The notes below the pieces were generated by a model. The model had not been told where the DNA came from. It saw nothing but the letters and a program-made list of their open reading frames with translations, and ran no database searches. A program made the translations under genes and the position numbers. 64,000 nt of DNA from Agromyces sp. SYSU T00194 (GTDB lineage Bacteria; Actinomycetota; Actinomycetes; Actinomycetales; Microbacteriaceae). Location of the stretch: contig NZ_JBEPJZ010000001.1 in NCBI RefSeq assembly GCF_040496035.1, forward strand, positions 620,001 through 684,000. Direction: 5' to 3'. Positions 1 to 64,000 of this stretch are shown piece after piece. Within the stretch, counting starts at the first letter, position 1; the number at the start of each line of letters is the position of its first letter.

Positions 1-632
1 GTGCTCTGGCCTGCTGGGTTCGGTGCGTTCGCGATCTGGGCGGGCCTCACAGCTATTCCGAGGTTCCGGAGCCGAGCCGCGAGCCCGTCGGTGGCGACGT
101 ACGGAGGTGTTGTCGCGGGGACTAGTGCGATCCTCGTGTCGCTCTACGTGCTCGCGGCGATCGCGAGTGTTGGGACTGCCTCGCCGCTGCCTGCGCCACA
201 GTCTTGGGTCGGCTCGTCCGGCACAGGTGTAGCAGCAGCACCTCCTGAAGCGGATGCACCGTCCGCAGCGGACCCCGAGGATGAGCGTTCGGCGCACTCG
301 CCGCAGGTTCTTACTTCCCCGAGCCGACGACCGCTGCGATCGAGGCCGCCCAACTCGCACAAGCGGCGGGCTCAGCAGCCTTCGTCCTGCAGTACCACCA
401 CGCGAGTGGGTCCGAGTGGCCGGCATCGCTCGCCGTCACGACCGACGCGACCTCCGTCATCGCACCTGACGGGACATTCCTCACTCCCCTGCCTCCGGGC
501 GCGGAGCTGGTCTACAGCACGTCGTCCGACCACCGTGAGTTCTCGATCACCTTGATTGGGAGCACGTTCGGTTCGGTAGCGACTTTCGACTCGGTCACGA
601 ACGAAGTGCGAACGACTCAAGGAAACGGCTGA
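1..632 (+). pseudogene. Frameshifted membrane-anchored/secreted protein, 5' end outside window
   Basis: The first ~95 codons read in the frame of base 1: two hydrophobic segments (about residues 3-20 and 35-58) then a Pro/Ala/Ser-rich linker. At about 285-300 coding sense moves to the frame ending at TGA 630-632, which reads GSYFPEPTTAAIEAA and continues as a ~105-residue globular C-terminus ending EVRTTQGNG. In that frame a TGA at 282 blocks readthrough from upstream, so the two halves need a one-base shift near 288. The layout (membrane segments, linker, small extracellular domain) resembles actinobacterial DUF4190-type membrane proteins; function is unknown. The GTG at base 1 may be an internal codon. 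Real pseudogene, sequencing error or programmed shift cannot be told apart here. Confidence 0.6.
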
Positions 633-732
633 ACAGGATGCACACGCCGACATCCCCCACCGCGCAGGATGCCCAGCGGCTTTGGGCGCGGCTGCGCATC
701 CGGACACTCGTCGAGCTTCGCCTGGGCCGGAT

Positions 733-1209
733 CTATCGCGCCCCCGCGCTCAGCACCTCGCGCGCGTGCGCGTACTTCGCAGCGAGCTGCTCACGCTTCG
801 AGTCGTCGAGCTTCGCGACGCGCCACGGGAGGAGGTTGTCGGCGATGTCGGCGAGTTTGACCTGTCGCGCGACCGGGTGCGCGGCGAGGCGGGCGTAGTA
901 CTCGTCGGACGGCACGTCGTCGGTTCGCGTCATCAGCACCACGATCTCCACGACCTCCGGAGCGACTCCCTCCTGCAGGAGGTCCGTGGCGGTCATCCGT
1001 CGATCGCCGAGGTAGGTGTCTTCGATCACGTCGTGGAGCCATCCGGCCGCGACGGCGACGAGATCGCCGCTCGGTTCCAGTGACGCGGCCACCCGAGCCG
1101 GATGCGAGATGTAGGCCGCACCGAGCTTGTCGAGCTGACCGAAGTGCTGGCGCGCAGCGATCCGTGCCGCGAGGGCCACCTGCACCACACCGTCGACTCC
1201 GTCGGTCAT
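733..1209 (-). CDS. HD-domain phosphohydrolase (RelA/SpoT-HD-like), 158 aa
   Basis: A single HD domain spans the protein. Visible metal-binding motifs are a first His in YISHPARVA (about 36), the HD pair in GWLHDVIEDT (about 58-59) and a distal Asp in VKLADIADN (about 119-122). The HDVIEDT pattern is typical of small SpoT-like HD hydrolases (MESH1 relatives), which cleave nucleotide or (p)ppGpp-like substrates; the actual substrate is inferred. No synthetase or TGS domain is present, so this is a stand-alone hydrolase. It is divergent from the NERD gene across a 47-bp gap, and a GGGGG run sits upstream as a possible ribosome-binding site. Confidence 0.8.
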   Translation of the reverse strand: MTDGVDGVVQVALAARIAARQHFGQLDKLGAAYISHPARVAASLEPSGDLVAVAAGWLHDVIEDTYLGDRRMTATDLLQEGVAPEVVEIVVLMTRTDDVPSDEYYARLAAHPVARQVKLADIADNLLPWRVAKLDDSKREQLAAKYAHAREVLSAGAR

Positions 1210-1256
1210 TCGGGCCCCCAGACTGATCGGCGCGACGCCGTTCGTGCTTCGACTCT

Positions 1257-2093
1257 ATGACGTCGGTGCCGAGCACTAGCTTGAGACTCGTGAGCGAATA
1301 CGTGGGCGTGGGTGACCTCGCGCGGCGCCGCCCCGCGGCATCCGTCATCGCAGAGTGCCTGCGCGAGCAGGCGAGCGTGCCGCCGAACAGCGCGATGCAG
1401 CGGATCTTCGGGGTCTCGCCGCTCGGGCGGGCGGCGGAGCCCTGGTACGTCGGAGCGCTCGGCGAGCTCGAGGTCGCGCGGCGGCTGGAGCGACTCGGCG
1501 ACGGGTGGCACGTGCTGCACTCGGTTCCGGTCGGCACTGCGGGCAGCGACCTCGACCACGTCGTGATCGGGCCGGGCGGGGTGTTCACGATCAACACGAA
1601 GCACCACCGCGGCGCGTCGGTGTGGGTCGGCGCGCGCCGCATCCTCGTCAACGGGCAGCGCACCGACCACCTGCGCAACGCCGAGCACGAGGCGAACCGC
1701 ACCGCGAAGCTGCTGTCGACGGCGACACGGATGCCCCTGGAAGCGACGCCGGTGCTCGCGATCGTCGGCGCCCGGCGGCTGACCGTGCGCGAGCGTCCGG
1801 CGCGGGTGGTCGTGCTGCCGGCGGATGCGCTGGCGCGGTGGCTGCGGGGCCGGCCCGTGGTGCTCGCGCCCGAGGAGGTGGGGCGGCTCGTGGCATCCGC
1901 TGCCCTGCCGTCGACGTGGGGGCAGAGCGGTGAGGTTGTGGAGGCGGATCACGACGCGTTCGAGCGGCTGCGCCTGGAGGTCGTGCGGGCGCGACGGCGC
2001 CGGTTGATGTGGGGCGGGGTCGTGATGGCGGCTGCGGTCGTTGCGCTCTTCGCGGTTGTGGGTGTGGCGGTCGGAGCGGTCGCGGGAACCTAG
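1257..2093 (+). CDS. NERD domain-containing membrane protein, 278 aa
   Basis: Residues ~62-175 form a NERD (nuclease-related) domain: GALGELEVARRLERLG, then SDLDHVVIGPGGVFTINTKH, the conserved D-x-VVIGP-G-hhhhN-K/H core that corresponds to the restriction-endonuclease-like fold. A single C-terminal transmembrane helix follows at ~250-275, preceded by a basic RARRRR stretch, suggesting membrane anchoring with the NERD domain in the cytoplasm. Nuclease activity is predicted for the family but rarely shown. Its TAG stop overlaps the stop of the convergent NYN gene (CCTAGG at 2089-2094). Confidence 0.85.
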   Translation: MTSVPSTSLRLVSEYVGVGDLARRRPAASVIAECLREQASVPPNSAMQRIFGVSPLGRAAEPWYVGALGELEVARRLERLGDGWHVLHSVPVGTAGSDLDHVVIGPGGVFTINTKHHRGASVWVGARRILVNGQRTDHLRNAEHEANRTAKLLSTATRMPLEATPVLAIVGARRLTVRERPARVVVLPADALARWLRGRPVVLAPEEVGRLVASAALPSTWGQSGEVVEADHDAFERLRLEVVRARRRRLMWGGVVMAAAVVALFAVVGVAVGAVAGT

Positions 2094-2556
2094 GCTGCTG
2101 GAGCCGACTTGGCGTTGGGGCGGGGCTTGAGCTTCACGCGCACGCCGCCGCCGGGGCGCGGGCCGACCGTGAAGAGGCCGACCTCGCGCACGAGGTCCGA
2201 CAGCTTCGCGTAACCCCAGTTGCGGGAGTCGAAGTCGGGGCGCTGCTTGCGGACGAGGGAACCGACGGCGGCGAGGTCCGCCCAGCCGTCGTCGCCTCAT
2301 CGAGCACGTCGAGGTAGGTGAAGCGGTCGCAGGCGTTGCGGAAGGCGCCGAGGGTCTTGCGCTCGCCGAAGCCGTAGACCGTCACGCCGTCCTCGCGGAT
2401 TCGGGATGCAAGGCGCGTGAAGTCGCTGTCGCTCGAGACGATGCAGAACGCCTGGAAGCGGCCCGTGTAGATCAGGTCCATCGCGTCGATGATGAGGGCG
2501 CTGTCGGTCGCGTTCTTGCCGACGGTGTTCGCGAACTGCTGCATCGGCTGGATCAC
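2090..2556 (-). pseudogene. NYN-domain (DUF88/LabA-like) protein with OST-HTH tail, frameshifted
   Basis: From GTG 2556 the frame reads the second half of a NYN PIN-like nuclease domain: IQPMQQFANTVGKNATD, IDAMDLIYTG, FCIVSSDSDFTRLA, VYGFGERKT. Near 2296 sense moves one frame and continues as DDGWADLAAVGSL, NWGYAKLSDLVREVGLF and VKLKPRPNAKSAPAA, a typical OST-HTH/LOTUS RNA-binding tail ending at TAG (2092-2090). One missing base after the DVLDE codons would restore a continuous protein. The N-terminal strand that normally carries LIDADN is not in frame; FAVLIYENMPG appears in another frame near 2660-2690, separated by the palindrome island. Family members are predicted RNA-processing nucleases. 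Probably inactive as given, unless the shifts are sequence errors. Confidence 0.65.
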
Positions 2557-2592
2557 GTGCTCGCTCGGGCGCAGACGCCGCAGGTAGGTTTT

Positions 2593-2661
2593 CTCCTCCA
2601 GGAGGAGTTGTTTCCTGTTCCAGAGAAAAGCGAGTTCTCTCGAGAAAACTCGGTTGTTTCC
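2593..2661. repeat. AT-rich palindromic island upstream of NYN gene
   Basis: A ~70-bp AT-rich patch in GC-rich surroundings. It contains CTCCTCC-A-GGAGGAG (2593-2607), a 20-bp near-perfect palindrome GAGTTCTCTCGAGAAAACTC (2632-2651, one mismatched pair) and two direct copies of GTTGTTTCC (2607-2615 and 2653-2661, 46 bp apart). It lies where the NYN N-terminus should be encoded. It could be an operator array, a recombination scar or a small mobile-element footprint. Confidence 0.55.
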
Positions 2662-2728
2662 GGCGCACCGGGCATGTTCTCGTAGATCAGGACTGCGAAG
2701 AGCGCAGGCGCGAAGCTAGCCTGAAGAC

Positions 2729-2962
2729 ATGCCGGTGGACATCACGATTCGGGCGGTACCCAACGACGTGCTGGACGAACTCGCTGCGCGGGCTCGTCGG
2801 TCGGGGCGGTCACTGCAGGAGTACCTGCGCGCGGAACTCGCGCGGCTCGCTGCGGGGCCATCGGTGAAGGACGCTCTGGCGACGATTCGGGAGCACGCCC
2901 GCCGGTATCCGCGTATCTCCACGGACGAGATCCTCGCCGCGCGCGCTGCGGACCGGCGGTGA
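2729..2962 (+). CDS. Ribbon-helix-helix antitoxin (FitA/VapB type), toxin missing, 77 aa
   Basis: The N-terminal ~40 residues (ITIRAVPNDVLDELAARARR, SLQEYLRAEL) are a ribbon-helix-helix DNA-binding fold typical of FitA/VapB-type antitoxins; the C-terminal helix with ISTDEILAARAADRR resembles the toxin-wrapping tail. The start looks leaderless: TAGCCT, six bases, ATG. A GTG overlaps the stop in the usual VapBC 4-nt arrangement but reads only eight further codons before TAG, so no PIN toxin is encoded downstream. This looks like an orphan or a remnant of a TA pair. Confidence 0.75.
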   Translation: MPVDITIRAVPNDVLDELAARARRSGRSLQEYLRAELARLAAGPSVKDALATIREHARRYPRISTDEILAARAADRR

Positions 2963-3010
2963 CCAGCAGCGGAACTCATCGCTAGCGGGGCGGGAACGAC
3001 GTGACGCGTA

Positions 3011-3607
3011 TCACCCCAGCGGGATCGACACGATGAGCATCGCGAGTGTCATCGCGGACATGGCTGCCGCGTCGAGGGTGCGGAGGCGCGCACCGCAGCG
3101 GTGTGCGCGCAGCGCGTGCCACGCGCTGTAGGCGGCGAAGGCGAGTGCGCCGGCCACGATGACCGGGGCGAACGAGGTCGGCGAGTGGCCAGCATGGGCG
3201 CCCGAGGCAGCGGCTCCGGAACCAGCGGCGCCGGCGTGGAGCGCGACGACGAGCGCGGCCGTCACCACGAGCCCGAGCGCGCGGTGCAGGTCCACCTGCG
3301 TGACACCGCCGGCAGCACGCGCCGCCGCCACGACGGCGATCGCCACCGCCACCATCGACGCCGCCCACGCCACCGACCGCCCCGCCCACCCGGGCACGGC
3401 CCCGGCGAAGAACGCCATGTCGACCATCGCGCCGAGCATGAGCAGCGAGGCCACCACGGCCAGCACCTGCCCCAGCACGGCGACGAGCACCGCGCGGCGG
3501 CGCCCGGCCGACCCCGCAGCGGGGGTCGACCAGGCACCGGCGCCGACGGAGCAGCAGACGCCGATCGAGGCGGGAATCACCATGCCGGCGTGGAGCAGCT
3601 CGGTCAT
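3011..3607 (-). CDS. Small multi-pass membrane protein beside amine oxidase, 198 aa
   Basis: The start chosen is ATG 3607 (MTELLHAGMVIPAS), with AGGAACGG upstream; a longer frame to 3700 overlaps the amine oxidase 3' end and is unlikely. About five hydrophobic helices are visible, with several Met and His residues near helix ends (HAGM, MVDM, HAGHS, HALRAHRC, MSAMTLAM). I do not recognise a named family with certainty; the pattern is reminiscent of DUF5134-like actinobacterial membrane proteins. It lies 58 bp downstream of the copper amine oxidase on the same strand, so a role in copper handling is possible, but this is inference. Confidence 0.6.
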   Translation of the reverse strand: MTELLHAGMVIPASIGVCCSVGAGAWSTPAAGSAGRRRAVLVAVLGQVLAVVASLLMLGAMVDMAFFAGAVPGWAGRSVAWAASMVAVAIAVVAAARAAGGVTQVDLHRALGLVVTAALVVALHAGAAGSGAAASGAHAGHSPTSFAPVIVAGALAFAAYSAWHALRAHRCGARLRTLDAAAMSAMTLAMLIVSIPLG

Positions 3608-3615
3608 CGGGGCAT

Positions 3616-3639
3616 CCGTTCCTGAATACCGGTCCTGAA
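3616..3639 (-). promoter_or_regulatory. Tandem TTCAGGA-CGG motif upstream of membrane gene
   Basis: On the minus strand two copies, TTCAGGACCGG (3639-3629) and TTCAGGAACGG (3626-3616), sit 13 bp apart just upstream of the membrane-protein start. The same motif is repeated four times near the IclR gene at 9178-9268, so it is a candidate binding site shared by the two ends of the amine locus. The second copy also overlaps the likely ribosome-binding site. Confidence 0.4.
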
Positions 3640-3665
3640 AAGTGCCAGACCCAGCGAAACCGCGC

Positions 3666-5693
3666 TCAGTGCCCGCAGCTGCACGCCGCGCCCGCGTCAC
3701 CCGCGCAGTGCGCGCAGCCGGCGTGAGACCCGGTCGCGTGCGACCCCGTGCCGTGCGCGGTCGTGGCGGGCACGTTCAGCACCGGGTTGCGGTCGAAGAA
3801 GCCGTACGGCTTCAGCGTGAACTTGGCGTGGTCGACGGGCATGACGGGCCAGTCCTCCGGGCGCGGGAAGTGCGTCGGGCCGAAGGTGTGCCAGAGCACG
3901 ATGTCCTCGCCGTCGATCGAGCGGTCGCCCGCGCGGTACTTGGTGAGGCCGTCGCCGCCCGGGTTCTGGTGCACGTAGTCGCCCGCGGCGTACTTCTCGG
4001 CCGGGTCGTACTGCGTGACGAACAGGTGCTTCGTCGCGAACTCGGCGCGCGACGCGATCGACGACGACGGGTCGGCGAGCAGCGTCGGCGTGGGCGTCGG
4101 GTGCAGCACGTATCCGGTGGGCTGGCCGAGACGGTTCGTCTTCTCGGTGTTGACGATGTGCCAGGCGCGTCCGGCCGAGCCGTCCGCGTCGCGCGCAGCA
4201 TCCGCTTCGGTCGAGAGCCTCGTGCGCGAGAACGTGAAGCCGTTGCCGTGCTCGTTGCCCGGGCCGATCGGCACGCGCACCGCGTCGACCTCGTCGACCG
4301 CGTTCGCCAGGCCGTCGACCATCATGTCGAGGCGGAAGTTGAACAGGTGCTGGTGCGCCGGCCCGCCGAGGCCCGGCGCGACCTGCGTGGCGTACGGGTA
4401 GCCCTCCTCCGGGTAGGCCGAGGTGAAGAGGATGCCCGTGAGCTTCGCCTCGCACTCGATGGTGCCGTCGAGGTACAGGTACCAGTAGAAGCCGTAGTCG
4501 TAGTTGCCGACGGTGGTGAAGAAGCTGATCACCAGTCGACGCGCGCGGCGCACCTCGTCGGACTCGGTGAACATGTCGCTGTGCTTCCACAGCGTGCCGT
4601 AGTCCTCCTCGTGCATGCAGATGCCGTTCTGGATGGTCGTCGGGTTGCCGAGCTCATCCGCGAAGGTGGCGTCGAAGTACGTGATTTCCCCGAGGCAGTC
4701 GCAGCCGAGCTGCAGCGAGTTCGTGAACCGCCCGAACAGGTACTCCCCCGTGTCGAAGTAGTTCTGCCAGAAGCGCGTGGCCTGCGGGTCGCCGTAGGGC
4801 ACCAGCATCTCCGACACGCTCGCCCGGTAGATGACCGGACGCTCCTGGTCGCCGTCGACGATGCGCAGCCGCCGCAGGATGAGCCCCTCGCGCGGGTCGA
4901 ACCCGATCTGGAACTTCCAGTTCGCCCACGACACCTCGTCGCCGTCGACGTCGAAGCTCGGGCCCTCGGGCTGGGTGATGACGATCGGCTTCAGCGAGGT
5001 CATCGGCGGGCCCTGCAGCTCGGGGTCGTCGAAGTTGCCGTGCTCGGCGGGCACCGGGTACGGCTCGGTGTCGATGAGGCGCGTGATCTTGCGGTTGATC
5101 ACGTCGATGTACGCGGCGAGGCCGTCGACCGGGTGCGCCCACGGGTGGTCCTTCGGGTGGTCCATGCGGAAGGCGAAGACGCGCAGCATCCGCGTGCCCG
5201 CCTCCTCCTCGTACCCGTAGTGACCGGCCGACAGCGGCACGCACACGACCTGGTCGTGGGTCACGCCGCGGGCGGCGAGCGCCTCGTGCCAGCGCGGATC
5301 CTCGGCGACGATGTCGCCCACCATCTCGAACTCCTCGACGAGGATGGGCAGCTGCCCCTCCGACCCGTCGAGCACCACGGTGCTGAGGATCGCGCCCGAG
5401 GTGAGCGAGACCAGCAGGTCGGTCGACTTGCCGTCGGCGAGGTCGAGCAGCATGACGCGCACGCGACGCTCGGGCAGCGGCCCGCCGTCCTCCCACGCGA
5501 GCACCTCGCGCTTGTGCGGCTCCTCGAGGCCCACGTACGCGAAGCGGGTCGAGGCGGCGAGCGCGAGCTCGGCGATCAGCAGCTCGCGCACGCGCGTGAT
5601 CTCGGCGGCGCTGAGGTCGGCGAGCGGATGCGGCGCGGCCGCGTCCGCCGCGGCGTGCGCGTGGCCGTGGAGTCCGTGTTCGGTGATGGTCAT
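3666..5693 (-). CDS. tynA: Primary-amine oxidase (copper/topaquinone), 675 aa
   Basis: This enzyme oxidatively deaminates primary amines such as phenethylamine or tyramine to aldehyde, ammonia and H2O2. All catalytic residues of Arthrobacter AGAO-type enzymes are visible: topaquinone precursor Tyr398 in TVGNYDYGFYW, gate Tyr312 and base Asp314 in NYFDTGEY, copper ligands His447 and His449 (AHQH) and His608 (THFPRPEDWP). Start ATG 5693 follows AAGGAG. No signal peptide is seen, so it is probably cytoplasmic. The last ~28 residues form an unusual Cys/His-rich tail (several HA-T-GSHA units, then GCAHCAG and CSCGH), richer than AGAO's short His/Cys tail, possibly for copper acquisition. The gene follows an APC permease on the same strand. 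Confidence 0.95.
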   Translation of the reverse strand: MTITEHGLHGHAHAAADAAAPHPLADLSAAEITRVRELLIAELALAASTRFAYVGLEEPHKREVLAWEDGGPLPERRVRVMLLDLADGKSTDLLVSLTSGAILSTVVLDGSEGQLPILVEEFEMVGDIVAEDPRWHEALAARGVTHDQVVCVPLSAGHYGYEEEAGTRMLRVFAFRMDHPKDHPWAHPVDGLAAYIDVINRKITRLIDTEPYPVPAEHGNFDDPELQGPPMTSLKPIVITQPEGPSFDVDGDEVSWANWKFQIGFDPREGLILRRLRIVDGDQERPVIYRASVSEMLVPYGDPQATRFWQNYFDTGEYLFGRFTNSLQLGCDCLGEITYFDATFADELGNPTTIQNGICMHEEDYGTLWKHSDMFTESDEVRRARRLVISFFTTVGNYDYGFYWYLYLDGTIECEAKLTGILFTSAYPEEGYPYATQVAPGLGGPAHQHLFNFRLDMMVDGLANAVDEVDAVRVPIGPGNEHGNGFTFSRTRLSTEADAARDADGSAGRAWHIVNTEKTNRLGQPTGYVLHPTPTPTLLADPSSSIASRAEFATKHLFVTQYDPAEKYAAGDYVHQNPGGDGLTKYRAGDRSIDGEDIVLWHTFGPTHFPRPEDWPVMPVDHAKFTLKPYGFFDRNPVLNVPATTAHGTGSHATGSHAGCAHCAGDAGAACSCGH

Positions 5694-5828
5694 GGGGTGC
5701 TCCTTACGGGGGCGGTGGTTCGTGAAGTCTGCTGCGTGGGCGGGTGCCGCAGGATCCGGATGTGAGGAACGGACCCCGCGGAGTCGTGGGGGGCGGATGC
5801 CCCGGGGCGGCCGCGGGCGGGCGGCCGG

Positions 5829-5883
5829 GCGGATGCCCCGGGCGGGCGTGGGCCGAGGGCCGGCGCACGCCCGGGGCATCCGC
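5829..5883 (-). terminator. GGATGCCCCGGGC hairpin between permease and amine oxidase
   Basis: GCGGATGCCCCGGGC pairs with a downstream GCCCGGGGCATCCGC arm, starting about 8 bp beyond the permease stop. It is G/C-rich with no clear T-run, so it is a terminator or mRNA-stabilising hairpin; the 197-bp gap it lies in (5694-5890) holds no gene. Confidence 0.5.
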
Positions 5884-5890
5884 TCAGTTG

Positions 5891-7375
5891 CTACTGCGCG
5901 CCGATCGCCTCGGTGATGCGCCGGTAGATCTCGGGCTTCGCCTTGCGCAGGTAGACCGCCTGCAGGTAGCCGAAGACCGGGAAGGCGACGATGATGCCGA
6001 GGCAGATCCAGGTGGTTACGCCGAACACCGGGTTGCCGGCCGCGTCGTAGTCGCCCACGAGCATCGGGTAGCCCACGACGATCACGCCCGCCGAGAAGAG
6101 CAGGCCCGCGAGGCCGAGCACCGGGGCGATGATCGTGTTCCACACGCGCGAGTCCTTCTTCGTGCGGAGGAAGTACGCGATGACCGCGACCGACGTGATC
6201 GACATCAGGATGATGATGCCGAGCGTCGCGATGCCCGCGAGCCAGGTGAAGACCTGCGCCACCGGGTCCATGCCGAAGACCGCGAACAGGGCGATCAGCG
6301 CCGCGGCGGTGCCGGTCTGCACGAGCGACGACGTGTGCGGCGACAGGTGCTTGTGGTGCACGTTCGCGAGGCTCGAAGGCAGCACGCCCGCGTTCGACAT
6401 CGACAGCTGGTAGCGGGTGACGACGTTGTGGAACGAGAGCACGCACGCGAACATGCCGGTGATGATCAGCACGTTGATCGCGATCTCGCCGACCGGGCCG
6501 AGGTAGGCGGCGGCGGTCGCGATGACCAGGCCCTCCGGGTCGGCCTGGGCGGCGGCGACGACCTCAGACGGGCCCCACGCCATGACGACGGCCCAGCTGA
6601 CGAACGCATAGAACAGGGTGATCGCGATGACCGCCGCGTAGGTGGCGCGCGGGATGGTGCGACCCGGCTCGCGGGCCTCGTCGCGGAAGACGGCGGTCGC
6701 CTCGAAGCCGATGAACGCGGCGATCGCGAACATCAGGCCGACGCCCGGGGCGCCCGAGGTGATCTCGCTGGGCGCGAAGGTGTCGAGCGAGAGGCCCTCG
6801 GCGCCGCCCGTGAACGTCACGGCGAGCGACATGATCAGTGCGATGCCGACCTCGAGCACGAGCAGCACGCCGAGCACCTTCGAGCTCAGGTCGATGTGGC
6901 GGTAGCCGAGCAGGCCGACGAGCGCGACGACGGCGAGCGCCCAGACGTACCACGGGATGTCCGGCCCGCCGAGGGCGGCGATCGAGGCGCCGATAATGGT
7001 GCCGACGTACGCGTGCACCGCGACCTGCACGGTCGTGTAGGTGAGCCAGGCGAGGTACGCGGTGGCGAGGCCCATCGGGCGGCCGAGGCCGTAGCCCGAG
7101 TAGGTGAAGAACGCGCCGGGCTTCGGCACGTGCCGGGTCATGGCGACGAAGCCGACCGAGAACAGCAGCATCACGACGCCGGAGAACACGAACAGCGACG
7201 GGAAGCCGACGCCGTTGCCGAACGCGATGCCGAGCGGCACCGAGCCGCCGACGACGGTGAGCGGCGACGCTGCGGCGACGACCATGAAGACGATGGCGAC
7301 GACGCCGAGCGAACCGCTCAGCTTCTTCGGCGCGGTGGTCTCGGTCGTGGGGGCCGAGCCTTCCTGGGTGGTCAT
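5891..7375 (-). CDS. APC-family amino acid/amine permease, 494 aa
   Basis: A typical APC superfamily carrier with ~12 transmembrane helices and the family signature in helix 1 (MVVAAASPLTVVGGSVPLGIA) and helix 6 (IAAFIGFEATAVFRDEAREP). Start ATG 7375 is preceded by AAAGGGA. It lies 197 bp upstream of the amine oxidase on the same strand and divergent from a second APC permease, so uptake of the oxidase substrate (an aromatic or aliphatic amine) or its parent amino acid is likely. Substrate is inferred from context only. Confidence 0.88.
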   Translation of the reverse strand: MTTQEGSAPTTETTAPKKLSGSLGVVAIVFMVVAAASPLTVVGGSVPLGIAFGNGVGFPSLFVFSGVVMLLFSVGFVAMTRHVPKPGAFFTYSGYGLGRPMGLATAYLAWLTYTTVQVAVHAYVGTIIGASIAALGGPDIPWYVWALAVVALVGLLGYRHIDLSSKVLGVLLVLEVGIALIMSLAVTFTGGAEGLSLDTFAPSEITSGAPGVGLMFAIAAFIGFEATAVFRDEAREPGRTIPRATYAAVIAITLFYAFVSWAVVMAWGPSEVVAAAQADPEGLVIATAAAYLGPVGEIAINVLIITGMFACVLSFHNVVTRYQLSMSNAGVLPSSLANVHHKHLSPHTSSLVQTGTAAALIALFAVFGMDPVAQVFTWLAGIATLGIIILMSITSVAVIAYFLRTKKDSRVWNTIIAPVLGLAGLLFSAGVIVVGYPMLVGDYDAAGNPVFGVTTWICLGIIVAFPVFGYLQAVYLRKAKPEIYRRITEAIGAQ

Positions 7376-7404
7376 GGGGATCCCTTTCGACGAGGCGGGG
7401 GTGG

Positions 7405-7451
7405 GTGTTGCAGGGCTGGTGCGGCCAGCCTCGTGGTCTCGTGTTGCAGGG
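7405..7451. promoter_or_regulatory. Direct repeat GTGTTGCAGGG x2 in divergent permease promoter
   Basis: GTGTTGCAGGG occurs at 7405-7415 and 7441-7451 (36-bp spacing) within the 245-bp region between the two divergent APC permease genes. A GTGTC/GACAC inverted repeat lies further on at 7506-7525. These are plausible operators for the local IclR-type regulator; direct evidence is limited to the repeats. Nothing else is seen in the gap. Confidence 0.4.
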
Positions 7452-7620
7452 GTGTCGGATGCGGGTGAAAGTTCGTCGGCGCCAATTGGGACCGGGGTCG
7501 GGGCGGTGTCTCATTTGGGCGACACGGGGCCGAAACACGCGGGTGGCGTGCGGGAAACCGGGGCGGGGTATCGTCGCGGGCGCGACACCCGCACCACCGC
7601 ACCACCCGAGGAGCCCGCTG

Positions 7621-9132
7621 ATGTCCGCCCTGGAACGCGCGATCGCGAACCCCGAACCGGTGCCCGGCCTCGACGCCGAGTCCCCCGTCGCCGGCCTCGA
7701 CCGCCGGAGCGTCGGCGCCGTCGAGGTGCTCGCCCAGTCGGTCTCGGCCGTCGCGCCCGCAGGCGCCGCCCTCACGATCCCGGCGATCATCGCCGCGGTC
7801 ACCGGCACGGCCTCGCTGCTGCCGATGCTGCTCGCGGCGGGCGTCACGCTGCTCGTCGCATCCACCATCAACCAGTTCAGCCGGCGGATGGCCGCGCCGG
7901 GCGGCGTCTCGGCCTACATCGCCCGCGGCCTCGGCTCGTCGGCCGCCCTCGTCGGCGGCGTCGCGCAGCTCATCGGCTACGGATTCGTCGCCATGTTCGC
8001 CCTCGTCGGCACGGTCTACACGACCCTCTCGCTCGCCGACTTCGTGCTGCCGACCGCCGGCGCGCCCGCCGTGTGGGCCGTCGTGCTCATGCTCGTGTTC
8101 GGTGCGGGGGCGCTGTTCATCCTCGTCCGGGGCATCCGTCGGTCTGCCCGCGTGACCCTCATCGTCGAGGTCGTGTCGGTCGGCGCGATCGCGCTGCTCA
8201 CCGTCGCGCTGCTCGCGGTGCTGTGGGCGACGGATGCCCCGATGATGGCGAACCGCACCTTCGCGGTGTTCGATCCGAGCGGCGTCTCGGGCGCCGAGCT
8301 GCTGGTCGCCACCGCGCTCGCGATGACCGCCCTCGTCGGCTTCGAGTCGGCGTCCACCCTCGGCGGCGAGGCGAAGCGGCCGCTGCTCGCGATCCCCCGC
8401 GCGATCGTCTGGACCGTCTTCGTGTCGGCCGGCCTCTACCTGCTGACCGGATACGCCCAGCTCACCGGCATCGACGCCGACGACCTCCGCGGCGGCGACG
8501 GCTTCTTCCCCGTCGACGGCGTCACCGCCTCGCTCGGCATGCCCTGGCTCGGCGCGGTGCTCGAACTGTCGATCGCGGCCTCGCTCTTCGCGTGCCTCAT
8601 CGCCTCGGCGACCGCGATGACCCGCGTGCTCTTCGCGCTCGCCCGCGAGGGATTGCTGCCGCGCGCACTCGGACGCACCCGCAGCCGCTCGGGCACCCCC
8701 GTCGCCGCCGTCGCGCTCAGCATGTCGTTCGTCACCGTCGTGCCGATCGTGTCGGTGCTGCTCGGCGCGGCGCTCTGGCCGACCATGCAGTGGCTGCTGT
8801 TGGGCGCTGCGACCGGATACCTCGTCGCGTACTTCCTCGCGTGCGTCGCCGCGCCGGTGTTCCTGTGGCGCATCGGCGAGTCGGGCTGGCGCTCGACGGT
8901 CGTCGCCGCGGCCGGGGCGGTCGGCGTCGCGGTGATCCTCGTCGCGTACCTCGTGGTCGAGTCGACCGGCGCGCGCGCCGGCGCGGTGTGGGTCATGGTC
9001 GGCGTGCTCGTCGTGACGGTCGTGCTCGCTGGGCTGCGCGCGTCGTTCGCGCTGCGGCACCCGCGCATCCGGGGCGTCTACGACGTGCCCACGATCGCCG
9101 ACGTCTGGGGCGGGCGCCGTGGCGGCTCCTGA
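7621..9132 (+). CDS. APC-family permease, 503 aa
   Basis: The start is ATG 7621 (MSALERAIANPEP) with GAGGAG 8 nt upstream; earlier ATGs in the frame have no ribosome-binding site. About 12-13 hydrophobic helices, with APC hallmarks AQSVSAVAPAGAALTIPA in helix 1 and MTALVGFESASTLGGEAKRP in helix 6, which fits the AAT/amino-acid-polyamine group. It is divergent from the first APC permease and overlaps or abuts the downstream IclR gene, so the trio plus amine oxidase probably form one amine or amino acid use regulon. Confidence 0.88.
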   Translation: MSALERAIANPEPVPGLDAESPVAGLDRRSVGAVEVLAQSVSAVAPAGAALTIPAIIAAVTGTASLLPMLLAAGVTLLVASTINQFSRRMAAPGGVSAYIARGLGSSAALVGGVAQLIGYGFVAMFALVGTVYTTLSLADFVLPTAGAPAVWAVVLMLVFGAGALFILVRGIRRSARVTLIVEVVSVGAIALLTVALLAVLWATDAPMMANRTFAVFDPSGVSGAELLVATALAMTALVGFESASTLGGEAKRPLLAIPRAIVWTVFVSAGLYLLTGYAQLTGIDADDLRGGDGFFPVDGVTASLGMPWLGAVLELSIAASLFACLIASATAMTRVLFALAREGLLPRALGRTRSRSGTPVAAVALSMSFVTVVPIVSVLLGAALWPTMQWLLLGAATGYLVAYFLACVAAPVFLWRIGESGWRSTVVAAAGAVGVAVILVAYLVVESTGARAGAVWVMVGVLVVTVVLAGLRASFALRHPRIRGVYDVPTIADVWGGRRGGS

Positions 9133-9177
9133 GCGGCGAGCGGATGCCCCGGGGCCGCCGCCGCGCGCCGATGGTCG

Positions 9178-9268
9178 CTTCTCAGGAGCGGGCGATCGGT
9201 TCTCAGGAACGGCCGCCCGCGATGACGAGCGCAATTCAGGGGCGCCCGGTCGGTATTCAGGAGCGGGT
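9178..9268. repeat. Four TTCAGGA-type repeats before the IclR gene
   Basis: Copies: CTTCTCAGGAGCGG (9178), GTTCTCAGGAACGG (9199), AATTCAGGGGCGC (9233) and TATTCAGGAGCGG (9254). Two pairs are each separated by 21 bp. If translated they would give an odd RFSGAG/RYSGAG repeat at the N-terminus of the IclR protein, which argues that the region is instead an operator array and translation starts downstream at 9308. The same core occurs at 3616-3639. Confidence 0.5.
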
Positions 9269-9307
9269 GCGCCCGAGGCATCCGCCGTCCCACCATCAGC
9301 GAGCGGC

Positions 9308-9940
9308 GTGGAGCTGCGAGCGCGGCAGCCGAAGGCGATCCAGCACGCGCTGCACGTGCTCGAGGAGGTCGCGCGACTGGGGCCCGGCGTCACCGCGCAG
9401 CAGGTCTCGACGAGCCTCGGCATGCCGCGGGCGACCGCGTACCGGCTGCTCAACCTGCTCGTGCAGGAGGAGTACCTCGTGCGGCTGCCCGACCTGTCTG
9501 GGTTCGCGCTCGGCAGCAAGGTGACGCAGCTCGCGACGCTCGTGCCGACCGCGCCACCGCCGCGCGCCGTGCGCCAGGTGGTCGACGATCTCCGCGGCCG
9601 CGTGCGAGCCGGCGTGCACCTCGTGCGCTACGACGGCGGCATCCTGCAGATCGTCGACGCCGACCCCGACTTCGCCCTGAGCGACGAGGTGCGCATCTCG
9701 CGCGACCCCCACGTGTCGGCGCTGGGCGGGCTGCTGCTCGATGCATCCGCCGCCTTCGTGTCGATGACCTCGCCGATCGTGCCCGGACGCGCATGCCTGG
9801 CGGTGCCGATCCGCGACGACCGCGGCGCGCTCGTCGCCGGCATCGCGCTGGCGACCACGCCCGCCCGCGCGGCGTCGCCCGAGCCCCTGCTCGCCGTGCT
9901 GCGCGAGGCGGCCGCGCGGCTGGAGCCGCTGCTCGCGTAG
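9308..9940 (+). CDS. IclR-family transcriptional regulator, 210 aa (possible longer form from 9119)
   Basis: The winged helix-turn-helix is clear: IQHALHVLEEVARLGPGVTA, then STSLGMPRATAYRLLNLLVQ and the wing YLVRLPDLSGFALG. The ligand-binding half (DLRGRVRAGVHLVRYDGGIL onward to REAAARLEPLLA) is shorter than in typical ~250-residue IclR proteins. I chose GTG 9308 (VELRARQPKA) because the 63 residues upstream are low-complexity and encoded by the TTCAGGA repeats; the longer start GTG 9119 overlaps the permease stop. It probably controls the adjacent permeases and amine oxidase. Confidence 0.75.
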   Translation: MELRARQPKAIQHALHVLEEVARLGPGVTAQQVSTSLGMPRATAYRLLNLLVQEEYLVRLPDLSGFALGSKVTQLATLVPTAPPPRAVRQVVDDLRGRVRAGVHLVRYDGGILQIVDADPDFALSDEVRISRDPHVSALGGLLLDASAAFVSMTSPIVPGRACLAVPIRDDRGALVAGIALATTPARAASPEPLLAVLREAAARLEPLLA

Positions 9941-9982
9941 CGCGCGGCCTGCCGACCATCGCGGGCCCTCTCCGCGGCGAGC

Positions 9983-11272
9983 TCAGCCGCGGATCCACCC
10001 GGTGGGGCGCGGTGCAGCACTTCCGAGTTCGGGATCGAACGTGCCATCGCCATCGTCGCCCGCAGCGCGACCTGCCGCGAGGTTGTCGGTGAACCGGATC
10101 ACCGTCTGCTGCAGGCCCGGATGGGCGCCGGCGTGCGGCGACTCGGCCGTCGCGATCGCCCGGATGCGGTCGAGCGCGCCGTCGATGAGCGCCGAGGCAT
10201 CCTGCACCTTCCATGAGTTCGCCTCGTCGATCAGGTGCGCTCGCGTGAGGAGACGGTGCTGGAATTCGCCTGCAACACGGAACGCCATCTCGCCATCGTT
10301 GTCGTAGTGGGTCTGCGGAACGATGTCGTACATCGGGGCGAGCTCGACGCCACCGACGCGGTCGTGCAGGAGCGAGATGTTCTTCGCGTGGAAGTCGAGG
10401 TTGCCCACCGCGACCGACAGGGTGAGCATGCGGAGGAGTCGCTCGCGGTCCGCGCGATCCAGCTGCGACGCGACGCTCGACAGGCCGACACCACCGTACG
10501 TCTCGTACTTGTCATCGCCTGACAGCCCGAGCACCTGCGAGAAGTCCTCCTGGTGGACTCGACCGTCAGGCGACGCTGCCGACCGGTCGTAGCGTTCGAT
10601 GACCAGCGCCATGACGCCGTCGAAGGCCTGGAGTCGCGTGTCGAACGTGGCGAGCCCGAGGTCCCTGGCGAACCGGGATCCGTACTCCTCGTCGAAGATC
10701 ATCGTGGGGAACTCCCCCACGATCGGCTTCACGATGTGCGTCGACGGATAGCCGTCGAGCGCGCGCGCCCATCCGGTCTCGGTGCGCACGAGCACGATCT
10801 TCGACTGCACCCCGTTCAGCGAGGTCTTGCCGCGGCGCGGCTTGTTGCCGAGCGGTGCGATCGCGACCTCAGCGAGCATCTGCCGCACTCCCGCATCGTC
10901 GACGGGCTCGACGGCGGGCGTCCGCGGCTCGCCCGGCTGTTCGGGGTTCCAGATCTGCAGGGCACCCGCCACGTCGCGGCCGTAGGCGGCCAGCATTCCG
11001 AGCACGTCATCGCGCCGAACGCCGGCCTCCACTGCGAGGCGGTCGCGTGCACGGCCCTCCGGCAGCAGCTCGGCGAAGAAGTTGGCGCGGATGCCTCGGT
11101 TGCGCGGGTTCGCTCGAGCGACGAGCGGCACTGCCACGGAGAGCACACGGCTGCCGAGCCCGTAGCTCCGGACCGCCTCGACGTCGGCCTGGAAGTCGAA
11201 TCCGTCGCGGTCGCCGCGGAGTGTGCCGACGTGGTCGCCGTGCAACTCGACATTGAGCACCGTCTCGGGCAT
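9983..11272 (-). CDS. hipA: HipA-type serine/threonine kinase toxin, 429 aa
   Basis: A full-length HipA kinase. N-subdomain 1 (residues ~1-110) carries NRGIRANFFAELLPEGRARD; the kinase core shows a Ser-containing loop SLNGVQSKIVL (151-161), ATP-binding Lys182 in HIVKP, catalytic Asp293 in NLDFHAKN and metal-binding Asp316 in MYDIV. HipA kinases phosphorylate translation factors such as glutamyl-tRNA synthetase to cause dormancy. Its ATG (11272) overlaps the hipB stop as TGATG, so translation is coupled. It is convergent with the IclR gene. All key residues are kept, so activity is expected. Confidence 0.93.
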   Translation of the reverse strand: MPETVLNVELHGDHVGTLRGDRDGFDFQADVEAVRSYGLGSRVLSVAVPLVARANPRNRGIRANFFAELLPEGRARDRLAVEAGVRRDDVLGMLAAYGRDVAGALQIWNPEQPGEPRTPAVEPVDDAGVRQMLAEVAIAPLGNKPRRGKTSLNGVQSKIVLVRTETGWARALDGYPSTHIVKPIVGEFPTMIFDEEYGSRFARDLGLATFDTRLQAFDGVMALVIERYDRSAASPDGRVHQEDFSQVLGLSGDDKYETYGGVGLSSVASQLDRADRERLLRMLTLSVAVGNLDFHAKNISLLHDRVGGVELAPMYDIVPQTHYDNDGEMAFRVAGEFQHRLLTRAHLIDEANSWKVQDASALIDGALDRIRAIATAESPHAGAHPGLQQTVIRFTDNLAAGRAAGDDGDGTFDPELGSAAPRPTGWIRG

Positions 11273-11568
11273 CAGGACTCCTCGTCAGCTCGCGCGTCGC
11301 TGCGAGCTGCGGCTCCCCTGGCTTCGATCGATTCGATGTCCGCCCCTTCGGGCACCGAGAGGATGATGTCGACTCCGGTCGCGTTGAATGCGTCGAGGAG
11401 GCGACTGATCGCCTGGAACTCCTTCCCAGACTCGAGCTCCCAGAGGTAGCGCTGCGAGATGCCGAGGTCGGCGGCGAGGTCGCGCTGGCTGAGACCCGCG
11501 GCAGCACGGGCCTGTTGCAGCGCGAGGCCGATCTCGGCAAGGGTGCGCGGGTGCATCTGGAATGACAT
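11272..11568 (-). CDS. hipB: HipB-type antitoxin/autorepressor, 98 aa
   Basis: A Cro/cI-type helix-turn-helix: IGLALQQARAAAGLSQRDLA, DLGISQRYLWELESG, with the C-terminal strand VDIILSVPEGADIE that is typical of HipB (it adds to a beta-lid in the dimer). HipB neutralises HipA and represses the operon. Three palindromes of matched sequence and spacing lie immediately upstream, and hipA follows with overlapping stop/start. The C-terminal ~15 residues are Ala/Arg/Asp-rich and likely disordered. Confidence 0.92.
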   Translation of the reverse strand: MSFQMHPRTLAEIGLALQQARAAAGLSQRDLAADLGISQRYLWELESGKEFQAISRLLDAFNATGVDIILSVPEGADIESIEARGAAARSDARADEES

Positions 11569-11578
11569 CGCGGCTCCT

Positions 11579-11650
11579 GACTACTGATGAGTAGTCGCCC
11601 GAGACAACTACCTTTCGGTAGTCAGTTTGCAGCACTACCGTGCGGTAGTC
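11579..11650 (-). promoter_or_regulatory. Three HipB operators, 27-bp period
   Basis: Three inverted repeats of one design: GACTACT-GATG-AGTAGTC (11579-11596), ACTACC-TTTC-GGTAGT (11607-11622) and ACTACC-GTGC-GGTAGT (11634-11649). Dyad centres are exactly 27 bp apart, and the first lies 11 bp before the hipB start. This is the expected layout for cooperative binding of HipB(A) complexes. The rest of the gap to 11885 holds the ppsA 5' region, with a TTTCAGGAGC at about 11789. Confidence 0.85.
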
Positions 11651-11885
11651 AAGCGGTGGGCGCGGCTCAGCACAGGGCGCAGCACGCGCCCAGCCCGCCG
11701 ACATGCGCACGAAACATCGAGCGGTTCTCAGTGCTCGGCGAGCGGCAAGAGAGTGATTTCAACGGTTCACAGTCAAGAACGGCGATTCTTTCAGGAGCAT
11801 CCGTCACCGAAACCGCCCCGAGATGAGCCACTCTCGTCTGACCGGACACCCCCGGTGCCTGCCACCTCATGAAGGGACACCCACC

Positions 11886-14282
11886 GTGGCCAACATCCTC
11901 TGGCTCGACCAGCTCGGCATGGACGACATCGGGCGCGTCGGCGGCAAGAACGCCTCGCTCGGCGAGCTCATCCACAACCTCGGCGCCGCGGGCGTCAACG
12001 TGCCCGGCGGGTTCGCCACCACGGCCGATGCCTTCCGCGCCTTCCTCGGCCAGACCGGCCTCGAAGACCGCATCGCCGCCACGCTGCTCGAGCTCGACAG
12101 CTCCGACACGCTCGCGCTGGCGCGCGCCGGCCGCAGCATCCGCACCGACATCATCGACACGCCGCTCCCCGCCGAACTCGAGCAGGAGATCCGCGACGCG
12201 TACGCCACGCTCACCGCCGACGAAGACCCCGACGACCCCGTGTCCTGGGCCGTGCGCTCGAGCGCCACCGCCGAGGACCTGCCCGACGCGAGCTTCGCCG
12301 GCCAGCAGGAGACGTTCCTGAACATCCGCGGCATCGACCAGATCCTGCGCGCCGTGCACGAGGTGTTCGCGTCGCTCTACAACGACCGCGCCATCTCGTA
12401 CCGCGTGCACCACGGCTTCGCGCACCTCGACGTCGCGCTGTCCGTCGGCATCCAGCGGATGGTCCGCAGCGACCTCGCCTCGTCGGGCGTCATGTTCACC
12501 ATCGACACCGAGTCGGGGTTCGCCGACGCCGTGCTCATCACGTCGGCCTACGGACTCGGCGAGGGTGTCGTGCAGGGCGCCGTGAACCCCGACGAGTTCG
12601 TCGTCTACAAGCCGGCGCTGAACGCCGGCCGCCCCGCCATCTTGAAGCGCACGGTCGGCGAGAAGGCGACCAAGATGGTCTACACGAAGTCGCAGCACGT
12701 CGGCCGCACCGTCGACTTCGTGCCGGTGACGAAGCCCGAGGCGCGCCGCTTCAGCCTCACCGACACCGAGATCGAGCAACTCGCACGGTACGCAGTGAGC
12801 ATCGAGCAGCACTACGGCCGCCCCATGGACATCGAGTGGGCGAAGGACGGCATCGACGGCACGCTCTACATCGTGCAGGCCCGCCCAGAGACGGTGGTCG
12901 CCCGCCGCACCGGCCGCACCGAGCGGTTCACGCTCGCCGAGCGCGGACCGGTCGTCGCCGAGGGGCGCGCGATCGGCCACAAGATCGGCACCGGCGCCGC
13001 CCGCGTGCTCACCTCGGTCGACCAGATGCACGAGTTCCAGCCGGGCGACGTACTGGTCGCCGACATGACCGATCCCGATTGGGAGCCGGTCATGAAGACG
13101 GCATCCGCCATCGTCACGAACCGCGGCGGGCGCACCTGCCACGCGGCGATCATCGCGCGCGAGCTCGGCGTGCCCGCCGTCGTCGGCACCGGCAACGCCA
13201 CCCAGGCGCTGGTCGACGGCCAGCAGGTCACCGTCTCGTGCGGCGAGGGCGAGACCGGGTTCGTCTACGACGGCGTGCTCGACTTCCACGTCGAGTACAG
13301 CGACCTGGGCGAGCTGCCCGAGCTGCCGACCGCGGTCATGATGAACGTCGGCACCCCGGAGCAGGCGTTCAACTTCGCCCAGACGCCGAACGACGGCATC
13401 GGCCTCGCCCGGCTCGAGTTCATCATCAACCGCCAGATCGGCATCCACCCGCGCGCGCTGCTCGAGCTCGACGACCAGGCGCCCGAGATCGCCACGGAGA
13501 TCCGCCACCGCATCGCGGCCTACTCCGGCGCGCGCGACTTCTTCGTCAAGCGCATCGCCGAGGGCGTCTCGACGCTCGCGGCCGCGTTCGCGCCGAACCC
13601 GGTGATCGTGCGCATGTCGGACTTCAAGTCGAACGAGTACGCCAACCTCATAGGCGGCGAGCGTTACGAGCCCGACGAGGAGAACCCGATGATCGGGTTC
13701 CGCGGGGCGTCGCGCTACGTCGCGCCGAGCTTCCGCGAGGCCTTCGACCTCGAGTGCGAGGCCCTGAAGTTCGCGCGCGACGAGATGGGGCTCACGAACA
13801 TCAAGCTGATGATCCCGTTCGTGCGCACCATCGCCGAAGCCGAGGGCGTCATCGCGGCCCTCGCCGAGAACGGACTCGTCCGCGGGCAGAACGGCCTGCA
13901 GGTCGTCATGATGTGCGAGGTGCCGAGCAACGCCGTGCTCGCCCACGAGTTCCTCAACCACTTCGACGGCTTCTCGATCGGCTCGAACGACCTCACCCAG
14001 CTCACCCTCGGCGTCGACCGCGACTCGGCCGAGATGGCCCGCGTCTTCGACGAGCGCGACCCCGCGGTGCTGAAGCTGCTGAGCATGGCGATCGAGGCGT
14101 GCGTCTCGCGCGGCAAGTACGTCGGCATCTGCGGCCAGGGCCCGAGCGACCACCCCGACTTCGCCGAGTGGCTCATGGCCCAGGGCATCTCGTCGATCTC
14201 GCTGAACCCCGACACGGTCGTCGACACCTGGCAGCGGCTCGGCCGGCTCGAGGCGGCGAAGCGCGAGCTGTCGATGGTGTGA
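11886..14282 (+). CDS. ppsA: Phosphoenolpyruvate synthase (pyruvate, water dikinase), 798 aa
   Basis: It converts pyruvate plus ATP to PEP, AMP and phosphate in gluconeogenesis. Domain order: N-terminal ATP-grasp domain ([28 protein letters not shown]), swivelling phosphohistidine domain with the catalytic His in [15 protein letters not shown], and a C-terminal PEP/pyruvate TIM barrel with [23 protein letters not shown] and the catalytic Cys in CGQGPSDHP. Length matches the family. GTG 11886 ([11 protein letters not shown]) follows AAGGGA; the upstream in-frame ATG at 11823 would add 21 untypical residues. No neighbouring gene suggests special regulation. Confidence 0.95.
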
Positions 14283-14290
14283 GGGGCGGG

Positions 14291-14329
14291 GCGGATGCCT
14301 CTGGCGCGTCGTCGTCCGGAGGCATCCGC
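14291..14329 (+). terminator. GCGGATGCCTC hairpin after ppsA
   Basis: GCGGATGCCTC (14291-14301) pairs with GAGGCATCCGC (14319-14329), an 11-bp perfect stem with a 17-nt loop, 8 bp after the ppsA stop. No long T-run follows, as is common for actinobacterial terminators. Confidence 0.55.
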
Positions 14330-14446
14330 TCGCCGCCCTGCGCCCCCTCACCCTCGCCGCCCCTCCACAGGCAGGTCCCCGCGCCACCGCGAGCACCTGC
14401 CCGTCCGATTCGCCCCGACGAGCGCCACGCCAACGACGCTGGTCGC

Positions 14447-15739
14447 ATGCCCGCATCCGACACCCTTCCACGCCCGCGCCTCACCGTCCGCGTCGAACTC
14501 CGCGCCGGCGACGACCCGCCTTGGCGCGAGATCGCCATCGACGCCTCGCTCGGCCTCGCGACCCTCGCCGACGCGATCCTGCTCGCCTTCGGCTGGACCG
14601 GCACCGGCAGCTGGCGGTTCGGCACCATGCACACTCCGTGGTGGGGTCGCGAGGCGGATGCCTGGGGGCAGCGCATCCTCACGCCGGCGCGCCCGCACCA
14701 TCCCGCGCCCGTCGACGAGTACGGCGGGTACGACGAGGGGTGCCGGTGCGCCCGCTGCCGCTACGGCGACGCGGTCGACTGGGACCCGAAGGTACAGCGG
14801 CGCGTCGAGCCGGAGTGGAACCTCGACCACGTGCTCGAGCGCTTCGGCGGCACGCTCGAGTTCGAGTACCGTCCGCTCGACGCGCGCAGCGGCACGTCCG
14901 ACCACACCTGGCGCCACCGCATCACCGTCGGCGTGCGCGATGAGGCGACGACGGATGCGTCGGCGCCATCCGCCAACCTCATCGACGGCGCGGGCGCGGT
15001 TCCGCGGTCCGGCACCGAGGCGGCGTTCGGCGAGCTCGGCGACCCGACGCACCGCATCTCGCTCCAGCACGAGTTCGCGCTGCGGTTCGGGGCGAGCGAC
15101 CAGGTGACGCAGTCAGTGCGTGCTCCCGGGTGGGAGCCCCTCGACGTCGCGACGCGCGGCGCCGGCGAGGTGGCCCGCCGCGCGCTGCGCATGGACCTCG
15201 TCGAGCTCGGAGCACTCGACCCGCCGATGCTCGACATCGAGGAGGTGGAGCGGGGTACCGCCCAGATCCGTGCGCTCCTCCGGGCGGCCGGCGGGCCCGA
15301 CGGCATCGATGCGGAGACAGCGGGCGAGCTGGGCGACGACCTGAAGGCGTTGCATCTGGTTCGGACGCAGCGCGGCCGCATGCTCACGCTCGTCGCGGTG
15401 CGCGACCGGATCCTCCCTGAACCCGTGACGCTCTGGTACGAGCTCGCACGTCAGCTCATGAGCCTGTCGGGCGCGGACCCCGAGATCGCCGCACGTGCGG
15501 TCGACCTCGCGTGCGGCGGCAAGACGGTGCGTCGGTTCGCGCTCGAGCAGGCGCGAAGCGCGCATCGGTCGGGGCAGTACTCGAGCGAGTTCGGGCCGAC
15601 CCGCGTGGATCGCATGCTCCTGCGCCTCGGGCTGGTCGATGCAGACGGCCGGCCGGGTCACTCGAACGCGCGTGCGTTCGGATTCGCGATGCTGCGAGGC
15701 GGGGCTGGGTCGTATATACCGGCAGTCATGCCGAGGTAG
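14447..15739 (+). CDS. Plasmid pRiA4b ORF-3-like domain protein, 430 aa
   Basis: The N-terminal ~200 residues match the pRiA4b ORF-3-like domain: VRVELRAGDDPPWREIAIDA (PPvWR-type core), LADAILLAFGWTGTGSWRF, EYGGYDEGCRCARCRYGD and WNLDHVLERFGGTLEFEY, then DHTWRHRITV. The C-terminal ~200 residues are alpha-helical and unrecognised. This domain occurs on plasmids, in IS1096-type elements and as chromosomal copies, with unknown function; the CxCxxC cluster may bind zinc. The start appears leaderless (GACGCT, six bases, ATG). No transposase or inverted repeats flank it, so it looks resident rather than mobile. Confidence 0.75.
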   Translation: MPASDTLPRPRLTVRVELRAGDDPPWREIAIDASLGLATLADAILLAFGWTGTGSWRFGTMHTPWWGREADAWGQRILTPARPHHPAPVDEYGGYDEGCRCARCRYGDAVDWDPKVQRRVEPEWNLDHVLERFGGTLEFEYRPLDARSGTSDHTWRHRITVGVRDEATTDASAPSANLIDGAGAVPRSGTEAAFGELGDPTHRISLQHEFALRFGASDQVTQSVRAPGWEPLDVATRGAGEVARRALRMDLVELGALDPPMLDIEEVERGTAQIRALLRAAGGPDGIDAETAGELGDDLKALHLVRTQRGRMLTLVAVRDRILPEPVTLWYELARQLMSLSGADPEIAARAVDLACGGKTVRRFALEQARSAHRSGQYSSEFGPTRVDRMLLRLGLVDADGRPGHSNARAFGFAMLRGGAGSYIPAVMPR

Positions 15740-15748
15740 AATGGTGGA

Positions 15749-16012
15749 ATGGCGTTGAGCATCAAGAGCGCGGAGGCCGAGCAGCTCGCTCGGCGGCTCG
15801 CGGCTGCGACCGGCGAGAGCATCACCGGAGCGATCACGACCGCGCTGCGCGAGCGGCTCGAGCGCACCGAGGCGACCGACGACTCCCGCTCCGCGCAGCG
15901 TGTCGAGCGGCTCGCCGCCATCGGAGCCGATGCCGCCGGCCGCTGGAGCGACGACCTGCGTACCGCGGACCACGGCGACCTGCTCTACGACGACCGCGGA
16001 CTCCCCCGGTGA
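15749..16012 (+). CDS. vapB: VapB-family antitoxin, 87 aa
   Basis: Sequence MALSIKSAEAEQLARRLAA followed by TGESITGAITTALRERLER is the Rv0623-like/PSK-type VapB family: an N-terminal strand-helix DNA-binding module and an acidic C-terminal tail (DDLRTADHGDLLYDDRGLPR) that binds the toxin. Its stop overlaps the vapC GTG by four bases (GTGA). TAGAAT lies six bases before the ATG, and GGTGGA in between could serve as a ribosome-binding site. Confidence 0.9.
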   Translation: MALSIKSAEAEQLARRLAAATGESITGAITTALRERLERTEATDDSRSAQRVERLAAIGADAAGRWSDDLRTADHGDLLYDDRGLPR

Positions 16013-16413
16013 TCGTCGACACGTCGGCGCTCATCGCGATCCTCCGGAACGAGCCCGCCGCGCCGGCCTGCATCGCCGCGCTCGCGTCCTCGACCAGCAC
16101 GTCCATGTCGGCCGGCACGTTCATCGAGGCATCCGTCGTCGTCGACGCGAACCGCGACCCCGTGCTCAGCGCACGCTTCGACGAACTCGTCGCCGAGGCC
16201 GGCATCGAGATCGTGCCGATCGACGCCGCGCTCGCGCGCATCGCCCGCGCCGCGTATCGCGACTACGGAAAGGGCAGTGGCCACCCGGCGCGCCTCAACC
16301 TTGGCGACTGCTTCGCCTATGCACTCGCGCGCTCGCGCAGCGAACCGCTGCTCTGCATCGGCGACGACTTCCGTCAGACAGACCTGCGAATGGCGCTCGA
16401 ACCATCCTCCTGA
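16009..16413 (+). CDS. vapC: VapC PIN-domain ribonuclease toxin, 134 aa
   Basis: A complete PIN domain: VIVDTSALIAILRNEP with the first catalytic Asp (residue 4), the conserved Glu in GTFIEASVVVDAN, and the Asp in LNLGDCFAYALA, followed by LLCIGDDFRQTDL. VapC toxins cleave tRNA or rRNA. GTG 16009 overlaps the vapB stop, so expression is coupled. No residue is missing, so the toxin should be functional. It ends 4 bp from the convergent aminotransferase-fold gene. Confidence 0.92.
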   Translation: MIVDTSALIAILRNEPAAPACIAALASSTSTSMSAGTFIEASVVVDANRDPVLSARFDELVAEAGIEIVPIDAALARIARAAYRDYGKGSGHPARLNLGDCFAYALARSRSEPLLCIGDDFRQTDLRMALEPSS

Positions 16414-16416
16414 CCG

Positions 16417-18306
16417 CTACTTCGTCAGGCAGACCGCCGGGAGGTCGAACCAGCGGAGGTGCTCGAAGTCGGCGGAGAGCGCCCTCGGCGAGGCGCCGGC
16501 CCGATCGGCGTCGGCGGGCGGAGGCGGCGATTCTGCGGCATCCGTCACCTGCACCTCTTCGAACGGATGCATGGCCGCAGCCGCATCCGTCACCCCCGCT
16601 GCCTCCGAACCGCCGCCGCCCGCCGCCGCGAACCGCTGCCTGGCTTCCGCGAGGTACCCGGCGAGCGCCGACTCCGGCGCGCGGTCGTCGTGGTGCGGAT
16701 ACGTCAGCCGCCCGTCGGCGTCGTACGACACCTCGTGCAGGCGCAGCGGCGGCTCGGCCGGGCCGCGCCGGTGGCGCCAGAGGCCGGAGTCGGGGTCGAA
16801 CGTGTAGTCCGGCAGCATCCGCCACCCGTCTCGGGCGACGAGCCGCACCGCCTCGACGAGGTAGTCGAAGACGCTCTCCGAGATGAAGTAGTTGAAGTTG
16901 ATGCGCACCCAGCCGGGCTTGATGCCCTCGCAGCCGCGGGCGATCTCGCGCTCGAACTCGTGCGAGCGCTCGATGTCGATGCCGAGCAGTTCGTGGCCGT
17001 ACGGGCCGGCGCACGAGCAGCCGCCGCGCGACTGGATGCCGAACAGGTCGTTCAGCAGCGCGACGACGAAGTTGTGGTGCAGGTAGCGGCCGCTCGGCGC
17101 GCGCACCACGAACGAGACGATCGACAGGCGCTCGGCGTCGAGGTTGCCGAGCACCTCGATGGCGGGCTCGTCGTGCCAGGCCGCGATCGCGCGGCGCAGG
17201 AAGTCGTCCTCGAGCGCGCGAATCGCCGGGACGCCGACGGCGTCCTTCAGGCCGAACACGAGCCCGGCGCGAATCGACTCGACGATCGCCGGCGTGCCGC
17301 CCTCCTCGCGGTGGGCGACGTCGGCGAGGTACTCGTGCTCGGTCGGGTTGACGAACGCCACCGTGCCGCCGCCCGGTACGTCGGGCACCCGGTTCGTCGC
17401 GAGCTCGCGGCGCAGCACCAGCACTCCGGGCGTCGAAGGCCCGCCGATGAACTTGTGGGGGCTGAGGAAGATCGCGTCCTTGTAGGCGCCGGTCGCGAGG
17501 GCGCGTGCGGGCGGGCCGTGGTACATCTCGACGTCGATGTAGGGTGCCGCGGCGGCGAAGTCCCAGAACGACAGCGCGCCGTGCCGGTGCAGGAGCGTCG
17601 AGATGCCGACGGTGTCGCTCACGATGCCGGTCACGTTGCTCGCGGCGGAGAACGAGCCGATCTTCAGCGGGCGGTCGGCGTACCGGATCAGCTCGGCCTC
17701 GAGTGCCGCCTGGTCGATGTGCCCGTCGGCGTCCTGCGGAATGGTCACGACGTCGGCGATCGACTCCCGCCAGGGCAGCTCGTTCGAGTGGTGCTCGAAC
17801 GGGCCGATGAAGACCACCGGCCGCTGGTCGTCGGGAATCGCGGCGGTGAGGTGGTACCGATCGTCGAGGGCGGACGGCACGCGCAGCCCGAGCATCCCCA
17901 CCAGCTTGTCGATCGCGCCGGTCGATCCCGCGCCGGTGAAGATCACCACCGTGTCGTCGTCACCGCCCACCGCGTCGCGGATCGTCGCACGCGCGTCCTC
18001 GCGCAGCCTGGTCGTCTGCAGGCCCGTGCCGCTCGACTCGGTGTGCGTGTTCGCGTACCGCGGCAGCACCTCGTCGCGCACGAAGTCCTCGATGAAGCTC
18101 AGCGCCCGCCCCGACGCCGTGTAGTCGGCGTAGGTCACGCGCCGCGGGCCGTACGGCCCCGGCACGACCTGGTCGTCGCCGATCACCGACTCGCGGATGC
18201 GCCGCACCAGCGGCGACCGCCGGATCGCCTCGATGTGCGCCCGGTCGTCGTGGCGGGGGTACGCGGTGCTCGCCTCCGCGGCGGTATCCGCGTGGTGGAG
18301 GTCCAC
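16417..18306 (-). CDS. Class V aminotransferase-fold PLP enzyme (cysteine desulfurase-like), 629 aa
   Basis: The PLP-dependent class V core spans residues ~50-480: phosphate-binding FTGAGSTGAIDKL (~123-135), EHHSNELPW (~171), SFWDFAAAAPY with the cofactor Asp (249) and Lys285 in LSPHKFIGGPSTPG. A Cys-rich GGCSCAGPYG resembles the CxCAG loop of SufS/CsdA-type desulfurases. The protein is about 200 residues longer than SufS; the C-terminal ~100 residues are Ala/Pro/Glu-rich and unrecognised. GTG 18306 is preceded by TACCCT and six bases, a leaderless start. Substrate is unknown; sulfur transfer or selenocysteine/cysteine lyase activity is possible. Confidence 0.82.
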   Translation of the reverse strand: MDLHHADTAAEASTAYPRHDDRAHIEAIRRSPLVRRIRESVIGDDQVVPGPYGPRRVTYADYTASGRALSFIEDFVRDEVLPRYANTHTESSGTGLQTTRLREDARATIRDAVGGDDDTVVIFTGAGSTGAIDKLVGMLGLRVPSALDDRYHLTAAIPDDQRPVVFIGPFEHHSNELPWRESIADVVTIPQDADGHIDQAALEAELIRYADRPLKIGSFSAASNVTGIVSDTVGISTLLHRHGALSFWDFAAAAPYIDVEMYHGPPARALATGAYKDAIFLSPHKFIGGPSTPGVLVLRRELATNRVPDVPGGGTVAFVNPTEHEYLADVAHREEGGTPAIVESIRAGLVFGLKDAVGVPAIRALEDDFLRRAIAAWHDEPAIEVLGNLDAERLSIVSFVVRAPSGRYLHHNFVVALLNDLFGIQSRGGCSCAGPYGHELLGIDIERSHEFEREIARGCEGIKPGWVRINFNYFISESVFDYLVEAVRLVARDGWRMLPDYTFDPDSGLWRHRRGPAEPPLRLHEVSYDADGRLTYPHHDDRAPESALAGYLAEARQRFAAAGGGGSEAAGVTDAAAAMHPFEEVQVTDAAESPPPPADADRAGASPRALSADFEHLRWFDLPAVCLTK

Positions 18307-18399
18307 ACGAGGAGGGTACCGCCGCCCGCCGACGGCTGCCAGAGGCGAGCGGATGCCTCGTGCCCGGCGCTGGTCACCCCGCCGAGAACTCCGCAATTC

Positions 18400-18417
18400 T
18401 GTACGTAAATATGTACA
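18400..18417 (+). promoter_or_regulatory. TGTAC-N8-GTACA operator of Phd-MNT/HepT genes
   Basis: The inverted repeat TGTACGTAAATATGTACA lies in a short AT-rich patch just upstream of the TACCAT -10 element (18425-18430) of the leaderless Phd-MNT gene. The Phd domain encoded first in the operon is the natural candidate to bind it, giving TA-type autoregulation. Confidence 0.65.
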
Positions 18418-18436
18418 TCTTTGCTACCATCAGTCC

Positions 18437-18940
18437 ATGAGCACGACCGTCTCCAGCCCCGCGAACCCCGTCATGCCGGTCGCGGAGGCACGCGCGAAGC
18501 TCTCAGCAGTGCTGCGCGAGTTCCGCGCGCACGGCGACACGGCGGCTCCCGTCATCATCGGCTCGCATCGGAAGCCCGAGGCGGTGCTCGTTCCCTACTC
18601 CTCCGTCGCACCGGCCATCGGCGACCGCCCCGACGCACCTGCAACGCCCAGGTCCGTTCGCGAGGTCCTGCACCGGCGGCGCGCGCTGATCGAGCGCCTC
18701 GCCCGCGCGAACCGGCTGGGTTCGGTCGAGGTGTTCGGTTCGGTGGCTCGCGGGGACGACGGGCCGGCCAGCGATGTCGACCTCCTCGTCGTTCCGAACG
18801 ACGACGCATCGCTGTTCGATCTCGCGCAGTTCGAGGTCGACATGGAGGCGCTGCTCGAGCGCAAGGTCGACGTCGTCTCGCACGGAGCCCTCGATCCCGT
18901 TCGCGACCGCAGCATCCTCGACGAAGCTCAGCCCCTGTGA
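18437..18940 (+). CDS. Phd/YefM-type antitoxin domain fused to MNT nucleotidyltransferase, 167 aa
   Basis: Residues ~10-57 are a Phd/YefM-like DNA-binding domain (MPVAEARAKLSAVLREFR, PVIIGSHRKPEAVLVPYS). Residues ~85-160 are a minimal nucleotidyltransferase (MNT): GSVARGDDGPASDVDLLV (101-118) with catalytic Asp113 and Asp115 and a third acid at Asp145. MNT antitoxins of the HepT-MNT (type VII) system inactivate HepT by AMPylating or oligoadenylylating its active-site Tyr. Here the enzyme also carries its own repressor domain. The stop overlaps the HepT GTG by four bases. The leaderless start is TACCAT, six bases, ATG. Confidence 0.88.
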   Translation: MSTTVSSPANPVMPVAEARAKLSAVLREFRAHGDTAAPVIIGSHRKPEAVLVPYSSVAPAIGDRPDAPATPRSVREVLHRRRALIERLARANRLGSVEVFGSVARGDDGPASDVDLLVVPNDDASLFDLAQFEVDMEALLERKVDVVSHGALDPVRDRSILDEAQPL

Positions 18941-19278
18941 ACGAGAGCGACCGCGTCGATCGGTGGCTCGACGACCTCGAGACGACGCTTGCGACGACCC
19001 ACGACCTCGTCGCGCGCGGGCGCCATGCCTTCGACACCGACCCCGCGCTACCGCTTGCATTCGAGGCGCTCTCGAACCGCGTCGGCGACCTCGCGAAGCG
19101 GCTCACGAGCGCCGACCCCGCGCGGTTCGACGACCCGGTCTGGTCCCAAGCCGCACGGAACCGCGACTATGTCGTGCACCACTACGACCGAGTCGATGCG
19201 GCGGTGCTGTGGACGACGGTCTCCCGACACGTTCCCGAGATGACCGCGGTCGTCGCCCAGCTCCGGGGCGGCGCGTAG
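18937..19278 (+). CDS. hepT: HepT-like (DUF86) ribonuclease toxin, 113 aa
   Basis: An all-helical HepT/DUF86 (HEPN) protein. The RNase motif RX4HXY is perfect: Arg76, His81, Tyr83 within RNRDYVVHHYDRVD. Tyr83 is the residue expected to be adenylylated by the cognate MNT antitoxin. GTG 18937 overlaps the upstream stop (GTGA), so the pair is translationally coupled. A terminator-like hairpin follows at 19394. The toxin should be active. Confidence 0.9.
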   Translation: MNESDRVDRWLDDLETTLATTHDLVARGRHAFDTDPALPLAFEALSNRVGDLAKRLTSADPARFDDPVWSQAARNRDYVVHHYDRVDAAVLWTTVSRHVPEMTAVVAQLRGGA

Positions 19279-19312
19279 CGAAGACGTGCAGCGGCGCGCG
19301 AAGCGCGGCGTG

Positions 19313-19356
19313 TCTGCATGCTTTCGCGGAGGATCGCGCTGATCTGCATGTGTTCG
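19313..19356. repeat. TCTGCATG-NN-TTCG repeat pair, 30-bp period (copy A)
   Basis: TCTGCATGCTTTCG (19313) and TCTGCATGTGTTCG (19343) are spaced exactly 30 bp in the convergent gap after hepT. A closely similar pair, also 30 bp apart, lies at 33186 and 33216 in another convergent gap. On the minus strand both loci could encode a ten-residue repeat (PEHMQISAIL, RESMQTRRAS here). It may be an intergenic repeat family or an exported RNA structure. Confidence 0.5.
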
Positions 19357-19393
19357 GGTGGCGCCGCCGCGCGCGGATCTGCGCAACGACGAA

Positions 19394-19431
19394 GGCGCCG
19401 GCCCCGCGACACGCGTCGCGGGGCCGGCGCC
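19394..19431. terminator. 17-bp perfect stem, bidirectional terminator
   Basis: GGCGCCGGCCCCGCGAC pairs perfectly with GTCGCGGGGCCGGCGCC around an ACGC loop. It sits between the convergent hepT and phosphoesterase genes and can serve both. Confidence 0.8.
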
Positions 19432-19447
19432 CGGCAGCGGAATCCGC

Positions 19448-21325
19448 TCAGCCCCCGATCGTGAACACGTCGATCACCTTCGGTGCCTCGCCCGCGGTCA
19501 CGTTCGCCGAGTAGCTCGTCACCTCACCGGTCGCCGTGTCGAACACCGTGAAGACGGCCAGGTCGTTCGACTGCACGAACGGCTGGGGGGTGCCGTCGGC
19601 GGCGAGGTACGGGTCGACCGCCGGCACGATCGGCTCGAGCCCGCCGGGGTTGCCCTGCGCCCAGTAGTTCGCGGGGTTCCACGGCGCCGGCGGCACCGGA
19701 CGCGACCGGCCCGAGAGCGGGTGGTACGCGCCGTAGCTGTTGCCGGTGTTGGAGGTCTCGATCCAGTTGGTCGTGCCGTTATCGCTGACGAAGCGGTTCC
19801 AGAGGTGCGAGTGCCCGTTCTGCACGAGGTCGACACCGGCATCCTCGAGCAGCGGCTGCAGGTCGTACAGCAACTCGTTCTCGGTCGCCGGGTACTCGTA
19901 GCGCACCCCGACGACGTCGCCCGAGGCATCCGTCTCCTCGATGCGCTGCGGGTCGGCGAACTGCGGCATGACGTTGTCACCGAGCCCCTGCGGGCCCTCG
20001 TGCAGGATCACGACCCGGTACTTCGCGTCCTGGAACGCGTCGCCCGCGAGCTCGTCGGCCAGCCACGCGTACTGGTCGCTCGACGCGTCGATCGCCTCGA
20101 AGATGTGCTCGCCGTAGCCCTGCGCGAACAGGTCGTCGAGGTTGGCGGATGCCTCCTGGTAGCGCGAGTTCGCGGTGCGCGCGGCCGGGTCGGCCTGCGC
20201 CGTCGTGCCGCGCCAGATGCGGGTCGAGTAGAGCGAGACGAGCCGCACGTCGCCGAAGGTGGTGGCGTAGTAGGTCTCGCCGCCGGACGCGCTCTCGGGC
20301 AGGGTGAAGATCTCCTCGTAGGTGCGGGTCGAGAACGAGTTGTCCTCGATCCACGCGGCCTTCAGGTCGGCGTCGCCGGTCGGGTTGACCTCGTCGGCCA
20401 CTTCGGCGTACGCCGCCTCGGCGACGGCCCGGGGCACGGGGTTGTTGAACGACGCGTTGAGGCTCGTGGCCCCGTCGCGGCGACCCTGCACCTCGTGGTT
20501 GCCGATCGCGGTGAACAGGGGCGCGTTCTGGATGATCTCGCCACCCCGGTACTCGACCCCACCGGTCGAGACGCGCCCGCCGGTGCCCTGCAGCACCGGG
20601 AAGAACGCGCTGCCGCGGGTGTCGTCGAACCACTCCGACGCCCGGTCGGGGATGTTCACCAGGTCGCCCGCGACGAACACGCCGTCGATGTCGCCGATCG
20701 TCTCGGCGGCCAGCTGCAGGTTCGCCGGGGTGTTCACCATGGCCTGGTGGTCGCTGGTCAGCAGGATCTTCGTGCCCTCGCCGGCCGTGGGCGCAGGCTG
20801 CAGGGTGAAGGCGTCGGATGCCGCGAGCTGCTGCCCGTGCAGGCTCACGACGCGGTACGGCACCTCGTCGCCCGGCTCGAGGCCGGTGACCACGGCCTCG
20901 TGCCGCCAGATCGCGCGGTCGACGATGCCGTCCTCGGGGAGCGGCTTCACCTCGTCGGGGATACGCGAGCCCGAGTCCTCCGCGGTGCGGCTGAGCTGCG
21001 TGGTCGTCGCGCGCACCGAGCGCACGTCGGCGAGGTTGCGCTTGTGCACGGCCTGCGCGAGCGCCGTGCCCTCGAGCTCGGCGACGCCGTCTCCCAGCAG
21101 CACGGCGTGCTGCGACCCCTCGAACTCGGTGAACCAGACGACGCTCACGCCGGTCTCGGTGGGGGCCTGCAGGAACGGGTCGGTCAGCAGGTCGGTCACG
21201 GCGGCGGGCGTCGAGCCCGGCGCCGGTGCCGCGGTCGCGGCGGGAACGGTCGCGGCGAACGTCGCCGCGGTCAGGGCCACCGCGGCAGCGGCCACGGTGA
21301 CGGTGGAACGGGTGGTGCGAGGCAT
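19448..21325 (-). CDS. Secreted calcineurin-like metallophosphoesterase with N-terminal FN3-like domain, 625 aa
   Basis: ATG 21325 (MPRTTRSTVTV) follows GGAG and begins a Sec signal peptide with cleavage near ATAAPAPG. Residues ~45-190 form a purple-acid-phosphatase-type N-terminal beta domain (DPFLQAPTETGVSVVWFTEF, TGLEPGDEVPYRVVS). The metallophosphatase core shows ILLTSDHQAM (the usual second D replaced by H-containing SDHQ), FVAGDLVNIPDRA, FTAIGNHEVQGRR, VVILHEGPQG and LVQNGHSHLWNR, the metal ligand set of PAP-like enzymes. It probably releases phosphate outside the cell; the upstream 290-bp gap could hold a PhoP-type box but I cannot identify one. Confidence 0.85.
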   Translation of the reverse strand: MPRTTRSTVTVAAAAVALTAATFAATVPAATAAPAPGSTPAAVTDLLTDPFLQAPTETGVSVVWFTEFEGSQHAVLLGDGVAELEGTALAQAVHKRNLADVRSVRATTTQLSRTAEDSGSRIPDEVKPLPEDGIVDRAIWRHEAVVTGLEPGDEVPYRVVSLHGQQLAASDAFTLQPAPTAGEGTKILLTSDHQAMVNTPANLQLAAETIGDIDGVFVAGDLVNIPDRASEWFDDTRGSAFFPVLQGTGGRVSTGGVEYRGGEIIQNAPLFTAIGNHEVQGRRDGATSLNASFNNPVPRAVAEAAYAEVADEVNPTGDADLKAAWIEDNSFSTRTYEEIFTLPESASGGETYYATTFGDVRLVSLYSTRIWRGTTAQADPAARTANSRYQEASANLDDLFAQGYGEHIFEAIDASSDQYAWLADELAGDAFQDAKYRVVILHEGPQGLGDNVMPQFADPQRIEETDASGDVVGVRYEYPATENELLYDLQPLLEDAGVDLVQNGHSHLWNRFVSDNGTTNWIETSNTGNSYGAYHPLSGRSRPVPPAPWNPANYWAQGNPGGLEPIVPAVDPYLAADGTPQPFVQSNDLAVFTVFDTATGEVTSYSANVTAGEAPKVIDVFTIGG

Positions 21326-21451
21326 CCTGTGTCTCCAGTCGGTCGAAAGCACCTGTCGGAGACACGCTCACGGGCCGTCGTGACCGGTCGGTGACCTGCG
21401 CCGGACCGACAGGCGAATTCGATGAGTCTCCTGTGAGCGCCCACCTGAGTT

Positions 21452-21600
21452 CCCATAAATTTGCATTACCTCACAGTTACGAACGCAGCGTTACCGTTTC
21501 GTGACACGCCCACGTTGACGCGCACCCCACGCGCCAGCCATGCTGATCCAGCACGTTTCCCCGCGAAACGGCCAGAAAGCGGCCCGATCGCCCTCAACGG
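21452..21600 (+). promoter_or_regulatory. AT-rich promoter region of sugar ABC operon
   Basis: The gap between the phosphoesterase start and the importer operon (21326-21615) carries no gene. Its right half is AT-richer, with a dyad around ACGCAGCGT (GTTACGAACGCAGCGTTACC, about 21476-21495), which could be a repressor site. No exact match to other operators in the window is seen. Confidence 0.35.
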
Positions 21601-21615
21601 CGAGGAAGTTCACAC

Positions 21616-22539
21616 TTGTCACTCATCACACCGACTTCACACCACGACTCAGAAGTTCACACAAAGCGGCACCTGAGCGATGGGACGTTCGCGTTCCTGC
21701 TCGTCGTCCCGGGTCTGGCGCTCCTCGCCGCGGTTGTGGTCTATCCGCTCATCACCGCCCTGGTGACGGCCTTCTTCGAGCAGAGCCTCGTGGTGCCGGG
21801 TCGCGAGTTCGTCGGGTTCGACAACATCGTCGAGGTGCTCACCGGCGAGTTCATGCAGCTGCTCTGGCAGACGCTGGTGTTCACCATCGGTACGACGATC
21901 TTCCCCTTCGTGATCGGCTTCGCCCTCGCCCTGGCGCTCAACACCCGCATCCGCGGCGCCAAGGTGCTGCGGGGCCTCATGCTCATCCCGTGGCTCGTGC
22001 CGGGCGTGGTCGTCTCGTTCCTCTGGATGTGGATCTTCAACGCGAACTACGGCGTGATGAACTCGCTCCTCCAGGCGATCGGCCTGATCGACGAGCCGCA
22101 GGCCTGGCTCGCCCACCCGACGACGGCGATGGCCGCGGTCATCATCGCCAAGACCTGGCAGTCGTTCCCGTGGATGATGGTGATGCTCCTCGCCGGCCTG
22201 CAGACCGTGCCGCGCGAACTGCACGAGGCCGCCGAGATGGACGGGGCCGGCACCGTCCGCCGCTTCTTCTCGGTCACGGTGCCGCATCTCAAGGGCATCA
22301 TCGGCCTCGTGCTGCTGCTCGAGTTCATCTGGAACTTCCAGCACTTCGACATCATCTACGTGCTCACCGGCGGTGGGCCGGCCGGCTCCACGCAGACCTT
22401 CGCCACCGCGGTCTACGAGACGGCATTCCAGGGCTTCGACCTCGGCCAGGCCGGCGCGATCGGCCTGCTCTGGATGGTGCTGCTGATGGGCCTCGTCGTC
22501 ATCTACGTCCGATTCTCGGAGAAGGGAGAGGAGCGATGA
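21616..22539 (+). CDS. Sugar ABC transporter permease (MalF/UgpA type), 307 aa
   Basis: Six transmembrane helices with a cytoplasmic EAA loop: ELHEAAEMDGAGTVRRFFSV then VPHLKGIIG, the contact site for the ATPase. TTG 21616 is used as start because GAGGAA lies 7 nt upstream and the next in-frame options lack one. The start of the operon permease-permease-binding protein-BNR protein-FAD oxidoreductase; no ATPase gene is present, so it likely shares a MsiK-type ATPase encoded elsewhere, as is usual in actinobacteria. Confidence 0.9.
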   Translation: MSLITPTSHHDSEVHTKRHLSDGTFAFLLVVPGLALLAAVVVYPLITALVTAFFEQSLVVPGREFVGFDNIVEVLTGEFMQLLWQTLVFTIGTTIFPFVIGFALALALNTRIRGAKVLRGLMLIPWLVPGVVVSFLWMWIFNANYGVMNSLLQAIGLIDEPQAWLAHPTTAMAAVIIAKTWQSFPWMMVMLLAGLQTVPRELHEAAEMDGAGTVRRFFSVTVPHLKGIIGLVLLLEFIWNFQHFDIIYVLTGGGPAGSTQTFATAVYETAFQGFDLGQAGAIGLLWMVLLMGLVVIYVRFSEKGEER

Positions 22540-23486
22540 CCGTGTCGACCGAGCTCCCCGCACCCGCCCCCGCGACGCCGCCAGCAGACGACACCGTGGC
22601 CGCCGTCACCGCTCCCGCCCCGCGCCGACGCCGTCGCGAGCAGCCCGACGCCCAGCGTCCGGAACGCCGCGGCGTCCGGATCACCGCGTGGATCGCGGTC
22701 GCGATCTGCGGCGGGTTCGCGTTGCTGCCCGTCTACTGGCTGCTCGCCACCTCGCTCACGCCGCGCACCCAGGTGTTCGCGTACCCGCCGCGCCTGTTCC
22801 CGGCCGAGATCTCGTTCGACGCCTACGTCTCGCTCTGGAACAACCCGGCGCTGTTCACCTACCTGCAGAACAGCATCATCGTCTCGGTCATCACCGCGGT
22901 CCTGTCGGTCATCGTCTCGGCCTACATGGGCTACGCGTTCTCGAAGTTCCGGTACCGCGGTCGCCGGTCGCTGATGTACTTCGTGCTCGCCTCGCAGATG
23001 TTCCCGCAGGCGCTGCTGCTCGTGACGCTGTACACCGTGTTCGCCGCGTACGGCCTGCTCAACACGTACGCCGCGCTCGTGCTCTCGTTCACCACCTTCA
23101 CGCTTCCGCTCTGCGTCTGGATGCTGAAGGGATTCTTCGACACGATCCCCGACGAGCTCATCGAGGCGGCGCGCGTCGACGGCGCCTCGCGCATGCGCAT
23201 CATCCACTCGATCGTGCTGCCGCTGTCGGCGCCCGGCCTCGTCGCCGCCGGCCTGTTCGCCTTCGTGCGCGGCTGGAACGACTTCATCTTCGCGCTGACG
23301 CTCGCCGGCCCCGACAAGCAGACCCTGCCACCGGGCCTCGTGAACACCTTCATCGGCGAGGCGTCCACCGCCTGGCCCGAGTTGATGGCCGCGTCGCTCG
23401 TGACCTCGCTGCCCGTGGCGATCGCCTTCATCGCCCTCCAGCGCCACCTCGTCGGCGGACTCACCGCCGGCGCCGTCAAGGGCTGA
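22536..23486 (+). CDS. Sugar ABC transporter permease (MalG/UgpE type), 316 aa
   Basis: A ~45-residue Pro/Ala/Arg-rich N-terminal extension precedes six transmembrane helices. The EAA loop is ELIEAARVDGASRMRIIHSI followed by LPLSAPGLVAAG. ATG 22536 overlaps the preceding stop (ATGA), so the permeases are coupled. It ends with the family's characteristic GLTAGAVKG. It pairs with the upstream permease to form the importer channel. Confidence 0.92.
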   Translation: MTVSTELPAPAPATPPADDTVAAVTAPAPRRRRREQPDAQRPERRGVRITAWIAVAICGGFALLPVYWLLATSLTPRTQVFAYPPRLFPAEISFDAYVSLWNNPALFTYLQNSIIVSVITAVLSVIVSAYMGYAFSKFRYRGRRSLMYFVLASQMFPQALLLVTLYTVFAAYGLLNTYAALVLSFTTFTLPLCVWMLKGFFDTIPDELIEAARVDGASRMRIIHSIVLPLSAPGLVAAGLFAFVRGWNDFIFALTLAGPDKQTLPPGLVNTFIGEASTAWPELMAASLVTSLPVAIAFIALQRHLVGGLTAGAVKG

Positions 23487-23544
23487 CGCCCGCGACCCCC
23501 AGTACCCGCCGACACATCACATCCCTCGAGGAGGAGGAACACCC

Positions 23545-24858
23545 ATGTCCGACACCCCATTGCTCGCCACGCCGTTCAACCGCCGACGCGCCCTGCAGCT
23601 GTTCGGCCTCGGCGCCGCGAGCATGACGCTCGCCGCCTGCGCTCCCACCGGAACCGGTACCGCTGCCGGCGCGGCCGCGGCCGGCGGCAGCTTCACGCCG
23701 ACCGACTTCGACTTCGCCAGCTGGTCGCTGACGGAGGAGGCATCCGCCCCCAACATCCAGGCGCTGCTCGACGCGTACGCGTCGAACCAGGACGTCGCGA
23801 TCGGCGAGGTGTCGTTCCCGTACAACGAGTACTTCAACCAGCTCACCCTGCAGCTGCGCGGCGGCCAGTTCGTCGGTGCCGCGCACGTCGACGTGGCGTG
23901 GCTCGGCGCGCTCTCGGGCCTCGGCACGCTGCAGGACGTCTCGGCGCTGACCGACGGCCGCGGCTACACCGACGCGGCGCTGAGCGCCGCGCAGTTCGAC
24001 GGCGTGCAGTACGGGTTCCCGTGGACCATCGGCGCGATCGGCCTGGTCACGAACGCCGAGATCCTGGCGAAGGCCGGCATCGACGAGTTCCCGACCACGA
24101 TCGACGGGTTCGAGGCGGCGCTGAAGGACCTGAAGGCCCTCGGCGACGGGCTCATCCCGTACGCCGCGTCGACCAAGGCAGCCCAGCTCAAGGACGCCCT
24201 GATCTGGATGCAGACGTTCGGCAGCCCGCTCGTCGACGGTGGCACCGTCACCATCGGCGACGACGCGAGCGTCGAGGCCGTCACCTGGTACAAGTCGCTC
24301 TACGACCAGGGCCTCATCGCCCCCGACGTCGACCGCTTCGACGCCCGCTCGCTGTTCGCGCAGGGCCGCGCGGCGATCTACGACGACGCTCCCGTCGGCC
24401 GCGGCGCGGTCACGAACGAGTCGCCCGACCCCGACCTCGGCTCGAAGCTCGACCCGCAGTCGCGGCCCGTCGTGAAGGCCGGCGACACGCCTCGCGCCCT
24501 CGTCTGGGGCGGCGCGATCGTCGTGGTCGACGGCGACACGGCCCCCACCGCGGCCGACTTCGGCCAGTGGGTCACCTCCGACCTCGACACGGTCCTCGCC
24601 GACTACGAGCGTCGCGGCCTGCCGCCGGCGCTCCAGGCGGCGCTGGAGTCGCCCGAGGTCACCTCCGACGAGTTCGGCACGGCGTTCGGCGAGCGCATCA
24701 CCGCGACGGCGACCAGCAACCCGTTCTGGGCCTACGCGCAGTACGCGCAGATCGAGACCGAGATCGCCGAGCGCGTGCAGGCGGTGCTCGTCGGCCAGCA
24801 GAGCCCGAAGGACGCCATGCAGGCGGCCGGCGAGGCGGCGCAGAAGCTCATCGACTGA
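23545..24858 (+). CDS. Carbohydrate ABC transporter substrate-binding lipoprotein, 437 aa
   Basis: A Tat-like signal (NRRRALQLFGLGAASMTLAA) ends in a lipobox LAAC, so the protein is exported and lipid-anchored. The mature part is a family-1 extracellular solute-binding protein (FDFASWSLTEEASAPNIQ, LTLQLRGGQFVGAAHVDVAW, YGFPWTIGAIGLVTNAEIL, FAQGRAAIYDDAPVG). A strong AGGAGGA ribosome-binding site precedes ATG 23545. It follows the two permeases after 58 bp. Ligand is unknown; the adjacent secreted BNR protein suggests an oligosaccharide. Confidence 0.92.
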   Translation: MSDTPLLATPFNRRRALQLFGLGAASMTLAACAPTGTGTAAGAAAAGGSFTPTDFDFASWSLTEEASAPNIQALLDAYASNQDVAIGEVSFPYNEYFNQLTLQLRGGQFVGAAHVDVAWLGALSGLGTLQDVSALTDGRGYTDAALSAAQFDGVQYGFPWTIGAIGLVTNAEILAKAGIDEFPTTIDGFEAALKDLKALGDGLIPYAASTKAAQLKDALIWMQTFGSPLVDGGTVTIGDDASVEAVTWYKSLYDQGLIAPDVDRFDARSLFAQGRAAIYDDAPVGRGAVTNESPDPDLGSKLDPQSRPVVKAGDTPRALVWGGAIVVVDGDTAPTAADFGQWVTSDLDTVLADYERRGLPPALQAALESPEVTSDEFGTAFGERITATATSNPFWAYAQYAQIETEIAERVQAVLVGQQSPKDAMQAAGEAAQKLID

Positions 24859-24920
24859 CCCGGACGCAGACCGGCCGTTCCATGACTCCCGCCACCACGC
24901 ATCGGATTCGAGGAGGAACC

Positions 24921-26768
24921 ATGCATCGCTCCACACGTACCCGCCGCATGCGCGGCATCACGGCCGCACTCGCGGCCGCGGGGGTCGCCGCCGTCGCCGT
25001 CGGGCTCGCCCCGGCGGCGGCCGCGGCGCCGCCCCCCGCCCAGGTCGAGACCCTCCCCTACGCCGTCGACACGTCCAACCAGGCCGCCTGGTGGTCGCCG
25101 GTCGACGTGTTCGAGGGCGTGACCTACTTCGCCTATGACGCCCCCGGGCCGAGCTCGTGGAACCACGAGGTGCACCTCGCCGCGCGCGACGCGGAGGGCA
25201 GCTGGGTCGACGGATGCCTCCGGCTGGCGTCGGGCTCCTGTGCCACGTTCCTCGACGACAACGGCCACAACCAGCCGTCCGTCGTCGTCGACGGCACGGG
25301 CACGATCCACGCGTTCGTGTCGATGCACCACGAGCAGTGGAACTACTTCCGCTCGACGGTGCCGGGCGACGTCACCTCGCTCGTCGACGCGACCGCGGAC
25401 ATGCCCGACCTCGACGGCACGATCACCTACCCGGTCACCGCGCGCGGTCCGGAGGGCGACGCCTGGGTGCTCGTGCGCTCGGGGGCAGAGAGCCAGGCGC
25501 GCCGCGAGGGCGTGCTGTACCACCTCGACCCCGCGGTCGGGCTCTGGGAGCGCGAGACCGTCGTCGGCGCCGCGCGCGGCACGTCGTTCTACCCCGACGA
25601 CGTCGAGGTCGACGAGCGCGGACGCGTGCACCTGCTCTGGGAGTGGGGCCCGTTCCCGGCGGACCCGTCGCGCCACCTCGGCTCGTACGTCGTGTACGAC
25701 CCTGCCGACGGCTCGTTCCAGGACGTCGCAGGCGCCACGCTGGCGGGGCCGATCACGCCCGACACCGCGGGCGCCGTGATCTGGCAGCCGTTCACCGAGG
25801 GCGAGGAACTCACGACCTACGCACCGGCCCTGCAGAGCGCGAAGCTCGCGATCCGCAACAACGCGCTGGAGGGCATCGCCTACCGCTTCGTCCCCGCGGG
25901 CGAGGGTGCGTACGACATCTGGCACGCGAGCTGGGACGGCACCGGCTGGGTGCGCACGATGCTCGTCGACGCCTCGTCGCTGGGCGTCGGCGTGACCACG
26001 ATCGCCGCGATCGACATCACCTCCTTCGGCGCCAAGACCCGCGTCTACGGCGTGCTCGGCGTGCCCGACTGCGGTGTGCTGCGTAGCCAGGTGATCGTGC
26101 TCGAGCAGTTCGCGGGCAGCGACGCGTGGACCGCGAACCTCGTGGGCGAGGACGTCACCGGCCAGCAGCGGCTGCGCGCGGCGGTCGACGAGGACGGCAA
26201 CGACGTGCTCTACGTCAGCGCGCCCGCGGCCGGGCCGGGCAGCGGCACCCTGAGCCACGTGCTCGTTCCGCGTGCGGGGCCTGCGGCGACGGATGCCTCG
26301 CTGGCCGACGCCGTGGCCGACATCGGCGGCGACGTGATCGGGGAGAACGTCGCCCTCGGCGCCGATGTGACGGCGTCCTCGGAGCTGCGCGAGAACACGG
26401 CCGCGACGCTCGCGGTCGACGGGGTCTGCGCCGATGCGAGCCGCTGGATCTCGGCGCTCGACGACCTCACGCCGAGCATCACCGCGGACTGGCACGAGCC
26501 GACCCCGCTCGAGGTCGTCCGTGTCCGCAGCGGCTACAGCGGCGGCATCCCCTCCCAGTCCGTGCTCCGCGACTTCACCGTCGAGGTGCACACCGCCGAC
26601 GGGTGGATCGAGATCGGCCGCTTCGACGACAACGTCGACGGCACCGTGCTCGCAGCCGCCGACGGGCTCGTCGCCGACCAGGTGCGCCTGCACATCACCG
26701 ACCCATCCGCCTCGTCCACCGACGTGGCACGCGTCTACGAGATCGAAGCGATCCGCAGCGGCGGATGA
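24921..26768 (+). CDS. Secreted BNR-4 repeat protein with C-terminal F5/8 type C domain, 615 aa
   Basis: AGGAGGAA precedes ATG 24921. A Sec signal peptide ends near AAAAAPPP. Residues ~45-440 match BNR-4-type beta-propellers, with DDNGHNQPSVVVDGTGTIHA and FVSMHHEQWNYFRST, and the downstream FYPDDVEVDERGRVHLLWEW. This fold is shared with family PL24/PL25 ulvan lyases and other uncharacterised polysaccharide-active enzymes, so lyase or binding activity on an anionic polysaccharide is possible. Residues ~480-612 are an F5/8C (CBM32-like) carbohydrate-binding domain (NVALGADVTASSELRENTA, DFTVEVHTADGWIEIGRFDD). It probably feeds the adjacent importer. Confidence 0.8.
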   Translation: MHRSTRTRRMRGITAALAAAGVAAVAVGLAPAAAAAPPPAQVETLPYAVDTSNQAAWWSPVDVFEGVTYFAYDAPGPSSWNHEVHLAARDAEGSWVDGCLRLASGSCATFLDDNGHNQPSVVVDGTGTIHAFVSMHHEQWNYFRSTVPGDVTSLVDATADMPDLDGTITYPVTARGPEGDAWVLVRSGAESQARREGVLYHLDPAVGLWERETVVGAARGTSFYPDDVEVDERGRVHLLWEWGPFPADPSRHLGSYVVYDPADGSFQDVAGATLAGPITPDTAGAVIWQPFTEGEELTTYAPALQSAKLAIRNNALEGIAYRFVPAGEGAYDIWHASWDGTGWVRTMLVDASSLGVGVTTIAAIDITSFGAKTRVYGVLGVPDCGVLRSQVIVLEQFAGSDAWTANLVGEDVTGQQRLRAAVDEDGNDVLYVSAPAAGPGSGTLSHVLVPRAGPAATDASLADAVADIGGDVIGENVALGADVTASSELRENTAATLAVDGVCADASRWISALDDLTPSITADWHEPTPLEVVRVRSGYSGGIPSQSVLRDFTVEVHTADGWIEIGRFDDNVDGTVLAAADGLVADQVRLHITDPSASSTDVARVYEIEAIRSGG

Positions 26769-26775
26769 CCGACGG

Positions 26776-26814
26776 CCGGTGCGCCCTCCACAACGGCGGG
26801 GGAGGGCGCACCGG
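26776..26814 (+). terminator. 14-bp stem hairpin between BNR and FAD genes
   Basis: CCGGTGCGCCCTCC (26776-26789) pairs with GGAGGGCGCACCGG (26801-26814), then a C/T run. It lies 8 bp after the BNR stop and 68 bp before the FAD oxidoreductase start, so it may terminate partially or stabilise the upstream mRNA and set the ratio of the two products. Confidence 0.65.
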
Positions 26815-26881
26815 CTCCCCCTCCTCCCCCGCCGAGCCCCACCACCATCACCCGCACCGCCCCGGAAGGACCCCGCACCGC

Positions 26882-29158
26882 ATGCGCACTCAGACCGTCG
26901 AAGCCGACATCGTCGTGGTCGGAGGCGGCCTCGCGGGCGTCGCCGCGGCCGTCGCCGCGGCGCGCCAGGGTCGCCGCGTCGTGCTGGTCAACAACCGCCC
27001 GGTGCTCGGCGGCAACTCCTCGTCGGAGGTGCGGGTGTGGGTCTGCGGGGCGACCGCGCACGGCAACCAGCGCTGGGCGCGCGAGACCGGCATCATCGGC
27101 GAGCTCTACGTCGAGAACCAGTACCGCAACCCCGAGGGCAACCCGGTCTACTGGGACGACGTGGTGCTCGACACCGTGCGCCGCGAGCCGAACCTGCAGC
27201 TGTTCCTCAACACCGACGTGTCGGAGGTCGACGCGAGCGGCCCGGACGACGCGCGTCGCATCGAGTCGGTCACCGGCTGGACCATGGGTGCCGAGATCCG
27301 CACGACGTTCCGCGCGCCGGTCTTCCTCGACTGCACGGGCGACGGCATCGTCGGCCACCTCGCCGGCGCCCGGTACCGGCTCGGCAAGGAGGGGCGCGAC
27401 GAGTTCGGCGAGGAGTGGGCACCGCCGCAGGCCGCGCGCGAGTTCCTCGGGTCGACGCTCCTCTTCTATACGCGCGACCTCGGCCGACCCGTGAAGTACG
27501 TCGCGCCCGAGACGGCGAAGGACATCACCCGCACGCCCATCCCGACCTCCCGCGTCATCCGCAGCGGCGACAGCGGCGCGCACTACTGGTGGATCGAGTG
27601 GGGCGGCGAGCTCGACATCGTCGACGACAACGAGCAGATCCGCGACGAGCTGCGCTCGGTCATCCTCGGCGTCTGGGACTACATCAAGAACTCCGGGGAC
27701 TTCGACGCCGAGACCCTCACCCTCGAGTGGATCGGCAACCTGCCCGGCAAGCGCGAGTACCGGCGCTTCATCGGCGACTACACCCTGCACCAGGGCGACG
27801 TCATCGAGCAGACGTCGTTCGACGACGGGGTCGCCTTCGGCGGCTGGTCGATCGACCTGCATCCGGCCCAGGGCATGTACGCCGAGGGTGCCGGTGCGCT
27901 CCAGCGCTTCTCCGACGGGGTCTTCGAGATTCCGTTCCGCTCGCTCTACTCCGCGAACGTCGAGAACCTGCTCATGGCAGGGCGCGACGTCTCGGCCACG
28001 CACATCGCCTTCGGCGCGGCGCGCGTCATGGCCACCTGTGCGGCCATGGGCGAAGCCGCCGGCACTGCCGCCGTGCTCTGCGTCGAGCACGGCGTGACCC
28101 CTCGGCAGCTGTACGCCGACCACCGCGAGGACCTGCGACAGACCCTGCTGCGCTGGGACGCCCCCGTGCTCGGGGTCGCCAACGCCGACCCGCTCGACCT
28201 GGCACGGCTCGCCCGGGTGAGCGCGTCGAGCACGACGGTCGAGCTCACGCCGGGTGCCGCCGAGGGAGACGAGCGGATGCCGCATCCGCTCGTCGACGAC
28301 CTCGCCATCGTGCTGCCGGTGCACGGCGGGCTCGACACCGTGGGCCTGCTCGTCGCCGCCGAACGCGACACGACGCTCGAGGTGGAGGTGTACTCGACGG
28401 GGAAGCCGCAGAACGTCGTGCCCGCGCACCTCGAGCATGCGACCACGGTCGCGCTCGCCGCCGGCGGGGCCCGCTGGGTGACCGCGGCGACGCCGTTCGC
28501 GCCGGAGGCGCCGGCGAACGCGATCGTCGTGCTGCGCGCGAATCCCGACGTCGTCGTGCACACGACCGCCCCACTCCCGCCGGGCGTGCTCGCGCTCGTG
28601 CACCGCGTCGACAACGACGATCAGAACGTGCAGATCAGCCGGGACGAGCTGCTCGTGCAATGGCCGACCAAGCCACTGCGCGGCCGCTCGATCGTCTTCC
28701 GCGCCGACGTCGGCGACGCGCTCGCCGCCGAGCGCGCGACCAGCGGGCCGAACCGCCCCTACGGCGGGCCGAACCTCTGGGCGTCGGAGCACGTCGCGCC
28801 GGGCCGCCCCGAGTGGCTGCGCCTCGACTGGGACGCACCGGTCGCCGCCCGCGAGGTGCGGCTCGTCTTCGACGACGACGTCGACCTCGAGCTGAACACG
28901 CTGCACCACCACCGCAGCCCCGACGAGGTGCTGCCCCAGCTGGTGCGCGACTACCGCGTCGAGGTGCTGCCCGCCGGCATCGATGGGGGGCCGGATGCCA
29001 CCTGGCGCACGATCGCCGACGAGCGCGACAACCGGTGGCGCCACCGCATCCACGCGCTGCCCGCCGACCTCGGTGCGATCCGCGCCGCGCGGGTCGTCGT
29101 GACGGCGACGAACGGCGCCCGCGAGGCGCGCATCATCGCGTTCCGGGTGCAATCGTGA
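26882..29158 (+). CDS. FAD-dependent oxidoreductase with C-terminal beta-sandwich domains, 758 aa
   Basis: The N-terminal ~440 residues are a FAD_oxidored (PF12831-type) domain: Rossmann motif VVVGGGLAGVAAAVAAARQG, then NRPVLGGNSSSEVRVWVCGA and later LLMAGRDVSATHIAFGAAR with the FAD-binding GxAAG-like end. It has no signal peptide, so it is cytoplasmic. Residues ~440-758 look like two galactose-binding-type beta-sandwiches (LARVSASSTTVELTPG and NLWASEHV...WLRLDW, DYRVEVLPAG), similar in design to the F5/8C domain of the upstream secreted protein. Family members sit in polysaccharide-use loci and probably oxidise a sugar or sugar derivative. The reaction is unknown. Confidence 0.8.
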   Translation: MRTQTVEADIVVVGGGLAGVAAAVAAARQGRRVVLVNNRPVLGGNSSSEVRVWVCGATAHGNQRWARETGIIGELYVENQYRNPEGNPVYWDDVVLDTVRREPNLQLFLNTDVSEVDASGPDDARRIESVTGWTMGAEIRTTFRAPVFLDCTGDGIVGHLAGARYRLGKEGRDEFGEEWAPPQAAREFLGSTLLFYTRDLGRPVKYVAPETAKDITRTPIPTSRVIRSGDSGAHYWWIEWGGELDIVDDNEQIRDELRSVILGVWDYIKNSGDFDAETLTLEWIGNLPGKREYRRFIGDYTLHQGDVIEQTSFDDGVAFGGWSIDLHPAQGMYAEGAGALQRFSDGVFEIPFRSLYSANVENLLMAGRDVSATHIAFGAARVMATCAAMGEAAGTAAVLCVEHGVTPRQLYADHREDLRQTLLRWDAPVLGVANADPLDLARLARVSASSTTVELTPGAAEGDERMPHPLVDDLAIVLPVHGGLDTVGLLVAAERDTTLEVEVYSTGKPQNVVPAHLEHATTVALAAGGARWVTAATPFAPEAPANAIVVLRANPDVVVHTTAPLPPGVLALVHRVDNDDQNVQISRDELLVQWPTKPLRGRSIVFRADVGDALAAERATSGPNRPYGGPNLWASEHVAPGRPEWLRLDWDAPVAAREVRLVFDDDVDLELNTLHHHRSPDEVLPQLVRDYRVEVLPAGIDGGPDATWRTIADERDNRWRHRIHALPADLGAIRAARVVVTATNGAREARIIAFRVQS

Positions 29159-29232
29159 CCCGGAATCGCACTACGGTGATCACCGGGGCGGAACGCCGCC
29201 GCTCAGACCGCACCGCAGCGAGGAGCACCAAC

Positions 29233-30141
29233 GTGACCGACGCCGCCGCCGCGCCGCGCCGCAGCGCGCCGATGCCGCGTCGCGAGCGCACGGGGATCGT
29301 CGCCCTCGCCGTGCCCAACCTGGAGGAGCCGTACTTCGCCGAGCTCACGGCGCTGATCGTGCGCCGCGCCGACGCCCGCGGGCTGTCGATCCTCATCCAG
29401 CAGACCGAGGGGTCGCACGAGCGCGAGGTCGACATCGCCAACGGCGTCGGGCTGCCGGCCACCGACGGGCTCATCCACATCCCTCGCGCACTCACCGTCG
29501 GCGACCTCACCCGACGCACCTCGCCCGGGCCGCTCGTGCTGCTGGGCGAGCACATCCAGGTGAGCCCGTTCACGCACATCACGATCGACAACCGCGCGGC
29601 GGCGCGCGCCGCGACCGAGCACCTCGCCAAGGCCGGATGCACGCGGGTCGCGTTCGTCGGCCCGCGCGATGCCAGCCCGTCGGACGCCGCCGACCAGCGC
29701 TTCGCGGGCTACCGCGACGCCGTCGCCGCCCGCGGGCTCGCAGCGGACGCCGACCTCGTCGCTCAGGTCGTCTCGTTCACGTCGGCCGAGGGCCGGCGCG
29801 CCATGCGCGGACTGCTCGCCACGGGCATCCGCCCCGACGGCGTGGTCTGCTCCAACGACTCCGTGGCGTTCGGCGTGCTCGCCGCCCTGCACGAGGCCCG
29901 GCTCGACGTGCCGGCCGACGTCGCCGTGATCGGCATCGACGACGTGCGCGCCGCGGCGTTCGCGGTGCCGGCGCTCTCGTCGGTCGCACCCGACAAGGAG
30001 GCGATCGCCGAGGCGGCACTCGACGAGCTCGAGCGGCAGGTCTCCAGCCCGCCCGGCGCCGACCTCCCGGTGCGGCACGTCGTCGTGCCCGCGACGATCG
30101 TCGAGCGGGCGAGCTCGGCCCGCCGCGAGCGGACGCGCTGA
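29233..30141 (+). CDS. LacI-type ligand-binding protein lacking the helix-turn-helix, 302 aa
   Basis: From GIVALAVPNLEEPYFAELTA to the end this is the type-I periplasmic-binding-protein fold of LacI regulators (HITIDNRAAARAATEHLAKA, VAFVGPRDASPSDAADQRFAG, GVVCSNDSVAFGVLAALHEA, DVAVIGIDDVRAAAFAVPAL). The usual N-terminal DNA-binding domain and hinge are absent: before the core there is only a ~20-residue Ala/Arg-rich stretch. GTG 29233 has AGGAG 7 nt upstream. No HTH is encoded in any frame in the 75 bp between it and the FAD gene. It may act as a co-regulator or sugar sensor. Confidence 0.75.
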   Translation: MTDAAAAPRRSAPMPRRERTGIVALAVPNLEEPYFAELTALIVRRADARGLSILIQQTEGSHEREVDIANGVGLPATDGLIHIPRALTVGDLTRRTSPGPLVLLGEHIQVSPFTHITIDNRAAARAATEHLAKAGCTRVAFVGPRDASPSDAADQRFAGYRDAVAARGLAADADLVAQVVSFTSAEGRRAMRGLLATGIRPDGVVCSNDSVAFGVLAALHEARLDVPADVAVIGIDDVRAAAFAVPALSSVAPDKEAIAEAALDELERQVSSPPGADLPVRHVVVPATIVERASSARRERTR

Positions 30142-30185
30142 GCGGTGGGGCCCGCCGCATCCGGCCGGCGCACGCCGGCGGGGCG

Positions 30186-31031
30186 TCAGCCGATCAGCTC
30201 GTCCGTCACGGCGCGCACGTCCGTCGCCGCATCCGCCCCACTCGTCGGGACCGGCACGACCCAGAGCTCGCCGACCTGCTCGGCGATGACGCCGCGTGCC
30301 TCGTCGGGCAGGCCGTCATCGGTCACCAGGCGGTCGATCTCGTTGAGGTCCATGATCGTCGTCAGGCCGACGACCCCCCACTTGGCGTGGTCGGCGAGCA
30401 CGACCGCCTCACGACCCGCCGCGGCCAGCGCACGGTCGGTCTCGGCCTCGAGCAGGTTGGTGGTGGTGAGTCCGGCCTGCAGGTCGACGCCGTACACCGT
30501 CAGGAACACGACGTCGCAGTGCAGGTGCTCGAGCGAGCGCACTGCGACCGGACCGACCAACGCATCCGACGGCGTGCGCACGCCGCCGGTCAGCACGACC
30601 GTCTGCGTGTACGGCTCGTCGGCGCGGTCGGGGCGGCGGAAGAGGTCGGCCACGGGCAGCGAGTTCGTCACGATCGTCAGGTCGGGGACGCGTCGCAGCT
30701 CCTGCGCGAGCACCCAGGTCGTCGTGCCGCCGGACAGCCCGACGGCCATGCCGGGCTCGACCAGCTCGGCCGCGCGCGCGGCGATGGCACGCTTCTCGGC
30801 GAGCATGCGGTGGGTGCGGTCCTCGAAGCCGCGCGACGCATCGGCACCGACGCCGTGGGCGGTCGCTCCGCCGCGCACCTTCTCGATCGCCCCGTCGGCG
30901 GCGAGCACGTCGAGGTCGCGACGGATCGTCATGGCACTGACGTCGAGCTCGGCCGCCAGGTCGGCGATGGTGGCGGCACCCCGACGGCGCACGGCGGCGA
31001 CGATCCGCGACCTGCGTTCCGCGACGAGCAC
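30186..31031 (-). CDS. DeoR-family transcriptional regulator, 281 aa
   Basis: N-terminal HTH: AERRSRIVAAVRRRGAATIA, LAAELDVSAMTIRRDLDVLA, with the wing GAIEKVRGGATAHG. The C-terminal DeoRC sugar-phosphate-sensing domain follows (MAVGLSGGTTTWVLAQELRR, VTNSLPVADLF, LTGGVRTPSDALVGPVA, TTTNLLEAETDRAL, LADHAKWGVVG). GTG 31031 has AAGGAG 7 nt upstream. It is convergent with the LacI-like gene and divergent from the esterase across 132 bp, so it probably controls one or both carbohydrate units in response to a sugar phosphate. Confidence 0.92.
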   Translation of the reverse strand: MLVAERRSRIVAAVRRRGAATIADLAAELDVSAMTIRRDLDVLAADGAIEKVRGGATAHGVGADASRGFEDRTHRMLAEKRAIAARAAELVEPGMAVGLSGGTTTWVLAQELRRVPDLTIVTNSLPVADLFRRPDRADEPYTQTVVLTGGVRTPSDALVGPVAVRSLEHLHCDVVFLTVYGVDLQAGLTTTNLLEAETDRALAAAGREAVVLADHAKWGVVGLTTIMDLNEIDRLVTDDGLPDEARGVIAEQVGELWVVPVPTSGADAATDVRAVTDELIG

Positions 31032-31163
31032 CGGCTCTCCTTCCGACCCTCGGGCCAGTCTGCCACGGCACGGGGCGCCCCCGCGGGCGCCGTCCCGAGG
31101 CGGCGACGGACGTGCGCGCGACGCGATCGGCGCACGGGTGCAGGACAGGACCACGACGAGGGG

Positions 31164-32216
31164 ATGCGACGCGTGATCGGCTCGATGCGGCATCCGTGGT
31201 TCCCCGATGCGGAGATCGACGGCAGCTACGGATGCGACGAGGCCGCGCTGCGCGCCGTCGCTCCGATCGACCCGCCCGACGGGTTCGCCGAGCGCTGGCG
31301 GGCGTGGAACCTGGCCGCTCGACGCACGCCCGCCGATCCGGAGCTCGAGCCGATCGGGCGCATCGGGGCGCACGACGTGTCGGCGCTGGCGTTCGGCACG
31401 GCGGACGGGCTGCGCATCCACGGCTGGCTCGCGGTGCCGTCCTCCGGGCCCGCGCGGGTCGGCATCGTGCACAGCCACGGGTACGGCGGGCGCGAGGCGC
31501 CCGAGTTCGGTCGCGTACCCGAGGACGCCGCGGCGGTCTTCCCCGTGGCGCGCGGGCTCGGCGCGGTGAACGTCGGCATCGGCGCGCCCGCGGAGCGCGA
31601 CGCGCACGTCGTGCACGGCATCGAGACGGACGAGACGTACGTGCTCGGGCGCTGCGCGTCCGACCTGTGGAGCGCGGCGAACGTGCTCGACGAGGTGGTC
31701 GGCCCGCTGCCGCACTACCTCGTCGGCGAGAGCTTCGGCGGCGGCATCGGCGCGCTCGCGCTGCCGTGGGACGACCGGCTCATGGGCGCCACGCTGATCG
31801 TGCCGAGCTTCGGCCAGCACGCCGTGCGCCTCGGGCTGCGCTGCGAGGGCAGCGGCGAGGCGCTGCGCCGCTGGGTCGCCGACCACCCCGAGGCGCGCGA
31901 GGTGCTGCGAACGTTCGACGCCTCGACGGCGGCGCTGTTCGCGCGCGTGCCCGTGCGCGTCGAGGCGGCGCTCTGGGACACGGTGGTGCCGCCGCCCGGC
32001 CAGTTCGCGGTCGCGGCCGGCATCGCCGCATCCGGCGCCGACCTCGAGCTCGCGGTGCTGCCCGCCGGGCACGCCGAGTACCCCGGGCTGCCCGAGGTGC
32101 GCGCGGCCGCCGAGGCCGCGACGCTGCGGCACATCGCCGCCGCGCTCGCGCACCGACGTCCCGACCGGGACGACGCAGCCGACGAGGGGCTGCGCCGCCG
32201 AGGCATCCGCCCCTAG
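31164..32216 (+). CDS. Acetyl xylan esterase-like alpha/beta hydrolase (AXE1/CE7 relative), 350 aa
   Basis: An alpha/beta hydrolase with HSHGYGGREAPEF near the oxyanion loop, nucleophile Ser in YLVGESFGGGIGALAL, acid Asp in EAALWDTVVPPPGQF and His in LPAGHAEYPG. The overall order and the D-x-V-PP motif match AXE1/CE7 esterases that deacetylate xylan or small sugars, though the family RGQ motif is not kept. No signal peptide, so it acts on imported oligosaccharides. ATG 31164 is chosen (GAGG just upstream); GTG 31173 is an alternative. Divergent from deoR. Confidence 0.78.
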   Translation: MRRVIGSMRHPWFPDAEIDGSYGCDEAALRAVAPIDPPDGFAERWRAWNLAARRTPADPELEPIGRIGAHDVSALAFGTADGLRIHGWLAVPSSGPARVGIVHSHGYGGREAPEFGRVPEDAAAVFPVARGLGAVNVGIGAPAERDAHVVHGIETDETYVLGRCASDLWSAANVLDEVVGPLPHYLVGESFGGGIGALALPWDDRLMGATLIVPSFGQHAVRLGLRCEGSGEALRRWVADHPEAREVLRTFDASTAALFARVPVRVEAALWDTVVPPPGQFAVAAGIAASGADLELAVLPAGHAEYPGLPEVRAAAEAATLRHIAAALAHRRPDRDDAADEGLRRRGIRP

Positions 32217-32240
32217 GCTTTCGGGCACGAGGAGGTCCAC

Positions 32241-33059
32241 ATGGCCGATCGGATGCCGAAGTCGCTGTACAAGCGCGAGCTGAAGTCGCTGCAGGCGAAG
32301 CTCGTCGAGATGCAGAAGTGGGTGCAGCAGTCGGGCACGCGCGTCGTCGTGATCTTCGAGGGGCGCGATGCCGCGGGCAAGGGCTCGGCGATCAAGCGCG
32401 TCTCGGAGTACCTGAACCCCCGGCAGGCGCGCATCGTCGCGCTGCCCGCGCCGAGCGAACGCGACAAGACGCGCTGGTACTTCCAGCGGTACGTGCCGCA
32501 CCTGCCGGCCGGCGGCGAGATCGTGCTGATGGACCGCTCCTGGTACAACCGCGCCGGGGTCGAGCGCGTCATGGGCTACTGCACGAACGAGGAGTACCAG
32601 CGGTTCCTGCAGCAGGCGCCGATCTTCGAGCGGATGCTCGTGGACGACGGCATCATCCTGCTGAAGTACTGGTTCAGCGTCTCCGACGTCGTGCAGGAGG
32701 AGCGCTTCCGCTCGCGCCTCGACGACCCGATGCGGCGGTGGAAGCTCAGCGTCACCGACCTCGCGTCGATCACGAAGTGGGAGGACTACTCGCGCGCCAA
32801 GGACCGCATGTTCGTGCACACCGACATCGCCGAGGCGCCCTGGTACGAGATCGAGAGCGACGACAAGCGGCGCTCGCGCATCAACGTGATGGCGCACATC
32901 CTGTCGAAGGTGCCGTGGGAGCCGGTGCCGCAGCGCACGATCGAGATTCCCGAGCGCCCGCCGTCGGAGGGCTACGAGCGCCCGCCGCGGCAGTGGTCGA
33001 ACTCGGTGCCCGACTACGCCGGCGAGCTCGAGCAGCGCGAGGCCGCACGCAAGCACTAG
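32241..33059 (+). CDS. ppk2: Polyphosphate kinase 2, 272 aa
   Basis: PPK2 transfers phosphate between polyphosphate and nucleoside diphosphates. Walker A IFEGRDAAGKGSAIKR and Walker B/lid MDRSWYNRAGVERVMGY are both complete, with KYWFSVSDVVQEERFRSR and the DPMRRWKLSVTDL motif that marks class I PPK2. Length is typical. A GAGGAGG-like ribosome-binding site precedes ATG 32241; TAGGCT at 32213 may be the -10 element. It follows the esterase by 24 bp. Confidence 0.93.
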   Translation: MADRMPKSLYKRELKSLQAKLVEMQKWVQQSGTRVVVIFEGRDAAGKGSAIKRVSEYLNPRQARIVALPAPSERDKTRWYFQRYVPHLPAGGEIVLMDRSWYNRAGVERVMGYCTNEEYQRFLQQAPIFERMLVDDGIILLKYWFSVSDVVQEERFRSRLDDPMRRWKLSVTDLASITKWEDYSRAKDRMFVHTDIAEAPWYEIESDDKRRSRINVMAHILSKVPWEPVPQRTIEIPERPPSEGYERPPRQWSNSVPDYAGELEQREAARKH

Positions 33060-33154
33060 GCGGGCGGATGCCTCGGGCGAGCGGATGCCTCGGGGCGACC
33101 GCCGCGCGATGGCAGCCCGGCCCCTGCGTCCACGCCCGCCGCGCCCTCCCGAAC

Positions 33155-33240
33155 GCATGCCGCGGCGGGCCACACGCCGCGCTCGTGCATGCCTTCGGTG
33201 CGGTGCGCGCACGTCTGCATGCATTCGGGCGTGCTCCTGC
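33155..33240. repeat. GCATG-NN-TTCG repeat, 30-bp period (copy B)
   Basis: TGCATGCCTTCGG (33186) and TGCATGCATTCGG (33216) are exactly 30 bp apart, with a weaker GCATGCCG at 33155 32 bp earlier. This is the same design as at 19313-19356. It lies in the ~200-bp convergent gap between ppk2 and the MFS gene (33060-33258), which also begins with two GCGGATGCCTCGGG copies (33063 and 33079). No gene is seen there. Confidence 0.5.
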
Positions 33241-33258
33241 GGTGCGGGCGGCGCGGTG

Positions 33259-34680
33259 TCAGCGGGTGCGGCGGCGCGCGAGCGGCGCGCGGCGGCGCGG
33301 GATGAGCAGCGACGCCGCGGCGCCCGCGCCGGCGAGCACGGCGATCAACCCGAACGCGGTGCCGAAGGAGGCGGCGTCGGGCGGGAAGCCGCGCACGGCG
33401 AGGAGCGCGGCGACGCCGGCCGCGCCGAGCGCACCGCCGACCTGGCGGGCCACGACGTTGACGCCGGTGGTGACGCCGACCTCGTCGTCGTGCACGGCGT
33501 CGATGAGCACGTTGATCATGCCCGCGGAGCTCACCGCGATGCCGGAACCGACGAGCACGGTGCCGACGAGCAGCGCCGCGAAGTCCCGCGTCGCCGCGAA
33601 GATGACGAGGCCCCCGGCGGCGGCCACGAGCGCCCCGAGCGGCACCGGGGTGCCCGTGCCGACGCGCCGCCGCAGCACGCCCGCGAGCGGGCCGACGACG
33701 AGCATCGCGAGCGACGCGGGCAGCAGCAGGAGCGCCGCGGCCGTCACGGACTCCTCGAGCCCGTGGCCGGTCTCTGCGGGCGCCTCCGCGTAGGCGGGCA
33801 GCAGCACGAAGCAGCCGAGCAGCGTCGCGCCGAGGAGTGCCGCAGTGAGGTGCGTCGCCCACACCGCGCGTCGGCGGAGCGTGCGCGGATCGACCAGCGG
33901 GTCGGGGCTGCGGTGCTCGCGCCGGAGCCACAGGGCGACCAGGGCGGCGCCGAGCAGGAGGCATCCGCCGATCGCGAGCGCCGGCAGGGGCCACGACGGC
34001 GCCTCGGTGACCGCGATCAGCAGGGCGGTCAGCGCCCCCGAGAACAGCAGGGCGGAGCGCACGCCCAGGTGCACGCCGGAGCGGTTCGGGATGCGCGGGA
34101 GCGCTGCGAGCACGCACAGCCACGCGACGCCGAGGATCGCGAGGGGAACCCACGACAGGGCCGGCAGGCCGACGGCGTCGACGAGGAGCCCGGCGACCGC
34201 CACCCCGAAGCCGGTACCCGTCGCCCAGGTCGCGGTGACCAGCCCGATCGCGGCGGGGCGGTGGCGCCCGGGCACCACGTGCGGCACGATCGCGAACGCC
34301 AGCGGGAAGATGCCGCCGCCGAGGCCCTGGACGGCCCGCCCGGCGATCAGCCAGCCGATCGTCGGGGCGAGGGCGGCCATCGCGAGCCCGACGCCGACGA
34401 CCGGGATGAGCACGAGCAGCACGCGGCGCGGCCCGTAGAGGTCGCCGATGCGGCCGATCACCGGGGTGCTCGCGACCGCGACGACGAGCACCGCGGTCAG
34501 CACCCAGCTCGCCTCCGCGACGGTGGTGTCGAACCCGTCCGCGGTGAGCGCGAGGGTCGGCGCGCTCATCGCCTGCGGCAGCACCGCGCCGAGCGTCGCG
34601 AGCACGAGCCCCGCCATCACGAGGGTGCCGCGCGCGCCGAGCCGCGCCGGGGCGGCGTGCGGGGGCGCGGGCGTGCTCAC
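33259..34680 (-). CDS. MFS transporter (DHA2/EmrB-QacA type), 473 aa
   Basis: About 13-14 transmembrane helices. Motif A is VIGRIGDLYGPRRVLL and motif C-like WATGTGFGVAVAGLLVDAVG follows; AGRAVQGLGGGIFPLA is typical of drug/proton antiporters. GTG 34680 is preceded by TAGCGT and six bases, a leaderless start. Substrate unknown; probably exports a small toxic molecule. Divergent from the small-peptide transcription unit. Confidence 0.88.
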   Translation of the reverse strand: MSTPAPPHAAPARLGARGTLVMAGLVLATLGAVLPQAMSAPTLALTADGFDTTVAEASWVLTAVLVVAVASTPVIGRIGDLYGPRRVLLVLIPVVGVGLAMAALAPTIGWLIAGRAVQGLGGGIFPLAFAIVPHVVPGRHRPAAIGLVTATWATGTGFGVAVAGLLVDAVGLPALSWVPLAILGVAWLCVLAALPRIPNRSGVHLGVRSALLFSGALTALLIAVTEAPSWPLPALAIGGCLLLGAALVALWLRREHRSPDPLVDPRTLRRRAVWATHLTAALLGATLLGCFVLLPAYAEAPAETGHGLEESVTAAALLLLPASLAMLVVGPLAGVLRRRVGTGTPVPLGALVAAAGGLVIFAATRDFAALLVGTVLVGSGIAVSSAGMINVLIDAVHDDEVGVTTGVNVVARQVGGALGAAGVAALLAVRGFPPDAASFGTAFGLIAVLAGAGAAASLLIPRRRAPLARRRTR

Positions 34681-34754
34681 GGTTCAACGCTACGACCGAG
34701 GGGTCTCCGGGCCGAACTCCGGCGATCCCCCAGCCCGCTCTCAGGATCTCGCGC

Positions 34755-34804
34755 TAAGGTCAGACCACAGGCAGTCGGGAACTCTCCCCCAGTTCCACTG
34801 CCTG
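34755..34804 (+). promoter_or_regulatory. -10 element and 5' UTR hairpin of small-peptide unit
   Basis: TAAGGT (34755-34760) is a good -10. The predicted transcript starts near 34767, exactly where CAGGCAGT (34768-34775) begins a hairpin with ACTGCCTG (34797-34804), extended by GGAACT/AGTTCC and a CTCCCCC loop, with a two-base bulge. The hairpin stops six bases before the GAAGGAAG ribosome-binding site. Confidence 0.6.
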
Positions 34805-34823
34805 ATCAGAGAAGGAAGAGACC

Positions 34824-34910
34824 ATGGCCATCCGCACCCGCATCGCGTCGCACGTCGACGCGTTGGGTGCGCAGCTGCGGCACTTCCGAGATCGGGTCGA
34901 CGCGGCATAG
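34824..34910 (+). CDS. 28-residue amphipathic peptide
   Basis: ATG 34824 has a strong GAAGGAAG site 6-7 nt upstream and reads MAIRTRIASHVDALGAQLRH then FRDRVDAA to TAG 34910. The sequence is a basic amphipathic helix with no hydrophobic membrane span, so it is not a classical type I toxin. It could be a leader peptide, a small regulatory protein or an upstream ORF for the structured RNA that follows. No homologue is recognised. Confidence 0.5.
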   Translation: MAIRTRIASHVDALGAQLRHFRDRVDAA

Positions 34911-35369
34911 CGCCCCGCCTGCAATCCCCTTGCCAGGCGGCGCGGCGCTCGGATGCCGCGCCGACGCCGGTCGCGCGCCGGTGTGCCGTCGAGGCGACCG
35001 GTCTCAACTCCCCCCAACGAGACCCGTCGCGCCCGGCCACCGGTGCGCCTCCCCTCTGAATCCCCCTGCACCACCTGCATACGCCGTGCCCCGCCTCGCG
35101 GACCCCTGACGCGAGGCGGGAAACCCCGCCCCGACCCTTCGAGCGCCGTGCCCCTGCATCGCCGCGTCCCACCCCGCGACCCCCCGCGCGGGGTGGGGCT
35201 CGGCCCTGCACGGTCGCGGCCGGCGCGCGCGCCGTTCCCCTGCGCACGCACCGGCTCCGACGGATGCAGGGAAGCGGCCGGCGCGCCCGAACCCGCCGCC
35301 GCGCGGGAAGGCGCACCACCGCACCGCACGCCGCACCACCACCACCACCACCGACAGGAACGAGCACGC
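34911..35369 (+). other. C-rich, highly structured leader/ncRNA candidate
   Basis: The 459 bases between the two peptide ORFs are strongly pyrimidine-rich on this strand and carry successive hairpins: CCCGCCTCGCG/CGCGAGGCGGG (35090-35120, loop of 9), CCCACCCCGCG/CGCGGGGTGGG (35168-35197) and a CGGCCGGCGCGC repeat flanking CCCTGC/GCAGGG (about 35220-35300). GCCGT-CCC units recur three times: GCCGTGCCCCGCC, GCCGTGCCCCTGC and GCCGTTCCCCTGC. No convincing reading frame is seen. It may be an attenuator-type leader or a stable RNA. Confidence 0.4.
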
Positions 35370-35510
35370 ATGAGCACCGACCACCTCGACCAGATGCCCG
35401 CCGACCTGGCCGTCGGCGACGACGGCGCGATCGTGCGCCGTCCGCGCACCGACGTCGACGCCGCCGAGGCGCTCGCACCCGAGCCCCACGGCGAGCTGGT
35501 CGGCGCCTAG
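35370..35510 (+). CDS. 46-residue acidic small protein
   Basis: ATG 35370 (MSTDHLDQMPADLAVGDDGA) follows CAGGAACGAGCACGC, a usable ribosome-binding site, and ends at TAG 35510 with PEPHGELVGA. Composition is acidic with no hydrophobic segment. The same frame stays open upstream through a six-codon CAC run, but that stretch has no start signal. No family is recognised; a RiPP-precursor-like layout is conceivable, yet no maturation enzyme is adjacent. Confidence 0.45.
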   Translation: MSTDHLDQMPADLAVGDDGAIVRRPRTDVDAAEALAPEPHGELVGA

Positions 35511-35527
35511 GCACGACCGGGGTGAGC

Positions 35528-35561
35528 GGGCGAGCGGATGCCCCGGGGCATCCGCTCGCCC
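35528..35561. terminator. 34-bp perfect palindrome GGGCGAGCGGATGCCCC
   Basis: GGGCGAGCGGATGCCCC is followed immediately by its exact reverse complement, giving a 17-bp loopless inverted repeat between the small protein and the convergent ABC permease. It is the cleanest example of the GGATGCC hairpin family in the window. Confidence 0.7.
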
Positions 35562-35573
35562 CACACGACCACG

Positions 35574-37241
35574 TCAGTCGGTGATCAGGTCGCGGCGGCG
35601 GAACCCCAGGACCCCGACTCCCGCGATCACGACGGCGACCGCGGTGAGCACGAGCATCGCCGCGCCCGACAGTTCCTCGCCCGGGTACTCGCCGATGTGC
35701 TCGAACGGCGAGATCCACAGCGCGAACTCGGGCAGGTCGAACAGCGGGCCGAAGAACCCGACGAGGAAGCCGTAGCCGAACAGCGCCCACACGGCACCGA
35801 GCGCTCGCGGCACCAGGCCGTAGAGCAGCGCCGCGACCGCCAGCACGACCCACACGGCCGGCGAGTGGGCGACGTGGCCGAGCACGACGTCCCAGAAGAT
35901 CGTCCAGTCGCCGGTCGACGTCGACGCGCCGATGGCCTGCCCGACGCCCGAGGCGAACTGCAGCCACGCCACGGCGAGCGCCGCGACGACGAGCCACGAG
36001 GTCATCCACGACCCGCGCCCGACCGCCGCGGTGAGCACGCCCTCGCCGCGCCCGTCGAGCTCCTCGCCGCGCAGCGACTGCACCGACAGGATCGCGAAGA
36101 TCGTCGCGAAGAACGCCATCATGAGGCCCATCAGGCCGAGGTAGCCCGACAGGATGTCGTCCTCCGCGCCCATGATCGCCAGCAGCTCCGGCGGTGCGTC
36201 GACGAAGCCCTCGACGAGCGGCTGCGAGAAGCTGCCGTACGCGATCGCGGAGGCGAACAGCGCGAGCGTCCAGCCGATGATGCTCGCCCGCTGCAGCCGG
36301 AACGCCAGGGCGAACGGGCTCGCGAGCCACGCCGCCGCGACCGGGCTGCCGCGCCGCGCGGCCACCAGCCCCGACCCGAGGTCGCGGCGCCCGGCGAGCC
36401 GGAAGCCGAGCCACGCGAACACGACCGCGAACGCCAGCGACAGCGCGAGCGGCCACCAGCGGTCGTACACGTACGGTGCGGTCTGCTGCGACCAGCCGAT
36501 CGGCGACAGCCACGACAGCCAGCCGAGGTCGCCGCCCTGCGCGTGCGACATGTCGCCGAGCCCGCGCACGAGGAACGCGCCGCCGAGCACCGCGCCGGCG
36601 ATGCCCGATCCGGCGCGCGAGAAGGCCGTGAGCTGCGCGGTGGTCGCCGCGAGGCCGGCGAAGGCGATGCCGGCGGCACCGACGGAGGCCCCGAACGTGA
36701 ACGCGCCCGCGACGTCGGTGCCCTGCGCCGTGAGCACCGCACCGTAGAGCACCGCGACGACCACGCTCATCAGCACGGCGACCAGCAGCGCGGCGGCCAG
36801 CTGGGCGACCCGTCCGACCGCGCTCGCGCGCACGAGCTCGGCGCGCCCCTCCTGCTCCTCGCGGCGGGTGTGCCGCATGACGGTGAAGATGCCCATGAGC
36901 CCGGCGCCGGTGATGAGGTAGAGCCCGTACTGGCTCACGAGGAACCGGTCGAGTGTGAGCTCGTCGTACCCGAACCCGGGCCCGCCGAGCAGCGCGCCGA
37001 CCGGGCTCGCGGTGAACCCGATGATCGTCTGCAGGTCCTCGGGGTTCGGGAACACGACCCGCAGCACGCCCGAGAAGTAGACGAGCATGACCGTCATGCC
37101 GAGCGTCCAGCCGAGGAAGCGGATGCGGTCGCGCCGCAGCATGAACCGCACCAGCGCGCCGGTGCCCGCGAGCGGGCGGGGCGGGCCGAGCGGAGCGGAT
37201 GCCTCCGGCGCGCGCCGCGCGGCAGCGGTGACGGTGCTCAT
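35574..37241 (-). CDS. ABC-2-type multidrug/polyketide exporter permease, 555 aa
   Basis: About 12 transmembrane helices in two halves (residues ~30-280 and ~300-555), typical of the long fused ABC exporter permeases exemplified by tetronasin-resistance TnrB3. Features include [19 protein letters not shown] and the repeated half [23 protein letters not shown] 37241 overlaps the ATPase stop (ATGA). It forms the membrane part of the exporter whose ATPase and TetR repressor are upstream. Confidence 0.88.
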
Positions 37242-38275
37242 CGCGAGGTCTCCGCGTCGGTGGCGGCGGGCGCCTGCTCGGGGGCATCCGTCGCCTCGAG
37301 CGCACCCGTCGCTTCGGCGGCATCCGCCCCCGCCGCACCCTCCGGCACGTCGCCGTAGTGCCGGAGCAGCAGCTGCTCGAGCGTCGGCGGCGTCGCGGTG
37401 AGGCCCGTGACCTCGAGGGCACCGAGGCGTCGCATGAGCGCGGGCATCGCCTCGCCGTCGACGTCGAAGCGGACGAACCCGTCGTCGACGCGGAAGTGGT
37501 GCACGCCCGGCAGCGCCGCGAGGCCCGCGGTGTCGCCGGTCGTCGCGAGCGACACCGACGTGCGGGTGAGGTGGCGCAGCTCCGCGAGCGATCCGGTCTC
37601 GACGTTGCGCCCCTGGCGGATGATCGAGATGCGGTCGGCGAGCACCTCGACCTGCGCGAGGATGTGGCTCGACAGCAGCACGGTGCGCCCCACGGCCGTG
37701 GCCTCGCGGATGCACGCCTGGAACTCGGCCTCCATGAGCGGATCGAGCCCGGCGGTCGGCTCGTCGAGCAGCAGCAACTCGACGTCCGACGCCAGTGCCG
37801 CGACGAGCGCGACCTTCTGCCGGTTGCCCTTCGAGTACGTGCGCCCCTTCTTGCCGGGGTCGAGGTCGAAACGCTCGCAGAGCTCGTCGCGCCGGCTGCG
37901 GTGGATGCCGCCGCGCAGGCGCCCGAGCACGTCGATCGCCTCGCCGCCGGTGAGGTTCGGCCAGAGCTCGACGTCGCCGGGTACGTACGCGAGCCGGCGG
38001 TGCAGCGCGACCGCGTCGCGCCAGGGGTCGCCGCCGAGCAGGCGCGCGGTGCCGCCGTCGGCGCGCAGCAGCCCGAGCAGGATGCGGATGGTCGTGGACT
38101 TGCCCGCGCCGTTGGGCCCGAGGAGGCCGAGCACCTCGCCGCGCCGGACCTCGAGGTCGAGCCCGTCGAGGGCGGTGGTCGCGCCGAAGCGCTTGGTGAG
38201 GCCGGAGATCTCGATCGCCGGGGCGCCGGCGGCGTGCCCGGGGGTGGTGGAAATGGTGCCGGAGGTCGTGGTCAT
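37238..38275 (-). CDS. ABC transporter ATP-binding protein (antibiotic exporter), 345 aa
   Basis: Walker A is [16 protein letters not shown], the signature is the [15 protein letters not shown] variant found in polyketide-antibiotic exporters, Walker B is [14 protein letters not shown] and the switch His is in LLSSHILAQ. The C-terminal ~90 residues contain a DUF4162-like domain followed by an Ala/Glu-rich tail. ATG 38275 lies 45 bp after the TetR stop, so tetR-ATPase-permease form an operon. Confidence 0.92.
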
Positions 38276-38320
38276 GGAATCGCCTTCGATCGCAGTCGAG
38301 AGGGGGTGGGGGTGCGGGTG

Positions 38321-39001
38321 TCAGACGGCGTCGCCGCCGTCGGCGGGCGGGTCGGGCACGTACTCGAGGTACGCGTCGAGCATCGACCGGTCGGTGAGGA
38401 ACCCCTCCGACATGAGCTCGAGCGCGGGCAGCGTGATGCGCTCGATCGCGCGGAGCATCGTGTCGCTCGGGTCGGCGGAGCGATGGGCGGATGCCCCGGG
38501 CCGCAGCTGCTCGAGCATGAGCGCGCCGAACACGGCGCCCATGAGGTACCGCGCCCGTGCCTCCTCGTCGCGGCTCGGCACGATCGTGCCCGCGGCGACG
38601 CCCTCGGCGATGTACTCGAGCGCGTCGGCGATCATGTGCTCGACGAACTCGGCGGCGTGCGGTCCCCCGTCCTGGATGCTGCGCAGCACGTACCCCACGA
38701 GCGGCCGGTACTCCTCGACGCGTGCGAGCTGCGCGAGGAACGCGCCCGGCGCCCCCGGCTCGGCGAGCACCTCCTGCTTGGCCTCGCGCACGGTGCGGAA
38801 CACGTACCCGTCGCACGCCGCCCGCAGGGCCTCCTTCGACCCGAAGACCTTCATGACGGATGCCGCGCTGACGCCCGCGTCGTCCGCGATGGCGCGCACC
38901 CCGACGCTGAAGCCCTCGCGCGCGAACCGCTCGATCGCGGCGGCCCGGATGCGGGCCCGCGTCGATGTCCCCTCGTGCTCCGGCGCGGTCGGTGAACGCA
39001 T
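38321..39001 (-). CDS. TetR-family repressor of ABC exporter, 226 aa
   Basis: N-terminal HTH: RARIRAAAIERFAREGFSVG, VRAIADDAGVSAASVMKVFG, SKEALRAACDGYV. The C-terminal ~150 residues are the ligand-binding helices. ATG 39001 (MRSPTAPEHEG) is preceded by TACCAT and seven bases, fitting a leaderless start; GTG 39007 is an alternative. A palindrome overlaps the -10 element at 39011-39028, so autoregulation is likely. It heads the exporter operon. Confidence 0.9.
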   Translation of the reverse strand: MRSPTAPEHEGTSTRARIRAAAIERFAREGFSVGVRAIADDAGVSAASVMKVFGSKEALRAACDGYVFRTVREAKQEVLAEPGAPGAFLAQLARVEEYRPLVGYVLRSIQDGGPHAAEFVEHMIADALEYIAEGVAAGTIVPSRDEEARARYLMGAVFGALMLEQLRPGASAHRSADPSDTMLRAIERITLPALELMSEGFLTDRSMLDAYLEYVPDPPADGGDAV

Positions 39002-39010
39002 GTGCACGAT

Positions 39011-39028
39011 GGTAAACGCGTGTTCACC
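39011..39028 (-). promoter_or_regulatory. TetR operator GGTAAACGCGTGTTCACC
   Basis: An 18-bp palindrome with two mismatched pairs, centred on CGCG, overlaps the TACCAT -10 hexamer of the adjacent tetR gene. Binding there would block transcription of the tetR-ABC operon. Confidence 0.65.
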
Positions 39029-39076
39029 ACCCCGGCAAGGGGCGAACGTCCCGCCGTCGCCGCGGTGGCCGCACGA

Positions 39077-40042
39077 CTACCAGGCGTAGGCCTCCGGCGC
39101 CGGTCCCGGCCCCGGCCAGATCTCGTCGAGCCGGTCGAGCACCGCGGTCTCGAGGTCGACATCGGCGGCCCCCGCGAGCGCCTCGAGCTGCGCTCGGTTG
39201 CGCGGCCCCACGATGGTCGATGTCACCCCCGGCTGCGCGAGCAGCCACGCCAGCGCGAGCACAGCCACCGACAACCCGAGCTCCCCGGCGAGCGCCCGCG
39301 TCGCGTCGAGCTGCGACCGGTGCACCTCGGCCCGCCGTGCGAACTCCGCACTGCGCCGGCGGCCGCCGTCCGAGGCATCCGCGTCGGCCAACAGTCCCCC
39401 GGCGAGCGGGCTCCACGGCACCACGCCGATGCCGAGCTCGCGCGCGGCCGGCAGCACCTCGAGCTCGACCGTGCGCTGGGCGAGGTTGTACACCGACTGC
39501 TCCGAGACGATGCCGAGCGCCCCGCGGGCAGCGGCCGACCCCTGCGCCACGGCGAGGTGCCAGCCGGCGAAGTTCGACGACCCGACGTAGGTGATCTTGC
39601 CCTGGGCCCGCAGCAGGTCGAACGCCTCCCACACCTCGGGCCACGGCGCGGCGCGGTCGATGTGGTGCATCTGGTAGACGTCGAGGTGGTCGGTGCGCAG
39701 GCGCCGGAGCGACGCCTCGCACGCCTCGCGGATGTGCCGCGCCGAGAGGCCGCCGCCGTTCGGCCCCGGGTGCGTGCGCTCGAAGACCTTGGTCGCGAGC
39801 ACGATGCGATCGCGGCGCGACGGATCGGCAGCGAGCCACTCGCCGATGATCTCCTCCGACGCGTGCGGCCGGTCGGGCGGCCCGTATCGGTTCGCCGTGT
39901 CGACGTAGGAGATGCCCGCGTCGAGCGCGGCGTCGAGCACCGCAAGCGCGGCCGCCGTGTCGGCGTGCGCGCCGAAGTTCATCGTGCCGAGGCAGAGCCG
40001 TGACACCTCGAGCCGGCTGCGCCCCAGCTGCGCGAACCTCAT
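39077..40042 (-). CDS. Aldo/keto reductase, 321 aa
   Basis: An AKR of the YajO/YghZ-like group. The catalytic tetrad is visible: Asp and Tyr in YVDTANRYGPPDRPHASE, Lys in IVLATKVFERTH and His in LDVYQMHHIDRAAPW; cofactor-binding SQ-type residues lie in GIVSEQSVYNLAQR and STIVGPRNRAQL. ATG 40042 overlaps the upstream aldolase stop (ATGA). It is the last gene of the LacI-controlled operon and probably reduces or oxidises a sugar-derived aldehyde with NADP(H). Confidence 0.9.
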   Translation of the reverse strand: MRFAQLGRSRLEVSRLCLGTMNFGAHADTAAALAVLDAALDAGISYVDTANRYGPPDRPHASEEIIGEWLAADPSRRDRIVLATKVFERTHPGPNGGGLSARHIREACEASLRRLRTDHLDVYQMHHIDRAAPWPEVWEAFDLLRAQGKITYVGSSNFAGWHLAVAQGSAAARGALGIVSEQSVYNLAQRTVELEVLPAARELGIGVVPWSPLAGGLLADADASDGGRRRSAEFARRAEVHRSQLDATRALAGELGLSVAVLALAWLLAQPGVTSTIVGPRNRAQLEALAGAADVDLETAVLDRLDEIWPGPGPAPEAYAW

Positions 40043-40953
40043 CGGGCCGCCACCGCCGACACGGCGGCCTCGGCCGCGTCGCGCACCCGCGCGAGCTCGG
40101 CCGCATCGACCTCCGATGGCCGCCAGCGCGACGCCGTGCGCATGCCGATGCCGGCGCGCAGCTCGACCAAGTGCTTTGCCGAGCCCGGATAGGTCGGCCC
40201 CATGCGCTCCTCCACCTCGACGAGGGCCGCCTGGAGCGCCGCCGCACGGTCGGCGTCGCCGCGCCGCGCCGCGTCGAACACCTCGCCCGCGGCATCCGGG
40301 TACACGTTCGCCACCCACCCCGACAGGCCGCCCACGCCCACTGCGACCGACTCGGCGAACGACTCGATGCCCGCGTTGTAGATGCGCATCGGGCTGCCGT
40401 CGGCGCCCGCGACCCGGGCGCGCATGCGCTCGACGTCGTGGCTCGTCTCCTTGAAGAACGCGAAGCGCCCGGTGCGCGCGAGCCACGCGACGGTGTCGTC
40501 GCCGAGCACCCGGTGGTACGGCAGCGGGCACTCGTAGATGCCGAGCGCCACGCCGGGCTGCGCCCGCGCCACCTCGGTGGCGATCGCGCGCAGCGCAGCC
40601 TCGTCGTCGCCCTCGGCGAGCACGACCGACGCGACCAGCACCACGATGTCGACGCCGACGGCCGCGAGCTCCGCCACGCGCGCCGCGGTCTCGGCCGTCG
40701 ACCCCGGCTCGGCGACGGCAGCGCACACCGGCACCCGCCCGGCCGCGCGCGCGACCACCCGCCCGGCGACCGCGAGGCGCTCGGCGCGCGACAGCTCGTA
40801 CATCTCCCCCGACAGCGCGACCGGGAACAGCCCGGCGGCGCCGCGCTCGATGAGCCAGTCGACGTACCGGTCGAGCACGTCGACGTCGACCCGGTCGTCG
40901 TCGGTGAAGGGGGTGAGCATGACCGGCCAGACGCCGGCGGGAGGGGACTGCAC
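40039..40953 (-). CDS. Dihydrodipicolinate synthase-family aldolase/dehydratase, copy 1, 304 aa
   Basis: A class I TIM-barrel of the DapA/NanA family: WPVMLTPFTDDDRVDVDVLD at the N-terminus, Tyr in GIYECPLPYHR, Schiff-base Lys in FAFFKETSHD. The usual DapA Thr-Thr is replaced by S-GEM (VALSGEMYEL), so it is not lysine-pathway DapA but a sugar-acid aldolase or dehydratase. GTG 40953 (VQSPPAGVWPV) has GGAG 9 nt upstream; TTG 40968 is possible. Adjacent paralogue upstream (27 bp apart). Confidence 0.88.
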   Translation of the reverse strand: MQSPPAGVWPVMLTPFTDDDRVDVDVLDRYVDWLIERGAAGLFPVALSGEMYELSRAERLAVAGRVVARAAGRVPVCAAVAEPGSTAETAARVAELAAVGVDIVVLVASVVLAEGDDEAALRAIATEVARAQPGVALGIYECPLPYHRVLGDDTVAWLARTGRFAFFKETSHDVERMRARVAGADGSPMRIYNAGIESFAESVAVGVGGLSGWVANVYPDAAGEVFDAARRGDADRAAALQAALVEVEERMGPTYPGSAKHLVELRAGIGMRTASRWRPSEVDAAELARVRDAAEAAVSAVAAR

Positions 40954-40980
40954 GCGAAGGTTCTCCAATCGTGGCGCCCG

Positions 40981-41919
40981 TCAGCGGGCGGGGTGCACGG
41001 CCACGCGCTCAAGGTCGAGCGCGGCCAGGTAGTCGGCGAGCTGCCGCAGCGGCTCGCGCTCGTGGTCGCCGATGCGCTCCGGCTTCCAGCGGCTGTGCGG
41101 GCGGAACGAGAGCCGCGACGACTCGGCGAGCAGCACCTTCGCCGACGAAGGGTAGCGCAGGTTGACAGCGTGCTCGGCGACGGTCAGCAGTCGCTGCACG
41201 GCGGTCACATCGGCGGCATCCTCCTCCGCGTGCCGGCACAGCCAGGCGACGAGCTCGGGGTAGACGTTCGCCGCGTACCCCGAGAGACCGGCGGCGCCGA
41301 GCCGCAGCGACGGCACGAGCGACGCGATCGCGGCGTTGTACAGCCGCAGCCGCGACCCCGCCGACGCCTCGATGCGCGCGCCCATCACCGACAGGTCGTG
41401 GCTGGTGTCCTTGTAGAAGGTGCAGCGACCGCTCGACGCAAGCCAGCCGACCGTGTCGAGGTCGAGCAGGCGCTTGGACGGCAACGGGCACTCGTAGACG
41501 CCCACGTCGACCCCCGGATTGCGGTCGAGCACGGTCGTCGCGGCGACGATCCACTGCGCGGCTGATGCCTCGGGCGGCACGACCAGCGACGAGATCAGCA
41601 CGACCGCGTCGACACCCGTCGCCGCCACCTCGGCCACCCGGTCGGCCTGGCGCTCGGCTGCACCCGACGTCACCGCCGACGCGACCACTGGCACGCGCCC
41701 CGCGGCGCGGTCGACGACCCGGCGCGCGAGCGCCAGCTGCTCCCCGTCGCTCAGGTCGTACATCTCGCTCGACAGCGCGACGGCGAACAGCCCCGACGCG
41801 CCGAGTTCGATGAGCCAGTCGACGTAGGCGTCCACGCCGTCCCAGTCGATCGACCGGTCGTCGTGGAACGGCGTCAGCATGACGGGCCAGGCGCCGCCCG
41901 GCAGCATCCGCTCGCTCAC
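40981..41919 (-). CDS. Dihydrodipicolinate synthase-family aldolase/dehydratase, copy 2, 312 aa
   Basis: A paralogue of the downstream gene with the same core: WPVMLTPFHDDRSIDWDGVD, VALSSEMYDL, Tyr in GVYECPLPSKR and Schiff-base Lys in CTFYKDTSHD. Both copies keep all catalytic residues, so neither is a decaying duplicate; they may form a heteromer or act on two stereoisomers. GTG 41919 overlaps the permease stop (GTGA), so transport and catabolism are translationally coupled. Confidence 0.88.
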   Translation of the reverse strand: MSERMLPGGAWPVMLTPFHDDRSIDWDGVDAYVDWLIELGASGLFAVALSSEMYDLSDGEQLALARRVVDRAAGRVPVVASAVTSGAAERQADRVAEVAATGVDAVVLISSLVVPPEASAAQWIVAATTVLDRNPGVDVGVYECPLPSKRLLDLDTVGWLASSGRCTFYKDTSHDLSVMGARIEASAGSRLRLYNAAIASLVPSLRLGAAGLSGYAANVYPELVAWLCRHAEEDAADVTAVQRLLTVAEHAVNLRYPSSAKVLLAESSRLSFRPHSRWKPERIGDHEREPLRQLADYLAALDLERVAVHPAR

Positions 41920-42821
41920 CCCTTCACCGCCCCGCTCACGAGGTCGAGGCGCCAGTACCGCTGCAGGAAGAGGAACAGCAGGATCAGCGGGATGATCGCG
42001 ATGAGGCATCCGATGATCACGAGGTTGTACACGTTCAGCTGGTCGGTGCCCTGGTTCATCATCGAGTAGAAGCCGACGGTGAGCGGGAAGGTCTCCTCGC
42101 GGCTCAGCATGATGAACGGCAGCAGGAAGTTGTTCCAGATCGCCACGAACTGCAGCAGGAAGATCGTGATGAGCCCCGGCACCATCGGCACGATCGCGAC
42201 CGAGCGGAACAGCCGCCACTCGCTCGCCCCGTCGAGCCGGCCCGCCTCGAGCAGCTCGTCGGGCACGACCGCCGCCGCGTAGATGCGCGCCAGGTAGATC
42301 GAGAACGGGCTGATCATGCACGGCAGCAGCACCGACCAGTACGTGCCCGCGATGCCGATCTTCGCCAGCAGCAGATACTGCGGAATGGCGAGGATCACGC
42401 CCGGGATGAGCACGCCGATCAGCAGGAACGTGAAGACGAACTGCTTGCCAGGGAAGTCGTACTTCGCCAGGCCGTAGCCGGCCGCGGCCGACACGACCGT
42501 CGCGGCGACCGCGCCGCCGACCGAGTACAGCACGCTGTTGCCGCTCCAGACGAGGAAGGCCCCGTCGTTGAACGCGAACAGCGCGGTCAGGTTCTCGACG
42601 AACCCGCCCGTGAAGCTCGGCACCAACGTCGAGGTCGTGAACAGCTCGCCCGCACCCTTGGTGGAGGCGGCGACCAGCCAGTAGACCGGCACGAGCGCGT
42701 AGGCCGCGCCGACCAGCAGCACGACGGTGGGCAGGATGCCGCCGCGGCGTACGCCGCGGGCGGGGGCGCCGCCCCCGCCCGTCGCGCGGCTGCGGTGCCC
42801 CGCGATCGCCGGGGCGCTCAC
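41916..42821 (-). CDS. Sugar ABC transporter permease (MalG type), 301 aa
   Basis: Six transmembrane helices with EAA loop ELLEAGRLDGASEWRLFRSV and the C-terminal LVSGAVKG end common to MalG-type proteins. GTG 42821 overlaps the stop of the MalF-type permease. No ATPase is encoded in the operon, so a shared MsiK-like ATPase is expected. Confidence 0.92.
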   Translation of the reverse strand: MSAPAIAGHRSRATGGGGAPARGVRRGGILPTVVLLVGAAYALVPVYWLVAASTKGAGELFTTSTLVPSFTGGFVENLTALFAFNDGAFLVWSGNSVLYSVGGAVAATVVSAAAGYGLAKYDFPGKQFVFTFLLIGVLIPGVILAIPQYLLLAKIGIAGTYWSVLLPCMISPFSIYLARIYAAAVVPDELLEAGRLDGASEWRLFRSVAIVPMVPGLITIFLLQFVAIWNNFLLPFIMLSREETFPLTVGFYSMMNQGTDQLNVYNLVIIGCLIAIIPLILLFLFLQRYWRLDLVSGAVKG

Positions 42822-43936
42822 GACTCGCCCCCGAACGCGCGCCGCTGCAGCACCTTCAGCAGGCCGAGGCTCGCGACGAGCGTCACGACCGTGATGATCA
42901 TGGCCGTGGCGGCGCCGCCGTAGAGGTCGTTCGTGACGAACGCGTCGCGGTAGACGAGCATCATCGGCACCCAGTCCGACGTGATCGAGTTGGTGAGGGT
43001 CATCATCATGTTGGGTTCGCTGAACACCTGGAGCGCTCCGATGATCGTGAAGAGGCCGGTGAGGATGACCCCCGGCACGATGAGCGGCACCTTGATGCGG
43101 AGCGCGAGCTGCAGCTCGCTGCACCCGTCGAGCCGCGCCGACTCGTAGAGCTCCTGCGGGAGGCCGCGGAGCGACGTGTAGAGGATCACCATGTTGAAGC
43201 CGACCGACCCCCAGATGGTCACGTTCGCCACGGCGAAGAAGACCGAGACCGGGCCCATGAGGTCGGGCTCGGGCAGGCCGACCGCCGAGAACGCGTCGCG
43301 GATCGGGCTGACCCCAGGCAGGTACATGAAGCCCCACATGAGGGCGGCGATCACGCCCGGCACCGCGTACGGCACGAAGATCGACACCCGCGAGAAGCGG
43401 CGGAACCTGGTCGCGAGGTGGTCGAGCAGCAGGGCGAACAGCAGCGCGAGCCCCATGGTCACCGGCACCGCGATCAGCGCGTAGACGAGCATGCGGCCGA
43501 ACGACGCGTAGAGCGCCGGGTCGGTCAGCGAACGCACGTAGTTGTCGAGGCCGACCCACACCTCGGTCGCGAGGCCGAGTCCGCCGCCGGCGACCTGGCG
43601 GCCCCGGAAGCTCAGGACGAGCGTGTAGACGAGCGGCGCGAGCAGGAGGCCCGCGGCGAGCACGACGGCGGGACCGACGAACAGCCACGGCGCGACGCGA
43701 GGACGCAGCGGGCGGCGGCGCACGGGCGGTGCGGGGCGGGCGGATGCCACGTGGCCGGCGGGCGTCGCCGGGTCGGACGTCGCGGCAGGACCGGACGGGC
43801 GGGCGGATGCCACGCCGGCGCGCGCCGCACGCGGCGGTGCGGGCGCGTCGCCGGAGGCATCCGTCGCCCCCGCCCCGGGCACGGGGCCGGACGCGAGGCG
43901 CCCGGACCCGTGCACGGACTGGTGCGGCGAGGTCAT
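42818..43936 (-). CDS. Sugar ABC transporter permease (MalF type), 372 aa
   Basis: A ~75-residue low-complexity Ala/Pro/Gly N-terminus precedes six helices. EAA loop: ELYESARLDGCSELQLALRI then VPLIVPGVILTG. ATG 43936 overlaps the binding-protein stop (ATGA). Internal Met 60-70 residues in are possible starts, but the overlap supports the long form. Confidence 0.9.
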   Translation of the reverse strand: MTSPHQSVHGSGRLASGPVPGAGATDASGDAPAPPRAARAGVASARPSGPAATSDPATPAGHVASARPAPPVRRRPLRPRVAPWLFVGPAVVLAAGLLLAPLVYTLVLSFRGRQVAGGGLGLATEVWVGLDNYVRSLTDPALYASFGRMLVYALIAVPVTMGLALLFALLLDHLATRFRRFSRVSIFVPYAVPGVIAALMWGFMYLPGVSPIRDAFSAVGLPEPDLMGPVSVFFAVANVTIWGSVGFNMVILYTSLRGLPQELYESARLDGCSELQLALRIKVPLIVPGVILTGLFTIIGALQVFSEPNMMMTLTNSITSDWVPMMLVYRDAFVTNDLYGGAATAMIITVVTLVASLGLLKVLQRRAFGGES

Positions 43937-45243
43937 TCGACCGTGAACCCGAGCGAGGTCATGTCGTCGACGACCGCGTCCTGCACCGTGGTGAGGGCGT
44001 CGGGGAAGCTGCCGCCGCCGGTGATCGCCGAGCTGAACGCATCGTTGAACGCGCTGTAGGCGAGCGCCACGTCGGGCCCCCAGGTGACCGTCACGGTCTC
44101 GTCGTCGATCTGCGCGGCGAGGTCGTAGAAGGTCGGGTCGGTCTCGCGCAGGGCGGCGGGCGTGGTCTCACGCAGTGCGGGCAGCTCGCGCCCGGAGAGG
44201 TTCGCCGGCCAGATGCTCGCGTTCTCGATGTACGCCTGCAGCGCCTCCTCCGAGTTGTTCAGCCAGATGGCGAACTCGCGCGCCTCCTCGGGGTGCTTCG
44301 TGCCGGTCGTGACGATCGTGCCCGAGCCGCCGAGCACGCCGGAGACGGCGTCGCCCTCGCTCCACTGCGGCAGCCGCACGGCGCCCCACTGGCCCACGGT
44401 GTCGGGCGCGTTCTGCAGGATGAGCGGCGGCGCCCAGACCGCGCTGATCCAGCTCGCGAGTGTGCCGTCGGCCAGCGCCGCCTGCCACTCGGGCGTCCAG
44501 GTCTTGAACGTGGCGACGGTGCCCTCGTCGACGAGGCCCTGCCAGTACTCGGCCACCCGGTTCGAGGCGTCGCCGTCGATGTCGACCGACCACGAGTCGC
44601 CGTCGAGCGCCCACCACTCGGCGCCGGCCTGCTGGCTGAGCGCCGCGAACAGCTGCGCGTCGTTCGCCGGGAAGGTGGCGAGGTACTTCGTCTCGTCGGC
44701 CTCGTGGATCGTGCGGGCCGCCTCGGCGTACTCGTCCCAGGTTGTGGGCGCGTCGATGCCGAGCTCCTCGAAGATGTCGGCCCGGTAGAAGAGGAACATC
44801 GGGCTCGTGCCCTGGGGCACCGCGTAGTTGACGCCGTCGAAGGTCGTGAGGTCCCACGCGGCGGTCGCGACCTGGTCCTCGTAGTCGCCGAACGCGTCGG
44901 TGATGTCGTCGGCGACGCCGTTCACGACCAGGTTCGGGAGGTTCTCGTAGGTGGTGTTCGAGACGTCGGGCAGCGTGCCGGCCTCCTTCGCCGCGGAGAG
45001 CTTGGCGACGATGTCCCCGGCGCCGGTGGAGGTGTTGACCTCGACCTGCACGTCGGGGTTGGCCTCGTTCCACACGTCGACGATGGCGGCGACGTTGGGC
45101 GCCCACGACCAGTAACGGAGCACGATCGGACCGTCGGAGTCCGATCCCTCCCCGCCGCCGGATGCGGGTGCGCAACCGGCCACGAGCGAGGTGGCCAGGG
45201 CGATGGCGGCGATGCCGCCGAGCTTGGTGAAGCGACTGTTCAT
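43933..45243 (-). CDS. Carbohydrate ABC transporter substrate-binding lipoprotein, 436 aa
   Basis: Signal peptide with lipobox LVAGC (cleavage before Cys24), then a family-1 extracellular solute-binding domain (IVLRYWSWAPNVAAIVDVWN, PNLVVNGVADDITDAFGDY, GTSPMFLFYRADIFEELGI, LADGTLASWISAVWAPP). ATG 45243 has GGAAG 7 nt upstream. First gene of the operon; three operators lie 65-120 bp upstream. The ligand is probably a sugar acid or oligosaccharide, judged from the aldolases downstream. Confidence 0.92.
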   Translation of the reverse strand: MNSRFTKLGGIAAIALATSLVAGCAPASGGGEGSDSDGPIVLRYWSWAPNVAAIVDVWNEANPDVQVEVNTSTGAGDIVAKLSAAKEAGTLPDVSNTTYENLPNLVVNGVADDITDAFGDYEDQVATAAWDLTTFDGVNYAVPQGTSPMFLFYRADIFEELGIDAPTTWDEYAEAARTIHEADETKYLATFPANDAQLFAALSQQAGAEWWALDGDSWSVDIDGDASNRVAEYWQGLVDEGTVATFKTWTPEWQAALADGTLASWISAVWAPPLILQNAPDTVGQWGAVRLPQWSEGDAVSGVLGGSGTIVTTGTKHPEEAREFAIWLNNSEEALQAYIENASIWPANLSGRELPALRETTPAALRETDPTFYDLAAQIDDETVTVTWGPDVALAYSAFNDAFSSAITGGGSFPDALTTVQDAVVDDMTSLGFTVE

Positions 45244-45307
45244 GGTGCAACTTCCTTGTCGAATCGAACAGGTACAGGACGGGACGGGTGTGCGTCCGGC
45301 CCGTGGA

Positions 45308-45363
45308 TTACCGGTAACTCCGTGCGAGAGGATTACCGGTAACGTAGATCGGGTTACCGGTAA
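45308..45363 (-). promoter_or_regulatory. Three TTACCGGTAA LacI operators
   Basis: Perfect TTACCGGTAA palindromes at 45308-45317, 45333-45342 and 45354-45363, spaced 25 and 21 bp, upstream of the transporter operon. A central CG with symmetric arms is the expected form for a LacI-family site. A fourth copy lies upstream of the lacI gene at 46453. Confidence 0.88.
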
Positions 45364-45402
45364 CCTAGCGCGCGCCCCCGACCGACGCAACCCTCGGCCG
45401 GC

Positions 45403-46419
45403 TCAGCCGACCAGCGCGGTCGACGCCCGGGCCACGAGGCGCCGGTCGGGATACGCCGGCACCGGCGCATCCGGCCGCTCGATCAGACCGATCAGGCTGC
45501 GGGCGGCGACGTGCCCCGCCTCGGTGAAGTCGATGTGCACGGTCGACAGCGGCGGCAGGAAGTAGGCCGCCTCGGGGATGTCGTCGATGCCCGCGACGCT
45601 GACGTCCTCGGGCACCCGGATGCCCTGCTCCGCCAGCGCGCGCAGCACGCCCAGCGCCATGCGGTCGTTCGCGACGAAGATCGCGGTGATGCCGCCGGTA
45701 CGATCGACCGACCGAGCCGCGTCGAAGCCCGACGCCGCCGACCAGTCGCCTCGCCCGAGCACGAGCGGCGCGAGTCCCGCATCGGCCATGCGCTCCCGGT
45801 ACACCGCCTCGCGATTGGTCGCCGAGTCCCAGCCCTCGGGGCCCGCGATGAAGCCGATCCGCGCGTGCCCGAGCTCGCGGAGGTGATCCATGACCAGCCC
45901 CGCCGCGATACTGCGGGTCGGACGTCCGTGCTCGGCGGCCACCTGGTCGCCGTTCACGTCGAGGAACACCGGCTTGCGGAACTTGACGCGCTCCAGGGCC
46001 TCGCGCACGTTCGCCGTGGGAGAGGTCGCGAGCACACCCGCCACGTCGGACGCGTTCAGCCCCTCGAGCGCGGCACTCAGCGTGTCGATGTCGCCGAGCG
46101 GGTCGACGTTCACGATCTCCAGCCGATAGCCGGCAGCCTCGGCGACCTCGTTCACGCCGCGCAGCACCTTGCTCGTGCTCGACTCGAACGTCTCGTAGCC
46201 GACGACGCCGATGCGCTTCTGCCGCGAGCGGGCGAGCTCGCGGGCACCCACGTTCGGCCGGTAGCCGAGCGCCTCGACGGCTGCGAAGATGCGCTCGCGT
46301 GTCTCGGGCCGGTAGGTGCCGATGTTCCGCAGCACGCGGGAGACCGTCTGGTGCGAGACGCCGGTGGCGGCCGCGACGTCGTAGATCGTGGCGGGACGGT
46401 CGGGATCCGGACGGGTCAT
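45403..46419 (-). CDS. LacI-family repressor of transporter/aldolase operon, 338 aa
   Basis: N-terminal HTH and hinge: ATIYDVAAATGVSHQTVSRV, LGYRPNVGARELARSR (hinge with the L-A pair that intercalates at CG). The sensor domain follows (RIGVVGYETFESSTSKVLRG, VFLDVNGDQVAAEHGRPTRS, AIFVANDRMALGVLRALAEQ, SVAGIDDIPEAAYFLPPLST). It lies upstream of the operon on the same strand. TTACCGGTAA copies in front of both units indicate control of the operon and of itself. Confidence 0.93.
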   Translation of the reverse strand: MTRPDPDRPATIYDVAAATGVSHQTVSRVLRNIGTYRPETRERIFAAVEALGYRPNVGARELARSRQKRIGVVGYETFESSTSKVLRGVNEVAEAAGYRLEIVNVDPLGDIDTLSAALEGLNASDVAGVLATSPTANVREALERVKFRKPVFLDVNGDQVAAEHGRPTRSIAAGLVMDHLRELGHARIGFIAGPEGWDSATNREAVYRERMADAGLAPLVLGRGDWSAASGFDAARSVDRTGGITAIFVANDRMALGVLRALAEQGIRVPEDVSVAGIDDIPEAAYFLPPLSTVHIDFTEAGHVAARSLIGLIERPDAPVPAYPDRRLVARASTALVG

Positions 46420-46452
46420 ACCAGCATCATGTCGTATCGTTCGCCGATCGTG

Positions 46453-46462
46453 TTACCGGTAA
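46453..46462 (-). promoter_or_regulatory. Fourth TTACCGGTAA operator, lacI autoregulation
   Basis: Identical core to the three operon sites, 34 bp upstream of the lacI ATG, in the 70-bp gap to the glutamine synthetase stop. Confidence 0.75.
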
Positions 46463-46489
46463 TCCAACCAGCGGGCGAACGTCCCGGGC

Positions 46490-47878
46490 TCAGTAGCGCC
46501 AGCGCACGAGCTCCGCGACCGCCGCCGCGTCCAGCCCGCCGTACGCGTCCCACTCGTGCCGCCGCGACGCCACGTACGCGTCGAGCAGCGTCGTCCCGAC
46601 CACGTCGTGGAAGAACGCGCTGCCCTCGAGCAGGTCGAGTGCGGTGCCGAGGTCGGCGGGGAGGCGACGGATGCCCCGGGCCTCCCGCTCGCCCTCGGGC
46701 AGCGTGCTCGGGTCGACGTGCACGGGCTCGGGCAGCCGGGCGCCGCGCGCGATGCCGTCGAGCGCCGACGCCAGCAGCGCCGCGACCGAGAGGTACGGGT
46801 TGGCGGCGGCATCCGCGCACTTGAACTCCAGGTTCGCCTGCGCGGCCTCGCGACCGGCCTGTCCCTCGACCACCCGCACGGCGGCCTCGCGATTGGCGGG
46901 GCCCCAGCACCGGTACGCGCCCGCCCAGTGGTTCGGGCGCAGCCGCTCGAACGACAGCACGCTGCCGCCGTGCAGCGCGAGCCCCTCCTCGAGCCGGTCG
47001 AGGATGCCGGCGATCATCATGCCCGCCTCGGGCGTGAAGCCGTGCGGCCCGTCGGGGTCGGCGCAGAGCGGGCGACCCTCGTGCGCGGCGGAGAGGTGCA
47101 CGTGGCAGCCGTTCGTCGCGGCGCCCGCGACCGGCACGGGCGCGAACGAGACGAGCAGCCCGTGCTCCGCTGCGGTGCGGAGGATCACCAGGCGCGCGAG
47201 CACGGCGTCGTCGACCGCGCGCAGCGGGTCGCGCGGCGCGAGCGCGATCTCGACCTGCCCGTCGCCGAACTCCGGGTGCACCTGCTCGACGGGCACCCCG
47301 GCGGCGTCGAGCGCGGCCATCGCCTGGAGCAGCCAGGGCTCGAGGGCCAGCACCGCACGCGTCGAGTAGGCGGGCCCGTCATGGGCGAACTCGGGCACGA
47401 CGCCCGGATGCTCCAACTCGCTCGGGTTGCGCAGTTCGCCCGGCACGGCCGGATCGGCCGACTCGCGGAACACGGTGAACTCCAGCTCGAACCCGACCCG
47501 GAATGCCAGCCCGTCCTCCTCGGCCGCCCGGACCACCCGCTTCAGCAGCGAGCGCTGGCAGGTCGGATGCTCCGAGCCGTCGAGCGCGCGCAGGTCGGCC
47601 GGCGCCCAGGCGAGGCCCGTCGCCGCGTCGAGCATCGCGAGCGCCGACAGGTCGGGGATGCCCTTGAGGTCGCCCACGATCGCATCGATCTCCGGCGTGG
47701 AGTTCAGGTGGTCGTCCACCGAGAAGAGCATGCCGACGCTGTTCGAGATGCTCACGCCGGTCTCGGCGGCCGAGGCGATGCGACGCCGCGGCAGCACCTT
47801 CACCCGCGAGACGCCCGCGTTGTCGACGTGCGTGACGAGCAGCGCGTGCACGCCGTCGGTGCTGGTCGCAGCGGACAT
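46490..47878 (-). CDS. Glutamine synthetase family protein, 462 aa
   Basis: Beta-grasp N-terminus with VSISNSVGMLFSVDDHLNST, then the catalytic domain: FRVGFELEFTVFR (metal Glu), VEQVHPEFGDGQVEIALA, NGCHVHLSAAHEG (the N-G-x-H-x-H motif), SFERLRPNHWAGAYRCWGPA and ANLEFKCADAAANPYLSVAA. It lacks the GlnA adenylylation-loop Tyr motif, so it belongs with GS-like gamma-glutamylation enzymes (for example polyamine or ethanolamine ligases) rather than housekeeping GlnA. ATG 47878 has GAGGGGG upstream. Divergent from glutaminase. Confidence 0.85.
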   Translation of the reverse strand: MSAATSTDGVHALLVTHVDNAGVSRVKVLPRRRIASAAETGVSISNSVGMLFSVDDHLNSTPEIDAIVGDLKGIPDLSALAMLDAATGLAWAPADLRALDGSEHPTCQRSLLKRVVRAAEEDGLAFRVGFELEFTVFRESADPAVPGELRNPSELEHPGVVPEFAHDGPAYSTRAVLALEPWLLQAMAALDAAGVPVEQVHPEFGDGQVEIALAPRDPLRAVDDAVLARLVILRTAAEHGLLVSFAPVPVAGAATNGCHVHLSAAHEGRPLCADPDGPHGFTPEAGMMIAGILDRLEEGLALHGGSVLSFERLRPNHWAGAYRCWGPANREAAVRVVEGQAGREAAQANLEFKCADAAANPYLSVAALLASALDGIARGARLPEPVHVDPSTLPEGEREARGIRRLPADLGTALDLLEGSAFFHDVVGTTLLDAYVASRRHEWDAYGGLDAAAVAELVRWRY

Positions 47879-48041
47879 CCGGCCCCCTCGTTCCCCGGTG
47901 CGGCGCGGCCGCACCGCACCGGCCGGTCGCGCTCCCCCAGTATCCACCCCCGTGCGCCGGGTGCACAGGGGCGGGTGGATGCCCCGGGCCGGGCGCGGAT
48001 CCCGCCCGCCTCCGCCCCGGCGCGCGCGGACCTCCCCGCCG

Positions 48042-48047
48042 TATGCT
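48042..48047 (+). promoter_or_regulatory. TATGCT -10 of leaderless glutaminase
   Basis: TATGCT ends six bases before the ATG and there is no purine-rich ribosome-binding site between. The transcript is expected to start at the ATG itself. The 175-bp divergent region (47879-48053) otherwise holds only GC-rich dyads. Confidence 0.7.
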
Positions 48048-48053
48048 GACCGC

Positions 48054-49286
48054 ATGGCCGACGACGGGCAGGATGCGACCGAGCTGACCAACCCCGTGCA
48101 CCGCACGCTGAGCGACGTGATGGAGGCGGCGCGCCCGCGCACCGACGGCGAGGTGGCGCGGTACATCCCCGAGTTGGCCGACGTCGACCCCGACCAGCTC
48201 GGCATCGCGCTCGTCAGCGCCCGCGGCACCGTGCACGAGGCCGGCGACAGCCGGGCCGAGTTCACCATCCAGTCGGTCTCGAAGCCGTTCGTATTCGCCC
48301 TCGCGCTCGACGCCATCGGGCTCGACGAGGTCACCCGCCACGTCGGCCTCGAGCCGAGCGGCGAGCCGTTCAACGCCATCAGCCTCGAGGCATCCGGCCG
48401 CCCCGACAACCCCATGATCAACGCGGGGGCGATCGTGGCGTCCTCGCTGATCCCGGGAAGGTCGACCGCCGAGAAGTTCGACGTGATCCGGAAGGGCCTC
48501 AGCCGGTTCGCCGCCCGCGGGCTGCACCTCGACGAGTCGGTGTACGCCTCCGAGGCCGAGACCGGCGACCGCAACCGCGCGCTCGCCTACCTGACGCACT
48601 CGGCCGGCACGCTCGCCGCATCCGTCGACGTCGCGACCGACACCTACTTCCGCCAGTGCTCGCTCGCCGTCACCGCGCGCGACCTCGCCATCATGGCCGC
48701 CACGCTCGCGACCGGCGGCGTCAACCCGGTCACGCGCGAGCGGGTGATCAGCGAGGACGCGGCGCGCTGGACGAGCGCGATGATGACCAGCTGCGGCATG
48801 TACGACTCCTCCGGCGAGTGGCTGCTGAAGGTGGGGCTGCCCGCCAAGAGCGGCGTCGGCGGCGGCATCGTCGCGCTCCAGCCCGAGCAGTTCGGCGTCG
48901 GCACGTTCAGCCCGCGCCTCGACGAGCGCGGCAACAGCGTGCGCGGCATCGCGATGCTCGAGACCCTGTCGACCCGCTACGGGCTGCACCTGCTCGCCGG
49001 CCGCGGCACGGCGCTCTCCCCGATCGGCGCACTCGACGCCGAGGACGGCACGACGATCGCGCGCCTGCGCGGCGACATCCGCTTCGCCGGCATGGAGGAG
49101 GTGCTCACGCGCCTGCTCCCCCTGGTGCACGACGACGGATGCCTCGTGTTCGACTTCTCCGGCGTCACCCGTGTGGCCCCCGGCGCCGGGCGCTTCTTCC
49201 GCACGGTGGTCGATGTCGCCGGCACGAACCCCGACGGCCGGGCGCGGGTGGAGATCCGCGACCCCGACGGCGTGCTCGGCGCCTGA
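48054..49286 (+). CDS. glsA: Glutaminase with C-terminal STAS domain, 410 aa
   Basis: Glutamine to glutamate plus ammonia. The beta-lactamase-like core shows the Ser-x-x-Lys pair in QSVSKPFVFALALD, NPMINAGAIVASSLIPG, LTHSAGTLAASVDVATDTYF, MTSCGMYDSSGEW and LPAKSGVGGGIVALQP. Residues ~320-405 add a STAS (anti-sigma-antagonist-like) domain: GTTIARLRGDIRFAGMEEVL, CLVFDFSGVTRVAPGAGRFF, with the Ser usually phosphorylated in SpoIIAA at a G-x-G position. This fusion is known in actinobacterial glutaminases; the STAS part may sense nucleotide or interact with a partner. Leaderless. Confidence 0.92.
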   Translation: MADDGQDATELTNPVHRTLSDVMEAARPRTDGEVARYIPELADVDPDQLGIALVSARGTVHEAGDSRAEFTIQSVSKPFVFALALDAIGLDEVTRHVGLEPSGEPFNAISLEASGRPDNPMINAGAIVASSLIPGRSTAEKFDVIRKGLSRFAARGLHLDESVYASEAETGDRNRALAYLTHSAGTLAASVDVATDTYFRQCSLAVTARDLAIMAATLATGGVNPVTRERVISEDAARWTSAMMTSCGMYDSSGEWLLKVGLPAKSGVGGGIVALQPEQFGVGTFSPRLDERGNSVRGIAMLETLSTRYGLHLLAGRGTALSPIGALDAEDGTTIARLRGDIRFAGMEEVLTRLLPLVHDDGCLVFDFSGVTRVAPGAGRFFRTVVDVAGTNPDGRARVEIRDPDGVLGA

Positions 49287-49307
49287 GCGGTGCCGGCCGG
49301 CCGAGAC

Positions 49308-49697
49308 CTACCAGGTCGTGCCGGCGCCGAAGAAGATCGATGCGAACGCGATGGTGCCGAGCACCAGCCCGATGATCGCCGGCACGAGGCCCCGCCCGCC
49401 GAGGCGGTTCGCCCGGGTGATGCCGACGACGCCGAACGCGATCGCCAGCACGTCGGGCACGAGCCCGAGGAACAGCCCGATGAACAGCGGGATCCAGGTC
49501 GTCAGCATGCCCCAGACACCAAGCACCAGCGCGGCGATCGCGATGCCGTTGCCGGGCGGCGCAGGCGGCGGCGTCGGATGCTCCCACGACGGCCGCGCCT
49601 CGTACGCGCCCCACGTGCTGCCGCTCCACCAGCGCATGCGACCGGTACCCGGTTCGGGGTACCAGCCCTCGGGCGGCCCGCCCGCCTGGTCCGTCAT
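49308..49697 (-). CDS. DUF2510/DUF4190 small membrane protein, 129 aa
   Basis: The N-terminal DUF2510 motif is PEGWYPEPGTGRMRWWSGST W (GWYPdP-x5-RWW-G-x-W type), then a Pro-rich linker and a DUF4190-type membrane part with two helices (IAIAALVLGVWGMLTTWIPL, VPAIIGLVLGTIAFASIFFG) and the central GVVGITRANR loop. Common in actinobacteria, function unknown. ATG 49697 with GGGAG upstream. Convergent with glutaminase. Confidence 0.85.
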   Translation of the reverse strand: MTDQAGGPPEGWYPEPGTGRMRWWSGSTWGAYEARPSWEHPTPPPAPPGNGIAIAALVLGVWGMLTTWIPLFIGLFLGLVPDVLAIAFGVVGITRANRLGGRGLVPAIIGLVLGTIAFASIFFGAGTTW

Positions 49698-49863
49698 GCC
49701 GCTCCCACCCTCGCAGTGACCTTCACCTCCGATTCTGGCGGATCGCCGGCCGCGCGTCACCTCCCGCGACGGCTGCGCCGCGATGGTGGCCGCATCGATC
49801 ACCCACGCGCGACTCGGTGCATCCACCGTCGCTCCCGTGGGCTCGGACTGCCAGACTCGAGGC

Positions 49864-51762
49864 ATGCAGACCCGAGGCATCCGCTCGCCCCTCCGCATCT
49901 CGGTCGCCGCCGCCGCCGTCGCACTCGCACTCGGCCTTCTCGGCGGTGCGGCCACCGCCCCGGCCGCGACCGCCGACGTCGCGCACGGTGCCGCGACCGG
50001 CGTCGAGGACTTCACGTTCGACTCGTTCGGCGCCGACTACGCGCTGAGCCGCGACGCCGACGGCCACTCGGTGCTCGACGTGACCGAGACGATCGTGGCG
50101 CGGTTCCCCGACTTCGACCAGAACCGGGGCATCATCCGCAGCATCGTCGACCGCTACGACGGCGTCGACCTGCGCACCGAGCAGATCGTCGTCACCGACG
50201 AGAACGGCGCCCCGGTGTTCGCCGACGCCACCCGCGAGGGCGACTACATCGACCTCGCGCTCGGCACCGACGAGTTCGTGCGGGGCGTGCAGACGTACGT
50301 GATCAGCTATCGCCAGCACGATGTCGTGGCGAGCTTCGGTGACACCGACGCCGACGAGTTCTACTGGGACGTCAACGGCACGGGCTGGCCGCAGCCGTTC
50401 GGCACGGTCGCCATGCACCTCCAGGTCGACCAGCAGCTCATCCCCTCGCTGACCGGCGCGACCGCGTGCTACCGCGGCGTGCAGGGCTCCGACGTGCAGT
50501 GCGAGATGCAGGCGGATGCGGCGGCGGGCGTCTTCAGCGTGAGCGAGAGCGATCTCGGGCCGTACTCCGGCGTGACCGTGGCGATCGCGTTCGAGCGCGG
50601 CACGTTCGTGGTGCCCGAGCGGGCACGCGACTCGCTGTTCTTCACGTGGGTGCCGGGCGTCCTCGCGGTGCTCGTCCTCGTGGTGGTGATCATCATGCTC
50701 GTGGTGCGGCTGACGCGCTGGCGCGACCACCCGGGCCGCGGCATCATCGTGCCGGAGTACAGCCCGCCGAAGGGCGTCGATCCCATCCTCGGCGCGAACA
50801 TCATCGGGCGTTCCGACCGCGGCCTGCAGGCGCAGATCCTGCGCCTCGCCCTCGACGACCGCATCCAGTTCGTCGAGACCACCGGCGAGTCCGGCTGGTT
50901 CGGACGCGAGTCGAAGGACCTGCACGCGGAGCTCCTCGAGGTGCCGACCGAGGTCGAGCCGCGCGACCTCAAGCTGCTGCTCGCGATGTTCCCCACCATG
51001 CAGCCCGGGGCGCGTCGCGCGATCGACAAGAAGATGCCGATCGCCGAGGCCCGGCGGCTCATGGCGGTCGACGACGGCGTGGTGCTCGAGACGCACCGGC
51101 TCGGCCTGCGCGCGCAGCCGGCGAGGGGCCCGATGGGGTGGCTGACCGCGATCGCCGTCATCTCGTCGATCCTGCTCTGGATCGTCTTCATCGTCGCCAT
51201 GTTCTCCGAGGTCTTCAACATCTGGATCGTCGGCGGGTTCGTGGTCGGCGTGGTGGGGTTCATCTTCGCGCTCATGATCGCGTCGCGCCCGTCGCTGCTC
51301 ACCGAGCGCGGGGCGGCGCTGCGCGACCACCTGCGCGGCCTGCGCGACTACATGCGGCTCGCCGAGCGCGACCGCATGCGCGTGCTGCAGGGCGTCGAGA
51401 CCGCCGAGCGCCGGCCCATCGCCTCGTCCGCCGAGCGCGGGCGGGCGGCGGCGGCGGATGCCGCGGAGCGGGTGCACCTCTACGAGGACCTGCTCCCCTG
51501 GGCGCAGTTGTGGGGCATCGAGGACTCGTGGGCGCGCGAGCTCGACGCGCTCGTGCGCGAGGTCGACGACGACCGCCTGCGCTACCGCCACCACCACGTG
51601 CCCTACGGTGCGCTCATCGCGATGAACGTCGCGGGCTCGCACGCGCTGCAGTCCGCCGCGGCCGCGCGCGTCGCGGCGGCGTCGTCGAGCTCCAGCGGCG
51701 GCTCGGGAGGCGGCGGGTTCTCCGGCGGCGGCGGCGGAGGCGGGGGCGGCGGCGGCCGCTGA
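49864..51762 (+). CDS. DUF2207 membrane protein with Gly-rich tail, 632 aa
   Basis: A signal peptide (cleaved near ATADVAHG) leads a secreted DUF2207 domain (FTFDSFGADYALSRDADGHS, FPDFDQNRGIIRSIVDRYDG, EFYWDVNGTGWPQPFG). A transmembrane helix lies at ~265-285, a cytoplasmic region with IIVPEYSPPKGVDPILGANI, two more helices at ~430-475, and a C-terminus of Ser/Gly ending in a long Gly run. The family is widespread and uncharacterised. The start appears leaderless (CAGACT, six bases, ATG). Confidence 0.88.
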   Translation: MQTRGIRSPLRISVAAAAVALALGLLGGAATAPAATADVAHGAATGVEDFTFDSFGADYALSRDADGHSVLDVTETIVARFPDFDQNRGIIRSIVDRYDGVDLRTEQIVVTDENGAPVFADATREGDYIDLALGTDEFVRGVQTYVISYRQHDVVASFGDTDADEFYWDVNGTGWPQPFGTVAMHLQVDQQLIPSLTGATACYRGVQGSDVQCEMQADAAAGVFSVSESDLGPYSGVTVAIAFERGTFVVPERARDSLFFTWVPGVLAVLVLVVVIIMLVVRLTRWRDHPGRGIIVPEYSPPKGVDPILGANIIGRSDRGLQAQILRLALDDRIQFVETTGESGWFGRESKDLHAELLEVPTEVEPRDLKLLLAMFPTMQPGARRAIDKKMPIAEARRLMAVDDGVVLETHRLGLRAQPARGPMGWLTAIAVISSILLWIVFIVAMFSEVFNIWIVGGFVVGVVGFIFALMIASRPSLLTERGAALRDHLRGLRDYMRLAERDRMRVLQGVETAERRPIASSAERGRAAAADAAERVHLYEDLLPWAQLWGIEDSWARELDALVREVDDDRLRYRHHHVPYGALIAMNVAGSHALQSAAAARVAAASSSSSGGSGGGGFSGGGGGGGGGGGR

Positions 51763-51872
51763 GGCCTCCCCGAGTTCCGAGACCCGTCAGGAACCTGCGC
51801 ATCCCGCGCTGGGAACGCAGTCGATCGACGGGTCCCGACGCATCGCGACGGGTCCCGACGGGCGAGGACGGG

Positions 51873-52490
51873 TCAGTCGGTCGGGTGCGGCCACCACGAC
51901 GGCAGCAGGGCGGTGAACCGCTCGGCCGCGGCCTCCAGGTCGTCCTCGTCGCCGACGGCCCAGGTCTCGATGGCACCGATGAGGCCGCCGGCGATGTACG
52001 CGGCCGCCTCCTCCTGCGCGCACCGCTCCTGCGGGGCACCCGGGACGTCGCGGGCGGCCCACACCTCGACCGCGAGCAGCGCCCGGTGGCGGATGCGCCC
52101 GTCGAGCACGGAGTGGAACAGCCAGCGCGAGCGCGAGGCGAGCAGCGCCCGGTACCCCGCGCGCTCGGAGACGACGTGCTCCAGCAGTCCGCGGAGCGAC
52201 TCCTCGTACCGGACGGCGACCTGCTGCGGGTCACCCTCCGAGGGATCCACGTCGACCACCGAGATCGAGTCGAACTCGTAGCCGTACTGCTCGATCGCGA
52301 AGTCCTGCACGCTCTCGAAGTGGCCGTAGAAGGTCGTGCGGTGCACGCCCGCCTCGCGACAGAGGGCCGAGACGCTGATCTCGTCGATCGCGGTGGTCGC
52401 CAGGAGCCGCCGCAGCGCGTCGGCGAGCGCCGCGCGCGTGCGCTCGGCGCGGGGATCGAGGCGTGGTGCATCGGGCGCGCTCGTCGTCAC
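51873..52490 (-). CDS. TetR-family regulator, 205 aa
   Basis: HTH at residues ~16-62: RTRAALADALRRLLATTAID, ISVSALCREAGVHRTTFYGH, FESVQDFAIEQYG. The C-terminal region resembles TetR_C-type ligand domains. GTG 52490 is preceded by TAGGCT and seven bases, a probable leaderless start, so it can be transcribed on its own as well as from the upstream dehydrogenase. The CTACAC palindrome at 53412 is a likely target. Confidence 0.88.
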   Translation of the reverse strand: MTTSAPDAPRLDPRAERTRAALADALRRLLATTAIDEISVSALCREAGVHRTTFYGHFESVQDFAIEQYGYEFDSISVVDVDPSEGDPQQVAVRYEESLRGLLEHVVSERAGYRALLASRSRWLFHSVLDGRIRHRALLAVEVWAARDVPGAPQERCAQEEAAAYIAGGLIGAIETWAVGDEDDLEAAAERFTALLPSWWPHPTD

Positions 52491-52572
52491 GGGGGCCAGC
52501 CTAGCCGGAGGGGTTCCGCCGGATCCGCAGGGCGTGCACTGAGTTGTGCACCGCCCCGCGGCATCCGTCGCC

Positions 52573-53313
52573 TCAGTCCGCGTAGTGCGCGAGGCCGGCG
52601 GTCTCGCCGCCGTCGGCGACGAACTCGGCACCGGTCGAGAAGCTCGACTCGTCGCTGGCGAGGAACAGGATGAGGTTCGACAGCTCGATCGGCTCGCCCA
52701 CGCGGTGCAGCGCGACGTGGCTCTGCGGGGTGTCCAGCTCCTCGGTCATCGGGGTGCGGATGACGCCCGGGTGCACGGAGTTCACGCGGATGTTGTAGCG
52801 ACCGAGGTCGAGTGCGGCGTTCTTGGTGAGGCCGCGCACGCCGTACTTGGCGGCGTTGTAGCCCGGGAGTGCCTCGTAGCCCTGCAGGCCGGCGGTCGAG
52901 GAGACGTTGATGATGGAGCCGGCGCCCGACTCCTTCAGCGCGGGGATCGCCGCCTTGATGCCGTAGAAGACGCCGGTGAGGTTGATCTTCAGGATGAGGT
53001 CCCAGGCGTCGAGGGTGTAGTCCTCGATCGGGCCGAAGTTGGCGATGCCGGCGTTGTTCACGACGATGTCGAGCCGGCCGAAGGACTCGACCGCGGCGGC
53101 GACGGCCGCCTCCCACTGCGCGTAGTCGGTGACGTCCAGGTGCACGTAGCGCACCGCGTCGCCGAGCTCGGCCGCGAGCGCCTCGCCGTCCTCGTCGAGG
53201 ATGTCGCCGATCACCACCTTCGCGCCCTCGTCGACGAGCAGGCGGGCGTGCGACGCCCCCATGCCCCGGGCTCCTCCGCTGATGAGTGCGACCTTTCCGC
53301 TGACGCGTGCCAT
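52573..53313 (-). CDS. Short-chain dehydrogenase/reductase (hydroxysteroid dehydrogenase-like), 246 aa
   Basis: Classical SDR: NAD(H) motif ISGGARGMGASHARLL, DVTDYAQWEAAVAA, NNAGIANFG, catalytic Ser in SIINVSSTAGLQG and Tyr/Lys in YNAAKYGVRGLTKNAA. An acidic residue after beta-2 (IGDILDEDGEALA) suggests NAD preference. It resembles 3-alpha/20-beta-hydroxysteroid dehydrogenases of actinobacteria. ATG 53313 has AAAGG upstream. It precedes the TetR gene by 82 bp. Confidence 0.9.
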   Translation of the reverse strand: MARVSGKVALISGGARGMGASHARLLVDEGAKVVIGDILDEDGEALAAELGDAVRYVHLDVTDYAQWEAAVAAAVESFGRLDIVVNNAGIANFGPIEDYTLDAWDLILKINLTGVFYGIKAAIPALKESGAGSIINVSSTAGLQGYEALPGYNAAKYGVRGLTKNAALDLGRYNIRVNSVHPGVIRTPMTEELDTPQSHVALHRVGEPIELSNLILFLASDESSFSTGAEFVADGGETAGLAHYAD

Positions 53314-53411
53314 TGACAGACCTTTCGGATCGAGGTTCCCGCGGGTCGGTCGACCCCGGGTGGCGGGGGTCGGCATCGCAGTGGGTGTCGACCTCGTCGT
53401 CACGCTCTAAT

Positions 53412-53428
53412 CTACACCTGTCGTGTAG
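53412..53428 (-). promoter_or_regulatory. CTACAC-N5-GTGTAG operator
   Basis: A perfect 6+6 inverted repeat, CTACACCTGTCGTGTAG, in the promoter region of the dehydrogenase. TAGATT on the minus strand just downstream could be the -10. Likely bound by the TetR encoded at 51873-52490. Confidence 0.75.
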
Positions 53429-53484
53429 CACTGCGGCCGGGTCACGACCGTTGACACGACGGGCCAGCCTGCGAGGATGACCTC

Positions 53485-53916
53485 ATGGACGATGCCACGA
53501 CCCTCATGAGCGAACTGTCCGAGCAGGAGTGCTGGGTGCGACTGCGCAACAACGAGATGGGCCGGCTCGCCGTGAGCGTCGACGACCGACCCGACATCTT
53601 CCCGGTCAACTACCACGCCAGCGACCGCTCGATCCTGTTCCGCACCGCGGGCGGCACCAAGTTCGACGACGTCACCGCGAACCACGCCGTCGCCTTCGAG
53701 GTCGACCACTTCGACCAGGACGGCGGGTGGAGCATCGTCGTGCGCGGCACCGCGAAGCCGCTCACCACGCCCGGCGAGATCGCCGACGCGGAGGGCGCGC
53801 CGCTGAAGCCCTGGATCCCGACCGACAAGCCGCACTTCGTGCGCATCGACGTCGAGGTCGTCACCGGGCGCTCGGTCGTGTTCACGCTCGACCCGCGACA
53901 CGAGGGCACGCTGTAG
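53485..53916 (+). CDS. Pyridoxamine 5'-phosphate oxidase-fold flavoprotein, 143 aa
   Basis: A PPOX split-barrel: ECWVRLRNNEMGRLAVSVDD, IFPVNYHASDRSILFRTAGG, HAVAFEVDHFDQDGGWSIVV, RGTAKPL. These small actinobacterial proteins bind FMN, F420 or heme (nitroreductase-like Rv-type PPOX). It is divergent from the dehydrogenase across the operator and may share control. The start fits a leaderless pattern (GAGGAT, six bases, ATG), though GAGG might act as a weak ribosome-binding site. Confidence 0.85.
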   Translation: MDDATTLMSELSEQECWVRLRNNEMGRLAVSVDDRPDIFPVNYHASDRSILFRTAGGTKFDDVTANHAVAFEVDHFDQDGGWSIVVRGTAKPLTTPGEIADAEGAPLKPWIPTDKPHFVRIDVEVVTGRSVVFTLDPRHEGTL

Positions 53917-54025
53917 GCGCGGAGTCCCCCGCACCCGTCGCACGCATGCGGCCGGGGAGGCAGGTGGCGCCACGCTGCGCTCCGTCCGCCGCCCCGGCCG
54001 GCCTGTGCGGCAGGGGGAGGTCCGC

Positions 54026-54739
54026 TCAGGCGCCCTCGGCCATCTCGGCGAGGTCCCCGACGGTCGGGTACGACCAACGGAGCAGGCCGACGGGCACGCC
54101 CGCCCGCTCCGAGACGGCCTCGTGCGTGAGGCATCCGTCGTGCTTCGCCTGCCGCGCGGCCTCCGCGATGGCGTCTCGCCGCCGCTCACGTCGGGCCGCG
54201 ATCGCGCCCGCGGTGTCGCGCACCGGCCGACGCTCCGAGGCACCCCACTCACCACGCCGCGGCCGGTCCCCCGGCTGGCCGACCCGCTCGGCCTTCGCCC
54301 AGCGCGCCGTGGCGGCGACGTCCCGGTCGAGCTGGCGGACCAGTTCCTCCGACGAGCGGAAGCGACGCTGCGGGCGCAGGTGCTTGCGCAGGGTCACGAT
54401 GATCTGCGTGCCGTAGAGGCTCTCGGAGAAGTCGAGCAGGTACGCCTCGAGCAGGCGCACCCCGCTGCGCCCGTAGTAGGTGGGCCGGTGCCCGATCGAG
54501 ACCGCCGACGCGAACCGCCGGCCGCCCTCGACCACAACGTCGGCCGCCCACACGCCGTCGCGGATGCGCAGGCCGGTCGGCAGCACGAGGTTCGCGGTCG
54601 GGAAGCCGAGGGTGCGCCCGCGCTGGTCGCCCGGCACCACGGTGCCCGCGACGACGGGCTCGTCACGGTCGAGGTCGATGATGGCGTACTGCTCGGCGAC
54701 CGGCCGCAGGCGCGGCACGGCGATCTCGGTGTCGGTCAT
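54026..54739 (-). CDS. Stand-alone riboflavin kinase fused to C-terminal TetR-type HTH, 237 aa
   Basis: Residues ~29-148 are a complete riboflavin kinase domain like the C-terminal half of RibF: GDQRGRTLGFPTANLVLP (37-54), AVSIGHRPTYYG, catalytic Glu98 in LLEAYLLDFSESLYG and the LRKHLRPQRRFRSSEELVRQ helix. There is no FAD synthetase half. Residues ~182-233 form a TetR_N-like helix-turn-helix: RRERRRDAIAEAARQA, THEAVSERAGVPVGLL, RWSYPTVGDLAEMA. Archaeal RbkR pairs an HTH with a riboflavin kinase, but with an N-terminal HTH and a CTP-dependent kinase of another family. ATG 54739 overlaps the flavin reductase stop. It probably supplies FMN for, and may regulate, the cluster. Confidence 0.85.
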   Translation of the reverse strand: MTDTEIAVPRLRPVAEQYAIIDLDRDEPVVAGTVVPGDQRGRTLGFPTANLVLPTGLRIRDGVWAADVVVEGGRRFASAVSIGHRPTYYGRSGVRLLEAYLLDFSESLYGTQIIVTLRKHLRPQRRFRSSEELVRQLDRDVAATARWAKAERVGQPGDRPRRGEWGASERRPVRDTAGAIAARRERRRDAIAEAARQAKHDGCLTHEAVSERAGVPVGLLRWSYPTVGDLAEMAEGA

Positions 54740-55251
54740 GCGTCCACGCCCCTCAGGTGTCGGTAGGTGCCCTTGTAGAACAGCAGCGGCTCGCGCGTGT
54801 GCCACTCGGCCGGGCTCATCGCGTTGACCCGCCCGATGACGATGTAGTGGTCGCCGGCCTCGTGCTCGGCCCAGAGGTCGCAGTCGAGCCACATCAGCGA
54901 GTCCGCGATGAGCGGGTTGCCCGCCTCGCTCGGCGTCCACTCGATGCCGGCCCACTTGTCGGTGCCCTTCCGGGCGAACTGGCTCGACACGGCGTCCTGG
55001 TCGTGGGCCAGCACGTTCACCGCGAACCGGCCCGCGTCGCGGATCGCCGGGTAGGTGGTCGACGTCGTCATGACGCTGAACGACACGAGCGGCGGCTCCA
55101 TCGAGACGCTGTAGAACGACTGGCAGGTGAAGCCGGTCGGCGCCCCGTCGGCCATGCCGCTGATCACGGTGATGCCGGAGGCGTAGTGGCCGAGCGTGTC
55201 GCGGAAGTCGCGCGGGTCGAAGCCCGCCTCGGGTGCGATGTCCATGGTCAT
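54736..55251 (-). CDS. Flavin reductase (HpaC/NtaB-like), 171 aa
   Basis: Flavin-reductase-like split barrel: FRDTLGHYASGITVISGMAD, PTGFTCQSFYSVSMEPPLVS, FAVNVLAHDQDAVSSQFARK, GDHYIVIGRV. These NAD(P)H:FMN reductases supply FMNH2 to two-component monooxygenases. Its stop overlaps the riboflavin kinase ATG (ATGA), so both are made together. One of two paralogues in the cluster. Confidence 0.93.
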   Translation of the reverse strand: MTMDIAPEAGFDPRDFRDTLGHYASGITVISGMADGAPTGFTCQSFYSVSMEPPLVSFSVMTTSTTYPAIRDAGRFAVNVLAHDQDAVSSQFARKGTDKWAGIEWTPSEAGNPLIADSLMWLDCDLWAEHEAGDHYIVIGRVNAMSPAEWHTREPLLFYKGTYRHLRGVDA

Positions 55252-55275
55252 GTGCGTCTCCTCGGTTCGGTCTCG

Positions 55276-55794
55276 TCAGGCGTCCGCGGCCACGGCCCGG
55301 ATCGCGCCGGCGGTCGCGGTGACGGATGCCCCCCAGCGGGCGAGCCACTCGTCGAGGGCGCCCTCCTCGGCGTAGTGCTTGTCCGAGAGGTAGAGGCCCT
55401 GCGTCGGCGTCGTGGCGCCGAGCTCGACGAGCACGGGCTTCAGGAGCAGCTCCGGCGCCATGAAGTGGGCGGGACCCGCACCGAGCATCAGCGGGATCGC
55501 CGTCACCCCGGCCATCCCGTCGCCCGTTTCGAACTGGTCGAGGAACAGCTTCAGGATGCCGCTGTACGTCGCCTTGAACGTCGGCGACGCGATCACCACC
55601 AGGTCGCTCGATTTCACGGTGGCGACCGCGTCGCCGACGGCCTGATCACCCCAGCCCATCAGGCCGGGGCCGAGCGTGACGAGGTCGATCTCGTTCCAGC
55701 GCTCGGCGAATGCCCGCGCGACCACGCGCCCGGCATCGAGGGTTCGGGAGTCGGCCTTCGGGTTGCCGGCCACGACGATCACGTTCAGGGTCAT
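55276..55794 (-). CDS. NADPH-dependent FMN reductase (MsuE/SsuE-like), 172 aa
   Basis: A flavodoxin-like reductase: VIVVAGNPKADSRTL (phosphate-binding loop), SSDLVVIASPTFKATYSGIL with the T-F-K-x-x-Y-S-G motif, LKLFLDQFETGDGMAG and PLMLGAGPAHFMAPELLLKP. The family includes MsuE and SsuE, which feed FMNH2 to sulfonate monooxygenases. ATG 55794 has AAGGAG 7 nt upstream. A third reductase in one operon suggests a high FMNH2 demand or partner specificity. Confidence 0.92.
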   Translation of the reverse strand: MTLNVIVVAGNPKADSRTLDAGRVVARAFAERWNEIDLVTLGPGLMGWGDQAVGDAVATVKSSDLVVIASPTFKATYSGILKLFLDQFETGDGMAGVTAIPLMLGAGPAHFMAPELLLKPVLVELGATTPTQGLYLSDKHYAEEGALDEWLARWGASVTATAGAIRAVAADA

Positions 55795-55820
55795 ACGGTG
55801 CTCCTTGGAGGTCGACGTCG

Positions 55821-56330
55821 TCAGGCGGCGGCGTTCGTGGCGGACAGCAGCGATCGGAAGGCGCGACCGTGGTAGACGAGGGGCTCGGTGTCGTCGGTCA
55901 CCGCGAGGTCGTGCACGTCGAGCACGACGAGGTCGTGGTCGCCCGACGGGATCTCCGCCCGCACCGAGCACTCGAGCGTCAGCACCGCGCCGTCGAGCGT
56001 GAGGGCGCCGTCGGTGCCGGGCGTGAGGGCCAGTCCGGCGAAGCGGTCGCGCGAGCGCGACGCGAGCTGCATGCACGCCGCCTCGTGGCCCTGCGCGAGC
56101 ACCGAGACGCCGAGTCGGCCGGCACGGCGCAGCACCGGCCACGTGCGCGAGCCGCGCTGCGCGGAGAACAGCACCTGCGGCGGTTCGAACGAGATCCCCA
56201 CGGTGAACGAGGTCGAGACGAAGCCGACGGGCTCGCCGTCGACGACGGCGGTGATCGCCGCGATCCCCGAGGGGAAGGCGCCGAAGGCCGACTCGACCAT
56301 GGGCCGTTCGGTGATCGGGATGGTGCGCAT
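55821..56330 (-). CDS. Flavin reductase, second paralogue, 169 aa
   Basis: Same split-barrel family as the gene at 54736: VESAFGAFPSGIAAITAVVD, PVGFVSTSFTVGISFEPPQV, LGVSVLAQGHEAACMQLASR, GDHDLVVLDVHDL. ATG 56330 is preceded by GAGGGGGAACC. Low identity to the other paralogue suggests it serves a different monooxygenase of the pair. First gene after a 243-bp gap, so it may have its own promoter. Confidence 0.92.
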   Translation of the reverse strand: MRTIPITERPMVESAFGAFPSGIAAITAVVDGEPVGFVSTSFTVGISFEPPQVLFSAQRGSRTWPVLRRAGRLGVSVLAQGHEAACMQLASRSRDRFAGLALTPGTDGALTLDGAVLTLECSVRAEIPSGDHDLVVLDVHDLAVTDDTEPLVYHGRAFRSLLSATNAAA

Positions 56331-56573
56331 GTGCGGTTCCCCCTCGTGTGTCGTGCGATCGATGACGCGGTGTCGTGCGTTGACTCGATTGAACCCGGCG
56401 GCGATTTCCCCCGGGTGACTCCTGCATTGCGCCTGCTTTGCGCCGTTCCGGAAACATTCCGACGTCGGGTCAGGTGCGGCGAATAGTCGTTTGAACTGGG
56501 TTTTCTCTGATCTCAGGAACGACCCGGTGACATTCCGGACCGATTCCGCCGTCCCTCGCGACCATCCGCCGCG
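56331..56573 (-). promoter_or_regulatory. 243-bp intergenic region with ATTCCG repeats
   Basis: No reading frame is convincing here. It contains TTCCGGAA (56446-56453), ACATTCCG at 56454-56461 and again at 56530-56537, and ATTCCG at 56543-56548. It separates the MFS gene from the flavin reductase group and is a likely second promoter of the cluster and a candidate site for the GntR regulator or the kinase-HTH protein. A TCTCAGGAACG copy is at about 56511. Confidence 0.4.
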
Positions 56574-58097
56574 TCATGCGCCGTGCTCGCAGCGGGCGGC
56601 GTCGGGCTCCTCGACCTGCGACCGGAGGTGGATCGCCGGCATCGCCAGCACGGCTCCGAACGCGGGCACGACGGCGACCGCGGAGACCGCGAACAGCACG
56701 GGCATCCCGTGCAGGTACGCGTCGGCCTCGCTCGCGCCGTCGGCCATGAACGCGCCGACGACCGCCGTCAGCACGGCGCCGAGCGCGACGAGGCCCACCG
56801 TGCCGCCGAGTACGAAGAGCATCAGCACCGTCGCCCCCATCGACCCGGCCTGGTCCTGCCGTCCCGACACCTGCGAGGCGAGGATCAGGTTCTGCGTCAT
56901 CGCCCCGAGTCCGCAGGCCAGCAGCACCGTGCCCGCGATGGTGAACGGCACCGGAGCGAGGTTCACGCCCGCGAGCACGGCGTTGCCGGCCACGAGCGCG
57001 ATGCTCCCGAACAGGAGCACGGGTCGCAGCTTCGCCGTGCGGCTCATGAAGCGGCCCACCGCGAACCCGGTCACCACGGTCGCGATCGCCATCGGCACGA
57101 GCATCGTGCCCGAGATCGCGGGTTGCAGGCCCAGCCCGAACTGCAGGTACTGGCTGATGAAGACGGAGCCGCTGAACATGACGCTGCCGGCGGCGAACGC
57201 AGCGATGAAGATCGTGGACGTGCGCCGCCTGGCGAACAGGCGGATCGGCAGGACCGGGTCCGACGCCCGGAGCTCGACGATGACCAACGCGACGGTCGCG
57301 ATCAGCCCGAGGCATCCGCTCACCCCCACCAGCCATGGATGGCTCGCGGCGTCCGGGGCGGCGGAGACCGCGATGAGCAGCGCGGTGATCGCCGTGGGCA
57401 GCAGGATCATGCCGGCGAAGTCGGCGGGGCGCGGCTCGACCGGCCGCCGGGCGACCTTCAGCGTCGCGGCGATCACGATCATCGACGTGATCGCGAACGG
57501 CACGCTGAGCAGGAAGCACCAGCGCCAGCCGAGCCAGGAGGTCTGCACGATGATGCCGCCGATGACGGGCCCGGTCAGGGTCGCCGTCGTCTGGGCCGTG
57601 GCCATGAAGGCGTTCACGCGGCCGCGCTGCCGCGGAGCCACCAGCCCGGCGAGCGTCGCGGCGGTCGAGGTGAGGATGCCGCCGAGCCCGATGCCCTGCA
57701 GTGCGCGGGCCGCGATCAGGACGGGCGTGTTCGGCGCGATGCCGGCGAGCAGCGACCCGACGAGGAAGAATGCGAGGCCGGCCTGCACGACGCGCTTGGC
57801 CTCGATGCGATCGGCGAGCCGGCCCCAGATGGAGGCGGTCGCGGTGTTGCCGAGGATGGTCGCGGCGACGATCCAGGTCGACTCGCCGGGCGAGCCGTCG
57901 AGGCTCGTCAGGATCGACGGCAGGGCGGTCGCGACGATGGTCCCGCTCAGGCCGGCCACGAACTGCGCGATGACGAGACCCGCGATCGGCGCGATGACGG
58001 GGCGCAGCGACTCCTCCCGGGGACGTGCCTCGCCGACCGGGCGACGACCTCGCCTCCGCAGGCGGCGCATCCGTCCGGATGCGATGTCCCGGCTCAT
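56574..58097 (-). CDS. MFS transporter (DHA2/EmrB type), 507 aa
   Basis: Fourteen predicted helices with motif A IWGRLADRIEAKRVVQAGL, ARALQGIGLGGILTSTAATL, motif C-like TLTGPVIGGIIVQ and the family's second-half pattern. ATG 58097 overlaps the GntR stop (ATGA). Its place in the cluster suggests export of a product or toxic intermediate, or import of a substrate; neither is shown. Confidence 0.9.
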   Translation of the reverse strand: MSRDIASGRMRRLRRRGRRPVGEARPREESLRPVIAPIAGLVIAQFVAGLSGTIVATALPSILTSLDGSPGESTWIVAATILGNTATASIWGRLADRIEAKRVVQAGLAFFLVGSLLAGIAPNTPVLIAARALQGIGLGGILTSTAATLAGLVAPRQRGRVNAFMATAQTTATLTGPVIGGIIVQTSWLGWRWCFLLSVPFAITSMIVIAATLKVARRPVEPRPADFAGMILLPTAITALLIAVSAAPDAASHPWLVGVSGCLGLIATVALVIVELRASDPVLPIRLFARRRTSTIFIAAFAAGSVMFSGSVFISQYLQFGLGLQPAISGTMLVPMAIATVVTGFAVGRFMSRTAKLRPVLLFGSIALVAGNAVLAGVNLAPVPFTIAGTVLLACGLGAMTQNLILASQVSGRQDQAGSMGATVLMLFVLGGTVGLVALGAVLTAVVGAFMADGASEADAYLHGMPVLFAVSAVAVVPAFGAVLAMPAIHLRSQVEEPDAARCEHGA

Positions 58098-58870
58098 GCG
58101 TCGCCGCGTTCGACGGGTTCGTAGATGCCGTCGTGGCGGAAGTAGGTGCGCGCCGCTGCGTAGTAGACGTACTGGAGCTCGCGCGGCGTGCCCGTGTCGT
58201 CGATCAGCTGCTTCTCGCTGAGCAGGAGTGCTGCGCCCGGCGGGAGGTCGAGCATGCGGGTCGTGGCCTCGTCGCCCTGGATCGCCTCGATCGCGGTCGT
58301 GCTCCGCGACAGCGGCCGGCCGAAGTGGGCACGGAACGACGACGGCAGGTCGGCGCCGTCCTCGAGCACGAACGGCCGTCGCGGCTCGACCTCGGGCGCC
58401 CAGTAGCAGGTCTCGACGCAGTACGGCCGGCCGTTCTGGATCAGGAAGTACTCGGCCATGCGCACGGGCGAGCGCGGGTCGAGGTGCAGCTGCTGGCAGA
58501 CGACGGGGGACCCCGGGACGACGCCCTCGAACAGCACCTGCACCTCGAACCCGAGCGTGGACCCCTGCGGAGTGCCGATCTCCACGCCCTCGAACAGTTC
58601 GAGCGCGGTCGTGCCCACCCGCGGCGAGCGGGTGACGAGCCCGTCCTGGGCGAGCTGCACGAGCGCCCCGCGGACGGCCGCACGGGTGGCGTTCAGCTGG
58701 GTCCCGAGGTCGGACTCCACGAGCGGATCGCCGCGCCGCACGAGCTTGGTGCGGATGGCCGTGCGGAGCAGGGCGTACACGCGACGCGCCTGGTTCTGCT
58801 TCGTGCCGCTCGAACGCGACGCGACGGCCCGGCGATACGCGGAGCGCGCGGCGAGCGATTCGTCTTCCAT
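58094..58870 (-). CDS. GntR-family regulator with UTRA-type sensor domain, 258 aa
   Basis: HTH residues ~30-90: RRVYALLRTAIRTKLVRRGD, VESDLGTQLNATRAAVRGAL, VQLAQDGLVTRSPRVGTTA. The C-terminal half is a UTRA ligand-binding domain (QLHLDPRSPVRMAEYFLIQN, RPYCVETCYWAP, ATTRMLDLPPGAALLLSEKQ, LQYVYYAAARTYFRHDG). ATG 58870 (MEDESLAARS) has AGGAAGG 7 nt upstream, better than ATG 58876. It lies between the monooxygenases and the MFS gene and probably senses the cluster's substrate. Confidence 0.9.
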   Translation of the reverse strand: MEDESLAARSAYRRAVASRSSGTKQNQARRVYALLRTAIRTKLVRRGDPLVESDLGTQLNATRAAVRGALVQLAQDGLVTRSPRVGTTALELFEGVEIGTPQGSTLGFEVQVLFEGVVPGSPVVCQQLHLDPRSPVRMAEYFLIQNGRPYCVETCYWAPEVEPRRPFVLEDGADLPSSFRAHFGRPLSRSTTAIEAIQGDEATTRMLDLPPGAALLLSEKQLIDDTGTPRELQYVYYAAARTYFRHDGIYEPVERGDA

Positions 58871-58921
58871 CAGCATGCCTTCCTCGATTCCCTGGTTCGG
58901 TGGACGGATGTCCCGTGCGCC

Positions 58922-60250
58922 TCAGAACTCCGCGAGGTGCTCGGTGAGCGTCGACCCCGAGTACTCGGTGCGCGCGAGGCCCGCGCGCTGCAGCTCGGGA
59001 ACGAGCCCGTCGATGACCTCGTCGACGTAGCGCATGGTGAGCTGCCCGCTGCCGGAGTAGAAGAGGTAGCCGTCGCCGGTCGTCGACTCGAGCACCTCCC
59101 CCATCCGCTCGGCCACGGTCTCGGGCGCGCCCACCAGCTCCACCGACTCGGTGGTGTCGTCCGCGAGCGCCTCACGGAAGGTCTTGCCCGCGTTCATGCG
59201 CACGAACGTGTCGGTCACGCTCTGGCCGCGCGCGTCCAGCTCGGGGAGGGGCTCGTCCAGCGGGTATGCGGAGTAGTCCGTCTCGCCCCCCGACATCAGC
59301 GACAGCCGCTGCCGCACCCGCTCGTCGACCCGCGCGCGGTCCGCCTCGCGGCGACGCTGGGCGTCGGCATCCGTGTCGCCCAGCGTCGGCGAGACGAGGA
59401 AGAGGATCTTGCACTCCTCGGGATCGCGGCCCGCCGCCTCCATCTCCCGCCGCACGTCGTCGCAGTACTTCCGCATGTAGTCCTCGCCCTTCGGGAGGGC
59501 GACGATCGTCGAGGCGTACTTGGCGGCGAAGCGGATGCCCCGCGGCGACCCGCCCGCCTGGCAGATGACCGGCCGGTACTGCGGGCTCGGGATGGTGTTG
59601 AGCGGGCCGCGGCTGCGGTGGTACTGCCCGTCGTAGTCGACGGTGTGCACCTTGCTCGCCTCGATGTACCGGTCGGCCTCGCGGTCCTGGATGACCGCGT
59701 CGCGTTCCCACGACTCCCAGAGCTTCACGACCAGCTCGACGAACTCGTCGGCCATGTCGTAGCGAAGGTCGTGCGCCGACGCCGAGTCCTTCAGCGCGTC
59801 ATCGGCGATGCCGAAGTTCGCGAGCGCCTGGTTCGGCGCGCCGGTGACCACGTTCAGTCCGATGCGGCCGCGGCTCAGGTGGTCGAGCGTCGAGATCAGG
59901 CGTGCGAGCAGGTACGGCGGGTAGAAGGTCGTGTTCGCGGTCGCGATCACGCCCAGGTGCCGGGTCTCCCGGGTGATGGCCGCGGCGAGCGGCATCGGGT
60001 CGTGCTTCGGGGCACGGGACATCTGCGCGAGCTCGAGCTCGAAGTCCCCGCCGTACGTGTTCGACACGTAGCTCGAGTCCTCGAGCAGCAGGTAGTCGAG
60101 CCGGCCCTCCTCGAGGCGTCGGGCGACGTTGATGTGGAAGTCGCCCGACGCCCAGGTGTCCGCGGCCCGCCCCGACCAGGTGCGGTTCCACGACGGCGGC
60201 AGGAAGTTGGTGAACCAGCCGAGGTGCATGCGTGGTGCGGATGCGGTCAC
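58922..60250 (-). CDS. FMN-dependent monooxygenase, NtaA/SnaA/DmoA type, copy 1, 442 aa
   Basis: A class C flavin monooxygenase of the bacterial luciferase-like superfamily: LGWFTNFLPPSWNRTWSG near the N-terminus, LDYLLLEDSSYVSNTYGGDF, HLGVIATANTTFYPPYLLAR, GRIGLNVVTGAPNQALANFG, YDMADEFVELVVKLWESW, and the diagnostic QAGGSPRGIRFAAKYAST. These enzymes use FMNH2 and O2 to cleave C-N or C-S bonds (NTA, EDTA, dimethyl sulfide, dibenzothiophene sulfone). GTG 60250, 3 bp after its paralogue. Substrate unknown. Confidence 0.9.
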   Translation of the reverse strand: MTASAPRMHLGWFTNFLPPSWNRTWSGRAADTWASGDFHINVARRLEEGRLDYLLLEDSSYVSNTYGGDFELELAQMSRAPKHDPMPLAAAITRETRHLGVIATANTTFYPPYLLARLISTLDHLSRGRIGLNVVTGAPNQALANFGIADDALKDSASAHDLRYDMADEFVELVVKLWESWERDAVIQDREADRYIEASKVHTVDYDGQYHRSRGPLNTIPSPQYRPVICQAGGSPRGIRFAAKYASTIVALPKGEDYMRKYCDDVRREMEAAGRDPEECKILFLVSPTLGDTDADAQRRREADRARVDERVRQRLSLMSGGETDYSAYPLDEPLPELDARGQSVTDTFVRMNAGKTFREALADDTTESVELVGAPETVAERMGEVLESTTGDGYLFYSGSGQLTMRYVDEVIDGLVPELQRAGLARTEYSGSTLTEHLAEF

Positions 60251-60253
60251 GTG

Positions 60254-61558
60254 TCAGAACTCCATGAGGTTGTCGCGCAGGTGCGCGTGGTTGTAGGAGG
60301 TGCGGGTGCGGCCGAGCTGCTGGAGCGCGCCGACGAGCCCGTCGGTGATCTCGGTGATGCCCCGGCGCGAGCCGCCCGCCGCGATGAGGAAGCCGTCGCC
60401 GCCCACCTCGTCGAACACGCGGCTCATCTCGGCGGCCACCTTCTCGGGCGTGCCGACGAACGTCGGGTCGGTGTAGCGGATCGCCCACTTGCCGGCCGCC
60501 TCGCGCGGGGTCTTGCCGAGCTTCAGGAACTTCTCGAGCGTCGTGCGGTGGCCGTTGGTGGTGAGCTCGGGGAACGGCTTGTCCGCGTCGATCTGCGTGA
60601 AGTCGATCTCGGTGAGCGCACCCATGTGGCCGAGCGCCACGTCGACGCCGGCCTGCGTCGGGTGCAGCATGGCCTCCCAGCGCTCCTGCGCCTCCGCCTC
60701 GGTGTTGCCGAGCACGGGCGTGGTGATGAACATGACCTTGCAGCTGTCGGGGTCGCGGCCGAGGTCGATCATGCGACGGCGGATGTCGTCGCGGAACTCG
60801 CGCATGTCGTCGATGCCCTGCGCCGCGCTGATGATGGTGTCGGCGTGGGCGGCGGCGAACTGGCGACCGCGGGGCGAGCCGCCCGCCTGGCAGTACACCG
60901 GCCGGCCCTGGGGCGGGCGCGGCACGTTCAGCGGCCCGCGCACCTTGTAGTACTGGCCGACGTGGTCGATCGGGCGCACCTTGGTGTGGTCGACGTACGT
61001 GCCGGTCGCGCGGTCCATGACCACCGCGTCGGCGTCCCACGACGACCAGAGCTTCTCGACGACCTCGACGAACTCGTCAGCCATCTCGTAGCGGGTGTCG
61101 TGCTCGTAGAGCTTGTCGAGGTTGAAGTTCTGCGCGGCGCGGTCCTCGCTCGAGGTCACGATGTTCCAGCCGGCGCGCCCCTGGCTGATGTGGTCGATCG
61201 TGGCGATCGCACGGGCGAGGAGGAACGGCGGGTAGAACGAGGTGGAGGCGGTGGAGATGATGCCGATGTGCTCGGTCGCCTTGGCCAGCACCGGGGCGAT
61301 GCTGAGCGGGTCGCCCTTCGGGGCGTAGAGCGAGTGCTTGAGGTCGACCTCCATCGACCCGCCGTAGCCGTCGGCGACCATCGAGGAGTCCTCGAGCATT
61401 GCGAAGTCGAAGCCCGCCCGCTCCATGGAGCGCACCCAGTCGATGTGGTAATCGCCGTTCATCCACTCGCGGGCCTCGGACTCGAGGACCCACGGGCTGG
61501 TCCAGGCCGTCGAGCGGCTGAAGTTCATGAACCAGCCGAGGTGCATCTTCTTTACCAT
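60254..61558 (-). CDS. FMN-dependent monooxygenase, NtaA/SnaA/DmoA type, copy 2, 434 aa
   Basis: A paralogue of the preceding entry: MHLGWFMNFSRSTAWTSPW, FDFAMLEDSSMVADGYGGSM, HIGIISTASTSFYPPFLLAR, GRAGWNIVTSSEDRAAQNFN, YEMADEFVEVVEKLWSSWDA, QAGGSPRGRQFAAAHADT. Active-site stretches are shared but the middle and C-terminal parts differ, suggesting two sequential substrates or a heteromer. ATG 61558 has AGGAAG 9 nt upstream. It follows the binding protein by 84 bp. Confidence 0.9.
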   Translation of the reverse strand: MVKKMHLGWFMNFSRSTAWTSPWVLESEAREWMNGDYHIDWVRSMERAGFDFAMLEDSSMVADGYGGSMEVDLKHSLYAPKGDPLSIAPVLAKATEHIGIISTASTSFYPPFLLARAIATIDHISQGRAGWNIVTSSEDRAAQNFNLDKLYEHDTRYEMADEFVEVVEKLWSSWDADAVVMDRATGTYVDHTKVRPIDHVGQYYKVRGPLNVPRPPQGRPVYCQAGGSPRGRQFAAAHADTIISAAQGIDDMREFRDDIRRRMIDLGRDPDSCKVMFITTPVLGNTEAEAQERWEAMLHPTQAGVDVALGHMGALTEIDFTQIDADKPFPELTTNGHRTTLEKFLKLGKTPREAAGKWAIRYTDPTFVGTPEKVAAEMSRVFDEVGGDGFLIAAGGSRRGITEITDGLVGALQQLGRTRTSYNHAHLRDNLMEF

Positions 61559-61642
61559 TGGTGTTACTTCCTGTCTCTTCAGTGCGTGATGGATCGGGAG
61601 TGGACGGGTGGGCGACGTGGCAGCGTCGCCCACCCGTCGTCG

Positions 61643-63307
61643 TCACTCCCCTGGGGTGACCGCGGACCAGTCGATCGTGCTGTCGGTGCGGTACTGCGCA
61701 CCGCTCAGCTCGGAGGCGACGGCCCAGTTGGCCATCGGCCGCGCGATGAACACGTACGGCGCCTCGGTGAGCAGGATCTCCTCGGCCTCGGCCCAGGCTG
61801 CGCCGGCCTCATCGGTGGTGGGCTCGCCCGCCTCGATCGCGGCGTCGACCGCCGCGTAGAAGTCGGGGTTCTCCCAACGCGCGTAGTTGGTCGTCGCTCC
61901 CTCACCCGTGAACAGGCTGATCTCGTACGACGGCGCCTGGACGATCGCACCGTCGCGCTGCAGCACGGCCTGGTACTCCGACTCGGCACGACCCGACGAG
62001 AACGCCGCGATCGGCAGCTCCTCGAGGGTGATGTCGAATCCGGCCTCGGCGGCAGCGCTCTGGATCTGGATCGCGGCGTCGGCCACGTCGGGGGTGCCCG
62101 ACGCGTACGTCAGCGTGAACGCGACCTCGTCCAGGCCCGCCTCGTCGAGGAGCGCGAGCGCCTGCTCGGGGTCGTACTCGTAGGTCGGCAGGCCCTCGTC
62201 GGTGTAGCCCGGCAGCGTCTTGTCGAGGATGCCGTGGTCGACGGTCGCGCGCCCGGCGTAGACCGTGTCGACGATCTGCTCGTACGGCACGGCGTAGGCG
62301 AACGCCTGGCGGACGAGCTCCTCGTCGAAAGGCGCCTTGTCGGTCATGAGCGGCGCCATGAGCAGCCCGTTCGACCAGGAACCGCTCGGCACGGCCACGT
62401 TCGGGTCGTCCGACAGGTCGACCGACTCCGACGCGCGCAGCGCCATGGCGGCCTGCACCTCGCCCGTGGCGAGCGCGGTGGCACGAGTGGCCGGGTCGGC
62501 GATCGCCCGGAAGGTGATCTTCTCGATCGCCGGGGTGCCACCCCACCAGTTCGGGTTCGCGACCATCACGAACTCGGTGTCGCCCGAGACGCTGTCGACC
62601 ATGTAGGGACCGAAGCCGTAGTTCGAGTCCCAGTTCGTGTCCGACCACGCGACGGCGTACGGGTCGTCATCGGTCGCGTGCTCCTGGAGCAGCACCGAGT
62701 CGAAGATGCCGCCCGTGCTGTTCGCGAGCAGCGACAGCAGTGTGAAGCCGTAGCCCGCCTCCTCGATGGTGAAGGTCACCGTGTGGTCGTCCACCTTCTG
62801 GATCTGGGTGGCGGGGTCGGTGAGGATCGGACGGTTCACGAACTGCACCGAGCTGGTCGGGGTCGCGAACTTGCGCTCGTAGGTCCAGAGCACGTCGTCG
62901 GCGGTCAGCGGATTGCCCGCCGCGCTCACGGCGTCCTCGCGCAGGTGGAACGTGTAGACGAGGCCGTCGTCGCTGACCTCGTACGACTCGGCCAGGTCGC
63001 CCTCGAACGAGGAGACGTCCTGGAGCATCGTCACGCCGTCATCGCTCGGGATGTACGCGTTCTTCACGAGGAAGCCCTGCGACAGCGTGAGGTAGTCGTA
63101 CTTCGACGTCGCGAAGTTGCCGGAGTCGTGCGCCCAGGAGGTCGGGATGCCTGCGGCGGCGACCACGATCGAGGACATCTCCTCGCCCTCGTCGGACGCC
63201 TCGGTGCCGCCGGCGGCGCAACCGCCCAGGACGAGTGCGGTGGTCGCCGCGATCGCGGCGAGTGCGGTGCGGATCCCGCGTCGGTTGGAGCTGTGGTGTG
63301 GTTTCAC
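61643..63307 (-). CDS. ABC transporter substrate-binding lipoprotein, peptide/nickel (family 5) type, 554 aa
   Basis: Signal peptide with lipobox LGGC, then the family 5 fold: SSIVVAAAGIPTSWAHDSGN, LAESYEVSDDGLVYTFHLRE, NPLTADDVLWTYERKFATPT, GFGPYMVDSVSGDTEFVMVA, NPNWWGGTPAIEKITFRAIA, PEQALALLDEAGLDEVAFTL. GTG 63307 has AAAGGCAG upstream. Together with the permease at the window edge it makes a dipeptide-type importer. In this cluster it likely delivers the oxidase substrate, perhaps a heterocyclic or amide compound. Confidence 0.93.
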   Translation of the reverse strand: MKPHHSSNRRGIRTALAAIAATTALVLGGCAAGGTEASDEGEEMSSIVVAAAGIPTSWAHDSGNFATSKYDYLTLSQGFLVKNAYIPSDDGVTMLQDVSSFEGDLAESYEVSDDGLVYTFHLREDAVSAAGNPLTADDVLWTYERKFATPTSSVQFVNRPILTDPATQIQKVDDHTVTFTIEEAGYGFTLLSLLANSTGGIFDSVLLQEHATDDDPYAVAWSDTNWDSNYGFGPYMVDSVSGDTEFVMVANPNWWGGTPAIEKITFRAIADPATRATALATGEVQAAMALRASESVDLSDDPNVAVPSGSWSNGLLMAPLMTDKAPFDEELVRQAFAYAVPYEQIVDTVYAGRATVDHGILDKTLPGYTDEGLPTYEYDPEQALALLDEAGLDEVAFTLTYASGTPDVADAAIQIQSAAAEAGFDITLEELPIAAFSSGRAESEYQAVLQRDGAIVQAPSYEISLFTGEGATTNYARWENPDFYAAVDAAIEAGEPTTDEAGAAWAEAEEILLTEAPYVFIARPMANWAVASELSGAQYRTDSTIDWSAVTPGE

Positions 63308-63411
63308 GGTGCTGCCTTTCTCGGGTGTGCGTGATGGATTTCGGGCAGGGTGGTGCGTTCGGGGGGTCGGTGAACGGACGCCGATACGGCGGAGGGTGGG
63401 GGCGGGGCGTG

Positions 63412-64000
63412 TCAGCTGCGGAGTCGGCGCACGGCCGCCCCTCCCGCGACGGCGACCGAGACGATCGCCGCGCCCAGGAAGATGGCCGGGAAGACCGCCG
63501 ACCACCACCGGCCGGAGATGAGGTCGGATGTCCCGCGGGAGACCATCGAGCCCCACTCCGGTGTCGGCGGCGCGATGCCGACGCCGAGGAAGCCGAGCGC
63601 CGCGGCGATCGCCACCGCGACGCCGAAGACCACCGACATGTTCTCCACCGCGGGGACCGCGGCGTTCGGCAGCACGTGCCGCAGGCTCAGCCGAGCCTCG
63701 CGCATGCCGCCGATGCGTGCGGCGTCGAGGTAGGCCTCACCCCGGATCCGCAGGGTCTCCGCGCGGGTGAGGCGGGCGGGGCCCGGGATCAGCACGATGG
63801 TCAGCACGATGCTGAGCGAGAGCTCGGTGGCGCCGAACATCGCGACGATGACCATGGCGATCACGATCAGCGGCACCGCGTCGGCCAGGTCGAGCACGCG
63901 GGACATGCCGCGTGCGACCAGTCCCCGCACGCCGCCGTGCGACTCGCCCATGCCGGCGAACATCCCGATCAGGATGCCGATCACCGTGGCTCCGAGCGTG
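63412..64000 (-). CDS. ABC transporter permease, DppC/OppC type, truncated by window edge
   Basis: The frame runs off the window end (its start lies beyond 64000). Five helices are visible with the DppC EAA loop ETLRIRGEAYLDAARIGGMR then LSLRHVLPNAAVPAVENMSV and the PEWGSMVSRG motif near the C-terminus. It lies 104 bp upstream of the binding protein. Remaining importer genes (DppB, ATPases) are expected beyond the window. Confidence 0.92.
   Translation of the reverse strand, partial: TLGATVIGILIGMFAGMGESHGGVRGLVARGMSRVLDLADAVPLIVIAMVIVAMFGATELSLSIVLTIVLIPGPARLTRAETLRIRGEAYLDAARIGGMREARLSLRHVLPNAAVPAVENMSVVFGVAVAIAAALGFLGVGIAPPTPEWGSMVSRGTSDLISGRWWSAVFPAIFLGAAIVSVAVAGGAAVRRLRS

Follow-up and report, generated by a model that had tools for sequence, protein, structure and literature searches.

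The minus-strand gene at positions 54026..54739 of the window (the whole stretch of 64,000 nucleotides that was analysed, from a soil actinobacterium) encodes a protein, here called RFK-HTH, in which a stand-alone riboflavin kinase is followed by a C-terminal TetR-type helix-turn-helix (HTH). The explanation that we favour, and to which we give about even chances, is that RFK-HTH is an accessory kinase that keeps FMN available for a nitrogen-controlled monooxygenase cluster and that its tethered HTH makes a regulatory contact with nucleic acid.

Protein architecture

The protein and its parts are as follows.

54026..54739, minus strand: RFK-HTH, stand-alone riboflavin kinase with C-terminal TetR-type HTH, 237 aa
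54299..54652, minus strand: flavokinase domain, residues 30-147 (Pfam PF01687, E 1.4e-32; alignment)
54209..54277, minus strand: linker, residues 155-177 (pLDDT <50 at 160-172; length varies across 60 sequences)
54029..54208, minus strand: TetR-type HTH, residues 178-237 (profiles and predicted models)
54071..54091, minus strand: predicted recognition helix, residues 217-223 (DSSP of the model; conservation)

RFK-HTH matches the Flavokinase family PF01687 over the cut-off and contains the PTAN motif and Glu98; residues T48, N50 and E98, which represent the PTAN motif and the catalytic glutamate of flavokinases, are invariant in all 60 aligned sequences, RFK-HTH itself included. The Pfam scan found no FAD-synthetase domain in RFK-HTH, and seven RibF-type models all scored under their cut-offs and matched the kinase part only. 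A complete kinase module without FAD synthetase, as given in the preliminary description, is thus borne out. From these features we infer kinase activity, and RFK-HTH is probably an ATP-type riboflavin kinase making FMN. Since a bifunctional RibF with both FAD_syn and Flavokinase domains is encoded elsewhere in the genome (C1:2566207), RFK-HTH would be an extra, accessory kinase.

The tail had been described as a TetR-type HTH, for which an HMM search, a structure prediction of the full protein and a survey of homologues had been suggested. The first of these gave a divided answer: single-sequence scans produced no Pfam TetR_N match, either for RFK-HTH at E <=10 or for 24 homologous tails, and a search with residues 178-237 alone retrieved only RFK-HTH itself and its closest relative, whereas a profile built from the 24 tails matched TetR-type regulators among PDB sequences with a best E of 1.4e-5. 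The AlphaFold2 model (60 sequences, mean pLDDT 81.7, pTM 0.61) has helices at residues 176-200, 206-213, 217-223 and 227-236 according to DSSP, with block-mean pLDDT of 86-98 across residues 181-237, and the predicted tail fold superposes on KstR at 1.1 Å over 57 residues. Predicted models and profiles together contain helices H1-H3 and the start of H4 of a TetR-type HTH, and the assignment stood.

TetR-type HTHs are known DNA binders. The tail carries the conserved pattern T-H ... P-x-G-Y-L-R-W-x-Y-P-T, the second part of which is the family consensus around the predicted recognition helix and which presumably lies at the position where TetR proteins read DNA; the role of residues 217-223 as recognition helix would follow by analogy with these proteins. 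R183 is conserved in 59 of 60 sequences and R187 in 54 of 60, both where the long first helix begins. The lysine that is common after the recognition helix of TetR proteins is missing in RFK-HTH, as it is in the TetR-type matches 2dg8, 3t6n and 3hta. The regulators SCO7518 (2dg8), 3t6n, EbrR (3hta) and RcdA resemble the tail in HTH sequence and fold, the sequence likeness including S-H (helix 2) and VPxG (helix 3) in the alignments with 2dg8, 3t6n and 3hta. TetR proteins have an N-terminal HTH followed by a ligand and dimerisation domain, and the matched residues accordingly lie at 8-79 of the chain in the TetR matches, whereas the HTH of RFK-HTH is C-terminal, behind the enzyme; the chain ends with it, and the dimerisation/ligand domain is absent.

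Between kinase and HTH lies a linker with predicted disorder (pLDDT <50 at residues 160-172), and the segment aligned to residues 151-177 ranges in length from 14 to 42 residues in the 60 sequences. The alignment gives a median charge of +4 for the linker (range -3 to +8) and +2 for the HTH (range -2 to +6).

Distribution and selection of the fusion

In the homologue survey 7,999 candidates were scored, giving 2,966 matches, of which 120 were listed. The suggested search for the same fusion was fruitful: among the matches listed, 61 of 120 have a tail of at least 60 residues, all of which fit a loose HTH pattern, 59 have a tail of fewer than 45 residues, and none falls between 45 and 59 residues. 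The tail extension of stand-alone kinases is conserved yet overlooked by Pfam. Named carriers of the fusion include Agromyces, Rathayibacter, Cryobacterium, Kocuria, Kineococcus, Leifsonia, Nocardioides and Streptomyces. Its occurrence is patchy: by score and coverage it was found in 2 of 199 genomes of the family, and in 5 of 15 genomes of one genus, probably Rathayibacter; of 295 genomes examined in another genus two had a match, one of which lacks the HTH. Apart from that of RFK-HTH itself, none of the 53 matches from 394 genomes of the class, for each of which seven first-look candidates were scored, covers the HTH in one open frame. One genome (G116) has two different kinase-HTH fusions in two clusters (L097 9406-10059 and L098 8787-9467).

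The kinase tree, built from few columns, requires the HTH label to change 10 times, and strong branches force at least two of these changes, so that repeated gain or loss of the HTH in the kinase family is probable. A kinase copy in Microbacterium stops just before the HTH (L005 9929-10420 and L114 9094-9585, the same stretch), in an otherwise similar cluster. This copy and the 59 of 120 listed relatives without the tail indicate that the HTH is dispensable for the kinase role. As judged from substitution rates, the HTH is nonetheless conserved and under purifying selection: dN/dS for kinase, linker and HTH was 0.10, 0.12 and 0.06 in an Agromyces-type pair and, in four Rathayibacter-type pairs, 0.12, 0.29 and 0.34; 0.17, 0.36 and 0.28; 0.16, 0.00 and 0.70; and 0.36, 0.58 and 0.11. 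The HTH value, based on just 52-58 codons, is below 1 in all five pairs and exceeds that of the kinase in three of them (three of the four Rathayibacter-type pairs).

Gene neighbourhood

RFK-HTH belongs to a cluster that lies entirely on the minus strand, in the order peptide-type ABC transporter, two NtaA/DmoA-type FMN monooxygenases, GntR/UTRA regulator, MFS transporter, flavin reductase, SsuE-like FMN reductase, flavin reductase and RFK-HTH. The genes preceding it, by coordinate, are listed below.

54736..55251, minus strand: flavin reductase of the HsaB/HpaC type (Pfam Flavin_Reduct, E 1.6e-43), its end overlapping the start of RFK-HTH
55276..55794, minus strand: NADPH-dependent FMN reductase, SsuE-like (Pfam FMN_red, E 3e-17)
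55821..56330, minus strand: second flavin reductase, first gene of the presumed RFK-HTH operon (Pfam Flavin_Reduct, E 9.7e-33)
56574..58097, minus strand: MFS transporter (nearest model DHA2-type EmrB, under its cut-off)
58094..58876, minus strand: GntR/UTRA regulator of the cluster (Pfam GntR and UTRA)
58922..60250, minus strand: NtaA/DmoA-type FMN-dependent monooxygenase 2 (TIGR03860 over cut-off; top-scoring solved relative DszA 5tlc)
60254..61633, minus strand: NtaA/DmoA-type FMN-dependent monooxygenase 1 (TIGR03860 over cut-off; top-scoring solved relative DszA 5tlc)
61643..63556, minus strand: substrate-binding protein of a peptide-type (family 5) ABC transporter (Pfam SBP_bac_5)
63412..63999, minus strand: ABC transporter permease (Pfam BPD_transp_1)

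The start of the substrate-binding protein gene is uncertain and, going by the gene call, likely lies near 63307, and more transporter open reading frames follow past the end of the window (L003). A function after the model of rca, the riboflavin-catabolic cluster of Microbacterium maritypicum, was considered and dropped, since DszA and dimethyl-sulfide monooxygenase gave both monooxygenases better scores than riboflavin lyase (5w48) did.

Ten clusters were compared, namely that of the window and L004, L005, L097, L098, L107, L108, L109, L110 and L113, in stretches of 18-21 kb, at the ends of which absent genes may have been lost from view; Pfam confirmation of the content covered ten proteins from L097, L108 and L113. 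Nine of the ten clusters (all except L098) encode a flavin or FMN reductase nearby and six a luciferase-like FMN monooxygenase, while a long GntR/UTRA match occurs in seven and a 70-residue piece of one in L107. Because all ten clusters contain reductases and/or monooxygenases of these kinds, FMN supply is the safest function to assign, and local supply of FMN would be the simplest one common to the clusters.

Promoter of the RFK-HTH operon

Two features were recognised in the promoter of the operon.

56404..56441, minus strand: GlnR-type array of four 5-bp half-sites at an 11-bp period
56426..56433, minus strand: GGCGCAAT, an 8-mer common to all ten promoters compared

The 8-mer is present in all ten promoters, including that of the Microbacterium copy without HTH, and thus in all six groups of our own sorting (one Agromyces-type, one Microbacterium-type, four Rathayibacter-type), whereas the best 8-mer of 100 shuffles reached four groups. 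It was at first read as a possible operator of the HTH. As it contains one half-site of a series spaced by 11 bp, it is now taken to belong to a GlnR-type array: 5-bp half-sites with an n6 spacer fit the published GlnR box, gTnAc-n6-GaAAc and variants (PMC10704036). The array score, which was devised after the sequences had been inspected, exceeds that of shuffles in all ten promoters (p <=0.017, 300 shuffles). Outside controls above shuffles were amtB (p 0.03) and one glnA (0/300), while two of three glutamine-synthetase loci, for which about 100-200 upstream bases were scored, were not (p 0.81 and 0.61), and neither were the ABC-transporter promoter in L003 (p 0.17) and the SsuE promoter in L107 (p 0.41). 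At a looser threshold the array is unspecific, with 8 matches at period 11 as compared to 9, 2, 10 and 1 at periods 9, 10, 12 and 13. By contrast, the strict form GNAAY-n6-GTNAY-n6-GNAAY has exactly two matches in the 3.69-Mb genome and none in the reversed control: one in the RFK-HTH operon promoter (56404-56430), the other upstream of glnA (C2:202874-202900). SGGCGCAAT has 15 matches genome-wide, mostly inside genes, and one in the reversed control. The 8-mer GGCGCAAT also occurs together with GGCGGAAT upstream of the cluster's ABC-transporter ATPase gene (L003 7251-7280, minus strand). A third glutamine-synthetase-like gene lies in the window at 46541-47560 on the minus strand, about 6.5 kb from the RFK-HTH gene, and no GlnR-type array above shuffles was found upstream of it.

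The genome encodes a GlnR-like regulator (L139) that matches 8hih (E 1.1e-76) and 8hig (E 1.1e-74) over nearly its whole length; both are deposited under general names and are presumably GlnR. Residues 6-114 of L139 match 4o1h, 'Transcription regulator GlnR' (E 1.4e-25), and no NCBIfam model was over its cut-off among its best 25 matches. The strict box found only here and upstream of glnA, together with the encoded GlnR-like regulator, makes nitrogen control of the operon by a GlnR-type regulator likely, and would suggest that the cluster scavenges a nitrogen source. Such control does not need the HTH. MtrA is also encoded (L141); according to a title cited in PMC10704036, it has been reported to bind GlnR boxes in Streptomyces.

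An operator for the HTH was sought in the same ten promoters. No palindrome is common to all of them, and 5-bp dyads did no better than in shuffles. A GC-only dyad with 4-bp arms, CCGC-N8-GCGG, occurs in six of ten promoters and five of six groups (0/500 shuffles reached six promoters and 3/500 reached five groups), with one copy 14 bases before GGCGCAAT, the right arm entering GGCGCAAT, in L097, L109, L108 and L107, and copies at other promoter positions in L004 and L113. It is missing from the promoter of the window itself and from L005, L110 and L098, and might at most be a weak candidate site for some regulator.

Discussion

We propose that RFK-HTH has riboflavin kinase activity and serves specifically a catabolic gene cluster built around two-component FMN monooxygenases. 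The cluster would be turned on by nitrogen starvation acting through GlnR and probably also by the pathway's own GntR. FMNH2 for the monooxygenases would come from the pair of flavin reductases together with the FMN reductase, and RFK-HTH would lift the FMN supply above the level provided by the housekeeping RibF. The tethered HTH would bind nucleic acid, the most likely target being DNA close to the cluster or to flavin genes, and RFK-HTH would in this way also tune transcription, much as RibR of Bacillus subtilis links its flavokinase activity with control of the rib genes. We infer the supply of FMN to the neighbouring enzymes and the control by GlnR, and we guess at DNA binding by the HTH, its target and any response to flavin.

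The preliminary description had gone further and seen in the fusion a regulator that reads out riboflavin or FMN directly. Its premise, a fusion with a real HTH, stood, and the sensing regulator itself fared less well. RFK-HTH would then be a one-component transcription factor in which occupancy of the flavokinase sensor by riboflavin, FMN or ATP alters DNA binding by a TetR-type HTH that was relocated to the C-terminus and no longer has a dimerisation domain of its own. We regard this as a tentative reading, for which the support is the fusion itself: the linker, predicted to be disordered and variable in length, counts mildly against a close coupling of kinase and HTH, the dimerisation domain is missing, no palindrome common to all ten promoters was found, and with a GlnR-type box and a GntR/UTRA protein of its own the cluster could be controlled by other regulators. 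The same observations fit the doubtful alternative that the HTH is a docking or assembly module rather than a nucleic-acid binder, holding the kinase at a reductase or monooxygenase for local handover of FMN; a flexible linker, the lack of a dimerisation domain and of an operator common to all promoters, the tailless half of the listed relatives and control by GlnR and GntR would all be expected of it. A docking surface leaves less room for a conserved pattern placed where TetR proteins read DNA, for the conserved R183 and R187, and for the tendency of linker and HTH towards positive charge.

Should the HTH bind DNA as a tether or regulator without any flavin sensing, kinase turnover and DNA binding being independent, the disordered linker of variable length would be accounted for, and it would be left unexplained why the HTH is fused to a kinase rather than to another protein; this we consider unlikely. 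Still less probable is a regulator of the RibR kind, whose tail acts on the FMN riboswitch of rib genes and raises riboflavin synthesis when the cluster is on. The overall plan and a comparable setting speak for it, and the single FMN riboswitch match in the genome (C1:2290267-2290411, minus strand), far from the cluster and outside the window, would be a candidate RNA target; yet the RibR tail is dissimilar, TetR-type HTHs are known as binders of DNA, and six cluster loci other than the window gave no Rfam match at gathering score. That the HTH is a functionless relic of a chance gene fusion is very improbable: at least two changes of the HTH label on the tree and the Microbacterium copy without HTH would agree with decay, but the tail is kept in 61 of 120 listed homologues from several genera with none of intermediate length, and its dN/dS is below 1 in every pair.

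BirA and NadR, cofactor enzymes with a fused HTH and a role as transcriptional regulators, are a precedent for the logic of RFK-HTH, although they concern different cofactors and unrelated enzymes and have the HTH at the N-terminus. In archaea, RbkR combines riboflavin kinase and HTH in one chain and regulates riboflavin genes; its HTH is N-terminal and its kinase is the CTP-dependent archaeal one. RFK-HTH, in contrast, matches only the ATP-type PF01687 in Pfam-A, in line with the earlier view of RbkR as an analogue with opposite domain order and a different kinase. Bacterial RibF has the same kinase module as RFK-HTH, which differs in its C-terminal HTH and in the absence of the FAD-synthetase domain. 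The closest precedent is RibR of B. subtilis, whose operon holds NtaA-family monooxygenases. RibR consists of a monofunctional flavokinase (residues 1-120) and a C-terminal part of about 110 residues, has its gene not among the rib genes but in a transcription unit that serves the uptake and degradation of sulfur compounds, and plays an RNA-binding regulatory role at the FMN riboswitch (PMC7693651, PMC9863419). Like RFK-HTH it is a flavokinase without FAD synthetase and with a C-terminal extension, but it acts on RNA, whereas the tail of RFK-HTH is of the TetR type. A link between the two tails at the sequence level was rejected, as hhalign with eight RibR-like tails found no similarity (probability 0.1, one column), and RibR-like kinases form a branch of their own in the kinase tree (support 81). 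With dissimilar tails, the likeness is one of plan and not of descent of the tail.

The statement that no bacterial protein of this design had been described needs qualification, since RibR is a described flavokinase with a C-terminal part outside the kinase and a regulatory role; what survives is that the tails are dissimilar, and that among the papers listed in a search of the open-licence literature none described a flavokinase with a fused TetR-type HTH. RFK-HTH adds to the known flavokinases with a tail of nucleic-acid-binding type, and the TetR-type tail is what is new. If the tail binds DNA or RNA, it would represent a third way, after RibR and RbkR, of wiring a flavokinase to gene control, a use of the TetR-type HTH outside its usual architecture and a compact part that may respond to flavin. 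It could then also account for the way in which actinobacteria match FMN supply to bursts of two-component monooxygenase expression. If flavin is sensed as well, RFK-HTH would be the bacterial DNA-binding counterpart of RibR and RbkR, reached separately. A tail that did no more than dock proteins would still be a conserved extension, found in about half of the stand-alone kinases listed. The GlnR-type box gives the RFK-HTH clusters a candidate physiological setting, nitrogen scavenging.

Kinase-only relatives are found on the Arthrobacter plasmids p2MP (L099 11989-12468) and pDCT5 (L100 10010-10480), next to luciferase-like monooxygenases, a flavin reductase and a succinate-semialdehyde dehydrogenase. 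They resemble RFK-HTH in being stand-alone kinases near monooxygenases and a flavin reductase and, unlike it, comprise about 160 residues and have no HTH tail.
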